This document shows, piece by piece, positions 1 to 48,628 of a stretch of 48,628 bases of DNA. The first letter of the stretch is position 1. Each line of letters starts with the position of its first letter. Source of the DNA: Thermoplasmata archaeon (GTDB lineage Archaea; Thermoplasmatota; Thermoplasmata; Lutacidiplasmatales; UBA184). The stretch covers positions 1 through 48,628 of the forward strand of contig JAKACD010000008.1 of assembly GCA_021821785.1 (NCBI GenBank), read 5' to 3'. Under the pieces are notes generated by a model. The model made no database searches and was not told the DNA's origin. It saw nothing but the letters and a program-made list of their open reading frames with translations. A program made the position numbers and the translations under genes.

Positions 1-129
1 CGCCGGCCGTCGATGATCTGGCTCGGCCCGGGAGCGCCGCTCGACCTGCTTCCGTGGGAGCCCGCGACGAAGAAGCTCCACGTCCTCCCCGCCGCGAGCC
101 AGTTCCTCGGGGACGGAGGTCGGCCGTGA
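1..129 (+). CDS. C-terminal end of an upstream ORF, possibly the N-terminal half of a split archaeal MetE
   Basis: Frame 1 is open from the window edge to TGA at 127-129 (...MIWLGPGAPLDLLPWEPATKKLHVLPAASQFLGDGGRP*). It overlaps the next GTG start (GTGA). Confidence 0.4.
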   Translation, partial: RRPSMIWLGPGAPLDLLPWEPATKKLHVLPAASQFLGDGGRP

Positions 130-1271
130 CCGCGCGCCCGCTGTTCCCGACCCAGGAGATCGGCAGCCTCGCCAAGCCGCGCTGGCAGCTCCTCGGCCAA
201 CGGTCGGAGCCCCTCGACGTCGCCGCCCGCGAGGAGTTCCGCCTCTCGGCCGAGCGCACGCATTTCGCGGACGACCTGCCGGAGGATCGGGACGCGCTGC
301 TCGGGGGGCGGGCCCGCGCGGTCGACCCCGAGCGGGTCCGGGACCTGGGCGCCCTCTTCGCGATCCGCTTCCTCGAGTCGGCCGGCCTCGACCGGGTCTA
401 CGACGGGGAGGCCCGGCGGATCGAGATGTACGAGTTCCCGATCCGCCAGATGCGCGGGTTCCGCTTCCAGGGCCACGTCCGCTCCTTCGACAACAAGTAC
501 TACCTCAAGGCCGCGGTCGTGGACGAGCTGCGGCTCGAGCGGCCGTACCACGTCGACGAGTTCGATTTCGTCAAGCGGTACGCCCGGGCCGAACCGAAGC
601 TGCCGATCACCGGCCCGTACACGCTCGCCGACTGGTCGTTCAACGAGTACTACCTCGCCCGCCAGAAGGGGTGGAAGGGCCGGGGGGCCCGCCGGGCGGC
701 GCAGCGCGAGTTCGTGGTCGATCTTGCGCGTCGGGCGCTCCGCCCGACGATCCAAGCCCTGATCGAGCACGGGTGCCGGGTGATCCAGATCGATGAGCCG
801 GCCGCGGGGACCCACCCGGACGAGGCGGACCTCGTGGTCGAGGGGTTCAACGCCGCGACCGAAGGGCTCGACGCCGAGTTCTCGATGCACATCTGCTACT
901 CCGACTACCGCGACCTCCTGCCGACGATCCTCGAGGCGAAGCGCTGCCGCCAGTGGGCGTGGGAGTTCGCGAACCGCGATATCGACGGGCACGACGGCTA
1001 CGAGGTCCTCGGCGCCCTCCGCGAGTACGGCGACGACCGCGAGGTCGGTCTCGGCGTGCTCGACGTGCACCGCGACGCGGTCGAGAGCCCCGAGCTGGTC
1101 GCGGACCGGATCCGGCGGGCGGTCCGCTACCTGGGGGATCCCCGGCGGATCTGGGTGAACCCGGATTGCGGCCTGCGGACCCGGAGCCTCGGGATCGCCC
1201 GGGCGAAGCTCGAGGCCATGGTCCGCGGCGCGGCCCTGGCGCGGAGCGAGTTCGAGGGAGCGGCCCACTAG
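126..1271 (+). CDS. metE: Cobalamin-independent methionine synthase (MetE C-terminal/UROD-like)
   Basis: Protein VTARPLFPTQEIGSLAKPRW...ITGPYTLADWS...IQIDEPA...MHICYSDY...WVNPDCGLRTR; GTG start overlaps the upstream stop. Confidence 0.85.
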   Translation: MTARPLFPTQEIGSLAKPRWQLLGQRSEPLDVAAREEFRLSAERTHFADDLPEDRDALLGGRARAVDPERVRDLGALFAIRFLESAGLDRVYDGEARRIEMYEFPIRQMRGFRFQGHVRSFDNKYYLKAAVVDELRLERPYHVDEFDFVKRYARAEPKLPITGPYTLADWSFNEYYLARQKGWKGRGARRAAQREFVVDLARRALRPTIQALIEHGCRVIQIDEPAAGTHPDEADLVVEGFNAATEGLDAEFSMHICYSDYRDLLPTILEAKRCRQWAWEFANRDIDGHDGYEVLGALREYGDDREVGLGVLDVHRDAVESPELVADRIRRAVRYLGDPRRIWVNPDCGLRTRSLGIARAKLEAMVRGAALARSEFEGAAH

Positions 1272-2149
1272 GGGACCACCGAGAGGATCTCGGCGCGGCC
1301 CGGCCCGACGAGGACGGTGTGCTCGGCCTGGGCGACCAGGCCGTGCCCCCGCTCGAGGAAGACGGGGTACGTCTGGAGCCAGCGTCGCGCGCGCCGCAGC
1401 GCCGCCTGCTCCTCCGGGGTCGTGGCCCAGCGCATCGCGAACGGGAGCGTGCGGAACCGACCGAAGAGGCCGGCGAGGACCGGGTCGGACGGTCCGGGAT
1501 CCGCCCGGAACCGCGCGATGTTCCCGAACGGGCCGTTCGCGATGTGCCCCACGCCGTTCGTCGCGAACGGCTCGATCGCGATCACTTCGCCCTCGATCAG
1601 CGTTGCGTCGCTCGCCCCGGGGACGTTCGGGATCGACTTCCCTGCATGAAGGAGGTAGCGCTCGATCGAGTGGCCGGTGAGGTCCTCGATCGGCCGCAGC
1701 CCGCGCGCCCGGATCGCCTGGGCGATCGCGCGGCTGACCTCGTCGACGCGGACCCCGGGCCGCACCTGGGCGATCCCGTCCCGGAGCGCGTCGTGCGCCG
1801 CGCGGACGAGGTTCTCGTGTCGGTGCGTCCCCCCGACCTCCACCGTGTCCGCGGTGTCGGCGATCGCCCCGTCGAGGTGCGCCCCGACATCGACCTTCAC
1901 GAGATCCCCGGGCGCGAAGACCGCCTCGTCGTCGATCGAGGGGGTGTAGTGGGCTGCCTCCACGTTCCGGGAGAGGTTCGCCGGGAACGCCGGCTGCGCC
2001 CCCTGGCCCCGCACGTACTCCTCGATCGCTTCCGCGACGTCGCGGCGCCGGGCTCCGGGCACGGTGAGGCGCAGCCCGAGCTCCCGCGCCCCGGCCGCGA
2101 TGCGGCCCGCCGCGCGCCAGCGGTCGAGGTCGATCGGTTCGCGGGGCAC
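1268..2149 (-). CDS. map: Methionine aminopeptidase, type II
   Basis: Motifs NVEAAHYTPSIDDE, DLVKVDVGAHLDGAIADTADTVEVG, GHSIERYLLHAGKSIPNV, EVIAIEPFAT. Confidence 0.9.
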   Translation of the reverse strand: MPREPIDLDRWRAAGRIAAGARELGLRLTVPGARRRDVAEAIEEYVRGQGAQPAFPANLSRNVEAAHYTPSIDDEAVFAPGDLVKVDVGAHLDGAIADTADTVEVGGTHRHENLVRAAHDALRDGIAQVRPGVRVDEVSRAIAQAIRARGLRPIEDLTGHSIERYLLHAGKSIPNVPGASDATLIEGEVIAIEPFATNGVGHIANGPFGNIARFRADPGPSDPVLAGLFGRFRTLPFAMRWATTPEEQAALRRARRWLQTYPVFLERGHGLVAQAEHTVLVGPGRAEILSVVP

Positions 2150-2155
2150 GGCCTC

Positions 2156-2722
2156 TCACTTCCGGGCGACGGGGCGCGGATGCGCCCCGGTCAGATCGAT
2201 GAGCGTGGACGGGGATCCCGAGGGGGCCGGTCGGGCCGGGAGATAGACCCGCACGTCGCGCCCGAACGCCCGACGCGCCTCGGCGGGCGTGCGGCAGGGG
2301 GCGGCGCCGTGCCGGTTCGCGGACGTCGCGGTGATCGGACCCACCCGGCGGGCGAGCTCGCGCGCAACGGAGTGGTCCGGCACCCGGACCCCGAGCGACC
2401 CGTCGGCGGCGAAGAGGCGCGGCGCGAGGGTGCGTCGCGCGAGCGGGGACGGACGGAGGAAGACGGTGTACGGTCCGGGCAGGTGCGTGCGGACGAACCG
2501 ACGGGCCGACGGCGCGAGCGCGCCGAGCGCTTCGAGCTCGGGCACGGAGCTCACCGCGACGGAGATCGGCTGCCCGCCCGGCCGCCCCTTCGCGGCCTCG
2601 AGCCGGAGGATCGCGGATCGGTCGGCGGCCCGGGCCCCGAGGCCGAGGAGCGTGTCGGTCGGATAGACCACGAGGTCCCCGGCCGCCAGGGCGCGCACGG
2701 CGGCCGGGAGCGTCGGGGTCAT
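2156..2722 (-). CDS. Sua5/YrdC/TsaC L-threonylcarbamoyladenylate synthase
   Basis: MTPTLPAAVRALAAGDLVVYPTDTLLGLGARA...KGRPGGQPISVAV...TATSANRHG...STLIDLTG. ATG at 2722 preferred over the longer ORF start. Confidence 0.88.
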   Translation of the reverse strand: MTPTLPAAVRALAAGDLVVYPTDTLLGLGARAADRSAILRLEAAKGRPGGQPISVAVSSVPELEALGALAPSARRFVRTHLPGPYTVFLRPSPLARRTLAPRLFAADGSLGVRVPDHSVARELARRVGPITATSANRHGAAPCRTPAEARRAFGRDVRVYLPARPAPSGSPSTLIDLTGAHPRPVARK

Positions 2723-2726
2723 CGTC

Positions 2727-3185
2727 CTAGAAGTACTCTTCCGCCATCCGGGAGTACGCCTGATACTCCTCGGGGGCGAAGTAGAGCGCGAGCTCGCGCT
2801 CGGCCGACTCCGGGGCGTCGGAGGCATGGACGAGGTTCGGCGTGATGCCGAGCCCGAAGTCCCCCCGGAGGGTGCCGGGCGCCGCGGTCTGCGGGTTGGT
2901 GGCGCCGGTGAGGAGGCGGACGACCGAGATCGCCGAGCGACCCTCGACGGCCATCGCGACGATCGGCCCCGAGGTGATGTGCTGGATGAGCGCGGGGTAG
3001 AACGGCTTGCCCTGGTGCTCGGCGTAGTGGCGCTGCGCGAGCTCGGGCGTCACCCGCAGCATCTTGAGCGCGACCAGCTTGAGGCCCTTGCGCTCCAGCC
3101 GGGCGACGATCTCTCCGACCAGGGCGCGTCGGACCCCGTCCGGCTTCACCAAGACCAGCGTGCGCTCCAGGCTCCCTTCCGGCAT
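2727..3185 (-). CDS. ndk: Nucleoside diphosphate kinase
   Basis: MPEGSLERTLVLVKPDGVRRALVGEIVARLERKGL...TPNLVHASDAPESAERELALYF; active-site His in NLVHASD. Confidence 0.93.
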   Translation of the reverse strand: MPEGSLERTLVLVKPDGVRRALVGEIVARLERKGLKLVALKMLRVTPELAQRHYAEHQGKPFYPALIQHITSGPIVAMAVEGRSAISVVRLLTGATNPQTAAPGTLRGDFGLGITPNLVHASDAPESAERELALYFAPEEYQAYSRMAEEYF

Positions 3186-3376
3186 CGGCCCGCCGAGCCG
3201 CCCGAGACCTAAAGGTTTCGCGTCCGCCGCACCGGCGGCCGGACCTCGCTCCCCGGCGCCTTCCGCTCGCGGCGGAGCGCGACCGGCGTTTCCGCCCCAC
3301 TTCCGGACGACGCGAACATCGGAACGGGGCGGGATCGCCCCAGAAGGTAAGAGGCGGCCCGGCTCCGAGCGCGGCG

Positions 3377-4162
3377 ATGCCCTCCTCCCCCCTCCGGACC
3401 CACCCGGTCCTCCGCGGGTTCGACCGGGCGGCCGAGGCGTATGAGCGCGGGCGGCCGGATTACCCTCGAGCGGCCGTCGCCTACCTCGGTCAGCGGCTGC
3501 ACCTCGGTCCGGGACGGACCGTCGTCGACATCGGAAGCGGGACCGGCAAGTTCACCCGCGCCCTCGCGCCCCTCGGGGCGGCGCGCGTCGCGGTCGAGCC
3601 GATCGCCGGGATGCGCCGGGTCTTCGCCCAGGAGGTCCCGGAGGTGCCGGTCCTTCCGGGGGTCGCGGAGGCGATCCCGCTCCCCGGGGGGTTCGCCGAC
3701 GCGGTCGTCGTCGCGCAGGCGTTCCACTGGTTCCGACCGAGACCCGCGCTGCGTGAGATCGCGCGGGTGCTCGGACCGAACGGCGGTCTCGGGCTCGTCT
3801 GGAACCTCCGCGACGATTCCGTCGACTGGTCCCGGCGGCTGACCGAGCTCCTCGCGCCGTATCGCCGGGCCGCCCACGCCCCGGGCAGCCGGGACCGCCA
3901 GTGGCAGCGCGTCTTCCGCTCGCCCGCTTGCCCGTTCGGCCCGACGCATTTCCGATCGTTCCCGCACGTCCAGCGGGCCCCGCGCACGGCGTTCGTGGAG
4001 CGGGTCCTCTCGGTCAGCGTGATCGCGGTGCTCCCTTCCCCGAAGCGACGGCAGGTAGCGGCCGAGGTCCGGCGGATCCTCGATCGCGACCCCGCGACGC
4101 GCGGCCGGGCGATCGTCGCGCTGCCGTACCGGACCGAGGTCTACTGGGCGCGGAAGAAGTAG
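3377..4162 (+). CDS. Class I SAM-dependent methyltransferase
   Basis: VVDIGSGTGKFTRALAPLGAARVAVEPIAGMR motif I region; ADAVVVAQAFHWF motif. Confidence 0.8.
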   Translation: MPSSPLRTHPVLRGFDRAAEAYERGRPDYPRAAVAYLGQRLHLGPGRTVVDIGSGTGKFTRALAPLGAARVAVEPIAGMRRVFAQEVPEVPVLPGVAEAIPLPGGFADAVVVAQAFHWFRPRPALREIARVLGPNGGLGLVWNLRDDSVDWSRRLTELLAPYRRAAHAPGSRDRQWQRVFRSPACPFGPTHFRSFPHVQRAPRTAFVERVLSVSVIAVLPSPKRRQVAAEVRRILDRDPATRGRAIVALPYRTEVYWARKK

Positions 4163-4172
4163 CCGGCCGAGA

Positions 4173-4697
4173 CTAGTCGCGGGCGCGCGCGTCGCAGCCG
4201 CGGGCCCAGGGACATCGCCCGCACCGGCTCGGGGAGGGGTTCGCCCGCCCGTCGTACGGCCGGTCGAGCTCGGCGCGGATCGCGAGCAGCTCGGCGCGGG
4301 CCCGTTCGTCCCACCGCACCCGGAACTCGCCGTCCGCGTAGCGCAGCACTCCGAACGGAGGGGCGCGCCCGGTCCTCTCCTCCACCAAGAGGCAGTACGC
4401 CCAGACCTGGACGAGGTGGGACCAGGCCGGGCCGCCGCGCGGGGTGCCGCGGCTCTTGAGCTCGATCGGGACGAGCCGCCCGTCGCTCTGCTCCCGGAGC
4501 GCGTCCGGCCGACCCTGAATGCGATAGCGGTCGCTGCGGAGGAGGACGGGCGCCCCCGCATCGACCGAGACGAGCCGCCCGAGCGTGCCCTCCTGGCGGC
4601 GCCGCGCGAGCGCGCGCGCCGCGGCGGCCGCGATCGCGAGGCCGACGAGCCCGACCCCGAGGGCGACCCAGTTCGGGGTCACCGGTAGAAGGCCCAT
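4173..4697 (-). CDS. Membrane-anchored Cas4/Dna2-like (PD-(D/E)XK) nuclease, C-terminal part
   Basis: TM segment (WVALGVGLVGLAIAAAAARAL), IQGRPDALRE...LVPIELKSRG nuclease motifs, C-terminal CGRCPWARGC cluster. ATG 4697 is preceded by GGGAGGG on the minus strand. Confidence 0.7.
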   Translation of the reverse strand: MGLLPVTPNWVALGVGLVGLAIAAAAARALARRRQEGTLGRLVSVDAGAPVLLRSDRYRIQGRPDALREQSDGRLVPIELKSRGTPRGGPAWSHLVQVWAYCLLVEERTGRAPPFGVLRYADGEFRVRWDERARAELLAIRAELDRPYDGRANPSPSRCGRCPWARGCDARARD

Positions 4698-4942
4698 AGG
4701 AACCCTCCCACGACGAGCGCCACGCCCACGAGGAGACCGACCCAATACGTCGTTCCCGACGTTGCCCTTCGACGCTCGGCCGACAAGGTCCGGGCGTGGT
4801 AGCGGACGCCGGCCCGGCTGTGCGCCGCGGCCTCGGGGCCGATCCCCCCCGGGGGCGGGTGCGAGCGGTACCAATGCGAGCGCGGACAGTAGGCGTAGTC
4901 AGCGAGCTCGGACGGAGAGGTCCAGCCGTCCCTTCCGGCCAT
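4679..4942 (-). CDS. Cas4-like N-terminal part with a TM helix
   Basis: MAGRDGWTSPSELADYAYCPRSHWYRSHPPP...AAHSRAGVRYHAR...TTYWVGLLVGVALVVGGFLWAFYR; Cas4-like 'YCPRSHWY' cysteine motif and a hydrophobic C-terminus. Confidence 0.65.
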   Translation of the reverse strand: MAGRDGWTSPSELADYAYCPRSHWYRSHPPPGGIGPEAAAHSRAGVRYHARTLSAERRRATSGTTYWVGLLVGVALVVGGFLWAFYR

Positions 4943-5032
4943 CGTGGGCGTCGCACCGCGCGGGGGTTTACCGATTCCCGTGCACGCGCAACCGACGGAT
5001 CGAGGGCGATCGGCCCCCGGTGCGCGGCCGGC

Positions 5033-5446
5033 CTATTCCTTCGGCGCGTCGGCCGCCGGCTTGTTGCGCGCCCGGGCCCGCGGCTTGGCCGCGGCGGGGG
5101 CCGGCGCGGGGGCGACGGCTTCGGCGGGTGCGGGGGCCCCGGCCTTCGGGGCCTCGACCACCGGCGCGGCGGGGGCCGGGGCCTTCGGCTTCGTCCGGCC
5201 GCGCTTCGGCGCGACGGGCGCGGCGGCCTTGGGGGCCCGTTCCCGCGAGGAGCGGTCCGCGGCGACCCGGAGAGCGTGGGCCCGCGTCCACTTGAAGTGG
5301 TGACCGACCCGACCGAGGTGGAGCTGCTGCTTCCGGCACGACGACGAGCAGAAGTGGAAGACCGTGCCGTCGCGCTTCACGAACATCCAGCCGGTCCCCG
5401 GCTCGATCTCGGCGGCGCAGAACGAACACTGTCGCTTGACGACCAT
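5033..5446 (-). CDS. rpl24e: Ribosomal protein L24e with Ala/Pro/Lys-rich C-terminal extension
   Basis: MVVKRQCSFCAAEIEPGTGWMFVKRDGTVFHFCSSSCRKQQLHLGR (zinc-ribbon L24e), then a low-complexity tail. Confidence 0.9.
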   Translation of the reverse strand: MVVKRQCSFCAAEIEPGTGWMFVKRDGTVFHFCSSSCRKQQLHLGRVGHHFKWTRAHALRVAADRSSRERAPKAAAPVAPKRGRTKPKAPAPAAPVVEAPKAGAPAPAEAVAPAPAPAAAKPRARARNKPAADAPKE

Positions 5447-5458
5447 CGGATTGCCTCG

Positions 5459-5671
5459 CTAACGGACGGAGAGCTTGCGCGCCTCGCGCGCGGTCTCCCT
5501 CAGGATCAGAACGTCACCGAGCCGGATCGGCCCCGCGACGTTCCGCGTGATGATCTTGCCTCGGTCGCGCCCTGCGAGGACCCGCACCTTCACCTGGGTG
5601 GCCTCGCCGGCCATCCCGGTGCGGCCGACGAGCTCGACGACCTCCGCCGGCGAGCCCTTCTCCTCCGCCAT
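5459..5671 (-). CDS. rps28e: Ribosomal protein S28e
   Basis: [55 protein letters not shown]. Confidence 0.95.
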
Positions 5672-5693
5672 CGATCGGCCCTCCTCCCGTCGC

Positions 5694-6065
5694 CTACTTC
5701 TTCAGCGTCGGGAAGGTCGTCGCGAGCTCGTCCAAGAGCCCCTTCGCGTCCCCGGCCTCGACGACCGCGACGCTGGCCGCGGACTTCGAGAGGCCCGCGG
5801 ACTGGCCGAGCCGCTGCTTCTTCGGGACGTAGAGGTAGGGGATCCGCTTCTCCTCGCACAGCATCGGGATGTGGACCAGGATCTCGACCGGGTCGACGTC
5901 CTCTGCCATCACGACGAGCTTGGCTTCGCCCCGCTCGCTCGATTTCGTCACTTCGTTCGTTCCGACTCGAATCTTCCCGGTCTCGCTCGCCACTTGTACG
6001 AGCTGCAGGGCCTTGTCCGCCAGGTCGTTCGGGGTCTCAAATCGCACGTAGATCGGTCGCGCCAT
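5694..6065 (-). CDS. rpl7ae: Ribosomal protein L7Ae
   Basis: [61 protein letters not shown]. Confidence 0.96.
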
Positions 6066-6183
6066 GGTTCCTCGCGTCAGCGGAACCCCGGGTAGGGGGT
6101 CCTCGGCTCACGGGTGGGGCCCGTCGGAGGTACCGAGATACTTAAGGATGCCGTCGGACCCCGCGGGAGCCGGGGGAGCGGGC

Positions 6184-7272
6184 CTAGGTCGGGCCGGGCG
6201 GGTCGCCGCCCGGCGCCGCGCGCGGGGCGAGGAACGAGCTCGCGGCGAACTCGGGATGCTCGATGAAATAGCGACGGACCGGCGCGACGAGCCGGTCCAG
6301 CGCCGCCGCGACCGCCCCCTTGAGGTCCTGGGGATGGACGCGGCCCTCGGTCCAGGCGGCCAGGAAGGCCGCCTCGTCCACGAACTCGAGCGGTCCCCCG
6401 TGCTTCTCGGCCCGCTCGAGGCGCAGACGACCCTCCCACGGGAAGACGATGAACCGGACCGCCTCGACCACCGGGTTCCCCCCCACCTGACGGGCCGGGC
6501 AGAACGCGCCGGCGAGCCGCTGATCGATCTCGGCCCGCTCGGCGCCGATCGTGATCGCGGTACCGGGGTCGGACTTCGACATCTTCCCCTCGATGACCCC
6601 GCTCGCCGGGTCCATTCGACCGCTGCCCTTCAGCGACGAGAGCAGCGGGGTGTGGATCGCGGCCGGGATCGGCCAGCCGTAATGGTGGCCGACCTCGCGG
6701 GCCAAGATGTGGGCGCGCCGCTGGTCCATGCCGCCGTAGGCGAGCGCGACGGGGAGCTCGAAGATGTCGGCGGCCTGCATCGCGGGATAGAACAGGCGCG
6801 AGGTGTCGAGGTTCGATTCCTCCTCCCCCCGGCCCATGATCGACATCGCCCGCTTGGTGCGGGCGAGGCTCGTGGCCTTCGCGACCCGCACCACCCGGGC
6901 CCAGTACTCGGAGGATCCGGTGAGCTCGCTCGCCCAGCGGACGCGGACCGTCGAGCTGTCGACGCCGAGCGCGGCGAAGGCGGCCTGCATGTACCGGCCC
7001 GAGGCATGGATCCGCTCTCGGTCCCCGCCGAGCTTGTCGTTGATCCAGGCGTGCCAGTCCGCCAGGAACAGCGTCACCTCGCAGCCCGCCTCGACCAGAT
7101 CGCGGAGCTTCCGCACCGCGATGAGGTGGGCCACCGTGAGCTGACCCGACGGCTCGATGCCGAAGTACGCCCGCGGTCGGGCCTCCCGCTCGAAGAGGGC
7201 GTGCACCTCCTCGGGCTTGATCACCTCCTGGGTGTTCCGCACGACCCGGGCCACGCGCTCGAAAGTGTCCAC
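6184..7272 (-). CDS. tyrS: Tyrosyl-tRNA synthetase
   Basis: AYFGIEPSGQLTVAHLIAVRKL, FLADWHAWINDKLGG, GGMDQRRAHILARE, GKMSKSDPGTAI. Confidence 0.93.
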   Translation of the reverse strand: MDTFERVARVVRNTQEVIKPEEVHALFEREARPRAYFGIEPSGQLTVAHLIAVRKLRDLVEAGCEVTLFLADWHAWINDKLGGDRERIHASGRYMQAAFAALGVDSSTVRVRWASELTGSSEYWARVVRVAKATSLARTKRAMSIMGRGEEESNLDTSRLFYPAMQAADIFELPVALAYGGMDQRRAHILAREVGHHYGWPIPAAIHTPLLSSLKGSGRMDPASGVIEGKMSKSDPGTAITIGAERAEIDQRLAGAFCPARQVGGNPVVEAVRFIVFPWEGRLRLERAEKHGGPLEFVDEAAFLAAWTEGRVHPQDLKGAVAAALDRLVAPVRRYFIEHPEFAASSFLAPRAAPGGDPPGPT

Positions 7273-7414
7273 GTCCTCCCGGAGGCGTGGGCCTATTTAG
7301 GCCGTAACGGGCCCCCGGCCGAGACCGGCCCGGGGCCGCCCCGCCCCCTCGGAGGGCGAGGGTCGTCTAACTGAACCGTTAAGACCCGGGGTGGGGCTAG
7401 TACTTCTCCCCTCC

Positions 7415-9682
7415 ATGGACGGCTCGACCGAGAGCGCGACGGATCCCGCGATGGGAGCGGCGCCGATGAAGGCGACCGACCTCGCGAACGCGCTCGGTGT
7501 CGCGCCGCGCACGGCCGAGCAGCTCGTGCGGGCGGGGTTCGGCTCGGCCGAGGAGGTCCGGGCTGCCTCGCCGAATGCGCTCGAACAGGCCGGCCTCACC
7601 CCGGAGGAGATCGCCGGCCTCCGTTCCCGCGCCGCGGGCGCGGAGAGCGACGCGGGGGGCCAGAAGGTCGATTCCGACCGCATCCTCGAGCGCTGGGTCA
7701 CGACCGTCCGCCGGCCCGAACGGGCCCGGAGGCACAAGGTCACCCCGGCCCCGAAGGAGTCGGCCGAGGTGCTGCGCAAGTGGGTCGAGGGCGACGATCG
7801 GGCGATGGAGGACTGGATCAAGTCCTCGGAGCCCGGCGCGCCGTCACCCGCGCCTCCGCGGGCGCCCACGCCCTCCGTCGCCCCCGAGGCCGGGCCGATC
7901 GCCCCCGTCGCCGAGGGCAGCGCGGTCGCGCCGATCCTCGAGCGGGAGGAGACGGTCGTTCGCTGGTTGACCGGCCTCCTCGACCGGGTGAAGAGCGACC
8001 AGTTCGACCCGGCGGCGTTGATCCAGGAGGTCCAAGACCTCCACCGCCAGCTCTACGACGAGCACGCGAAGCGCAAAGCGCTCGAGGACGAGGTCGAGCA
8101 CGTCAAGCGCGGCTCGGTCGCCGTGATCAAGTACGTCCGCGGCCGCGAGGCGAAGGAACGCGAGGCCGCGGTCCGCGCGAAGGACGACGAGATCGCCGAG
8201 CTGAAGCTCCGGCTCCTCGCCAACGAAGGGGCCGGGGTCGCGAAGCCGGGCTCGGCGAGCCCGGCGGCCCCCGTCCCCGTCGCCCCGCCCACGGCGGCCC
8301 AGCTCGGCCCCGCGGTCGAGAAGGCGACCCGGGAGCTCGAGCAGCGCCTGCGCGAGGAGTTCTCCGGGCGAGAGAGCGACTACGTGGAGCGGGAGACCGA
8401 GCTGCGCCGCCGCATCGTCCAGCTCGAGGGGGAGGTGCGCAACCTCTCGGGGGAGAACGAACGGGCCCGGGAGCGCGAGGCGCTCCTCACCGACAAGGGG
8501 GCCCCGGTCGCGAGCGAGCTCTCCCAGCGTCTCGAGGAGGTCGCCCGGAAGGAGAAGGACCTCGACAGCCGCGAGAACGAGCTGCGTCGTCGCTTCGAGG
8601 AGATCCGGATCGGCGGCGAGGAGCTCGAGCGCCGGCGCGGGCCCCTCGAGTTCAAGGAGCGCGAGCTGGCCGCCTACGACCAGCAGCTCCAGACGCGCCG
8701 CCAGGCGCTCGACATCGAGGCCCGACGCCTCGAGGAGCTCCGCAAGGAGATGGGGGCGACCGGGGTCGCTCCGGGCGACGAGGCGCGCCGTCTGGACGAC
8801 CTGCGCCACGAGCTCTCCCAGAAGGAGGCCGAGCTGAGGGCCCGCGAGACGCAGCTGACCGCCCGCGTCCAGGAGCTCGAGCGCCTCAGCGGCCAGACCG
8901 CGGAGGCGGAGGCCCGGCAGATGCACGCGGACTCCGAGGCCGCGGCCCGCGAGATCAAGGTGCGGAGCGGGGTCCGCCGCCTCGATGACCTGCTCTACGG
9001 CGGCTTTCCGACGGGCGTCCAGATCCTCGTGAACGGCCCCGCTCATACCGGGAAGGATGTCCTCGCCCGGCTGTTCTCGGTGGAGGGGCTCAAGATCGGC
9101 ATCCCGTCGATCTGGGTCGTCACCGACAAGACCTACGTGCAGGTCCGGGACGACCTCGTCGCGCTCTACCCGAACTACCCCGAGGCGGAGAAGAAGGGGC
9201 TCATCCGGTACGTCGACCTCTACTCGCGCGCCGTCGGCTCGGCCCAGTCGAGCTCGTACGTGCGGCTCCTCTCGTCGACCGACAAGGCGATGCTCGAGCA
9301 GCTCGCCCAGACCGTGAACAGCTTCGCGGAGGAGTGCAAGGAGCAGCACCCGACCTACCGCCTCATCTTCGAGTCGGTCTCGACGATCACGGCGTACCTC
9401 GACACCGCCGCGACGTTCCGGTTCCTTCAGCCGTTCGTGGGGCGCCGCAAGCTCGACGGGGCGGTCTCCTACTATGTCCTCGACAGCGGCATGCACTCGG
9501 AGAGCGACCTCGAGACGCTCGAGCACATGGTCGACGGCTCGATCAACCTCAAGGTCGAGCAGATGAAGACGTTCCTCTCGGTCCGCGGGCTCGGCGAGGC
9601 CCAGGCCCGGGCGTGGATCGGCTACACGTTCAACAAGCGGTCGCTCAACCTCGGCTCGTTCAGCCTCGAGCACATCCGCTGA
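7415..9682 (+). CDS. HhH domain, long coiled coil and C-terminal RecA/KaiC-like (RAD55-type) ATPase-fold protein
   Basis: N-terminal HhH-like repeat (LGVAPRTAEQLVRAGFGSAEEVRAASPNALEQAGLTPEEIAGL), a long Glu/Arg-rich coiled coil, and VRSGVRRLDDLLYGGFPTGVQILVNGPAHTGKDVLARLF. ATG 7415 preferred to GTG 7391. Confidence 0.75.
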   Translation: MDGSTESATDPAMGAAPMKATDLANALGVAPRTAEQLVRAGFGSAEEVRAASPNALEQAGLTPEEIAGLRSRAAGAESDAGGQKVDSDRILERWVTTVRRPERARRHKVTPAPKESAEVLRKWVEGDDRAMEDWIKSSEPGAPSPAPPRAPTPSVAPEAGPIAPVAEGSAVAPILEREETVVRWLTGLLDRVKSDQFDPAALIQEVQDLHRQLYDEHAKRKALEDEVEHVKRGSVAVIKYVRGREAKEREAAVRAKDDEIAELKLRLLANEGAGVAKPGSASPAAPVPVAPPTAAQLGPAVEKATRELEQRLREEFSGRESDYVERETELRRRIVQLEGEVRNLSGENERAREREALLTDKGAPVASELSQRLEEVARKEKDLDSRENELRRRFEEIRIGGEELERRRGPLEFKERELAAYDQQLQTRRQALDIEARRLEELRKEMGATGVAPGDEARRLDDLRHELSQKEAELRARETQLTARVQELERLSGQTAEAEARQMHADSEAAAREIKVRSGVRRLDDLLYGGFPTGVQILVNGPAHTGKDVLARLFSVEGLKIGIPSIWVVTDKTYVQVRDDLVALYPNYPEAEKKGLIRYVDLYSRAVGSAQSSSYVRLLSSTDKAMLEQLAQTVNSFAEECKEQHPTYRLIFESVSTITAYLDTAATFRFLQPFVGRRKLDGAVSYYVLDSGMHSESDLETLEHMVDGSINLKVEQMKTFLSVRGLGEAQARAWIGYTFNKRSLNLGSFSLEHIR

Positions 9683-9780
9683 ACCGCGGCCAGAGGGCCT
9701 CCCGGACCGGCCCCGGGCGCCTTCCCCCAGTCGCCGGCGGCGGGACCAAGCGCTATGTAGGGGTCAGGGCGTCGTACCGA

Positions 9781-10093
9781 GGCTAGGCTAGACCGGGGGG
9801 TTGGGCGTCCCCTTACACACCGAAACCGTCCTTAGCGGGGGTGACAGGCAGGAGCGACGTTCGGTCGATTCACGCGTCTCGAGGTGCTTCGTAGACGCTC
9901 TGTTCCGCTGGGCCGCGGGCACCGCGACGAGCGCTCGGAGGAGCGCCCTAGCGGTTACCCATCACGGGAACCGGGTCAGGTCCTGACGGGAGCAGCCTTA
10001 CCGTGACCCGTCGACGCTGGCGGGGCGACGGGGCCGAGGAGCATCCGGGATCAACGCGCGGGTCGATCGGGCGGCAATCCTGCTGGCCTAGCA
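9781..10093 (+). ncRNA. Archaeal signal recognition particle RNA (7S RNA)
   Basis: 5' Alu-like GGCTAGGCTAGACCGGGGGGTTGGGCGTCCCC; helix 8 core GGGTCAGGTCCTGACGGGAGCAGCCTTACCGTGACCC; end pairing GCTAGGCTAG (9782-9791) with CTGGCCTAGC (10083-10092). Exact ends approximate. Confidence 0.9.
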
Positions 10094-10192
10094 CGGGCGG
10101 AACCGCCCGGGGCCGTTCCCGGGGGAGCCGGCAGACGCCGAAACAGGGTTTTAAGTACTGGAACAGCAAGTTGAACGTAGCCTACCGTACCT

Positions 10193-10486
10193 ATGCATAC
10201 CTACATCGACCTCTATTTCACGCCGGAGAGCCTCGCGCCGCTCGAGATCGCGAAGCGCCTGCGCCACCACGCCGGGCTCTCGTTCATCATCGGGCCCCAC
10301 GACCTCGCCTTCGAATGGAAGAGCGAGGAGGAGTTCCATGCGCTCCTCACGAAAATCCACGCGGCCCTGAAGGGCACGGGTGTGCTCTACCGTGTCGAGA
10401 CGGTCGCCGAGGAGCCGGCGTACATCGAGCCGATCCCCTGGCCGCCCCCCTTGCCCCGGCACGACCCGGTGCATCCGGCCTACTGA
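10193..10486 (+). CDS. Small uncharacterised protein (97 aa)
   Basis: Complete ORF with ordinary codon usage (MHTYIDLYFTPESLAPLEIAKRLRHHAGLSFIIGPHDLAFEWKSEEEFHALL...); TTTTAAGTA box about 40 nt upstream. Confidence 0.65.
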   Translation: MHTYIDLYFTPESLAPLEIAKRLRHHAGLSFIIGPHDLAFEWKSEEEFHALLTKIHAALKGTGVLYRVETVAEEPAYIEPIPWPPPLPRHDPVHPAY

Positions 10487-10496
10487 GCCTTCGGCG

Positions 10497-10530
10497 CCCC
10501 CCCACCCCCCCATTTCCAGTGGAACTCCGC
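10497..10530 (-). repeat. G-rich inverted repeat, copy A
   Basis: Minus strand GCGGAGTTCCACTGGAAATGGGGGGGTGGGGGGG; matches copy B at 11101-11133. Confidence 0.8.
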
Positions 10531-10543
10531 GGGAGCCCCACCC

Positions 10544-11002
10544 TCACCAGCCCTCCGTAGAGGGATCGACGAGGTCGCGCTCGAACCGCTTCCGCCGATC
10601 GGCGGGGATCGCGCGCTTCTCGCTCTTCGCGTAATCGTAGCAGACCACGACCGTGCGCCCCCGGGCGGTGACCGTTTCCGTTCCCGCGCGTCGGAACCGG
10701 TAGAGGAGGGTGAAGCTCGTGCGACCGAGGGGCGCGGCCGGGGCGACCTCCCCGACGAGCTCGGCACCGTAGGGAACGGGAGCGAAGTAGCGGCAGGTCG
10801 CCTCGGCGATGATGATGTCGAGGTGCGTCGGATCGGGAGCGCCCAGGATCGGGAGGTAGTAGTCGCATCGGAGCGTCTCCATGAGGGGAAAGTAGGCGGC
10901 GTGGTTGAGGTGGTTCAGCACGTCCAGATCGTGGTACGGTACGTAGAACGTGCGCCGCACCGGCCACGGTCGGTCCTTCTCCTTCCCGGGGTCCGGGGGC
11001 AT
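10544..11002 (-). CDS. Acyl-CoA thioesterase, 4HBT (hot-dog) family
   Basis: MPPDPGKEKDRPWPVRRTFYVPYHDLDVLNHLNHAAYFPLMETLR...; DLDVLNHLNHAAYF hot-dog motif. Confidence 0.8.
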   Translation of the reverse strand: MPPDPGKEKDRPWPVRRTFYVPYHDLDVLNHLNHAAYFPLMETLRCDYYLPILGAPDPTHLDIIIAEATCRYFAPVPYGAELVGEVAPAAPLGRTSFTLLYRFRRAGTETVTARGRTVVVCYDYAKSEKRAIPADRRKRFERDLVDPSTEGW

Positions 11003-11023
11003 GGCGGCGACGACGGCCACGTT

Positions 11024-11033
11024 CCATATATGG
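11024..11033 (-). promoter_or_regulatory. Probable TATA box of the thioesterase gene
   Basis: CCATATATGG about 26 nt upstream of ATG 11002. Confidence 0.5.
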
Positions 11034-11100
11034 GCTCGAGGGGGTGCGGCGACCGGCCGCGTCCGCGGCCCACGGAGCGAGCGATGGGACCGCACGAACC

Positions 11101-11133
11101 GAGTTCCAGTGGAAACCGGGGGGTGGGGGGGTC
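11101..11133 (+). repeat. G-rich inverted repeat, copy B
   Basis: GAGTTCCAGTGGAAACCGGGGGGTGGGGGGGTC; inverted relative to copy A. Confidence 0.8.
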
Positions 11134-11161
11134 GGTCCCGCCCGCCCCCGCGCCCGGCGAG

Positions 11162-12454
11162 ATGGCCCAGACGGTGAGCCGGATCCGCACGATCGTCCAG
11201 GCGCACAGCGCCCGGTTCGAGCGGGCGATCCCGCTCATCGCGAGCGAGAACCTATTGTCCCCGTACGCGAAGGAGCTCCTGATCAGCGACCTGCATTCGC
11301 GCTACGCGGAGGGTCTGCCCGGCGAGCGCTACTACGAGGGGAACGAGCAGGTCGACGAGGTCGAGAACCTCTGCCTCGACCTCGCCCGACGGCTCTTTCG
11401 CTGCTCGTTCGCGGACGTCCGTCCGACCTCGGGGACCGTCGCGAACCTCGCGGTCCTGAAGGCGTTCGCCGAGCCCGGCGACCTGGTCGGCACGAGCCGG
11501 CTCGCCGACGGCGCCCACATCTCGAGCGCGTCGTTCGGGGCGTTCGGGCTGCGGGGGGTGAAGCCGGTCTACTACGCGTGGGACCCCGAGCAGATGACGA
11601 TCGACGTCCCGCGCACGCGGGAGATCCTCCGCGCGGTGCGACCGAAGCTCTGCCTGTTCGGGCTCTCGCTCTTCCTGTTCCCGATGCCGATCGAGGAGCT
11701 GCGGCCGACGCTCGAGGAGATCGGCGCGCGCGCCTGGTACGACGGCGCCCACGTCCTCGGGCTGATCGCGGGCGGCGAGTTCCAGGACCCGCTCCACGAG
11801 GGCTGCACGGTCCTGAGCGCCTCGACGCACAAGACGCTCCCGGGGCCTCAGCACGGGATCCTGCTCGGGCAGACCTCGGACCCCGAGGTGGCGAAGCGCC
11901 TCCAGTCCGGCGCCTTCCCCGGCGTCACGAGCAACCACCATCTCCACGCGATGGCCGCGCTCGCGGTCAGCCTCGCCGAGCACTTGGAGTTCGGCCGGGA
12001 GTACGCGCACCGCACGGTGGAGAACGCCCGCGCGCTCGCGCAGGCGCTTCACGACCGCGGCTTCGACGTCCTCGCGGCGAACCTCGGCTTCACCCGCTCC
12101 CACACGCTCGCCGTTCGGGTCGAGAAGGAGGGCGGCGGGGAGGAGGCCGCCCGTCGGCTCGCCGCCGCGGGGATCATCGCGAACAAGAACCTCTTGCCCG
12201 GCGACAAGAGCCCGAAGCACCCCGGTGGGGTCCGGCTCGGTACCCCGGAGGTCACGCGGGTCGGCATGGGGCCGAAGGAGATGGAGCGGATCGCCGAGCT
12301 GTTCGACCGGCTCCTCCACCAGCACCGACCGGTCGAGGAGGTCGCTGCCGCCGCGGCCGAGCTGAAGAGCGGGTTCACCACTATGAAATACTGTTTCGCT
12401 GCCGGCGAGGCCGCGTACCGCTACTACGACCTCGTCGGCCGGCCGCCGGCCTAG
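11162..12454 (+). CDS. glyA: Serine hydroxymethyltransferase
   Basis: IPLIASENLLSPYAKELLISDLHSRYAEGLPGERYYEGNEQVDEVE, LSASTHKTLPGPQHGILLG, GVRLGTPEVTRVGM. Start could also be ATG 11084, but that would translate repeat B. Confidence 0.9.
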   Translation: MAQTVSRIRTIVQAHSARFERAIPLIASENLLSPYAKELLISDLHSRYAEGLPGERYYEGNEQVDEVENLCLDLARRLFRCSFADVRPTSGTVANLAVLKAFAEPGDLVGTSRLADGAHISSASFGAFGLRGVKPVYYAWDPEQMTIDVPRTREILRAVRPKLCLFGLSLFLFPMPIEELRPTLEEIGARAWYDGAHVLGLIAGGEFQDPLHEGCTVLSASTHKTLPGPQHGILLGQTSDPEVAKRLQSGAFPGVTSNHHLHAMAALAVSLAEHLEFGREYAHRTVENARALAQALHDRGFDVLAANLGFTRSHTLAVRVEKEGGGEEAARRLAAAGIIANKNLLPGDKSPKHPGGVRLGTPEVTRVGMGPKEMERIAELFDRLLHQHRPVEEVAAAAAELKSGFTTMKYCFAAGEAAYRYYDLVGRPPA

Positions 12455-12464
12455 CGGGTCCGGC

Positions 12465-15269
12465 TCACTCCTCGGGGCGCTCCTCCACCGCGGCCGCCCG
12501 CGCGGCAACGGCGCGATCGAGCATCTCGGCGTCGACCGTCACGCGGGGTTCGTAGGGCGGCGCTGGCGCGAGCGCGTACTCCTCCCGGCCGTCCGGCCCC
12601 GGGGCGGCGACGAGCGTCCCGTCCGCCACCAGCGCCGCGAGCCATTCGGCCAGCTCCGCGGGCGGGCTCGGCGCCTCCCACGCCTGCGCGATCGCCGCCC
12701 GGTCCGCGACCTGCAGCCGGCGCACCACCTCGAGGGTCTCGGCCCGACCTTCCGCGAGACGACGCGCCGCCTCCTCCTCGGTCGGTGGAAGGGGGACCCG
12801 CTCGCGCCGACGGGGGCGGGTCCCGAGGGCCGCGGCCAACCCGAGCATGACGGCGACGGAGAGGGCGAGGACGGCGAGCGGCGGGCCGGCTACCGGCGCG
12901 ACCGACACGACCGTGGGGGCCAGCGAGACCGGTCCGACGAGCACCGCGCCCGCGCCGTCCAGGATCTCGACGGTGCCGACCGTCACTCCGCGGAGCGAGT
13001 AGTTCACCCAGGCGCCGGTCGCGTTCGGACCGTCCCAGGTGATCGGGACGATGCTGGCGCTCGCGCTGCCGCCCCCGTTGTACTGAAAGTACAGGTAGGC
13101 GCCGGGCACCGGGTCGCCGAACCGATCGGAGACGTGCCAGTACGTCCGGTTCACCCCGGTCCCCGCGAGCGCGATCACCGGGTCATACAGGCGCAGGTGG
13201 GTGAGGTCCGGGGACACGGAGACTTCGACGCTCGTGCCGCCGCCCGGGGCCGCCGACCCTTCGAGCCGGACGGTGAGGTCGCCCGCGACGGCCGGCGTGA
13301 GGTTGACGAACAGCACCCCCGCGCTCCAGGCCGAGGGTGGGATCGCGAACGCCCCGATCGGCGTGGGGGAGAGCGCCCCGAGCCCGGAGAGGTTGAGCCA
13401 GGACGGGGCGCTCGAGCCGTTTCCCTGCTGGATGACGAGGTCGACGGGGGCCGCGAAGGTCGGCACGACCTCCCCGACCGCATCGAGGGCCCGCCAGGCA
13501 AGCGGGACCGGGTGGCCGACCGTCTCCGGCGCGGGGGACGGCCCCACCACCGTCTCGAGCGCGGCCGCCGGGCCCGGGTCGACCGCGAGCGAGAGGTTCT
13601 CGCTCCGGGCCGAGCCGAGCGCATCCCGCACCGTCACCGAGATCTCGACCGTCCCTGCGACCGGCGGCGCGAACGGCACCGTGATCCGCCCGTCCCCGGT
13701 CACGCTCCCGGAGGCGATGGGACCATTCCGGTCGGTGGCGTTCCACCAAACCTCGGCCGGGAGCGCCCCGCCGGCGACGAGCACCGAGAGGTTCGTCGGC
13801 ACGCCGGCGGCGAGCGGGAGCGCGGCGGCGCTGAGGCCGCTCACGGAGAGCGGGTCGACGACCCGGACCGCCGCCGCGACGGAGCGGTTCATGCCGGCGG
13901 CGTCGATCACCCACGCGTCCCCGGAGAAGTTGCCCGTGGCCGCGTAGACCGGGTCGAACGTCCACGAAGGTCCCGCGGTGGCCGAGCAGACCATTGGCGC
14001 GGCCCCGGGCGCGAAGCAGGCGCGCGCGTACGGCAGGACCCCGGAGCCGTTCGCCGCGGACAGGGTGAGCGGCAGCGCGGCGCCCACGTACCCGACCGGC
14101 TGGGCCGGATCGAGCTGGAGCGCGGGCGGCGGGTCGATCGTGAGGATCGGGGAGGTCCAGACGGCCGAACTGAACCCGTTCGAGACGTTGACGGAGAGCA
14201 CCGCGGTTCCGGCCGACGGGTAGGAGATGCTCGTGCTGCACCGCACCGCGACCTCCGTCGGGCTGGTCGAACTGGACGCGCAGGAAAGGTTCGTATCGGG
14301 AATTCCCGGGGCCAGCCGCAGGCGCGCCGAGTAGGCGTACCCTGACGGACCGACGGCGGAGACCTCGACCGCGACCGGCTCCTGGGCGTCGAAGGTCGTC
14401 CGCGCGATCGACCCCGCGGTGAGGGTGGTCGCGATCGAGGCGAGGTCGAGCGTGACGGTCGGCGCGCGGAAGGAGTTCGTCCCCGCGGTCGCCGAGGCCG
14501 AGACGTTGAGGGTCGCCGTGGCGTCCGGCCCGGAGGCGACCACCGCCGCCGAGCCGTTCGACGGCGTGAGGTCGAAGCCGTTGCCGTTGAGCCCCCACAC
14601 GAAGGTGACCGAGAGCGGGCTCCGCGTTCCGTTCGCGGTCCACGGGGTCGCCACGAACGAAGTCGTGGCGCCGGGGGCGAGCCCCACGGACGGGCCGGAC
14701 GGCAGAACGGTCACCGACGCGAGGCCGGCGACCCAGGCGAGGGCGAAGGTCGACCCGTTCTCGACAGCGGAGTTGAGATAGCCGCTCGGCCGGGTGGTGG
14801 GCACGATCGTGAGCGGCCCGAACGGTGAGGCATAGTCGGTGCATTCGAGCCCACCCCCTGAGGCCGGAGCGCAGGACTCCGGAGGTGGGCTCGCCGAGCC
14901 GGAGAACGCGCCGGCCGCCCCCGTGGTGACGGTCTCGCTGACGGGCAGGCAGTTCTCGGAGATGAGGGTCCCGTTCGAGTCGTAGGTGACGGTCACCTGT
15001 TCGTCGTAACTCACCGTGAGGTTCACCCCCACCGCGGCCGACTCGGTGAGTGGACCGCCCTCGACGGAGAGGTTCCCGGAGAAGCTGGTCGAGAGATGGG
15101 ACGTCGTGCACGGTCCGTTCCCCGAGTAGAACGTTAGCGCCGTCGCCCTGCCGCTCGTCGCCGAAGCGGGACCGACCCCCGCTCCGCCGAGCGCCACAAG
15201 GATCGTCGCTACGAGGGCGACCGCCACAACCAACGGTCGATGCCTCGGGGTGCGGCGGCCGGCGGTCAC
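12465..15269 (-). CDS. Large secreted/surface protein with Ig-like repeats, one C-terminal TM helix and a cytoplasmic tail
   Basis: N-terminal hydrophobic signal (PLVVAVALVATILVALGG), Ser/Thr/Gly-rich beta-type repeats with N-x-S/T sequons, TM LAVLALSVAVMLGLAAALG followed by RPRRRER and a charged tail. Confidence 0.7.
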   Translation of the reverse strand: MTAGRRTPRHRPLVVAVALVATILVALGGAGVGPASATSGRATALTFYSGNGPCTTSHLSTSFSGNLSVEGGPLTESAAVGVNLTVSYDEQVTVTYDSNGTLISENCLPVSETVTTGAAGAFSGSASPPPESCAPASGGGLECTDYASPFGPLTIVPTTRPSGYLNSAVENGSTFALAWVAGLASVTVLPSGPSVGLAPGATTSFVATPWTANGTRSPLSVTFVWGLNGNGFDLTPSNGSAAVVASGPDATATLNVSASATAGTNSFRAPTVTLDLASIATTLTAGSIARTTFDAQEPVAVEVSAVGPSGYAYSARLRLAPGIPDTNLSCASSSTSPTEVAVRCSTSISYPSAGTAVLSVNVSNGFSSAVWTSPILTIDPPPALQLDPAQPVGYVGAALPLTLSAANGSGVLPYARACFAPGAAPMVCSATAGPSWTFDPVYAATGNFSGDAWVIDAAGMNRSVAAAVRVVDPLSVSGLSAAALPLAAGVPTNLSVLVAGGALPAEVWWNATDRNGPIASGSVTGDGRITVPFAPPVAGTVEISVTVRDALGSARSENLSLAVDPGPAAALETVVGPSPAPETVGHPVPLAWRALDAVGEVVPTFAAPVDLVIQQGNGSSAPSWLNLSGLGALSPTPIGAFAIPPSAWSAGVLFVNLTPAVAGDLTVRLEGSAAPGGGTSVEVSVSPDLTHLRLYDPVIALAGTGVNRTYWHVSDRFGDPVPGAYLYFQYNGGGSASASIVPITWDGPNATGAWVNYSLRGVTVGTVEILDGAGAVLVGPVSLAPTVVSVAPVAGPPLAVLALSVAVMLGLAAALGTRPRRRERVPLPPTEEEAARRLAEGRAETLEVVRRLQVADRAAIAQAWEAPSPPAELAEWLAALVADGTLVAAPGPDGREEYALAPAPPYEPRVTVDAEMLDRAVAARAAAVEERPEE

Positions 15270-15351
15270 CCGGACTCCGTTCGCCCACCCTCCGTGGGCC
15301 GGCCCTTCACCGATCTCTCCCTCCTTAACCGTGTCGGAACGTCGCGGCGGG

Positions 15352-15360
15352 CCGGAAGCT
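15352..15360. repeat. Left target-site duplication of the IS element
   Basis: CCGGAAGCT, identical to 16693-16701. Confidence 0.75.
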
Positions 15361-16692
15361 GAGTGGTGTGCGGAGATTGGTAGGTGACGCCCCTGCCGAG
15401 AACGGTCATGGGTAGGTTCTCCCGCTCAAATATCTGTGCACGGCGATCTCGTAGGTCGCCCGACGGGTCTTGCGGCTCAGCAGCATCACGAGTTGGTTGA
15501 GCAGGCCCCCGCCCCACCGCGCCCACTTGCGCTTGCACCGGTCAGCGATCATCCCCATCACCCGCTCGACCCCGTTCGAGGTGGCCGGCATTGAGATCCC
15601 TTGTGCGACCACCTCGGCGAAGACGACCAGGGCCTTCGCCTCGCGGCGAATCGTGCGGGCCGAGCGAGGGCAAGCCCCTCGGTCGAGTCGTTGGGCAAGA
15701 GCCTCGAGCTCGATGAGGGTGCTCCGCACCCGGTCCGTGATCGCCCACCACTCGCTTCGGAGTCGGTGGTGCTCCACCGAGTTCCTCAGATGGGCCAGGA
15801 GCCCTCGCATCGGCGCGAGGATCGCCTCGCGGTCGAGGAGGCCCACTCCCTCCTCCTGCAGGAGTCCTCCCAGCAGTCGGACGAAGTGGACGTGACAGAG
15901 CTGGTGGAACTCCGTGGGGTAGGCCATCAGCCCGAAATCGTCGTCGGTCACCAGCTGGTGGACGGCCTGTCCTTCGAGGACGGAAGCGGGAGGGCCTCCG
16001 ACGTTCACCTCGGCGAGGTGGACGTGATGCTCGGGGTCCACCGTGATCGCTACATGGACCGGGTCCTGGGCACCTCTCCTCCGCTGACTCTTGACGAAGG
16101 TCGAGTCGGCCTCGTGGACCGAGCGCTCGACAGGGGGCGGGGTGGACGGCGCGCGGAGCGCGCGCCTCACCTCGACGGCGATCTCCTGCAGGAAGTCCCA
16201 GATGGTGCGGCGAGGCACCCGCAGTCCGAGGGTTCGCTCGAGGGCTTCGGAGGCATCTCCGAAGGAGGTGCGGGTGGCCATCTCCGCGGCGGCGAGACGG
16301 AGTTCCGGGGTGTAGCGGCGCTTCCCCAGCCCGAGGGCGGTGAGGAGCGGGGAGAAGGTGCGCCGTCCCAGACGGTCGCGGACCCGTCGGGGACGGAGGT
16401 CGACGGGCCCCAGGCGGGTGATGAACCGTCGGGGTCGCGAACCGTGGCCGACGAACCTCGGTCGACCGTCGGGGAGGACGATCCGATGGAGTTCCTCGAG
16501 GAGGAACGCCTCCATCTCTTCGAAGACGGCGCGGAGGGCGTCAATCCCTCGGTGGTAGGCTCGGTTCAGCAGTTGAGCAAGCTCTATCGGCGGGAGTTCC
16601 TGTATCTTCGTGGGCCTCTCCTCCTGTTGGGTTCTTGGTGGTTCCCACCAGGGGAGAGGTTCCCCCCGTCATCTACCGATCTTCACACACTA
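15361..16692 (-). mobile_element. Complete IS element (MULE-type DDE transposase; ISLre2/ISH6-like)
   Basis: Left TGGTGTGCGGAGATTGGTAGGTGAC vs reverse complement of right end TAGTGTGTGAAGATCGGTAGATGAC; flanked by 9 bp CCGGAAGCT direct repeats; internal transposase ORF. Exact left end uncertain by about 3 bp. Confidence 0.85.
15406..16515 (-). CDS. DDE transposase
   Basis: RYTPELRLAAAEMATRTSFGDASEALERTLGLRVPRRTIWDFLQEI; EADSTFVKSQRR (D), LVTDDDFGL...HQLCHVHFVRLL (D...CxxH), TSNGVERVMGMIADRCKRKW (E). Confidence 0.85.
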   Translation of the reverse strand: MEAFLLEELHRIVLPDGRPRFVGHGSRPRRFITRLGPVDLRPRRVRDRLGRRTFSPLLTALGLGKRRYTPELRLAAAEMATRTSFGDASEALERTLGLRVPRRTIWDFLQEIAVEVRRALRAPSTPPPVERSVHEADSTFVKSQRRRGAQDPVHVAITVDPEHHVHLAEVNVGGPPASVLEGQAVHQLVTDDDFGLMAYPTEFHQLCHVHFVRLLGGLLQEEGVGLLDREAILAPMRGLLAHLRNSVEHHRLRSEWWAITDRVRSTLIELEALAQRLDRGACPRSARTIRREAKALVVFAEVVAQGISMPATSNGVERVMGMIADRCKRKWARWGGGLLNQLVMLLSRKTRRATYEIAVHRYLSGRTYP

Positions 16693-16701
16693 CCGGAAGC
16701 T
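16693..16701. repeat. Right target-site duplication of the IS element
   Basis: CCGGAAGCT, identical to 15352-15360. Confidence 0.75.
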
Positions 16702-16756
16702 GGCCCGTACGCCGCGCGGGGCGCGCTCGCTTTAGCGTCCGCTCCTTCGAGCCGGG

Positions 16757-17668
16757 GTGGCTCCTCCCACGCGGACCGCGATCGTCCCGCCCCGTCTCGC
16801 TTCGCTCCCGCGGGAATGGGAGCAGCTCGAGTACTCTTCGCGCTCGCTCGTCGTCGTCGGGGACGGTCGGCGCCTCTTGCGGGCGTGGGGCGCGCCGGAA
16901 GCGCCGTGGGTCCTGGCCGTCGAGCCGGTGGGACACCGCTGGCAGGTCGAAGCGCCCGGCGGCCGGGTCGAGGCGCGCGCCGTCCGAGCCGCGGCGCGCG
17001 CCCTCTTCAGTTTCGCGCATCCGATCGAGGAGTTCTACCGGCAGGTGCGGTCGGAGCCCGTGCTGCGCGGGACGGAGCGACGGTTCCGCGGGCTGCGCCT
17101 TCCGCGCGATGCGAACCTGTACGAGGCGCTCTTCCATTCGATCGTCGGGCAGCAGCTCTCCGTCGCGGCGGCGAACGCCGTGAAGCGCCGGCTGATCGAG
17201 CGGACCCGATCGGTCCTCGTCCACGGCCGGGTCGAGGTGCCGCATGTCCCCCGGCCCTCGGCCTTACGTGCGCTCGGTCCGGAAGGTCTGCGCGCGGTCG
17301 GCGTCAGCGGCGCGAAGGCGCGCGCCCTCGGCGCGCTGGCGGCCACCGCCGACTTCCCGCCCGAGCGAATCGCCGAATGGCGTCGGGGCGAGCTCGCGGC
17401 GGCGATCGAGGCGCTCACCGCTCTTCCCGGCGTGGGCCGATGGACCGCCGAGAACGCGCTCCTGCGGGGGGTCGGCCGACCGGACGTCTTCGTGGGCGGA
17501 GATCTCGGCATCCGCGTGGCGCTGGACGCCTACGGGGTCGTCCCCCGCGGTGCTCCCGAGGCGACGGTCCGCGCCTGGGCCGACCGTCACTATACGGGGT
17601 GGGGAAGTTACGCTACGCTCTACCTGTGGCGGAAGTGGGTCGAGGACCGACCCGGAAAGACCGGCTAA
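16757..17668 (+). CDS. DNA-3-methyladenine glycosylase II (AlkA-like, HhH-GPD)
   Basis: LYEALFHSIVGQQLSVAAANAVKRRL, LTALPGVGRWTAENALLRGVGRPDVFVGGDLGIRVAL. Confidence 0.88.
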   Translation: MAPPTRTAIVPPRLASLPREWEQLEYSSRSLVVVGDGRRLLRAWGAPEAPWVLAVEPVGHRWQVEAPGGRVEARAVRAAARALFSFAHPIEEFYRQVRSEPVLRGTERRFRGLRLPRDANLYEALFHSIVGQQLSVAAANAVKRRLIERTRSVLVHGRVEVPHVPRPSALRALGPEGLRAVGVSGAKARALGALAATADFPPERIAEWRRGELAAAIEALTALPGVGRWTAENALLRGVGRPDVFVGGDLGIRVALDAYGVVPRGAPEATVRAWADRHYTGWGSYATLYLWRKWVEDRPGKTG

Positions 17669-18186
17669 CCCGGTCGGCCGCCGCCGAGCGGGAACGTGGC
17701 CCGCGTCTGGTGGATCGCCCCCCGCGGCGTGAGCGTGCTCTCCTTCAACACCACCTCCGTGACCCTTACCTCCCGGGTCGGCGGCGCGGGCTCCGCCCCC
17801 GACAGGAGGGCCTCCGCCCGACGCCGCTCGCCCGGCGAACGGACGCGGAAAAGCGTCAGGTGGGGCACGAACCGCCCCCGCTCTCTCGGGAAGCCGAGGG
17901 GAACGAGCGCGGTCGCGATCCGCGCCGCCACGTCGGCGACCTCGGTGGCCCCGCGGGTCGCCCCAACCCAGACGACCCGGGGGTGGTCCCGGGAGGGGAA
18001 GGCCCCCACACCCTCGAGGCGGAGATCGAACGGCGGGCGGTCCCGTACCGCTTCGGCGACCGCCGCCGAGATCGCGGGGAGCTGGTCGGGTCGGACCTTT
18101 CCGAGGAACTTCACGGTGAGGTGGGCGGGGGCGCTCGCCCCGGCGGGGCCGGCGGTCGTGAGCTCGATCGCGAGGAAGAGCCGCAC
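17665..18186 (-). CDS. thpR: RNA 2',3'-cyclic phosphodiesterase (2H/LigT family)
   Basis: VRLFLAIEL..., two 2H motifs: HLTVKFLGKV and HLTLFRV. GTG start at 18186. Confidence 0.88.
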   Translation of the reverse strand: MRLFLAIELTTAGPAGASAPAHLTVKFLGKVRPDQLPAISAAVAEAVRDRPPFDLRLEGVGAFPSRDHPRVVWVGATRGATEVADVAARIATALVPLGFPRERGRFVPHLTLFRVRSPGERRRAEALLSGAEPAPPTREVRVTEVVLKESTLTPRGAIHQTRATFPLGGGRPG

Positions 18187-18212
18187 GAGCCCTCGAGAGG
18201 CGCGCCGCGTTC

Positions 18213-20789
18213 TTACGCGTTGGTCCCGGTACGCGCGACGGCGGGGCCCGGAGGCTCCGTGATCGTCCAGACCTGCGCCTGGTCGATCCCGACCTTGAGG
18301 GAGCGGAGGACGGCCCGCACGCGCCGGGCGCGCCGCGGATCTCCGACGACGAAGAGGGCGAACGCGTGGTGGGCCCGGGCCTTCTCCCATCCTCGTCGGA
18401 TCCGCTCGGCCCGCAGCGCCCCCGAGACCTCCGCCTCGATGTGCACGTCCCGTCCGCCGAAGTAGCGCCAGGCCCAGCTCCCCCGAACCCGCTCGATCTC
18501 CTCGGCCAGTTCGCACGGCGCGCAGGCCCCGGGCTCGGCGAGCTGGCGGTAGACCGCGTCGGGGAGCGTGGTGTCGTAGCGACCCTGGCGGAGAATCTCG
18601 ATCCGATGGCCGCGTCGGGCAAAGATGCGGAAGGTCCGAACGAGGAGCCAGCGGTGCTCGGCGCTCTCCCGCGTCGCGCCGGTGGGCGCCGTGAGGCCGA
18701 GCCGTCGTTCGCCGGCGGGGCTCAGGGAGCAACCGCGCGGCCCGAGGAGGAGCCAGCCCTCTCGGAGCGCGCGGAGCCAGCCGAGCCGCAACGTCTCGAT
18801 CTCGGGCGGGGAACCGCCGGGGAGCGCCCGGGCCGCGGCGACCGCCCGGTCGGCGCTCGCGAGGGGGCGACTCTCCTCCTCGGCGGCCAGGGTCGCCAGG
18901 AGAAGCCGCTCCGTCGCGGGGTCGACCCCGATCGAGGCTTCGCTCGTCTCGGCCGCGGGCGGGTACTCCCCGCGAGTGCGCCGGACCGCCTCGCGCCAGC
19001 CGTCCGAGGCCCGGGGGCCGTCGCCGTCGGTCGGATAGACGCCGCGGACCTGGCCGGAGGCAACCTCGAGGCGGAGGCCGTGACCCGGCGGAAGCGCGGA
19101 GAGGTCTCGCTCCGCTGCCTCGGGCGCGAGGCCAACCCATTCTCCGATGGAGCGGGCCACGCGCCGGGGAACGCCGAACGATACCACATCGGTGAGCGAG
19201 CCTCCGACCGCGCTCTTGAGCTCGGGCGCGAGCCGGTCGGGGAACTGCGTCGCGACGAGCGCCCGGAGGCCGAACTTTCGGCTCTCGGTGAGGATCTCGG
19301 CGACGAGCCGCGGCGAGAAGGCGTGCACCTCATCCAGCACCAGCCACACCGGCCGGGACTCGGGCCGCTCGGTGCGGCGCGCCGCGAGGCCGAGGTACGT
19401 GCGCGCGAGGAGGAGCGTTCCCGCGAACGCCGCCGACTCCGGGCCGAGGAGGGCGAAGGGGATCCGCACGAGCACCGGACGGCCATGCTCGAGCAGGTCC
19501 TCGACGGGGATCCCACCGTCCGAGGGGGCCAGGAGCTCCGCGAGCGGCGGCACGAGCGCGACCTTCGAGAGGCGGGTGGCCGCCGACCAGAGGAAGTCGG
19601 GCTGGCGCCGGAGGACCGGCTCGAGCTCCGCGAGAAAGCGGGCCAGGTCGGCGCGCCGTGTCGCGAGCCGCGCCGCCTCTCGCCGGTCGCGGTCGGTGAG
19701 GAGCGCGTAGAGGTCGACCACCGAGCCCGACGCGTCGAGCACGAGCCGCACGAACGAGTCGAAGATCCGCTCGAGGCGGAACCCCCAGTACACGTCGCTG
19801 CCATCGGGGGTCAGCCGTTTCAGCGCGGCCACGAGATGCGCCGCGGCCCGGTCGCGGGCGCCGGGCGTGCTCGCGAGCGCCGCAATCCCGGGGACGGGCG
19901 GGTCGCTCGCATCGATCGCAATGAGCCGATCCCGCTCCTCGGCCGTGAGCTGACCCACGATCGCCGGGGCGAGGTCCCCGTGAAGGTCGATCACGAGCAG
20001 GGCCCCGCCGCGGCGGATCTGCCGGGCCGCGCTCCGGGCGAGGTAGGTCGTCTTCCCCGCGCCCGACGCTCCGAAGACGACGCGGTGACCCTCCTCGAGC
20101 CGGTCCGCCGCCTCCGGACGCCCCGCGGCCACCTCCGCGGTGCGTTCCAGCCGGTCCGGCGCCACCTCCACCCATGCCTCCTCGGGGAGACGGCGCCGCC
20201 GGCCGTGCCGCCAGTCTGCGCGCGCACCCAGCCGGGCCGGGGCCGCCGTGGTAGCGACGCCCGTCGAGACCGTCCACGCGGCCGCCACCGCGGTGGCGAC
20301 GGCCGGCTCGCTCCGCGCGAGCGCCTCCGGCGACGGGGCGCTCAACTGGAACCGACGGGCCACCGAGATCACGCCCGACGGCTCTCGCCACCAGAAGGTC
20401 TGGAAGGCGAGCCACCCGCGCGCTCCGGCAAGGCGGGTGAGGTCCGCGGGCTCCCGCGCGAGGTCCGGGGCGGGAGCGCCGAGAGGGGAACGCGCGGCAC
20501 GAACGAGGTCCCGCACGACGCTCACACTCTCCCGGGGAGGGTCGAGGGCCGGCGGCCCCGCCCGACGTTCGAGCGCGAGCATCCCGACCGCGGGGACCGC
20601 CTCCACGGTCGCGACGAGCGAGGCGGGGCGTACGGTCACCCACGGGATGGGCTCGGGCGACGGGGACTCGAAGAGCACGCCGGACGGCGCCGGGGTCGCG
20701 AGAACGGCGTGGGCCAGGGCGCGGTACCATCGACGGCGGAGCGACTCGGGCCCGCGCGCGCGCACCGCGAGCAGCTCCCGGTCGCTCAT
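18213..20789 (-). CDS. HerA/VirB4-TraG-like DNA-translocase ATPase with extra C-terminal domain
   Basis: Walker A FGASGAGKTTYLARSAARQI, Walker B VWLVLDEVHAF, LRALVATQFPDRLAPELK; C-terminal LPDAVYRQL...DVHIEAEVSG resembling a PD-(D/E)XK/Replic_Relax-type segment. ATG 20789. Confidence 0.75.
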   Translation of the reverse strand: MSDRELLAVRARGPESLRRRWYRALAHAVLATPAPSGVLFESPSPEPIPWVTVRPASLVATVEAVPAVGMLALERRAGPPALDPPRESVSVVRDLVRAARSPLGAPAPDLAREPADLTRLAGARGWLAFQTFWWREPSGVISVARRFQLSAPSPEALARSEPAVATAVAAAWTVSTGVATTAAPARLGARADWRHGRRRRLPEEAWVEVAPDRLERTAEVAAGRPEAADRLEEGHRVVFGASGAGKTTYLARSAARQIRRGGALLVIDLHGDLAPAIVGQLTAEERDRLIAIDASDPPVPGIAALASTPGARDRAAAHLVAALKRLTPDGSDVYWGFRLERIFDSFVRLVLDASGSVVDLYALLTDRDRREAARLATRRADLARFLAELEPVLRRQPDFLWSAATRLSKVALVPPLAELLAPSDGGIPVEDLLEHGRPVLVRIPFALLGPESAAFAGTLLLARTYLGLAARRTERPESRPVWLVLDEVHAFSPRLVAEILTESRKFGLRALVATQFPDRLAPELKSAVGGSLTDVVSFGVPRRVARSIGEWVGLAPEAAERDLSALPPGHGLRLEVASGQVRGVYPTDGDGPRASDGWREAVRRTRGEYPPAAETSEASIGVDPATERLLLATLAAEEESRPLASADRAVAAARALPGGSPPEIETLRLGWLRALREGWLLLGPRGCSLSPAGERRLGLTAPTGATRESAEHRWLLVRTFRIFARRGHRIEILRQGRYDTTLPDAVYRQLAEPGACAPCELAEEIERVRGSWAWRYFGGRDVHIEAEVSGALRAERIRRGWEKARAHHAFALFVVGDPRRARRVRAVLRSLKVGIDQAQVWTITEPPGPAVARTGTNA

Positions 20790-21268
20790 GCGCGGTCCTC
20801 CGCGCGCGCCCGGGCGAGCAGCCGGCCGATCGCGTCGGCGAGCCCGGCCAGGCGGTTCGCCTGGGCGAAGGCGAGGAGCGCCGCCTCGGGGAGGATCCGC
20901 TCCCGGGGCCGGTCGTGCTCCCAGAGGCGTACGGTCCACCAGCGGGCGCCGTCCGGACCCGAGTAGAGGTGGGCGATCGGGCGGTACGGGCCGGCGAGAG
21001 GAAGGCGCACGGCGCCGACCCATCGGACCGACGGGTTCGTTCGTTCGGGAACGGGTTGGGAGGGAAGCGGTTCGTTCGCTCGGCGTTCAGCCGGCACGGT
21101 CTCCACGGTAGGTTCACAGATCCTCCCCTCCTCCGGCGGGCCGACGGAGGCGAGGTCGCTCGAGGTCGCGGCGCGCGCGGAGCGCAACGGCTCCGTGACC
21201 GTCGTCCGAGAGCCCGCTCCCGCAGCCGGACCGCCGCAGGACTCGGACGAGCGGGGTTCCGGCGACAT
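20786..21268 (-). CDS. Uncharacterised protein translationally coupled to the HerA-like ATPase
   Basis: Stop overlaps the ATPase start (ATGA); C-terminal VRWVGAVRLPLAGPYRPIAHLYSGPDGARWWTVRLWEHDRPRERILPEAALLAFAQANRLAGLADAIGRLLARARAE. Start uncertain. Confidence 0.6.
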   Translation of the reverse strand: MSPEPRSSESCGGPAAGAGSRTTVTEPLRSARAATSSDLASVGPPEEGRICEPTVETVPAERRANEPLPSQPVPERTNPSVRWVGAVRLPLAGPYRPIAHLYSGPDGARWWTVRLWEHDRPRERILPEAALLAFAQANRLAGLADAIGRLLARARAEDRA

Positions 21269-21688
21269 CGCCGGAGAAGCGGTCCGGTGCGGGCGCCCGC
21301 CGCTCCTCGTGCGGGACCCTCGGTCGGTCCGACCGGGCGTCCGCTACAAGGGGGCGGCCTCCGAGGGTCCCTGTCCGCTCGGGGCGACGCCGCGCGCTAG
21401 ACGGTTAGCTCCCCTGTCCTCGGCACGACCGATCGGCGGAGAGGTCCTCCGCGGAGGTCGCGCGGGAGGGGGGCGGGGTCGATCGGCCGACCGAGCTCAG
21501 CGTTCCCGGGGTCCGATACCGCATCGAGGATCGACGCGAGACCGGGGCGCGGGATAGGGAAGGTTCGGGGCCGTCCATGGGGGATTTCGCCCCGTCCAGG
21601 GCGGGCGAGGGGTAGATGGCTATCGGCGTCGGGGAACGATGAACGATGGCCCCGATCGGCAGGCCCGAGCGGTGTAAGGAGGGGCCCC

Positions 21689-22660
21689 ATGCTCGGGTGG
21701 GACGGATCGGGCGCGGAAGGGAGGAGCCGTCCCTCGACGTCGTCATCGTCACCCGCGACCGTCCCCTCCGCCTCGCCGCGCTGCTCGGCGATCTGTCCGA
21801 GGGTGCGTACCGACCGCGCACGATCACGCTCGTGGACGACTCCCCGCGGCCGTCCGACTGGTCGAAGAGTTTCCCAACGCTCCCGCTCCGGACGCTCCGC
21901 CCGTCGCGGCGCACGTTCATCTCGGCCGCGAAGAACGCGGGGCGCGGGGCGGGACCGCCCCGTTCGTAGCGCTTGTCGACGGCGACAAGCGACTTCCGCC
22001 CGACGTGCTCCCCACGCTCGTCCGAGACCTCGAGACCCACCCCGACTGGGGCGCGGTCATGCCGGGGGTCGTCTATCACCAACGATCCGAGCTCGTCTGG
22101 GTGCACGCGACTCCGTTCCGGCCGGACCGCTGGGAGTTCGACCTGCTCGGACGGAACCGTCCGCGCCAGGCGCCGCTCGAACACCGGCACCTCCCGACCG
22201 ACGCGCTGCCGAACCTGTCGGTCGTCCGTCGATCCGGGATGGAGGCCGTAGGGGGATTCGATGAGGGATTTCCCGTGAACAGTTCGGCCGACCTCTGCCA
22301 GCGCATGAAGTCGGCCGGCCGGGTGGTCCAGGCCGATACGGGCGTGCTCACCCGCCACTACGTGGAGCCGCCCGGGACCCCGGGCTACTGGGCGGAGCAT
22401 GCCGTCGTAGACCCGTACCGCGCGCGACACGAGGTCGCCGACTGGTTCCGCTTCCCCCGGCGCTGGGGCCCGGCCGGCCCGGGATTCGCCGCTCGGGCGA
22501 GCGCGCGGGCGCTCCGCTTCCTCCTGCCCACGATCGTCGCCGCGGCGATACGCCCGGTCCCCCACCGCTTCCGGCTGATGGTCAGCCTCGGCCAAGGATG
22601 CAGCGACGGGCTCTTCGGCCCGATGCCGGCGTCGCCGGCTCCATGGGCGGCTTCGAACGA
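21689..22660 (+). pseudogene. Family 2 glycosyltransferase, frameshifted
   Basis: Frame 1: LDVVIVTRDRPLRLAALLGDLSEGAYRPRTITLVDDSPRPSDWSK...SAAKNAGRGAG; continues in frame 0: GGTAPFVALVDGDKRLPPDVLPTLVRDLETHPDWGAVMPGVVYH. 3' boundary approximate. Confidence 0.7.
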
Positions 22661-22703
22661 TGGTGGGGGCCGGCCGCCCGAGTCACACGGCGAAAAAGGG
22701 GTA

Positions 22704-22769
22704 GGAAAGGTCCTTCGCACGCCTGGGACACGGTGCTGTCCCCTTGCGACGATATGGAAGGACCTTTCC
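22704..22769. repeat. Long nested inverted repeat/hairpin
   Basis: GGAAAGGTCCTT (22704-22715) perfectly complementary to AAGGACCTTTCC (22758-22769); inner GGGACA/TGTCCC and TCGCA/TGCGA pairs. Confidence 0.8.
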
Positions 22770-22861
22770 CGGGGTGGTTGCAGGTTCTCGATCCTCGCCG
22801 GCCTATTTGAGGGCCGGACGGGGAGGGCCCGAAACGCCCCCTCGAGCGGTGTTCCGCCGGC

Positions 22862-23347
22862 TTACCGGGCCCGGTGCGTCTCGGGCTCGGCGAGAACGAT
22901 GCGCGGGAGCTCCCCCTCGATCGCCGGAGGCCGACGGGCGACGGCGCTCGCCCGGGCGGCGTGACCCTGCCGGGGTAGGAGCCACCGCTCGCCCCAGGCG
23001 CGGAGCTCCCGCGCGGCGGGGGCGAGGCCGAGTCCCATCTCGGTGAGGGAGTAGACGACCGAGAACGGGCGCGTGCTGACGACCGTCCGCTGGACGACGC
23101 CTTGGCCCTCGAGGAACTTCAGGGTCGCGCTCAGGGTCTTCGCGTTGAGCCGAGCGTTCGACTTCAGGATCTCGCTGAACCGCTGCGGCCCCTCGAGAAG
23201 GCGGTGCACGATCGCGAGGCGCCACTCCGTGCCGATGACTCCGACGGCGGCCAGGACCGGGCAGAGTCCCCGGCCCTCGTTCGTGTCGCAGGTATCCGCG
23301 CCCCCGGCCGGACCGGCGGCCGGTCGGCGGGCTCGCTCCGTCTCCAT
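22862..23347 (-). CDS. HxlR-family transcriptional regulator
   Basis: CPVLAAVGVIGTEWRLAIVHRLLEGPQRFSEILKSNARLNAKTLSATLKFLEGQGVVQRTVVSTRPFSVVYSLTEMG. Confidence 0.85.
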   Translation of the reverse strand: METERARRPAAGPAGGADTCDTNEGRGLCPVLAAVGVIGTEWRLAIVHRLLEGPQRFSEILKSNARLNAKTLSATLKFLEGQGVVQRTVVSTRPFSVVYSLTEMGLGLAPAARELRAWGERWLLPRQGHAARASAVARRPPAIEGELPRIVLAEPETHRAR

Positions 23348-23406
23348 GACGTGGACCTCATAGGAAGAGGATCACGGACCTTCTTATAGTTACTGTATGC
23401 AATTAG

Positions 23407-24171
23407 ATGAACTGGGGTAAGTATGCCCCGTCGGGAACGCCCCCCAGCGTCCGCCCGTCGCCCCCGGTGCGCTCACGTTTTCTCTGCGCACGCCCGTCCG
23501 GCGGCGTGACGAACCGTCGGCGCGAGGTCGAACTGTCGGTCGAGCGCCCGCTCGGGCCGACGAGCGCCGGCGGAGGGACCGTCCGCCTCTCCGTCCGCTT
23601 CGATGGCGGCGAGGAGGGCGCGCGGCCCACCCCGGCCGAGCTCCAGCGGGAGCTCGAGGCGCTCACCGAGGACCTGAACGCGCTGGTCGGTCCCGGTATC
23701 GCGGCGCTGCCGGCGGCGCGCCCGGACCGTGCGCTCGCCGAGCTCGTCGACACCTACCGTCCGCGCCAGCGGGAGCTGATCGACCTCCTGCGGGAGGAAG
23801 GGGAGCTCACCGACGGCGAGCACGCGCGGCTCGTCGAGTACCTGGCCTCCGTGCCCGAGCGCCCGCTCCGCGCCCCGGGGCCGGTGCCGCCCTCGGAGAC
23901 CGAGCGGCTCCTCGCCACCGTGCCGATCGAACGGCCGGTCTCCCCCCCACCCCGACGCGAGCCGGAGCCGAGCGGGAGTCCGTCCCCGGTCTCCGCGGAG
24001 GGGTTCCGGCCCGTCCCCGAGCTCCTAAGGACCTACCAGATCTCCTCGCTGCGCCAAGCGGGTGCCGTCCGGGCCCGACGCCAGATCTCCTTCGCGGAGT
24101 ACATGGCGCTCAAGCGCTACTTCGAGGAGGAGGCCCGCGCCGCCTCGTCCGCCGAGCGCCCGGCCACCTAG
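23407..24171 (+). CDS. Uncharacterised protein, possible SHOCT-like C-terminal motif
   Basis: Good coding character with RELIDLLREEGELTDGEHARLVEYL and SSLRQAGAVRARRQISFAEYMALKRYFEEE. Start uncertain (GTG near 23509 possible). Confidence 0.6.
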   Translation: MNWGKYAPSGTPPSVRPSPPVRSRFLCARPSGGVTNRRREVELSVERPLGPTSAGGGTVRLSVRFDGGEEGARPTPAELQRELEALTEDLNALVGPGIAALPAARPDRALAELVDTYRPRQRELIDLLREEGELTDGEHARLVEYLASVPERPLRAPGPVPPSETERLLATVPIERPVSPPPRREPEPSGSPSPVSAEGFRPVPELLRTYQISSLRQAGAVRARRQISFAEYMALKRYFEEEARAASSAERPAT

Positions 24172-25532
24172 CGCGTCGGCCCTCGGCCCGAGCCGCCGGA
24201 CGGAGGGGGCACGAGGGCGATGGCGAGCGCCCCGACGTCGGTGATCCCCCGGCGCATCCGGACCGCGCGCGCGTGGCCCGTTCGCGTCGCCGAGCGTTCG
24301 GTCGGGGCGCCGACGACCGCGCCCGCGGGGAACGCCGGGCTTCCGAGGTCGCCGGCCGTGCGGAAGAGGCCGACGCTCATCTCGCGACGCCGCAGGCCCT
24401 CGTTCGCCCGCTCGAGGAACCGCCCGAGCGCCGGGCCCTCGTCGACCCCCTCGGGGAGGCCGAGGGTCGTCATCGCGAAGGCGACGAGCCCCTTCGTACG
24501 ACTGTCGGCCGTGAGCGGCTCGGCAGCGAGGAGCTCTTCGGTGCGGGCCAGGAGCCGATCCGCACCCGCCTCGGGCGGCTCGGAGAGGGTGAGGAAGGCG
24601 AGTCGACTCGTCCACCCCTTCTCGAAGACCGCGTCGGCGGCCGCACGAAGGGCGTCCGTCGGGCCGGCCACGACCACCGGGGGAGCCACCGCTCTCGGAG
24701 CCGTGGCGGGCTGGGTCGCGTCCGGTCCGAGCGAGGCGAGAACGGACGAAGGGAACGCCGCGCTCGTCCCGGTCCGTTCGAGGATCGCGCGGGCCTCCAC
24801 CCGTTCGGCGGGTCCGACCGGGCGCATTGGTCCGCCTCCGACCTCGGTCGGGCCGTCGCCGCGCTCGACGAGGAAGGTGGCGACGTCCGACCGCGTGGCG
24901 GCGGCCAGTCGGCCCCCGACCGCCCCCGTACCCAGGACCCGGGCGAGGAGGCCGACCTCCCGTCCGGTCGCCCCGGCGGCGCTCGCCGAGGCGAGCGTCC
25001 CGGCGAACTCCTCGGGGGAGACCCCGGGCGGCGGGAGCAAGAGCGCCCGAAGCGCTCCCGGGGAGAGGAGGACCACGAGCAGGTCCTGCTCGCCGAGACC
25101 CGCGGCGATCTCCTCAGCGGCGCCGACGATCTCGGCCGCCGCCGGGGCGCCGCCCCAGCCCGGCGGGACGACCGTGCCGTGAAAGGGGATCTCGGCGGGC
25201 ACCGGCTCCGGCCCGGCGAGGAACCCCTGCGTGAGGCGGTCGCCGAGCGTGTGGAGCGCGGCGAGCGCCATCGAGTTCGCGGCGTTCCCGAACGCGAGGA
25301 GCGCGAACTCCCGGTACCGGCCGTCCGACACGAACCGGTTGCCGACCCTGAGCGCACCGCGGTCCCGGCGGAGGGCGAGGCGGACGGATCGGTACGCGTC
25401 GGCGGCGGTCACCGCCGAGCGGAACGCGAGGTTCTGGACCGGATCCGGTCCCTTCGGCTCCGGTTCCCCCGGGGGGAACGGGTCCCACGGGAACTGACCG
25501 ATCACGACCGCCCGAGCGGGGACCCGGGACAA
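24168..25532 (-). CDS. Glycerate 2-kinase (GckA/MOFRL) family homologue with degenerate motifs
   Basis: GNRFVSDGRYREFALLAFGNAANSMALAALHTLGDRLTQGFL...; collinear but altered versions of the family motifs. Confidence 0.6.
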   Translation of the reverse strand: MSRVPARAVVIGQFPWDPFPPGEPEPKGPDPVQNLAFRSAVTAADAYRSVRLALRRDRGALRVGNRFVSDGRYREFALLAFGNAANSMALAALHTLGDRLTQGFLAGPEPVPAEIPFHGTVVPPGWGGAPAAAEIVGAAEEIAAGLGEQDLLVVLLSPGALRALLLPPPGVSPEEFAGTLASASAAGATGREVGLLARVLGTGAVGGRLAAATRSDVATFLVERGDGPTEVGGGPMRPVGPAERVEARAILERTGTSAAFPSSVLASLGPDATQPATAPRAVAPPVVVAGPTDALRAAADAVFEKGWTSRLAFLTLSEPPEAGADRLLARTEELLAAEPLTADSRTKGLVAFAMTTLGLPEGVDEGPALGRFLERANEGLRRREMSVGLFRTAGDLGSPAFPAGAVVGAPTERSATRTGHARAVRMRRGITDVGALAIALVPPPSGGSGRGPTR

Positions 25533-25547
25533 TAGGCTAGCGGCCCC

Positions 25548-26711
25548 TCAGCCGAGCTGCAGCCGTTCGGGGGCCGCCGCCGCTCCCGGGGCGGAGAAGC
25601 GCGCCGGAGCGAAGAGCGCGGGGTCGAGGCCGGTCGGCTCCCCGAGCACGGCGCGGGCGACCCGGGCGCTCGACGCCGGGGCGAGCATGAACCCATGGCC
25701 GCCGAAGCCGTTCGCGTGGACGAACCCCGGGAGCCGGGGATCCTCCCCGATCACGGGCAGCCCGTCGGGAGTGTCGTCGTAGAACCCGGACCAGGCGCGG
25801 AGGACGCCGAGCCCCGCGAGGCCGGGCAGGAGCTTCACGAGCGCTCGGGCCATCCTGCGGAGGAACTCGGAGGAGCTCGGTAGTCCGCTCGCCGTCCCCG
25901 AGGGGTGCGGGATCGTGAGCCCGCCGACGATCTCGCCGTGGACGGTCTGGCTGAAGTAGAGCCCGTCCGAGACGCGCACGACCATCGGGTCGAGGAACGG
26001 CTTCAGCGACTCGGTCGCCAGGATCTCGTGTCGGGTCGCGACGTTCGGCACCGCGAGGCCGGCCCGGCGCGAGAAGTCGCCGGACCAGCCGCCCGCGGCA
26101 TTGACGACGGTCGGGGTCACGACGGAGCCCGCGGAGGTGCGGAGCCCGGCGACCCGGCCGTCCTTCGTCTCCACGCCCACGGCATCGACACCGAAGGCGA
26201 CCTCGACGCCGAGCGCGCGCACCGCTTCGTAGACCCCCCAGATCGCGGGGAACGGGTAGAGGACGCCGTCCGACCGAAGGTACGTCCCTCCGACGAGCGA
26301 CCCCGACGCGATCCCGGGGACCTTCGCCGCGATCGCGTCCGGCTTGAGGAGCTCGGAGCCGAGCCCTTCGGAACGAACGAGGTCATGGACGGTGGTCAGG
26401 CGGGCGAGCTCCGTCGAGCTCTCGGCAACGAAGAGGTAGCCGGACTGGCGGAACCAGGGGTTGTACCCGAACTCCCGACCGAACCGGCGGTAGACGGCGA
26501 CCGCCTCGCGAGCGAGCCGCACGGTCGCCCGGGTCTCCCACTGCTGCCGGACGCCGCCGCCGTTCCGTCCCGAGGCGCCGCCCGAGAGGAACCCCCGGTC
26601 GACGATCAGGATCGGTCCCGCACCGGCCTTCGCGAGATGGTACGCCGTGAAGAGCCCGACGATGCCTCCGCCCACGATCGCCGTGCGGTAGGAGCTCCGC
26701 CCGAGCGTCAC
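25548..26711 (-). CDS. FAD-dependent oxidoreductase (DAO/SoxB-like, proline/sarcosine dehydrogenase beta subunit type)
   Basis: TAIVGGGIVGLFTAYHLAKAGAGPILIVDRGFLSGGASGRNGGGVRQQWET...RAWSGFYDDTPDGLPVIGED...GFGGHGFMLAP. GTG start overlaps the upstream stop. Confidence 0.85.
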   Translation of the reverse strand: MTLGRSSYRTAIVGGGIVGLFTAYHLAKAGAGPILIVDRGFLSGGASGRNGGGVRQQWETRATVRLAREAVAVYRRFGREFGYNPWFRQSGYLFVAESSTELARLTTVHDLVRSEGLGSELLKPDAIAAKVPGIASGSLVGGTYLRSDGVLYPFPAIWGVYEAVRALGVEVAFGVDAVGVETKDGRVAGLRTSAGSVVTPTVVNAAGGWSGDFSRRAGLAVPNVATRHEILATESLKPFLDPMVVRVSDGLYFSQTVHGEIVGGLTIPHPSGTASGLPSSSEFLRRMARALVKLLPGLAGLGVLRAWSGFYDDTPDGLPVIGEDPRLPGFVHANGFGGHGFMLAPASSARVARAVLGEPTGLDPALFAPARFSAPGAAAAPERLQLG

Positions 26712-28381
26712 GGGCGCTCCGCGGGCCCCGTGGGGTCGAGCGAGGCGAGGGCGGCCAGCGGGGTCGGGTAGACTGGCGGCCGCTGGCGGATGTAGCCGAC
26801 CTCGGACGGCGGTCGCTCTTCCCGGATCGCGAGGAGGAGGAGAGCGTCGGGGAGGCAGTAGCGACCTTGGCAGAGCCCCGCGCCGAGGCTGGTGTGACGC
26901 TTGAGGACCTCGATGCCGCGGTAGCCGGCGCGGTGCGCCCGCTCGACATCGTCGAGCAGCACGTCCTCGCACCGGCAGGCGACCCAGCGGCCGGAGCGCC
27001 GTTCTCCGAGGAGCTCGCGGTAGTAGCCCTCGAGCTCGCTTGGCCCGTCCCGCGGGACCCGCGGGAGCGCTTCGGCCGGGGCGGCGGCGGTGACCGACCG
27101 AGGGGCGATCGCGTCCGCCACGCGCTCGCCGCTCGCGCGCGCATCGGCCCGCCCGACGCCGGCGACCTCGCCGATCGCATACAGCCCGGGAACGCTCGTT
27201 CGCCCGGCCGGCTCGACCGTGGGATAGTAGGCGCCGGTGCCCGCGCGCCACTCCATCTCGACCCCGCCTTGGAAGAGGAGGCTCGAGTTCGGCAGCCGAC
27301 GGTGCGCCAGCACGACCCCGTCGCATGCGAGGGAGAAGTGCGGGCCTTGCCCGCGGGCCGCCAGCTCGAGCCGACGGATACGCTTCCGGCCCTGGGCCGC
27401 GAGGATCAACGAGCGGGGATAGATGGGGATATCGAGGTCCGAGGCGGCGCGGACGACCTCGGGGCGGACCTCCCCCGGTGCGATGACGGCCGCGACCTTC
27501 TGCCCAAGCCGATCGAGGACCTCCCGGGCCCGCGGGCCGCCGCCGACCAGCGCCGCCCGCCGGAACCAGGAGCGCTCCTGGTCGGGCGTTAGGCCGAGCA
27601 CGAGGTCGGCGGTCACGACCCCGGGGCGATCGTTACCGGCAAAGAGGAGCGGGCCGTCGTAGCCGCCGGTCGCGACCACGACCGTCCGGGCCCGCACCGA
27701 GAACCCCCCGCCGTTCTCGACGAACCCGAGGAGCGAGAACTCCCTCGGCCCGTCGGGAGTGGGCGGGGTGAGCATCGAGACGGACGCGTTCCCGATCCGC
27801 TCGGCGCCGTCCGGCGCCGCGCTGCCCGGTGCCCGGTCGAGGAGGAGCGGCCGGGCGCCGAGCGAGACCAGGCGCTCGGCGGCGGCCCGTCCGCTCGTCC
27901 CTGCCCCGATGATCGCGATGTCGGTCGACCGATAGATCGGAACCGGCCCCGGCGCGGACGGGATCACCTCGACGGAGTACCGTCCGTAGCCCGAAAGGCG
28001 CCGCACGACCCGCTGGTAGAGCGGGACGAGGAACCCCGGTCGGCGGAACCCTCGGAACGGGTCGAGGCCGCCGGGCGTGAGGAGGTCCACGGCGCCAAAG
28101 AGGTCGAACCGGACCGACGGCCAGCCGCTCTCGTTCGCCACCACGTCGCCGTCCGCGGGATTGTGGCGGCAGGCGCGCACGAGCGGTCGGTCGTTCACGC
28201 GGACGAGGCAGCCCGTGCATTGCCCGATCCCGCAGAACGGGCCGCGCGGACGGCGGTAGCGGGCCGATCGTTCGAGGATCGGCAGCCCCCGACGCGAGAG
28301 GGCGGCGAGGAGCGTCTCTCCGGGGCGGACCTCGACGACCCGGTCCCGGTAGCGGACTTTCGTCGTCGAGGGCCCGCCCAT
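26708..28381 (-). CDS. Sarcosine oxidase/HcnB/imino-acid dehydrogenase alpha-type subunit: 2Fe-2S, FAD/NAD(P), BFD-like
   Basis: CGIGQCTGCLVRVNDRPLVRAC, DIAIIGAGTSGRAAAERL, CRCEDV...CQGRYC. Confidence 0.83.
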   Translation of the reverse strand: MGGPSTTKVRYRDRVVEVRPGETLLAALSRRGLPILERSARYRRPRGPFCGIGQCTGCLVRVNDRPLVRACRHNPADGDVVANESGWPSVRFDLFGAVDLLTPGGLDPFRGFRRPGFLVPLYQRVVRRLSGYGRYSVEVIPSAPGPVPIYRSTDIAIIGAGTSGRAAAERLVSLGARPLLLDRAPGSAAPDGAERIGNASVSMLTPPTPDGPREFSLLGFVENGGGFSVRARTVVVATGGYDGPLLFAGNDRPGVVTADLVLGLTPDQERSWFRRAALVGGGPRAREVLDRLGQKVAAVIAPGEVRPEVVRAASDLDIPIYPRSLILAAQGRKRIRRLELAARGQGPHFSLACDGVVLAHRRLPNSSLLFQGGVEMEWRAGTGAYYPTVEPAGRTSVPGLYAIGEVAGVGRADARASGERVADAIAPRSVTAAAPAEALPRVPRDGPSELEGYYRELLGERRSGRWVACRCEDVLLDDVERAHRAGYRGIEVLKRHTSLGAGLCQGRYCLPDALLLLAIREERPPSEVGYIRQRPPVYPTPLAALASLDPTGPAERP

Positions 28382-28411
28382 GAGGAGTATCGGCGGGGAG
28401 CCGGGCCGAGG

Positions 28412-28419
28412 CTATTTAG
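28412..28419 (-). promoter_or_regulatory. Probable TATA box for the 26708-28381 gene
   Basis: CTAAATAG (minus strand) about 34 nt upstream of the ATG. Confidence 0.5.
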
Positions 28420-28482
28420 AGTGACCGCCCGCCCGACGAACGGGCGTTCCGGGCCGCGGTAGCTCGCCGTCGCGGACGATGC

Positions 28483-28490
28483 CTATATAG
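28483..28490 (+). promoter_or_regulatory. Probable TATA box for the PhoU-like gene
   Basis: CTATATAG about 33 nt upstream of ATG 28520. Confidence 0.55.
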
Positions 28491-28519
28491 ACACTAGTGG
28501 GTCGGGCCCCATACTATCG

Positions 28520-29596
28520 ATGCGGGCGAGCGGAGGCTTCCACGGGCGACGGATCCAGAAGACCGGGGGCTCCACCTACATCATCTCGCTCCCGAAGAAC
28601 TGGGTCATGGCCCGGGGTCTCCGCCCCGGCGACACGCTCCTCTTCACGCCGCGGGCCGACGGCTCGCTCACGGTCTTCGCCGAATCGGCCGGGCCGCCGA
28701 TCGCCGAGCGGCGCGCCGTCAGCGTGTCGAACGAGATGGAGAAGGAGCATCTCTTCCGTCGGCTGATCGCGGAGTACATCGCGGGCTACCCGCTCCTCGA
28801 GATCCGCACGCCGGGCCGGATGAGCGCCCGGACCCGCGAGGTGATCCGTTCCTTCGCCCAGCGTATGATCGGCCCCGAGATCCTCGAGGAGACCGCGGAG
28901 TCGGTGATCCTCCAGGACGTCGTCGGGGCGAACCCGCTGCCGATCCCCTCGATCCTCCGGCGCGAGCATCAGATGGTGCGCGCGATGCAGGCCGACGCGA
29001 TGGCGGCATTCCGAAGCCGGGACGCGCAGATCGCGCGGGACGTTGTCGAGCGCGACTGGGAGGTCGACCGGCTCCATTGGTTCCTCGAGAAGCAGGTGAC
29101 GAGCGCGCTCCGCGACGCGCGGATCCTCGCGACGCTCGATCTCACGCTCCCGGAGTGCTCGACGTACCTCCTCGCCTCCCGGATCCTCGAGCGGATCGCC
29201 GACCACGCGGTGCGCATCGCGGAGACGGTAGCGATGATCGGCACCGAGCGGTCCCCCGAGCGGCTCGCAGGGGCGCTCGAACGCATGGCGGACCAGGCCG
29301 GGAGCGCGCTCGCCGATGCCCTCGACTGCCTCGACAGCCGCGACATCCCGAAGGCGAACCGCGTGATCGACTCGGCCGAGCAGATCACCCGCGAGCGCGA
29401 CCAGCTGCTCCACGAGATCGGCTCGAAGCGCGGCCGCCTCGCCATCGGGCTCGCCTACGTCCTCGAGAGCCTCGAGCGGAGCGCCTTCTACGCGAGCGAC
29501 CTCGCCGAGATCGCGATCAACCGGGCCGTCGAGTCCCCTTCGCCCGAGGCGGCCCCCGCCGGAACCCCGGTGAAGGCGCTTGTGCCCGGGGTATAG
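28520..29596 (+). CDS. AbrB/SpoVT domain-PhoU phosphate uptake regulator
   Basis: RRIQKTGGSTYIISLPKNWVMARGLRPGDTLLF (AbrB-like), then PhoU-type helices with LASRILERIADHAVRIAETV. Confidence 0.87.
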   Translation: MRASGGFHGRRIQKTGGSTYIISLPKNWVMARGLRPGDTLLFTPRADGSLTVFAESAGPPIAERRAVSVSNEMEKEHLFRRLIAEYIAGYPLLEIRTPGRMSARTREVIRSFAQRMIGPEILEETAESVILQDVVGANPLPIPSILRREHQMVRAMQADAMAAFRSRDAQIARDVVERDWEVDRLHWFLEKQVTSALRDARILATLDLTLPECSTYLLASRILERIADHAVRIAETVAMIGTERSPERLAGALERMADQAGSALADALDCLDSRDIPKANRVIDSAEQITRERDQLLHEIGSKRGRLAIGLAYVLESLERSAFYASDLAEIAINRAVESPSPEAAPAGTPVKALVPGV

Positions 29597-29615
29597 GCCC
29601 GCGGCCCGCTGACGC

Positions 29616-31235
29616 CTAGCCCTGGAACGGTCGCCGCCAGTCGTCCGGCAGGACGGCGGTCTCCTTGATGTTCCGGGGGGAGACCCAGCGCAGGAGGTTC
29701 AGGATCGAGCCGGCCTTATCGTTCGTTCCCGACCGCCGGGCACCCCCGAACGGCTGGCGCGCGACGATCGCCCCGGTCGGCTTGTCGTTCACGTAGAAGT
29801 TGCCGGCGCTGTACCGGAGGAGCTCCTCCGCCTGTGCGAGCGCGGCCCGGTCCTCCCCGAAGACCGCCCCCGTGAGCCCGTAGGGCGAGGTCGCGTCGCA
29901 GAGGCGGAGCGTCGCCTCGTACTCGGCGTCCGGATAGACGTAGACGGTGAGCAACGGGCCGAAGATCTCCTCCGACATCAGCTTCCCCTTCGGCTCGGTC
30001 GTCCGGACGACGGTCGGGCGGACGAACCAGCCGTGGGAGCGGTCGGTCCCGCCGTCCACGACGAACGAGTACTCCTTCGGATGGCTCCGCGCGAAGTCGA
30101 GGTAGCCCTGGATCCGGGCGAACGCCGCCTCGTCGATCACCGCGCCCATGAGGTTCTTGAGGTCCGAGACCGGTCCGACGCCGACCTTGGGGAGCTCGGC
30201 CGTCAGGATCCGCTCGACCTCGGGCCAGCGGCTTTCGGGGATGTAGGCGCGCGAGCAGGCCGAACACTTCTGGCCTTGGTACTCGAACGCGCCGCGGAGG
30301 AGGTTGAGCGCGGTGCCGCGGGCGTCCGCCGACGGGTGCATGAAGATGAAGTCCTTCCCGCCGGTCTCCCCGACGATCCGCGGGAAGTTGCGGTACTTTT
30401 CGATCTGGCTCCCGACCCGCTTCCAGATCTCGACGAGCGTGTCGTAGCTCCCCGTGAAGTGAATCCCCGCAAGGTCGGGATGATCGAGGACGACGTTCGC
30501 GTCCCGGCTCGAGAACGGCACGAAGTTGATGACCCCCGGAGGAAGGCCGGCCTCGACCAGGACCCGGTAGATCTCGTAGTTCGCGGGGATGACGGCGCGC
30601 GCCGGCTTCCACAGCGCGACGTTGCCCATCATCGCCGGGGCCGTGGGGAGGTTCCCGGCGATCGAGTAGAAGTTGAACGGCGGGATCGCGAGGACGAACC
30701 CCTCGAGCGGCCGCCAGTCGAACCGGTTCGTCTCGCCCGGGTACTGGTTCGGCTGCAGCTCGTAGATCTGGCGGGCGAAGTAGACGTTGAAGTTCCAGAA
30801 GTCGACGAGCTCGGCGAGGTCGATCTCGGCCTCGTAGGGGTTCTTCGCCTGGTTGAGCATGATCGCGGCGATGTTCCGAATCCGACGCGGCCCGGCGAGC
30901 AGGGTCGCCGCCCGCTGGAAGATCCCGACCCGGTGGGGCCAGGCCATCCGGGACCACGCCGCGCGCGCGGCCAGGGCGCTCTCGACCGCCCGGTGGAGCT
31001 CCGCCGGGCCGGCCAGATGCGCCCGGGCGAGGAGGAGCCCATGGTCGTCCGGGGCCCGGACCTCGAGGACCGAGTCGGTGCGGACCTCGCGACCGCCGAT
31101 CGCGAGCGGGATCTCGCTCGGCGCGCGCCGGAGCGCCGCGATCTCGGCCTCGAGCCGCGTCCGGTCGGGGGAGTTCGGGGCGTACGAACGGATTGTGTTG
31201 ACGTCGTTCACCGGACGCTCGACGTTGTAGTTCAT
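29616..31235 (-). CDS. pruA: 1-pyrroline-5-carboxylate dehydrogenase
   Basis: AIPPFNFYSIAGNLPTAPAMMGNVALWKP, VGETGGKDFIFMHPSAD, FEYQGQKCSACSRAYIPES, MSEEIFGPLLTVYVYPD, RQPFGGARRSGTNDKAG. Confidence 0.93.
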   Translation of the reverse strand: MNYNVERPVNDVNTIRSYAPNSPDRTRLEAEIAALRRAPSEIPLAIGGREVRTDSVLEVRAPDDHGLLLARAHLAGPAELHRAVESALAARAAWSRMAWPHRVGIFQRAATLLAGPRRIRNIAAIMLNQAKNPYEAEIDLAELVDFWNFNVYFARQIYELQPNQYPGETNRFDWRPLEGFVLAIPPFNFYSIAGNLPTAPAMMGNVALWKPARAVIPANYEIYRVLVEAGLPPGVINFVPFSSRDANVVLDHPDLAGIHFTGSYDTLVEIWKRVGSQIEKYRNFPRIVGETGGKDFIFMHPSADARGTALNLLRGAFEYQGQKCSACSRAYIPESRWPEVERILTAELPKVGVGPVSDLKNLMGAVIDEAAFARIQGYLDFARSHPKEYSFVVDGGTDRSHGWFVRPTVVRTTEPKGKLMSEEIFGPLLTVYVYPDAEYEATLRLCDATSPYGLTGAVFGEDRAALAQAEELLRYSAGNFYVNDKPTGAIVARQPFGGARRSGTNDKAGSILNLLRWVSPRNIKETAVLPDDWRRPFQG

Positions 31236-31331
31236 GCTCCGCGCCACCCTCCGACGGATGCTAACGGTTTCGTGAAGTCCCATTGATGCCGCCTTAAAGT
31301 CACTCTCCCCGCTGATTTTCCTGAGCAGGCG

Positions 31332-33425
31332 ATGCCCATGGACCGGGTCCTCCGCCATCCCGTCCTCGACGTGCCGGGCCCGGGCCCGACGGTCGAGTTC
31401 ACCTTCGACGGGCGACCGATCACGGCCCGGCCGTCGGAGCCAATCTCCTCGGCCCTGATCGCGAACGGGATCCATATCTTCGGCCGGCACGAGCGGGACG
31501 GCGCCCCGCAAGGGATCTTCTGCGCGAACGGCCAGTGCGCGCAGTGCCTCGTGGTCGTTGACGGACGCCCGGTGAAAGCCTGCCTCACGCCGGTGCGGCC
31601 CGGGATGGTGGTCCGGTCGACGGTGGGATACCCTGAGCTCGCCCCGGACGACGCGCCGGTCTCCCTCGTCCCCCGCGTCGACGAGGTCCGGACCGAGGTC
31701 CTCATCGTCGGCGGGGGTCCGGCCGGGCTCGAGGCCGCCCGCGAGCTCGCCGCCCGGGAACTCGACGTCACGATCTGCGACGACAAACCGACGCTCGGCG
31801 GGAAGCTCTCGCTCCAGACGCACAATTTCTTCGGCTCGGTCGCCGACTGCCATGCCGGGGACCGGGGCCAGGCGATCGGCGAGCTTCTCGCCGCAGAAGT
31901 GGCCGCGCTCCCCACCGTGGAGATCTGGACGGAGTCACCGGTCGTCGGGGTCTTCGACGGCGGCGTGGTCGGCGTGGTGCGCCGTGGGCGCTTCACCGCG
32001 GTCCGGCCGAAGGTGCTTCTCGTCGCCGCCGGGGCCCGGGAGAAGGCGCTCGCCTTCCCGGGCGCGGACCTCCCCGGTGTCTACGGAGCGGGAGCGTTCC
32101 AAACCCTCGTTAACCGCGATCTGGTTCTCCCCTCCCGGCGGCTCTTCATCGTCGGCGCGGGGAACGTCGGTCTCATCGTTGCCTACCAGGCGCTCCAGGC
32201 CGGCGTCGACGTCGTCGCGGTCGTCGAGATGCTGCCCGAGGTCGGAGGCTACAAGGTCCACCGGGACAAGCTGCTGCGCCTCGGCGTCCCCGTCTACACC
32301 AGCCACACGGTCCTCCGCGCCGAGGGTCGCGAGCACGTCGAGCGGGTGATCGCCGCGCGGGTCGATCCGAAGTTCCACCCGATTCCGGGGAGCGAGGTGG
32401 CGTTCGACGTCGATACCGTGCTGGTCGCTGTCGGGCTCTCTCCCGTCAACGAGCTATTCGAGGAGGCCCGTCGCATCGGGCTGCGTGCGTACGCGGCCGG
32501 TGACGCCCGCGAGATCGCCGAGGCGTCGGCCGCGATCTTCTCCGGACGGATCGTGGCCCGCACCATTCTGAAGGACCTCGGGTTTCCCGATACGGTCCCC
32601 GAGGCCTGGCGGCAGCGCGCTCTCGAGCTCTCCGCGCACCCGGGCCCGGTGCTCGGCGTCTATCCGGTCCCTGCCGAGAGGCGCGTCTATCCCCTCCTCC
32701 GCTGCGAGCAGGAGATCCCGTGCAATCCGTGTACGGAGGTCTGCCCGCTCGACAGTATCACGATCCTCGAGGGGAATCTTCTCGGACGGCCGAAGCTCGT
32801 CGGCGACTGCTCCGGCTGCTTGAAGTGCGTGGCCGTCTGCCCGGGGCTCGCGATCACGCTGGTCGACCGGCGGGTCGACCCGACCGGCGCCCGAGCCCGC
32901 GTCACGGTCCCGTGGGAGATGCCCGAGGAGTGGGTCCACCCCGGCGAGGTCGTGCCCACCAGCGGCCGCGAGGGCGAGCCGGTCGGCGAGGCGCGGGTCG
33001 TGCGCATCCTGGCCGGCCGAGCGCTCCACCACCGCCGGCTGCTCGTACTCGACGTTCCGGCCTCCGAGGCCGACCGCGTCGCCGGGGTCCGCGTCCGGGA
33101 TCCCGTCCCGCCCCGGCCTGTCCCGGGGGCCCCGCCCGTCCGCGACGACGAGGTCGTCCTGTGTCGGTGCGAGCGAGTGACCCGAGCGTCGGTGATCGAG
33201 TACCTCCGGGCGACCGGGACCCGCGACATGAACGCCGTGAAGGCGGGACTCCGCAGCGGGATGGGCCCCTGCGGGGGCCGGACCTGCGGCGAACTCATCC
33301 TACGGGTCTTCCGCGAGCTCGGTATCGAGCCCGGGTCAGTGACGCCGGGCGTTCCGCGTCCGTTCACCCAGGAGGTGCCGATCACGGCCTTCCTCAGCGA
33401 GGAGAACGATGGCCGCGGACGTTGA
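31332..33425 (+). CDS. Imino-acid (proline/sarcosine) dehydrogenase alpha-type subunit: 2Fe-2S, FAD/NAD(P), 4Fe-4S ferredoxin, BFD-like
   Basis: CANGQCAQCLVVVDGRPVKAC; EVLIVGGGPAGLEAARELA; CEQEIPCNPCTEVCPLDSI...CSGCLKCVAVCPG; CRCERV...CGGRTC. Confidence 0.85.
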   Translation: MPMDRVLRHPVLDVPGPGPTVEFTFDGRPITARPSEPISSALIANGIHIFGRHERDGAPQGIFCANGQCAQCLVVVDGRPVKACLTPVRPGMVVRSTVGYPELAPDDAPVSLVPRVDEVRTEVLIVGGGPAGLEAARELAARELDVTICDDKPTLGGKLSLQTHNFFGSVADCHAGDRGQAIGELLAAEVAALPTVEIWTESPVVGVFDGGVVGVVRRGRFTAVRPKVLLVAAGAREKALAFPGADLPGVYGAGAFQTLVNRDLVLPSRRLFIVGAGNVGLIVAYQALQAGVDVVAVVEMLPEVGGYKVHRDKLLRLGVPVYTSHTVLRAEGREHVERVIAARVDPKFHPIPGSEVAFDVDTVLVAVGLSPVNELFEEARRIGLRAYAAGDAREIAEASAAIFSGRIVARTILKDLGFPDTVPEAWRQRALELSAHPGPVLGVYPVPAERRVYPLLRCEQEIPCNPCTEVCPLDSITILEGNLLGRPKLVGDCSGCLKCVAVCPGLAITLVDRRVDPTGARARVTVPWEMPEEWVHPGEVVPTSGREGEPVGEARVVRILAGRALHHRRLLVLDVPASEADRVAGVRVRDPVPPRPVPGAPPVRDDEVVLCRCERVTRASVIEYLRATGTRDMNAVKAGLRSGMGPCGGRTCGELILRVFRELGIEPGSVTPGVPRPFTQEVPITAFLSEENDGRGR

Positions 33426-34575
33426 CGCGATCGTCATCGGGGCGGGCTCGGTCGGCAACCCGACCGCCTACTTTCTGGCCCGCGAGGGGCGCCGCGTTCT
33501 CGTGCTCGACGAGCTCAGCGCCTCGGGCCAAGGACAGAACAAGGCGGCGATCGGCGGCGTCCGGGCGACCCACTCCGACCCCGCGAAGATCCGGCTCGGG
33601 CAGGAGAGCCTTGAGATCTTCTCGCACTGGAAGGAGGAAACTGGGACCGACATCGGATGGAAGCCCGGGGGGTACTGCTTCCCCGCGTACGACGAGACGA
33701 CCGAGTCGACCTTGCGCACCCTGCTCGGGGTCCAGCACGCCTACCACCTCGGGATCGAGTGGCGGGATCCGGCGGAGATCCGCCGGGTGGTCCCCGGCAT
33801 CAATCCGGAGGGATTGCGCGGGGGGACGTACTCCCCGGGGGACGGTCAGGTGAACCCCCTCAAGGCGGCGGAGTCGTTCACCCACGAGGCCGTACGGCGC
33901 GGGGCCGAGTACCACTACCGGGAAAAGGTGACCGACCTCCTCGTCGACGACCACACGGTCCGCGGTGTCCGAACCGACCGGGGCGAGTACCGCGCCCCGG
34001 TGGTGATCAACACGGCCGGGGCGCGCGGGTCGCAGATCGCGCGCATGGCCGGCCTCGAGCTCCCGGTCGCGCCCGAGAGCCACGAGGCCGGCATCTCGGC
34101 TCCCGTGAAGGAGTTCCTCGCCCCGCTCGTCGTCGACCTGCGGCCAGGGCCCGAGGGGAAGACGGCGAACTTCTACTTCGGCCAGGACGCGGACCAGCAG
34201 GTCATCTTCTGCTACACTCCGCGGCCGGCGGTCCCCGGCGAGAACCGCACGTCGACCTTCGAGTTCATGCCGATCGCGGCCGCGCGCCTGGTCTCCCTCA
34301 TCCCCCGGCTGAAGAACCTCACGATCCGTCGCGTCTGGCGTGGCCTGTACCCGATGACCCCGGACGGGAGCCCGATCGTCGGGTGGGCCCCGGACGTCAA
34401 GGGGCTCCTCCTCGGGATCGGCCTCTGCGGGCAGGGGTTCATGCTCGGCCCCGGGGTCGGACGGACGCTCGCGGCGCTGGCCAGCGGCACGCGCCCCATC
34501 CTCGACCCCGATGTCCTTGCGACGCTGAGCCCGTCCCGGGACTTCTATCGGGGAACGAAGGAGTCGTTGCGCTAG
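33409..34575 (+). CDS. FAD-dependent oxidoreductase (DAO/SoxB-like beta subunit)
   Basis: DAIVIGAGSVGNPTAYFLAREGRRVLVLDELSASGQGQNKAAIGGVRATHSDPAK...LYPMTPDGSPIVGWAPDV...GQGFMLGPGVGRTLA; overlaps the alpha-subunit ORF. Confidence 0.86.
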   Translation: MAADVDAIVIGAGSVGNPTAYFLAREGRRVLVLDELSASGQGQNKAAIGGVRATHSDPAKIRLGQESLEIFSHWKEETGTDIGWKPGGYCFPAYDETTESTLRTLLGVQHAYHLGIEWRDPAEIRRVVPGINPEGLRGGTYSPGDGQVNPLKAAESFTHEAVRRGAEYHYREKVTDLLVDDHTVRGVRTDRGEYRAPVVINTAGARGSQIARMAGLELPVAPESHEAGISAPVKEFLAPLVVDLRPGPEGKTANFYFGQDADQQVIFCYTPRPAVPGENRTSTFEFMPIAAARLVSLIPRLKNLTIRRVWRGLYPMTPDGSPIVGWAPDVKGLLLGIGLCGQGFMLGPGVGRTLAALASGTRPILDPDVLATLSPSRDFYRGTKESLR

Positions 34576-34599
34576 TCGTGCGCCGTGGAGGTCGCGCCG

Positions 34600-36684
34600 C
34601 TACGAGCCGGGGGCGTAGCGGACCTCGAGGTCCTGGAAGACGTTCGTAACGTCCTCACAGCGGTCGGTGATGATCTCGAGCCGCTCGTAGAAGTCCTTCC
34701 ACTTCAGGATCTCCACCGGGTCCCGCTCGGTGAAGAGCTTCTCGAGCAGGTCGCGCAAGAGATCGTCGGCCTCGTTCTCGAGTCGGTTCACCTCGACGAT
34801 GGCGTGCTCGAGGTTGGCGGGCGCGCCGCGATAGAGCTCGTCGAGCCCCAAGATCCCGTCCGCGACCCGCTCGACGCACTCGACGACGATGTCGGCGAAG
34901 CGCTTGAGCTCGGGTCGGGTCCGGTCGAGGTGGTAGGTCCGTACCCGGGCCGCGACCGATTCAATGCCGTCGATGATGTCGTCGAGGGCGCTCGCGAGGC
35001 GGCCGACCTCGGCCCGGACCTCGGAGGTCAGGCGCCGGTAGTTGAGCTCGACGAAGATGCGGTGCACCTCCTCGTCGGCCGCGTGTTCGATGGCGCGGAT
35101 GCCGTCGATCTTCCGGTCGCGGTCGGTGACGGGATCGTCCAGGAGCTCGCGGAGCGCGATCGCGGCCTGCTGGCCCGTCAGCGAGAGCGAACGGAGGTAC
35201 GTCGAGAACCGCCGGACGAGCACCGCGAGCTCGTCCTCTCCCGAGACATCCTCGAGCGATCGCTGCGAGGTCTCCGGGAGGAGGGCGAGCGTGAGCACGA
35301 AGCCGAGGAACGAGACAGCGGCGAGCAGACCGAAGAACCACGGGATCCCGTAGGTCTGGTAGAGGCCCGCAAAGACGAACACCGCCACGACCGCCCCGAT
35401 CTTCCCCGAGGCCGCGGCGATCCCGTGGCCGGTCGTGCGGAACGTCGTCGGGAAGACCTCGCTCGGGTACACGAACGTCGTCGTGTTCGGGCCGAAGTTC
35501 GCGAAGAAGAAGGTGAGGCCATAGACGGCGAGGAAGGCGGGCAGGACCGATTCGAGACCGCCCCAGTCGAGGGAGAGGAAGAGGAACGCGAACGCCATCA
35601 CCCCGAAGCCGATGTACTGGAGCGGCCGACGGCCGACCCGGTCGATGAGCGCGACCGCCGCCCAGTATCCCGGGACGCTCGCGACGAGGGCGATCAGCAC
35701 GTTGCCGATCGCGAGCCGCCGGACCTGCTCGAGCGCCGGGTAGCTCGCCGCGCTCGCGAAGCCGATGTGCTTCAGGATCAGCGGATTGAAGATGTTGGTC
35801 GAGTAGAACGCGATGTCGAGGAGGAACCAGGTCGCGGCTGTCCCGAAGATTACGAGGCCATAGGAGCGGAACAGTTGGCGGAGCGGGACGCCCAGGGACC
35901 GGGGCGTCGACCCCCCGCCCGCGAGCCGGGTCCCCGTGATCGTCCCGACGGTGCTCGCCGCGGCGCCGACCCGCCCACGGGCCAGCTCGAAGCGGGGAGT
36001 CTCGGGCATCCGGATCCGGTAATAGATCGTGAGGACGGCCGGGAGCGCGCCGAGGCCCAGAATGAGCCGCCAGGCGATGTCGAGGTTCGGGATCGCGTAG
36101 ACGACCGCGAGGCTGGTCCCGGCCCCGGCGAGCAGCCCGAAGCCCTGCATCGCGAAAACGGAGGCGACGAGGCGGCCGCGACTCTGGACGTTCGAGTACT
36201 CGCTCATGATCGTCGCGCTGAGCGGGTAGTCGCCGCCGACGCCGACGCCGAGGAAGAACCGCCAGAGGATCAGGACCGAGATCGTGGAGAGGCCCCCGAT
36301 GGGGACGCTCAGCGCGCTGCCGACCGCCGCGACCGCCATGAGCGAGAGCGTGAGCCCGTAGACCCTCCGGCGGCCGAGCCGGTCGCCGAGCCAGCCGAAG
36401 AGCACCTGGCCGACGGCCGCGCCCATCAGGGCCGTCGAACCGAGGAGGGCGAGCTCGCTGGTGCTGACCGCGCCGCCCGGCGCGAGGGCGATCAGGATCG
36501 GGATGACGAGCGAGATGACGAAGAGGTCGTAGGCATCGGTGAAGAACCCCATTCCCGCAACGACGATCGTGCGGAAGTGGAACCGCTGGACACGCGCCGT
36601 GTCGAGCGCGTGAAGGATCCGACGGGACTCGGTCGAGAGCCCCGACCGATCCTCCGCCGCGGGCGGCGCGCCGGCATCGGGCAC
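34600..36684 (-). CDS. MFS phosphate:H+ symporter-like transporter fused to a C-terminal DUF47/PhoU-like domain
   Basis: GMGFFTDAYDLFVISLVIPIL, GWLGDRLGRRRVYG, FLGVGVGGDYPLSATIMSEYSN (PHO84-like); C-terminal ELLDDPVTDRDRKIDGIRAIEHAADEEVHRIFVEL...DDIIDGIESVA...VNRLENEADDLLRDLLEKLF...DFYERLEIITDRCEDVTNVFQDL (DUF47-like). Confidence 0.85.
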   Translation of the reverse strand: MPDAGAPPAAEDRSGLSTESRRILHALDTARVQRFHFRTIVVAGMGFFTDAYDLFVISLVIPILIALAPGGAVSTSELALLGSTALMGAAVGQVLFGWLGDRLGRRRVYGLTLSLMAVAAVGSALSVPIGGLSTISVLILWRFFLGVGVGGDYPLSATIMSEYSNVQSRGRLVASVFAMQGFGLLAGAGTSLAVVYAIPNLDIAWRLILGLGALPAVLTIYYRIRMPETPRFELARGRVGAAASTVGTITGTRLAGGGSTPRSLGVPLRQLFRSYGLVIFGTAATWFLLDIAFYSTNIFNPLILKHIGFASAASYPALEQVRRLAIGNVLIALVASVPGYWAAVALIDRVGRRPLQYIGFGVMAFAFLFLSLDWGGLESVLPAFLAVYGLTFFFANFGPNTTTFVYPSEVFPTTFRTTGHGIAAASGKIGAVVAVFVFAGLYQTYGIPWFFGLLAAVSFLGFVLTLALLPETSQRSLEDVSGEDELAVLVRRFSTYLRSLSLTGQQAAIALRELLDDPVTDRDRKIDGIRAIEHAADEEVHRIFVELNYRRLTSEVRAEVGRLASALDDIIDGIESVAARVRTYHLDRTRPELKRFADIVVECVERVADGILGLDELYRGAPANLEHAIVEVNRLENEADDLLRDLLEKLFTERDPVEILKWKDFYERLEIITDRCEDVTNVFQDLEVRYAPGS

Positions 36685-36704
36685 GCCCCTTGGGATGTCC
36701 CGGA

Positions 36705-36712
36705 CTATTTAG
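36705..36712 (-). promoter_or_regulatory. Probable TATA box of the MFS-DUF47 gene
   Basis: CTAAATAG (minus strand) about 24 nt upstream of ATG 36684. Confidence 0.5.
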
Positions 36713-36757
36713 GTCGTGGCCGCGGACTCGGGCGTTCGCCTCGGGCAGGGGGTCTCC

Positions 36758-37906
36758 TCAGAGGGACCGGTCCCCTTGGATCCGGTCCAGGAACGACCCA
36801 AGGTCGTCCGACGACGGCACGCGGGGGTTCGCGAGCACCGCCGGCGACCCGAGCGCATGGGCGATCACTTGATCGCGGACGGCGGCAAGTCGGCTCGTAT
36901 CGACTCCGGCGGCGGGCAGCGTCGCCGGGCAGCGGAACGTCTCGAGGAGGCGTCCCCACCGCGTCGCGAGCGGGGTCCGCACGGGGTTCTCGCCACGGAG
37001 GACCGCCGTCGTGAGCGCCTCGAGTCGGTCCCGGGCCGACGGTCGGTCGAATTCGAGCACGGGGAGGAAGAGAAGCCCGAGGAGCCGTCCGTAGGAGAGC
37101 CCGGTCGGCCCGCTGAGGGCGCGGGCCAGGGCATGCCCGACCCCCCGCTGCGCGTTCGACGCCGCGAGGCCGGCCGCGGTGGCGGCGTAGTGGAGCGCCG
37201 CCTTCGCATCGGGGTCCTCGCTCCAGCGGAGCGCGTGAGGGAGGCGCTCGAGGACCGTCGCGAGCGCGTCGACCGCGAGGGCGTCCGAGAGCGGGTTTGC
37301 CCACGCGGAGAGGTACGCCTCGAGGGCTTGGACGGCGATCTCGAACCCGCCGTCGAGAAGAAGGTCCGGGGAGAGCGACGCGGCGAACGCAGGGTCGAGG
37401 AGCGCCCACTCGGGGGTCAGGGCCCGGTGCGCGAACTCGAACGGGACGCCCTCGGCGGTCCAGAGGTCGGCCGTGGCCGAGGCCTCGCTGCCGCTACCGC
37501 TGGTGGTCGGGACGGCCGCGAGGCGCAGCCGGTGCGGGCCGTCGAGATCGAGGCCCGGGAGCGCGGCGCGGAGGTCGAGGCCCGGTCGTTCGAAGACGAG
37601 CCGGGCGGCCTTACACGCATCGATCGCGCGCCCTCCGCCCACCACCACGAGCCAGTCCGGGGCGAACGCGGTGAGCCGCTCGACCAGCACGCCGATCCGG
37701 TCGACGCGATCCGGGGCCTCCGGGAGGCCCACCACCTCGATCGCGCAGTCCGTCTTCGCGAGCTCTTCGGTGATGCGCCGCGCTCCGTCCCGGCCCTCGA
37801 CCGCGTGGTCGACCGCCACCACCGCCCGATGCGCGTCGAGACCGCTCAGCTGCTCGATCGCGCCGGGCCCCCAGGCGATCCGCGGGGCCGTGAAAAAACC
37901 GGTCAT
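36758..37906 (-). CDS. Iron-containing alcohol dehydrogenase family protein with altered metal-ligand motifs
   Basis: VVVGGGRAIDACKAARLV, AVPTTSGSGSEASATADLW (family motifs); GGFEIAVQALEAYLS in place of the usual DALxHAxEAY. Confidence 0.8.
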   Translation of the reverse strand: MTGFFTAPRIAWGPGAIEQLSGLDAHRAVVAVDHAVEGRDGARRITEELAKTDCAIEVVGLPEAPDRVDRIGVLVERLTAFAPDWLVVVGGGRAIDACKAARLVFERPGLDLRAALPGLDLDGPHRLRLAAVPTTSGSGSEASATADLWTAEGVPFEFAHRALTPEWALLDPAFAASLSPDLLLDGGFEIAVQALEAYLSAWANPLSDALAVDALATVLERLPHALRWSEDPDAKAALHYAATAAGLAASNAQRGVGHALARALSGPTGLSYGRLLGLLFLPVLEFDRPSARDRLEALTTAVLRGENPVRTPLATRWGRLLETFRCPATLPAAGVDTSRLAAVRDQVIAHALGSPAVLANPRVPSSDDLGSFLDRIQGDRSL

Positions 37907-37933
37907 CGTCGCTTCTCGGCTCGGAGCCCCGGG

Positions 37934-38224
37934 CTACGCCGACGGGCCTTCCCGGCAGCGCTGGCAGGCGCCGGTGAGCGAATACGAGATCCCGTCCACC
38001 GACCACCCGTCGGGTCGCCGGGCCGCGAGCTCTTCGAGGAAGTGCCGGTCGAGTTCCGTGAGCTCGATCCGCTGGATGCGACCGCAGGCGCGACAGACGA
38101 TGTGGGAGTGCGGCTCCTCATGCAGGTCGACGGACGGAGGGGGCGCCGCCCGGGTGGGGCGTGCGCGCACGGGGGCACGAACGTTGGGAGTGCGGGGGGT
38201 CGGCCGCCGTTTCGCTCGCGCCAA
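37934..38224 (-). CDS. Truncated Fur-family protein (C-terminal metal-binding/dimerisation domain only)
   Basis: HSHIVCRACGRIQRIELTELDRHFLEELAAR...YSLTGACQRCR resembles the Fur C-terminal domain; no Fur winged-helix region; Arg/Pro-rich N-terminus. Confidence 0.7.
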   Translation of the reverse strand: MARAKRRPTPRTPNVRAPVRARPTRAAPPPSVDLHEEPHSHIVCRACGRIQRIELTELDRHFLEELAARRPDGWSVDGISYSLTGACQRCREGPSA

Positions 38225-38390
38225 CCTCTCCCTCCGGCCCCGCGACCCGCTCTCGGTATTTAGTAGTCCCGCGGCCGAGGTACTGCGGCGACGGCGCCTC
38301 GACGACGGGACCTGGCCACATCCCCGCCACCGTGCCCGCGGTCCTTCGACCGACCGTTACTGATAGGAACCTTACCGGTTAGGGGTGGGT

Positions 38391-39143
38391 ATGTGCCACT
38401 CGGACGATTCTCGGGCGCCCGAGCCCCCCCGGCGGGGACCGGTCGGAGAACACGGCGAAATCGAGCTCTCGGCGGAGGACGGGGCGCGCTTCCGTGCCTA
38501 TGCGGCGGTCGGCGCGGAGAAGCCATGGGCCGGCGTCATCATCCTGCCCGACGTGCGAGGCCTCCACCCATACTACGAGGACCTGGCCGTCCGTTTCGCC
38601 GAGGCCGGCTGTGAGGCGATCGCGATCGACTACTTCGGCCGGACCGCGGGCGGCGCGAAGCGCGACGACTCGTTCGACTGGAAGACGCACGTCGCGCAGA
38701 CCACCCCGGAGGGGATCGCGCACGACGTCCGAGCCGCGCGGGACCGGATCCGCGCGGGCCGAGACGGGAGCACGCTACCGATCTTCTCGGTCGGATTCTG
38801 TTTCGGCGGCGCCAACTCCTGGCGCCAGTCGGCCGAAGGACTGGGTCTCGCGGGATGCATCGGCTTCTACGGAGGGCGGCCGATGGAACGGGTCGGTCCG
38901 TGGATCCCCCGGCTGAAGGCGCCGATTCTGATGCTGCTCGCCGGCGACGACCAGGGCACGCCGGCCTCGGAGTTCGAGGAGTTCGCGCGGCGGGCCGGGG
39001 CCCAGGGCATCGAGGTGGAGTCCCACACCTATCCCGGGGCTCCGCACAGCTTCTTCGACCGCTCGTTCGAGGAACACCGCGACGCCTGTGCCGACGCCTG
39101 GCGGCGGCTATTGGCGTTCATGGAGCGGAACGGCGTACGGTAG
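38391..39143 (+). CDS. Dienelactone hydrolase family protein
   Basis: AGVIILPDVRGLHPYYEDLAVRFAEAGCEAIAIDYFGR; nucleophile motif GFCFGGAN; LLAGDDQGTP; PGAPHSFFD. Confidence 0.88.
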   Translation: MCHSDDSRAPEPPRRGPVGEHGEIELSAEDGARFRAYAAVGAEKPWAGVIILPDVRGLHPYYEDLAVRFAEAGCEAIAIDYFGRTAGGAKRDDSFDWKTHVAQTTPEGIAHDVRAARDRIRAGRDGSTLPIFSVGFCFGGANSWRQSAEGLGLAGCIGFYGGRPMERVGPWIPRLKAPILMLLAGDDQGTPASEFEEFARRAGAQGIEVESHTYPGAPHSFFDRSFEEHRDACADAWRRLLAFMERNGVR

Positions 39144-39374
39144 TGACGGGGCCTCCGCCGGCGTGCCATCGACCGGAGCTCCGTCGACGGTCCGGAGGTC
39201 GCGGCGAGACGGAAACGCCCGACAGGTTCGGCGCCCGCGAGGCTGGTAGAGTGCCTCGTTCCGCGGAAAGGTGAGTGGTCACCGGTCCGGGGAATCGTCC
39301 CCCTCCCCGGTAATTGTCCCGTCTCTCCAAGCGCCGTTTCTTGACGGTCGGGGGCTCCGGTCTCCGGAAAAGGC

Positions 39375-39870
39375 ATGGAGCTCGGGATCCGCTCGGCCGT
39401 GCGCGACGACCTCGCCCAGATCGTAGCGATCTACAATCACTACGTGGAGCACAGTCCGGCAACCTTCGACACGATCTCGCTGCGGACCGAGGACCGTCTC
39501 GGCCGGCTCGAAGAGCATTCTCGGGCGGGGCCGCACGGATTGCTCGTCACGGTCGACGATCGCGCCCGGGTGGTCGGGGGGCGTCGACCCACGCGTTCCA
39601 TCCCCGGCCCGCGTACTCCACGACCGTAGAGAGTTCGGTCTACGGGGCGCCCGAACACCCGGGCCAGGGCGTCGGGGGGCAGCTCTCGGAGGAACGGTTC
39701 CGGTCGATCGCCCGGGAGGATGTGCGCACGGTCGTGGCCGAGGTCACGCTGCCGAGCCCGGCCTCGCTCTCGCTAGACCGCCGGTTCGGGTTCCGGGAGG
39801 TCGGGGTCTTCACCCAAGTCCGCCGAAAGTTCGATCGCTACTGGGACGTCGCGTGGTTCCAGCGTCCGCT
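39375..39870 (+). pseudogene. GNAT acetyltransferase (phosphinothricin acetyltransferase-like), frameshifted
   Basis: Frame 0: MELGIRSAVRDDLAQIVAIYNHYVEHSPATFDTISL...VVG; continues in frame 2: ASTHAFHPRPAYSTTVESSVYGAPEHPGQGVGGQL...LDRRFGFREVGVFTQVRRKFDRYWDVAWFQRPL. Confidence 0.75.
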
Positions 39871-39955
39871 CGCCCTCGACCCCGCTGTGGGCCGCGGAGC
39901 CGGAATGGGGGACGCCCGTCATCGTGCAGGGCCCCTCCGTCCGCCCGGCTTGACG

Positions 39956-40441
39956 ATGCCGCCTTGTACTCCGGAGGCCCCGAGGAGGTCACCACCGCTC
40001 AAGGAGGAGAGAGGCACGGTCAGCATCTGGGACCGGCTCCGCGGCGCTCCGGCCGAATCCCCGGCCGCCGCCCCGCCGAAGTCCGGGGTCGAGCCGGCGC
40101 GTCGCGCGCGTCCCACCCCGGAGCGGCTGACGTCGCTGAACCTCCCCCGCTACCTCCGCGAGCACCCCCGGGCCGTCGTGGACGTCTGGGCCCCATGGTG
40201 CGTCCCGTGCCGGGCGTTCGGTCCGATCTTCGCCCGGGCCGCGGACGAGTGGGGGGATCAGGTCGGCTTCGGTAAGATCCATGCCGACCACGAACCGAGC
40301 CTCGTCGCCCGGTTCGGGATTCGCTCGATCCCGTCGCTCCTGTTCTTCCGGGAGGGCGAACTCGTCCGCACCGAGGTCGGGGTCGTGCCGGCCGAGCGCT
40401 TCGGTAAGCTCCTGCGGAAGGTCTTCCGCGACCTCGAGTAG
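39956..40441 (+). CDS. Thioredoxin family protein
   Basis: AVVDVWAPWCVPCRAFGPIFARAADEW...FGIRSIPSLLFFREGELV. Start uncertain. Confidence 0.85.
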   Translation: MPPCTPEAPRRSPPLKEERGTVSIWDRLRGAPAESPAAAPPKSGVEPARRARPTPERLTSLNLPRYLREHPRAVVDVWAPWCVPCRAFGPIFARAADEWGDQVGFGKIHADHEPSLVARFGIRSIPSLLFFREGELVRTEVGVVPAERFGKLLRKVFRDLE

Positions 40442-40499
40442 CCGGGGCGTTCGAGCGCGTCGCGGTCCCCGGGGTCGCACATCCGCACGCCCCGTTGGT

Positions 40500-41330
40500 T
40501 CACCACGACCGTTCGTTTCCCGGGCCGGCCCAAGGAGTTCGCACTCCGCGATGCCGTGGCCCCAACTTTCCCCAAAGCCCTCTGCACCGCGGGGGTCACC
40601 CCGGACCGGTTCGTCCGCCACCTCCACCCAATCGGCGCACCGCGCACTCCGTCACCGTCCTCCGTCGTACGCGGCTTCGTCCCCATCGGACGACGTACGC
40701 GATGGAGCGGGGGACGCTCGCCCCGTCCAGACCGTTCCGCGACCGTACGTGCGGCGCCGCGGTGCCTCCCAGACCGGGCTCGCCGAGGTCCGTGGCCTCG
40801 AGGGACCGCTCGGGCCCGTACGATCGGGGAGCTCGTGGCGATGGGCGCTCATCGATGCCTCGTGGCCGCCTTTGCGGGCGGTCTCCAGAGCGATCCGGCC
40901 TCCGCAGTTGGGGGCGCTGCACCCGCACGATCCGCGACGAGTGGACCTCCCAGCACAGCGTCCGCCCGGCACAGCACGCCCGCCCCCGGGGTTCTTCGCG
41001 CCACCGAAGCCGAGCGGCGAAAGGACGGGACCTCGTACCGGAGGGGGGCCGCGCGGGCCATCGATGCGGTGTGCCGGGAGACCGCGCAGGAACGGCGGAC
41101 GTTCCAGGACGAGGGCGTGCTGCCGGTCGAGATGGAATCCAGCGCGCTCGGTACCGGCGCCCGGGGGCAAGGCGCCGAGGCGGCCGCCCGGTTCACGGTG
41201 AGCGACCTGCGGGACGAGACGGAACGGCCCCCGCGGTTTCACGAGACCCGGTCGCGGCTCGGGGCCCAGCGCGACTTCGCGATCGGGGCGGTATCGTGCC
41301 TCGCGCGAGCGGGGAAGACGGAACGCAGGC
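40500..41330 (+). pseudogene. Nucleoside (uridine/purine) phosphorylase, decayed
   Basis: Frame 2: FPGRPKEFALRDAVAP and IGELVAMGAHRCLVAAFAGGLQSD; frame 1: RTIRDEWTSQHSVRPAQHA; frame 2: DAVCRETAQERRTFQDEGVLPVEMESSAL...VSDLRDETERPPRFHETR. Confidence 0.65.
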
Positions 41331-41401
41331 CCCTGGCCGAGGCGGGGTCCCGTCGCCCGCGAACGGGCCGATGGTGGGGTAGCGCTAGCCTACGAACCGT
41401 T

Positions 41402-42637
41402 TTGCGGCGCACCGCCGTCCGCCCGGGGGGGCCGACCACGAGGGAGGATACCCGAGAACGGGATCGAACGCTGATCCCGCTTTCCGCGGCACGTCGTCGG
41501 ATCCGGGCGTTCCGGTTTCGCACCCTCCCCGAGGTGGAGGTGCCGACCCTGCGCTCGCTCGGCCAACGGGTGAGCCGTCGGTTGGTGGCGACCCGCTCGC
41601 TTCCGGCCGGACGGCGCTCGGCAATGGATGGCTTTGCGCTCCGCCTCCTTCCCCGTGCCCCGACGGGTCCGTACGTCGTGCGGGGGAGTGCGTTTCCCTC
41701 GAGTTCCTCCTCGCGTCGGCCGCTGCGGCGGGGCGAAGCGATCTCCATCACGACCGGCGCGCGCCTCCCTCCGGGAACCAACGCCGTCGTCCGCTCCGAG
41801 GGGGCCCATCGAGACGGGGAGCGGTTGATCGTCGCGCACGCTCCGACGCCCGGGCAGGATATCCTTGAGACCGGCGAGTCGATCGAACGGGGCGCGGTCC
41901 TGCTTGAGCGGGGCCAACGGATCCGACCGGTGGAGCTCGCCCTCCTGCTCGCGCAGGGGGTCCGAACGGTGCCGGTGTTCCGCCTCCGCGTCTCCGTGCT
42001 GCCCATCGGGGACGAGCTGGTCGCGGCGGGAGGTCGTTCGGGCGCCGGGACGCCCGACTATCTGGGGCCGCTCATCGCCGGGCTGCTCGGTGCGCAGTGC
42101 GGGCTGCATCCTCCGCTGCGCGACGACCGGGCTCAGGTCGCCCGGGCGCTCGTGGCAGCCAGCCGACGCTCCGACCTCGTCGTGACGATCGGAGGCTCGT
42201 CGATCGGTCGGAGGGACGTAACGAAGGGGGCCGTCGCCGAGGTCGGGCGGCTCCTCTTCGAAGGCGTCACGACGAACGTCCTGAAGCGGGGGGCGGTCGG
42301 TGTCGTAGGCCGGACCCCGGTGCTCGTCCTTCCCGGCCAGCTCGTGTCGGCGGTTACGGTCCTCCACGAGCACGGCCTGCACGTGCTCTCCCGCCGGGTG
42401 GGACGCGAGTTACGCGAGTACTCGGAGCTTCCGTTGGCCGAAGCCGTAGCGGTGGACCATCGGATGGATTCGCTCTACCTCACCCGTGACGTGGACGGGG
42501 CCGCGAGGATCCTAGACTGGGGGGTCGCCCGCATGACCGAGCTCCTCCACGCGGATGGGTTCTGCATCCTCGATCACGGCCGGCGGTACCGCCCGGGCGA
42601 ACCGATCCGGGTCCAACGATTGTGGACCGGTTTCTGA
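41402..42637 (+). CDS. moeA: Molybdopterin molybdenumtransferase MoeA-like
   Basis: RSAMDGFALR, ISITTGARLPPGTNAVVRSE, VSVLPIGDELV, VVTIGGSSIGRRDVTKGAV. Start is a guess (TTG 41402); the frame stays open upstream. Confidence 0.8.
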   Translation: MRRTAVRPGGPTTREDTRERDRTLIPLSAARRRIRAFRFRTLPEVEVPTLRSLGQRVSRRLVATRSLPAGRRSAMDGFALRLLPRAPTGPYVVRGSAFPSSSSSRRPLRRGEAISITTGARLPPGTNAVVRSEGAHRDGERLIVAHAPTPGQDILETGESIERGAVLLERGQRIRPVELALLLAQGVRTVPVFRLRVSVLPIGDELVAAGGRSGAGTPDYLGPLIAGLLGAQCGLHPPLRDDRAQVARALVAASRRSDLVVTIGGSSIGRRDVTKGAVAEVGRLLFEGVTTNVLKRGAVGVVGRTPVLVLPGQLVSAVTVLHEHGLHVLSRRVGRELREYSELPLAEAVAVDHRMDSLYLTRDVDGAARILDWGVARMTELLHADGFCILDHGRRYRPGEPIRVQRLWTGF

Positions 42638-42954
42638 GCCGGGGACGCCCGAAGCTCTACGAGTCTATCCGATACCCCGGATCGACGGCGAGTGGAGAGG
42701 GACGGGCGGATCGTGAAGGTCCGAGCGGCCGGGGATGGCCGCCTCCCCGAGTCCCCTCCCGATCCTGGACGCGAGCATCCCCTCCCGGTTCCGCCTGCCC
42801 GAAGCCCTCGGGTTGAACGTCCCGGTGATCCGGCCGGTCCTCCCCTCCGGCCCCCCCGGGCGGTCTCCCACGGGTCGGTGTACGAATCTATGGGGGTACG
42901 CGCCAGAACATGTCCACGCGGCGACCCGCTTCCCCGGGAGCGGGGAACCCGGCT

Positions 42955-43170
42955 CGCGCTTCCGGTCGATAAGGGGCGGCGCCCCCATCTGCAACAGTCT
43001 TCCCCTGCGGTTCCTCCCCGAGGTGCGCCTCTTCCTCGCGGTTCTGGACGATCGGGCCGGGATCTGCTTCCCGGCGCCCGACGGGTCGGTGGAGATGGCG
43101 ACGAGGCTCCGTCTCACGGACCCCGTGAGGTATCGGTGGTCCGAGGAGCGCTTCGAGCGCCCCGGGTCTC
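42955..43170 (+). pseudogene. Possible remnant of a TrmB-like/HTH regulator C-terminal domain
   Basis: RSIRGGAPICNSLPLRFLPEVRLFLAVLDDRAGICFPAPDGSVEMATRLRLTDPVRYRWSEERFE resembles the effector-domain tail; no intact upstream domain in the same frame. Confidence 0.35.
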
Positions 43171-43198
43171 CCAAGCGGAAGGGCGGTCGACTCCGAAC

Positions 43199-43240
43199 GG
43201 CGCTTCGGGGCCCCGCGCGCTGCGGGCCCCCCGAAGCGCC
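43199..43240. terminator. Strong GC-rich hairpin (possible terminator or structured element)
   Basis: GGCGCTTCGGGG (43199-43210) complementary to CCCCGAAGCGCC (43229-43240), inner CCCGC/GCGGG. Confidence 0.5.
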
Positions 43241-43341
43241 GGATCTCCCGCCCCCGTGGGGGCCGGGGCCGTCTCGGGGACGGGGCCACCCTTTCCGGAC
43301 CGACCGAGCGGGTCGCCTCGGCGCCGGACGCGGTCGCTGGG

Positions 43342-43851
43342 TCAGTCGCCCCTGTCCTCGGGCGGTTCGAAGAGCTCGTTCACGAGCCCCGGGACCTCCT
43401 GGGTCCGGGCCCCGGCTCGGGGCCAGGCGCCGCCCGACCGGGCGGCGACGGCGATCGCTTCGCGGGAGAGTTGGGCGATCCACTCCGCCCGTGGGGCCTC
43501 CTCGAGCGGCACCTCCCGGAACTCCGCGATCTCCGGGGGGCGGGCGGAGGGCGTCCCGGCTCGATGGTGGACGAGGAAGGCGAAGAAGACGTCGCTCTCC
43601 GAGGCGGCGATCACTTTGTGCCGGGCGAGCAGGAGGGAACCGACCTCCACGGTAAGCCCGGTCTCCTCCTCAAACTCCCGGGCTAGGGCCGTCGCCAGAC
43701 CCTCCCCCGGGTCGACGTAGCCGCTCGGGATCGTGAACCGGGTCCGGTAGACCGCCCGGTTGAGCAGGACCCGACCGTCCCGGACCAGCACCCCGCCGAC
43801 TCCTACACGGGTATGCGGGGGCGGGAGCGGAGGGATCCCGGAGGACGCCAT
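43342..43851 (-). CDS. NUDIX hydrolase
   Basis: Nudix box GYVDPGEGLATALAREFEEETGL. Confidence 0.9.
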   Translation of the reverse strand: MASSGIPPLPPPHTRVGVGGVLVRDGRVLLNRAVYRTRFTIPSGYVDPGEGLATALAREFEEETGLTVEVGSLLLARHKVIAASESDVFFAFLVHHRAGTPSARPPEIAEFREVPLEEAPRAEWIAQLSREAIAVAARSGGAWPRAGARTQEVPGLVNELFEPPEDRGD

Positions 43852-44089
43852 GCAGCACGGACCGAACGCGGAGGAGGCCGTGGCTCTTACCGCTGACCCG
43901 GTCCCCCGCGCTTCCGAAGGAGGAGGATAGGGCCCGCCCCGTGTTACGCCGTAGCACTGCCTCCGGGGCCCCGCCGAGGCATCGGTCGACGTCCGGGGAG
44001 GGGGGGGTGCCCCCTTTCCTTGGGGGCTTCCCCGTTAAATACCCCGGCCGGGCTCGATAGACCGGAAGCCATGACCGAGGAGGGAGAGC

Positions 44090-44338
44090 ATGCAGACCGA
44101 TCAAATCGGCCGAGCCCGCCCCGTGGCGGACTCTCTCCTCGGGGGGCCCGGCGTTAGGGAGTTCGCTGTCTGCGAGTTCCCGCGCGAGGACCTCGCCTGG
44201 GTCGCCGCCCAGACCCGGCGCCCGCGCACTCCGAAGGTGCGCGGTCGCTCGGTCGGACGGCGGCTCCGGCGGATCTTCGGATCCCCCGAGGAGTCGGAGT
44301 CGGACACGAAGGCTATCACCGACCCGGCTCCCGCGTAA
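44090..44338 (+). CDS. Small uncharacterised basic protein (82 aa)
   Basis: ATG preceded by GAGGAGGGAGAGC (SD-like) and GTTAAATACC box at about 44033; followed by hairpins. Confidence 0.4.
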   Translation: MQTDQIGRARPVADSLLGGPGVREFAVCEFPREDLAWVAAQTRRPRTPKVRGRSVGRRLRRIFGSPEESESDTKAITDPAPA

Positions 44339-44353
44339 GCGGGAACCCAACGG

Positions 44354-44390
44354 GGCCCGGCCCGCGGCCACATCGGCCCCGGGCCGGGCC
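44354..44390. terminator. GC-rich hairpin between convergent genes
   Basis: GGCCCGGCCCG (44354-44364) complementary to CGGGCCGGGCC (44380-44390). Confidence 0.5.
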
Positions 44391-44465
44391 AACCATTTCC
44401 CGTCCCGGGGCGCCCCACGGGCTCCGGTCCCGGCGCTCGGACCGACGGGCGTCCGCGCCGTCGCG

Positions 44466-45833
44466 TTAGACCGACTCCTCGATCTCGCCGGCCTGCGGGG
44501 TCCCGGCGAGCCGTTCCGCGACCGAGCCGAGGATCTCGAGGTGGCGGTCGACGTCGGCGTCCGTGTGCTGGACCGAGAGGGTCCACTGCTCGTCCGGGCC
44601 AGTTCCGGACGGGATCAGTCCCTTGTTGAGGCAGAGGTAGTAGTACAGCATCGAGCGGTCCCCGTCGACCGAGAGGAAGTCCCGCCAGTTGCGCACCGGG
44701 TGGTCGGCGAAGTAGACCGTGCCCGAGACCCCGTCGGCCGAGACGTAGGCGGTGACCCCCGCATCGTCGAAGACCTCGGTGTAGCCCTTCGCGAGACGGG
44801 CGTTGAGGCGGGCGGAGCGCTCGAGGCCTTCCGGGGTGAGGATGTGGTCGAGGGAGGCGAGGCAGGCGGCCATCGCGAGCGGGTTCGAGTTATACGTCCC
44901 CGCGTGCGCCACCTTGCGTGGGCCGACCTCGTCGAGGATACCGGGCCCGGCCGCGATCGCGCTCATCGGCACGCCGCAGGCGATCGACTTGCCGAGGGTG
45001 ATGATGTCGGGGCGGACCCCGACCCGGCCCGCCCCCCCGTGGGGATACTTCGCACCGGTCTTGATCTCGTCGAAGATCAGGAGCGCCCCCTGCTCGTCGG
45101 CGAGCTCGCGCAGCCCCGGGAAGAACCCCTCCTCCGGCAGGATGAACCCCATGTTCATCGGGATCGGTTCGGCGATGATCGCCGCGAGGTCGTCCCGGTG
45201 CTCGTGGACGATCTTCCGAGCGGCCGCGAGGTCGTTGAACGGGGCGATGAGCGTTCGTTCGGTCAGCTCCGGCAGGATGCCGGGGGAGGCCGGGGCCGAC
45301 TTCGGGTGGTCGTGCGGGCCCGCGACCTGGAGCCGGGGCTTGACCCCCACCAGAAGGGTATCGTGGGAACCGTGGTACGACCCCTCGAACTTCAGGACGT
45401 ACCGCTTCTTCGTGAACGCCCGGGCGAACCGGATCGCGTGGTGCGTCGCCTCGAGGCCGGTGGTGCTGAACCGGACGTTCGCCATCCCGTAGCGCCGGCA
45501 GATCCGTTCGGCGACCTCCGGGGTCCGCTCCCACTCGTAACCGTAGACGCTGCCGTTCTCGAGCTGGCGAGAGAGCACCTCGACCAGCTTCGGGTGGGCG
45601 TGGCCGCTCTGAAGCGAGCCGAACCCCATGTTGAAGTCGAGGTAGTCGTTGCCGTCGGCGTCCCAGAGCGTGACGCCCTTCGCCCGGCTCACGTAGAACG
45701 GGTATGGGTCGAGGAACCGGTAGTTCGAGTGAACCCCGAGCGGGCTCCATTTCCGGGCCGATTCCCAGAGTTCCTTCGAGCGCGGCGTGCGCTGGCGATA
45801 TTCGGCATAGGCGGCCTCGAACCGCGGGTCCAC
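44466..45833 (-). CDS. Class III aminotransferase, glutamate-1-semialdehyde aminomutase-like
   Basis: VTLWDADGNDYLDFNMGFGSLQSGHAHPKLVE, FSTTGLEATHHAIRFARAFTKKRYVLKFEGSYHG, LLIFDEIKTGAKYPHGG, PDIITLGKSIACGVPMSAIAAG. Confidence 0.88.
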   Translation of the reverse strand: MDPRFEAAYAEYRQRTPRSKELWESARKWSPLGVHSNYRFLDPYPFYVSRAKGVTLWDADGNDYLDFNMGFGSLQSGHAHPKLVEVLSRQLENGSVYGYEWERTPEVAERICRRYGMANVRFSTTGLEATHHAIRFARAFTKKRYVLKFEGSYHGSHDTLLVGVKPRLQVAGPHDHPKSAPASPGILPELTERTLIAPFNDLAAARKIVHEHRDDLAAIIAEPIPMNMGFILPEEGFFPGLRELADEQGALLIFDEIKTGAKYPHGGAGRVGVRPDIITLGKSIACGVPMSAIAAGPGILDEVGPRKVAHAGTYNSNPLAMAACLASLDHILTPEGLERSARLNARLAKGYTEVFDDAGVTAYVSADGVSGTVYFADHPVRNWRDFLSVDGDRSMLYYYLCLNKGLIPSGTGPDEQWTLSVQHTDADVDRHLEILGSVAERLAGTPQAGEIEESV

Positions 45834-46003
45834 ACTACCAATCCTCCGACACGACCGGGTCCCTCACAGGACCCTGTCGAGGTTCCGAGCCAGAGGCCCT
45901 ACAAAAAGCCGCGTCGGGTGGGAGATGTTCGTCAATCGCCGGACCCCTCCCCCGCGAGCGTCAAGACCCTCCGTGGCTCGCGGGAGGGAGGGTGGGGGTT
46001 CGC

Positions 46004-47452
46004 ATGGGAGCGGTAGAGGTGGTGGAGAACTTCGTGGACGGCGCATGGGTGCGGCCCGCGGTGAACGACCTCCTGGCGGTCCCCGACCCGGCGACCGGGG
46101 CGCCCATCGCCCACGTCCCCCGCTCGGGAGCGGCCGAGGTCGACCTCGCGGTCCGGGCCGCGCGGCGGGCATTCCTCACCTGGCGCGAGGTGCCGGTCGC
46201 CGAGCGGGTGCGGCACATCCTCGCCCTTCGCCACCTGCTCGAGACGCACGCGGAGGAGCTCGCGCGCACGGTCGTCCAGGAGAACGGAAAGACGCTCGAC
46301 GAGGCGCGGGGCTCGGTGCGCCGCGGCATCGAGGCGGTGGAGTTCGCGGCGTCCGCCTCAACGACGCTCCAGGGGTCGTTCCTCGAGGACGTATCGCGTG
46401 GCGTCGACTCCACGCTCCTCCGCCAACCGGTCGGGGTCGTGGCCGGGATCACCCCGTTCAACTTCCCGGTCATGATCCCGCTCTGGATGGCGCCGCTCGC
46501 GCTCGTCTGCGGCAACGCGTTCATCCTGAAGCCGTCCGAGCGGGTGCCGCTCAGCGCGACGCGGATCGCGCGCTGGGTCGCGGAGGCGGGGTTCCCGGCC
46601 GGAACGTTCAACCTCGTCCACGGCGACGCGCCGGCGGTCGACGCCCTCCTCGCCCATCCCGGCGTCGATGCGATTTCGTTCGTCGGGTCGGCGCCCACGG
46701 CCCGTCACATCTACATCACGGCCGCGGCGCACGGAAAACGGGTCCAGGCGCTCGCCGGGGCGAAGAACCATCTGATCGTGATGCCCGACGCCGACCTCGA
46801 CCGATCGGTACCCGCGATCGTCGCGAGCGCCTACGGCCAATCCGGCGAGCGCTGCCTTGCAGGCTCGGTCGTCGTCGCGGTCGATCCAGGGGCGGATCGG
46901 CTGGTCGAGCGCCTCGCGGCGGCCGTCACGGCGCTCGTGACCGGCCCGGGGGGGACGCCCGAGACCGACGTCGGACCCGTGATCCGGGCCGACCACCGTG
47001 ACCGGGTCCTGAACTGGGTCCGCGAGGGCGAACGGCAGGGGGCGCGCGTGGTCGCCCGGGGACCCGTGCCGGCCGACGCGGACGGCTACTACGTACCGCC
47101 GATCCTCTTCGACGGCGTTCGCCCGGAGATGGCGATCGCCCAGGAGGAGATCTTCGGACCGGTCCTCTCGGTCATCCGCGTCGCCTCCCTGGACGAGGCG
47201 ATCGAGGTCGCGAACCGATCCCGGTTCGGGAACGCCGCCGCGATCTTCACCCGCGACGGCCGCTCGGCGCGCGAGTTCACGCACCGCATCGAGGCCGGGA
47301 TGCTCGGGGTCAATATCGGCGTCCCCGCGCCCCCCGCCTTCTTCCCGTTCGTCGGGTGGAAGGGGTCGTTCTTCGGAGACCTTCACGCGACCGGACGCGA
47401 CGCGATCGAGTTCTACACGCGCAAGAAGGTCGTGACGACCCGCTGGTTCTGA
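46004..47452 (+). CDS. mmsA: CoA-acylating methylmalonate-semialdehyde dehydrogenase-like
   Basis: VVAGITPFNFPVMIPLWMAPLALVCGNAFILKPSERVP, FVGSAPTARHIY, LAGAKNHLIVMPDADLD, GQSGERCLAGS, FPFVGWKGSFFGDLHATGRDAIEFYTRKKVVTTRWF. Confidence 0.92.
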   Translation: MGAVEVVENFVDGAWVRPAVNDLLAVPDPATGAPIAHVPRSGAAEVDLAVRAARRAFLTWREVPVAERVRHILALRHLLETHAEELARTVVQENGKTLDEARGSVRRGIEAVEFAASASTTLQGSFLEDVSRGVDSTLLRQPVGVVAGITPFNFPVMIPLWMAPLALVCGNAFILKPSERVPLSATRIARWVAEAGFPAGTFNLVHGDAPAVDALLAHPGVDAISFVGSAPTARHIYITAAAHGKRVQALAGAKNHLIVMPDADLDRSVPAIVASAYGQSGERCLAGSVVVAVDPGADRLVERLAAAVTALVTGPGGTPETDVGPVIRADHRDRVLNWVREGERQGARVVARGPVPADADGYYVPPILFDGVRPEMAIAQEEIFGPVLSVIRVASLDEAIEVANRSRFGNAAAIFTRDGRSAREFTHRIEAGMLGVNIGVPAPPAFFPFVGWKGSFFGDLHATGRDAIEFYTRKKVVTTRWF

Positions 47453-47473
47453 GCCGGCCCGGGGCCGGCCCCG

Positions 47474-48628
47474 TCAGCCGGACGTCTCGACCTTCGCGTC
47501 CGCGACGGCGAGGGCGCGGTCGAGCACCTCGAGGCCGTGGTCGAGCTCCGCGCGCGAGACGATGAGCGGCGGACCGATGACGAGGTGGGAGACCCAGCCG
47601 ATGCAGAAGACCCCCTCCTTCATCATCGCCGCCGTCACCTGGTCCACGACGAGCGGTCGCCCCGCGACCTTGTCTTCCTCGGTGTTGAACGGCGCTTTCG
47701 TCGTCCGGTTCTTCACGAGTTCGACGGCCGCGAAGAGTCCCAAGCCCCGGACCTCGCCGACCGACGGGTGGCGGGCCGCGATCTCCCGGAGGCGGGCGAG
47801 GAGATACTCCCCGTCCTTCCGCGACTTCGCGAGGAGATCGAGCCGCCGGTACTCCTCGATCGCGGCGACGCCGGGGGCGAGAGTGAGCGGGTGAGCTTCG
47901 TAGGTGTGCCCGTGCGGGAAGTACGTCTCCTGGAAGGCGTCGTGGACCTCCGCCGTGGTCGCGGTAAGGCCGAGAGGGATCTGGGCGCCCGTGATCCCCT
48001 TCGCCGTCGTGAGTAGGTCCGGCACGACCCCGTAGCGATCGACCGCGAACCACTCGCCGACGCGGCCCCAGCCGCTCATCACCTCGTCCGCGATCAAGAG
48101 GACATCGTGCTTCTTCGTGATCGCCCGGATCTTCGGGAGATACTCCGGCACCGGCACGATCACGCCGTTGGTCCCGACGACCGGCTCGACGATCATCGCC
48201 GCGACGTCCCCCTCGCGGGAGAGCTGATAGTCGACGTACTCCGCGCAGGCGACGCCGCAGCTCGGGTACGAGAGGCCGAACGGACAGCGGTAGCAGTAGC
48301 AGTCGGGCGCGAAGACGGTCCCCGAGACCTTCTGGAGCGGTTCGATCGCGCGGCGCCGCAGTTCGCCGGTGACGGAGATCGAGCCCGCGGTCGCGCCGTG
48401 GTAGGACCGGTACCGGGCGACGACCTTCGTCCGCCGCTTCACCGCGCGCGCGATCTTCAGGGCCGCCTCGTTCGCCTCCGTGCCCGACGTGCTGAAGAAG
48501 AAGCGCGAGAGCCCCTTTGGGAGGACCTCGAGGAGCGCCGCACTGAGGCGGGCGCGGGCCTCCGTCGCGAAGCCGGGCGCGGCGTAGGCGAGCGTGCGCG
48601 CCTGGCTCGCGATCGCCTCGGCGACCCG
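47474..48628 (-). CDS. Class III aminotransferase (beta-alanine/omega-amino-acid:pyruvate type), 5' truncated by the window edge
   Basis: Open frame to the window edge: ...SRFFFSTSGTEANEAALKIARAVKRRTKVVARYRSYHGATAGS...LLIADEVMSGWGRVGEWFAVD...DLLTTAKGITGAQIPLG. Confidence 0.9.
   Translation of the reverse strand, partial: RVAEAIASQARTLAYAAPGFATEARARLSAALLEVLPKGLSRFFFSTSGTEANEAALKIARAVKRRTKVVARYRSYHGATAGSISVTGELRRRAIEPLQKVSGTVFAPDCYCYRCPFGLSYPSCGVACAEYVDYQLSREGDVAAMIVEPVVGTNGVIVPVPEYLPKIRAITKKHDVLLIADEVMSGWGRVGEWFAVDRYGVVPDLLTTAKGITGAQIPLGLTATTAEVHDAFQETYFPHGHTYEAHPLTLAPGVAAIEEYRRLDLLAKSRKDGEYLLARLREIAARHPSVGEVRGLGLFAAVELVKNRTTKAPFNTEEDKVAGRPLVVDQVTAAMMKEGVFCIGWVSHLVIGPPLIVSRAELDHGLEVLDRALAVADAKVETSG

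Follow-up and report, generated by a model that had tools for sequence, protein, structure and literature searches.

What does a cell do with a gene that joins a HerA-like ATPase to a nuclease-like C-terminus and overlaps the gene for a small protein? The question is raised by a stretch of 48,628 nucleotides of archaeal DNA, hereafter the window, for which a sequence-only reading had proposed that such a pair could form a DNA-processing, mobilisation or defence module. Our results point elsewhere. We see an even chance that the gene, chromosomal and inherited vertically, encodes a DNA translocase-nuclease that does in one chain what HerA and NurA do in two: a motor ring would pump double-stranded DNA and a fused domain would cut it. 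The grounds for this reading, and for the alternatives to it, lie in the spread of the gene, in its neighbours and in the domains of its product.

Results

The two open reading frames that had been proposed, one for the ATPase and one for a small protein that ends inside the ATPase start, were both recovered (Table 1). They meet at an ATGA junction with a 4-nt overlap. Homologues of the two proteins were found in about 30 genomes, and both frames can be taken as real genes because these homologues occur at 42-60% identity in many genomes. An overlapping junction of the GTGA/ATGA type is also present in six relatives (L003, L037, L038, L045, L053 and L054), and the coupling of the ATPase to the small protein is thus conserved. 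In genome G029 (L053:8217-10785, otherwise complete) the ortholog is split in two frames near residue 572, by a frameshift or a sequencing error. Conservation of the small protein is limited to the last 80 to 90 or so of its 160 residues; hence, judging from the alignment, translation probably begins at one of two in-frame GTG codons and not at the ATG at 21268. Searches with this protein of Pfam and the PDB gave no family and no structure, and a match to VicH at 0.03 was rejected as being at chance level.

Table 1. Features of the ATPase locus and their positions in the window
Feature	Position	Strand	Remarks
Small partner ORF	20786..21268	-	160 aa; conserved part begins only near residue 70; GTG at residue 55 or 58 as likely start
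ATPase-nuclease fusion protein (nuclease activity predicted)	18213..20789	-	858 aa; ORF from ATG at 20789 to stop ending at 18213; orthologs 42-60% identity in most genomes of genus
N-terminal domain	20106..20789	-	residues 1-228; fold like VirB4 N-terminal part in model
FtsK/HerA/TrwB-type motor	19020..20117	-	residues 225-590; Walker A 240-247, Walker B around 483-487; Pfam, profile and structural matches
Winged-helix linker	18696..18926	-	residues 622-698; C-terminal model residues 1-77 vs winged-helix proteins, Z 8-10
PD-(D/E)XK-like domain	18246..18695	-	residues 699-848; H712, D739, P743-D744, E785-x-E787, K803
ThpR/LigT RNA 2',3'-cyclic phosphodiesterase	17665..18195	-	directly downstream of ATPase; TIGR02258 3.9e-31, LigT_PEase; adjacent in most relatives
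ISH6-like transposase	15406-16515		IS element 1.7 kb from ATPase gene
Broken glycosyltransferase	21646-21969 and 22005-22964		readable in two frames only, i.e., frameshifted

A scan of named genomes detected six relatives of the ATPase, all of them in Thermoplasmata MAGs. One of these, AcS13-54, is listed as Candidatus Lutacidiplasmatales (PMC9287336), and the host group is most likely the Lutacidiplasmatales, archaea of soil and acid water. The ATPase was present in most of the genus in a search of 61 genomes; among sampled genomes that were at least 90% complete, 21 of the 24 from the same genus had an ortholog, in single copy. Genomes that differ more in the ATPase also tend to differ more in the neighbouring SHMT (pairwise distances, Mantel r 0.47, p 0.001), a correlation that is within the range of other neighbours. 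Viral contigs yielded 45 pattern matches to the family alignment, none of them a relative; phages gave no match to the ATPase, and plasmids gave three, at 33-35% and covering the motor only. These comparisons indicate that the ATPase is chromosomal, near-core and vertically inherited. It is not essential in all genomes, as some are without the whole block of genes, which in genome G070 is cleanly absent between DAO and SHMT. Seven genomes of the same genus (G173, G033, G210, G030, G264, G016 and G031) are without close orthologs of both the ATPase and SHMT, and ThpR and HxlR are also missing from them where tested. This pattern suggests that they form a subclade lacking the block or have assembly gaps in common.

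The constant neighbours are, in order, a DAO oxidoreductase, a DUF4147 protein, a 254-aa unknown protein, an HxlR regulator, the small protein, the ATPase, ThpR, AlkA, a large surface protein and SHMT, and the conserved neighbours are metabolic, regulatory or repair genes. Despite changed flanks, the small protein, the ATPase and ThpR remain together in other genera (L093 and L096-L098); ThpR is located elsewhere in genus g24 and a few others. A LigT-type gene is missing from 8 of the 56 genomes of the family, and the ATPase ortholog is missing from all 8. In genome G311, ThpR is present and no ATPase was found. Since the genes of the block tend to be absent as one, this co-absence is a weak sign of a functional link, and we rejected it as proof of function: in most such genomes the whole block is missing.

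Two further features had been reported beside the pair. The decayed glycosyltransferase is borne out, its frame being broken by a frameshift; it sits between HxlR and the small protein, where the relatives compared have no full-length counterpart. An IS element is indeed present, at a somewhat greater distance from the ATPase gene than the 1.5 kb or so first given, and its ISH6-like transposase separates AlkA from the surface protein here and in no other locus compared. Both are local features. The surface protein itself (window positions 12465-15269, predicted, 934 aa) has a likely membrane segment near its C-terminus and a possible cytoplasmic helix-turn-helix tail; it has no Pfam match and is conserved beside the locus. 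Also in the window, at 28520-29596, is a gene for a PhoU-domain protein with an N-terminal MazE/AbrB-like domain, which is highly conserved in relatives.

The motor of the ATPase has a RecA-like P-loop, with Walker A (GASGAGKT) starting at residue 240, Walker B (LVLDEVHAF) at 483 and a VATQFP segment at 512, and it has the superfamily fold, which together place it in the FtsK-HerA superfamily. Its match to TrwB_AAD_bind in Pfam, a family that groups with type IV coupling proteins, is over the cut-off for that family (7.1e-9), and the solved structures found by the motor profile include HerA and TrwB. CedD, CedB and TraD were among the weak NCBIfam matches of the ATPase. As the mean pLDDT of the full-length model is 68.6, only broad fold matches were used from it; these were to TrwB (Z 15.6), HerA (Z 14.0) and VirB4 (Z 13.8). 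The earlier assignment to a HerA/VirB4/TraG type is upheld by these Pfam and structural matches. The N-terminal domain had no match by sequence among solved structures. In the model, residues 1-222 matched chain 8rtd_h of the R388 secretion system (Z 11.2, rmsd 3.6, 191 residues); HerA proper carries an N-terminal HAS-barrel, and the domain here is, at medium model confidence, closest to the VirB4 region of R388. A 206-aa gene upstream of some Thermoplasmata relatives was considered as a split-off N-terminal domain and dropped, the hhalign probability being 0.1%.

For the C-terminus, residues 622-848 were modelled separately and with good confidence (pLDDT 85). Its first 77 residues fold as a winged helix (Z 8-10). 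The remainder matched PaqCI, a restriction enzyme (Z 8.5, 120 residues, rmsd 4.3), and Can2, a nuclease of CRISPR systems (Z 8.1, 113 residues, rmsd 3.5), both with moderate scores. A Foldseek search of the PDB gave no match below an E value of 0.001, and phage restriction-endonuclease models were among the top matches in a viral library (probability up to 0.98, E 0.02). A restriction-endonuclease-like fold is hence graded as likely and not as proven. By sequence, Pfam and solved structures yielded nothing credible for this domain; a match to CoiA_nuc at 0.0085, in 3 of 25 members, is a hint only.

Mean column identity is highest in the C-terminus (70%, as against 64% in the motor and 36% in the N-terminus), and the columns that are invariant across 27 relatives include E708, H712, R737, D739, P743, D744, E785, E787 and K803, several of which fall in the stretches LPDAVY (residue 742) and IEAEVSG (residue 784). 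Across 25 proteins that belong to other families of the class, the same motor precedes a domain that keeps H, D, E and E without exception and K almost without exception. When the C-terminal alignment A4 was compared by hhalign with A7 (relatives in other families, with the same motor), the probability was 94% and the E value 1.4e-7. As hhalign joins both sets and the signature is common to them, the alignments point to an early origin of the domain within the class. On the nuclease, the earlier reading is supported, since the signature residues occur throughout the class and in the most conserved part of the protein. The cutting activity of the domain is a prediction: D744 and E785-x-E787 are invariant, with K803 downstream, but a glutamate occupies the usual place of the (D/E)xK lysine, and metal-dependent cleavage is not assured with this atypical ExE. 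TraG-like ATPase paralogs also occur in the family (loci L138-L148); those at L147 and L148 have a related PD...ExE C-terminus and most of the others do not.

NurA (PF09376) was detected in none of the 56 genomes of the family and in 48 of the 151 genomes of the class. All 21 genomes tested also had a canonical gene of the HerA type (about 490 aa), distinct from that of the fusion, and the fusion protein is therefore not the sole HerA-like motor. Inspection alone of two loci recognised no NurA, Mre11 or Rad50 beside the separate HerA gene. The HerA-type gene at about 14600-16100 of G000:C36 (L117:6625-8082) has none of these three as a recognised neighbour.

Discussion

The nearest known counterpart of this protein may be a Thermoplasmatales protein (PMC10354927) with the same domain order, a HerA/TrwB-type motor and then a PD-(D/E)xK-like domain; the two presumably share a family. 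That protein has about 640 aa whereas the one described here has about 860; the N-terminal domain, winged-helix linker, small coupled partner and ThpR neighbour are added here, and we regard our protein as a divergent variant. The likeness to HerA-NurA lies in a chromosomal pairing of a ring-type DNA motor with a nuclease. However, the nuclease-like domain is fused here and is of another fold, that of NurA being RNase H-like (PMC9905601), and the family has a separate HerA-type gene and no NurA.

Of the alternatives, a role in anti-virus defence survives best, although we judge it unlikely. The motor would scan or pump invading DNA and the nuclease would destroy it, by analogy with HerA-effector systems. 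Indeed, the motor resembles several solved HerA defence complexes and is matched by the PADLOC model for Mad8 of MADS (E 1e-13), but nothing similar lies outside the motor, to which the matches with defence models are confined, and no other MADS gene is among the ten neighbours scanned. PADLOC found no defence system beside the ATPase among these neighbours. One of them, a coiled-coil KaiC-type protein, gave weak PADLOC matches. The absence of the block from some genomes would agree with such a role, as would the naming of the Thermoplasmatales relative in a list of lost genes alongside defence-category genes (PMC10354927). A gene that is near-core, in single copy and vertically inherited, with mostly metabolic neighbours, is less readily explained in this way. 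The sequence-only reading had itself named two observations that would count against it, namely core homologues with constant neighbours and a C-terminus without nuclease similarity; the first is what we observe and the second is not. With constant chromosomal neighbours, a vertical signal, no viral or phage homologue and no adjacent defence gene, its proposal of a mobilisation or defence module is not sustained.

A second alternative is that the C-terminus is a catalytically dead, PD-(D/E)XK-derived domain for DNA binding or oligomerisation and that the protein is solely a chromosome translocase. The ExE found where (D/E)xK is expected and the moderate fold scores are consistent with this. 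Invariance of H, D, E and E, and near-invariance of K, over the class at low overall identity is what an active site would show, and we consider a dead domain rather improbable. We attach the same low probability to a VirB4/VirD4-like motor for DNA transfer or mobilisation, by import or conjugation, with the C-terminus as its processing nuclease: TrwB/VirD4 and VirB4 are among the best structural matches for the motor and N-terminal domain, and CedD, CedB and TraD among weaker ones, but among the conserved neighbours we recognised neither a pilin nor a channel nor any further component of type IV secretion, the highest 19-residue hydropathy (1.6) is at the usual cut-off for a membrane anchor and so gives no clear one, the nuclease-like domain is extra and the plasmid matches cover the motor only. 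Both the defence and the transfer explanations are weakened by the near-core, vertical and mostly metabolic context; both keep a small probability, since the block is absent from some genomes.

A chromosomal translocase-nuclease is the reading that we prefer. Its motor would probably assemble into a hexameric ring and use ATP to pump double-stranded DNA, while the C-terminal winged helix would grip the DNA and the PD-(D/E)XK-like domain would cut it as it is threaded. Motor and nuclease would thus act in one chain, in contrast to the two chains of HerA-NurA. It would be likely to process DNA ends in repair, or to remove aberrant ones. A probable role for the small protein is that of a subunit by which the ring is capped or loaded; ThpR, the next gene in the same direction, may trim RNA or merely share regulation. 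More doubtful still than a dead domain or a transfer motor is an extended version, in which a one-chain translocase-nuclease with a VirB4-like N-terminal domain would carry out end resection in an order that is without detectable NurA, and the operon with ThpR would link this to the metabolism of RNA 2',3'-cyclic phosphates or 2'-5' linkages.

In summary, our reading, if it is true, corrects the tempting view that genes of this kind make up defence or mobile modules. A little-noticed chromosomal translocase-nuclease would then be present throughout an archaeal class, and an order without a recognisable NurA would use the fused version. Such a protein would also provide a simple single-chain system in which to study how ring motors feed nucleases.

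Follow-up and report, generated by a model that had tools for sequence, protein, structure and literature searches.

A Pho84/PHT1-type transporter fused to a DUF47 domain in an acid-habitat archaeon: a candidate self-regulated phosphate:proton symporter

Organization of the Locus

The window analyzed here is the whole 48,628-nucleotide stretch of contig JAKACD010000008.1 (assembly GCA_021821785.1) of a Thermoplasmata archaeon, an acid-habitat organism hosting a gene in which an MFS transporter and a DUF47 domain are fused (Table 1). The single 694-aa reading frame that a first-pass annotation had placed at 34600-36684 is present and lies on the minus strand, the strand having been left out of that annotation, and all the DUF47-like motifs quoted there are found in the translation. 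The MFS phosphate transporter and the DUF47 domain that it had assigned to one chain were both recovered by HMM search, i.e., Sugar_tr (PF00083) at residues 41-480 with E = 5.6e-46, MFS_1 with E = 6e-32 and DUF47/PhoU_div (PF01865) at residues 497-683 with E = 1.4e-20 and 74.0 bits, above the gathering cut-off of 24.4. In the same Pfam search the Na/Pi cotransporter (PF02690) and PhoU (PF01895) families were absent up to E = 1 and no SPX domain was matched. Among solved structures the protein matches best rice PHT1;11 (9kmq; 1.7e-106) followed by PiPT (7sp5; 4e-75), and the closest solved relative of the tail by sequence is the DUF47 protein 3l39 (9.5e-18). With TIGR00153, the NCBIfam model of PitR, the tail reaches 39.5 bits against a cut-off of 104.3 bits, and instead of being a separate gene beside a pit gene it is fused to an MFS protein in a genome in which no PHO4/Pit was found. 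This tail is the only DUF47 of the genome.

Table 1. Features at the fused locus (positions in the window).
Feature	Position	Strand	Support and remarks
AbrB-PhoU regulator	28520..29596	+	PhoU 2e-27, MazE/AbrB 2.9e-7
L-glutamate gamma-semialdehyde dehydrogenase	29616-31232	-	TIGR01236, 742 bits, above cut-off
SoxA-like 2Fe-2S flavoprotein	31332-33425	+	
SoxB/ThiO-like FAD oxidoreductase	33409-34575	+	
MFS-DUF47 fusion gene, 694 aa	34600..36684	-	GTG start, stop included; ORF and Pfam; frame conserved in relatives
DUF47 (PhoU_div) tail, residues 485-694, six helices	34603..35232	-	
Pho84/PHT1-like MFS domain, residues 41-480	35245..36564	-	
Iron-containing alcohol dehydrogenase	36758..37906	-	73 bp upstream of the fused gene; linkage kept in the genus
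Short Fur-like ORF, C-terminal part only	37934..38224	-	Below Pfam cut-off; linkage with the alcohol dehydrogenase and the fused gene kept in the genus

The whole chain was modelled with AF2 with a pLDDT of 86 but a pTM of only 0.71, showing 12 membrane helices. Such a model had been suggested as a check by the first-pass annotation, and it agrees with the domain assignment, the MFS half resembling OsPHT1;11 (9kou) and PiPT (7sp5) with a TM-score of about 0.85, normalised to the target; in a separate model of the tail alone, the tail has a PhoU fold.

Proposed Mechanism

We propose, with a rough probability of 0.66, that the gene encodes a Pho84/PHT1-type phosphate:proton symporter with a cytoplasmic PitR-type DUF47 C-terminus that restrains import and/or signals. 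The structural part of this reading is well supported; that the tail regulates, and in which direction, we infer. The MFS half would bring in H2PO4- together with protons, and a DUF47 of the Pit-associated lineage would have been joined onto it, placing a six-helix PhoU-fold tail with metal-site motifs on the cytoplasmic side. The tail may sense phosphate sufficiency via bound metal-phosphate or via the transport cycle itself, and it would then restrain import and/or report the state to the neighboring AbrB-PhoU. Support for the tail as a regulator comes by analogy from Staphylococcus aureus, for which it was shown that phosphate homeostasis is governed by PitR and by the PhoU domain of NptA, each of them acting together with its own transporter (PMC13170248). 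However, two-hybrid analyses in S. aureus did not detect a contact between PitR and PitA, and although the authors give such negatives little weight, this calls for caution in reading the regulation as direct (PMC11705898).

Gene Neighborhood and the AbrB-PhoU Regulator

The AbrB-PhoU gene, which had been noted before at about 5 kb from the fused gene, lies 5.0 kb from its 3' end in the window. The two genes are separated here by the cassette at 29616-34575, which with its P5C dehydrogenase and SoxA/SoxB-like flavoproteins looks like proline-type catabolism from its annotation, and they are adjacent in relatives. Altogether, 14 of the 42 loci examined show AbrB-PhoU next to the fused gene, in two arrangements. 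In most of the loci examined from the window's genus it abuts the fused gene, being convergent with the same 19-bp 3' overlap in seven relatives and separated by a gap of about 0.5 kb in an eighth. A divergent arrangement, at a distance of about 180-480 bp, is that of four members of another genus and of two f16-type loci, which belong to another family. In genomes of 1.4-3.6 Mb such a repeated adjacency is, judged informally, hard to credit to chance.

This adjacency also leaves room for a different role of the tail, namely that it does not gate transport and that the protein acts as a transceptor signalling to AbrB-PhoU, as the PhoU domain of NptA does on PhoPR. The repetition of the adjacency in two gene arrangements is in line with this, as is the altered reporter expression in S. 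aureus carrying NptA without its PhoU domain (PMC13170248). However, the adjacency is limited to one third of the loci, the other 28 having no AbrB-PhoU neighbor within the flanks examined, which were short for some loci, and around the fused genes of Micrarchaeota AbrB-PhoU was likewise missing from the flanks examined. We therefore regard a role in signalling alone as unlikely, yet deserving serious attention.

The DUF47 Tail

Modelled alone (AF2), the tail forms a six-helix bundle (pLDDT 93, pTM 0.90) with 3l39 as its top match in the PDB (TM-score 0.88), the best 15 matches all being PhoU-like. It contains E/DxxxD motifs at residues 533-537, 568-572, 636-640, 670-674 and 674-678, and presumably binds metal. 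PhoU-fold proteins bear metal clusters, and the tail might thus be a structural element, i.e., a module for dimerization or stability or a store of metal-phosphate, without a regulatory role. The homodimers formed by PitR and PhoU on purification (PMC11705898) are compatible with this. It is nevertheless made improbable by the strict conservation of the metal-type motifs, of which E533, D537, D568, D572, E636, D640, E670, D674 and D678 are invariant among 25 fused proteins and which the tail has in common with standalone DUF47, and by the many homologous MFS paralogues that function without a tail.

The MFS Half and Its Substrate

For PiPT, the residues of the phosphate pocket and of the proton path were taken from the published list (PMC6761603) and mapped by alignment, the corresponding residues in the window protein being D50, D53, T112, R142, D152, Y153, F177, Q180, W286, D290, Y294, N400 and K428. 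Twelve of these 13 are identical, the exception being E108 of PiPT, which is replaced by T112; a threonine occupies this position also in the aligned rice PHT1;11 and throughout the 17 fused alignment rows from the family of the window. In the same 17 rows D45, D48, R139, Y150, F174, Q177, W320, D324, Y328, N431 and K459 (PiPT numbering) are invariant, and the position of D149 (D152 in the window protein) is either D or E, with E in five rows. The best NCBIfam model for the protein is the phosphate:H+ symporter model TIGR00887 (E = 9.4e-129), and we take phosphate to be its probable substrate. Besides the fused gene, the genome encodes an unfused Pho84-like MFS paralogue (L078:5583-7085, contig C36) and a Pst-type permease.

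The MFS half could, in principle, move another anion or an organic substrate, and the fusion would then be unrelated to phosphate. Two observations go in this direction: the window protein stays below the equivalog cut-off of TIGR00887 (430.5 versus 610.3 bits), and a divergent group of fusions (families f8 and f13; L064-L069, L100, L107), for which an aromatic acid symporter model is the best NCBIfam match, has W for Q177 in six and R for K459 in five of its eight members. These replacements make the substrate of the divergent group less sure, and judging from these residues its members may have another one. For the window's family, in contrast, all eight phosphate-pocket residues of PiPT are retained and the DUF47 lineage is linked to Pit, so that a substrate other than phosphate is very improbable.

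Distribution of the Fusion

The PF01865 profile was run over 392 genomes of the phylum, taking frames of about 650-870 aa as fused-length. Such frames recur in the genus and family of the window, with the MFS half in the same frame, and a profile built from the tails detected a fused-length frame (at least 640 aa) in 45 out of the 300 genomes sampled from the class, distributed over seven families. The search for other MFS-DUF47 fusions proposed by the first-pass annotation thus found the same frame in dozens of related archaeal assemblies, one of them the complete genome of Ca. Micrarchaeum A_DKE (NZ_CP060530.1; L093). That annotation had named an assembly error as a possible refutation, and a merging of two genes by assembly or annotation, to which a single MAG of high GC might have been prone, is refuted, since an uninterrupted frame in dozens of independent assemblies, including the complete genome, is accounted for neither by chance nor by a mis-join.

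Beyond the class census, a contig profile search recovered the fusion from Thermoplasmata MAGs, from MAGs labelled Marsarchaeota, and from one Thermoprotei and one Nitrososphaerota MAG; L089, labelled Marsarchaeota, groups in the phylum of Micrarchaeum. Across the 146 genomes of this phylum the tail was matched 12 times within frames of 645-751 aa, and the MFS half was confirmed for L089 and L093. Bacterial loci recovered by the contig profile search contained no MFS-DUF47 fusion, and no fusion was found in 200 genomes of the Bacillota phylum (that of Alicyclobacillus), all 82 tail matches listed being in frames below 280 aa. In 250 genomes of the phylum of L096 the only long frames are L096 itself and one of 625 aa; within this 625-aa open frame lies a weak DUF47 match (G847:C8:18970-19533).

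Several candidates were rejected. The match in the actinomycete locus L160, reaching residue 561, was not accepted as a tail, and a 683-aa frame of genome G481 that seemed fused at first look is in fact a standalone DUF47 ORF of 234 aa adjoining Pit. Furthermore, it proved wrong to regard all DUF47 frames of about 700 aa in the phylum as MFS fusions, those of two families of another class being Pit-DUF47.

Origin of the Fusion and Other DUF47 Arrangements

A tree was built from 86 DUF47 domains, and in it the 39 tails fused to MFS proteins all fall into a single clade (100/99), whose sister or near-sister group is standalone DUF47 from the same class. These standalone relatives lie directly upstream of a Pit gene in 13 of the 16 loci fetched, which accords with the earlier statement that DUF47 is usually a separate gene adjoining Pit and with the literature (PMC13170248). 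A single clade of tails that is sister to mostly Pit-adjacent DUF47 indicates that a Pit-type regulator moved to another transporter and became covalent. A single clade for the MFS halves of all fusions was rejected (AU test, p = 8.4e-5), although the tails do form one. The number of fusion events is therefore left between two accounts that both fit these trees: there may have been one ancient fusion with several later losses of the tail, or the tail may have been exchanged among MFS paralogues.

A PHO4/Pit transporter and DUF47 are joined in one chain of about 700 aa in L070-L077 (e.g., L073:4435-6552), members of families f34 and f42 of the other class, which are probably marine Poseidoniia. 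Their tails form a clade apart from the MFS-fused tails (100/100), so that DUF47 was fused here in a separate event and to a different transporter fold. In the remaining three of the 16 standalone loci (L199, L200 and L208) DUF47 stands beside an ABC importer consisting of a sulfate/molybdate/phosphonate-like permease and two ATPases (L199:4338-9579), with one DUF47 gene at either end of the set in L199; this suggests that DUF47 also serves a third class of transporters. At L127:2778-6106 a DUF47-Pit pair is followed directly by an unfused Pho84-like MFS gene, all on one strand.

Taken together, DUF47 might not be specific to Pit but a portable module for the control of transporters, one that in archaea controls a Pho84-type MFS in cis, Pit in a separate fusion, and stands beside an ABC importer in some genomes. 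We hold this generalization tentatively, at somewhat less than even odds. A recent survey of 926 bacterial genomes (2026) found PhoU, PitR and the NptA PhoU domain each bound to one transporter family (PMC13170248), and a portable DUF47 would break this bacteria-derived rule of a single transporter family for each PhoU-type clade and would demonstrate that it acts on unrelated transporter folds by contacting them directly. A word search of the text of that survey returned no mention of archaea, of the major facilitator family or of fusions.

Significance and Comparison With Known Systems

The first-pass annotation had based its suggestion of a self-regulated phosphate permease on the covalent joining of DUF47 to an unrelated MFS transporter. 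The weight placed on the covalent link was too great, since NptA, a Na/Pi cotransporter with a C-terminal PhoU domain, already combines a phosphate transporter and a PhoU-family domain in one chain (PMC13170248, PMC11705898); the principle of the fusion is thus not new, and the new part is the pairing of MFS and DUF47. No description of such a fusion was found in the open-access library searched, and the architecture itself would show in Pfam. Since regulator and transporter are present in one chain and at a ratio of 1:1, the action of DUF47/PitR on the transporter itself becomes directly testable, a point that two-hybrid analyses could not settle (PMC11705898). The fusion thereby offers a natural single-chain system, kept in dozens of related archaea, for studying DUF47 control of phosphate uptake.

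Among known systems, NptA of S. aureus resembles the window protein in that a phosphate transporter carries a covalently attached tail of the PhoU family, which in NptA is active in phosphate homeostasis (PMC13170248), but it consists of a Na/Pi-II fold and PhoU, whereas the window protein consists of MFS and DUF47/PitR. PitR-PitA shares the regulatory domain family, the nearest standalone relatives of the tail being mostly Pit neighbors, and differs in that the domain of the window protein is covalent and sits on an MFS symporter in a Pit-less genome. The Pho84/PHT1 proteins PiPT and OsPHT1;11 are the best relatives of the MFS half in sequence and structure and share its fold and substrate-site residues; however, the solved eukaryotic members match the MFS half only and lack a DUF47 tail. 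The Pit-DUF47 fusions are likewise phosphate transporters of about 700 aa with a covalent DUF47 tail, but with a PHO4 transporter and a tail of a separate clade. Finally, eukaryotic SPX-MFS phosphate transporters carry an SPX domain at the N-terminus of an MFS phosphate transporter. SPX is unrelated to DUF47 and placed at the opposite end; in both cases, however, a phosphate-status domain is joined to an MFS phosphate transporter, which would make the archaeal fusion a prokaryotic counterpart of these eukaryotic fusions of a phosphate sensor with an MFS phosphate transporter.
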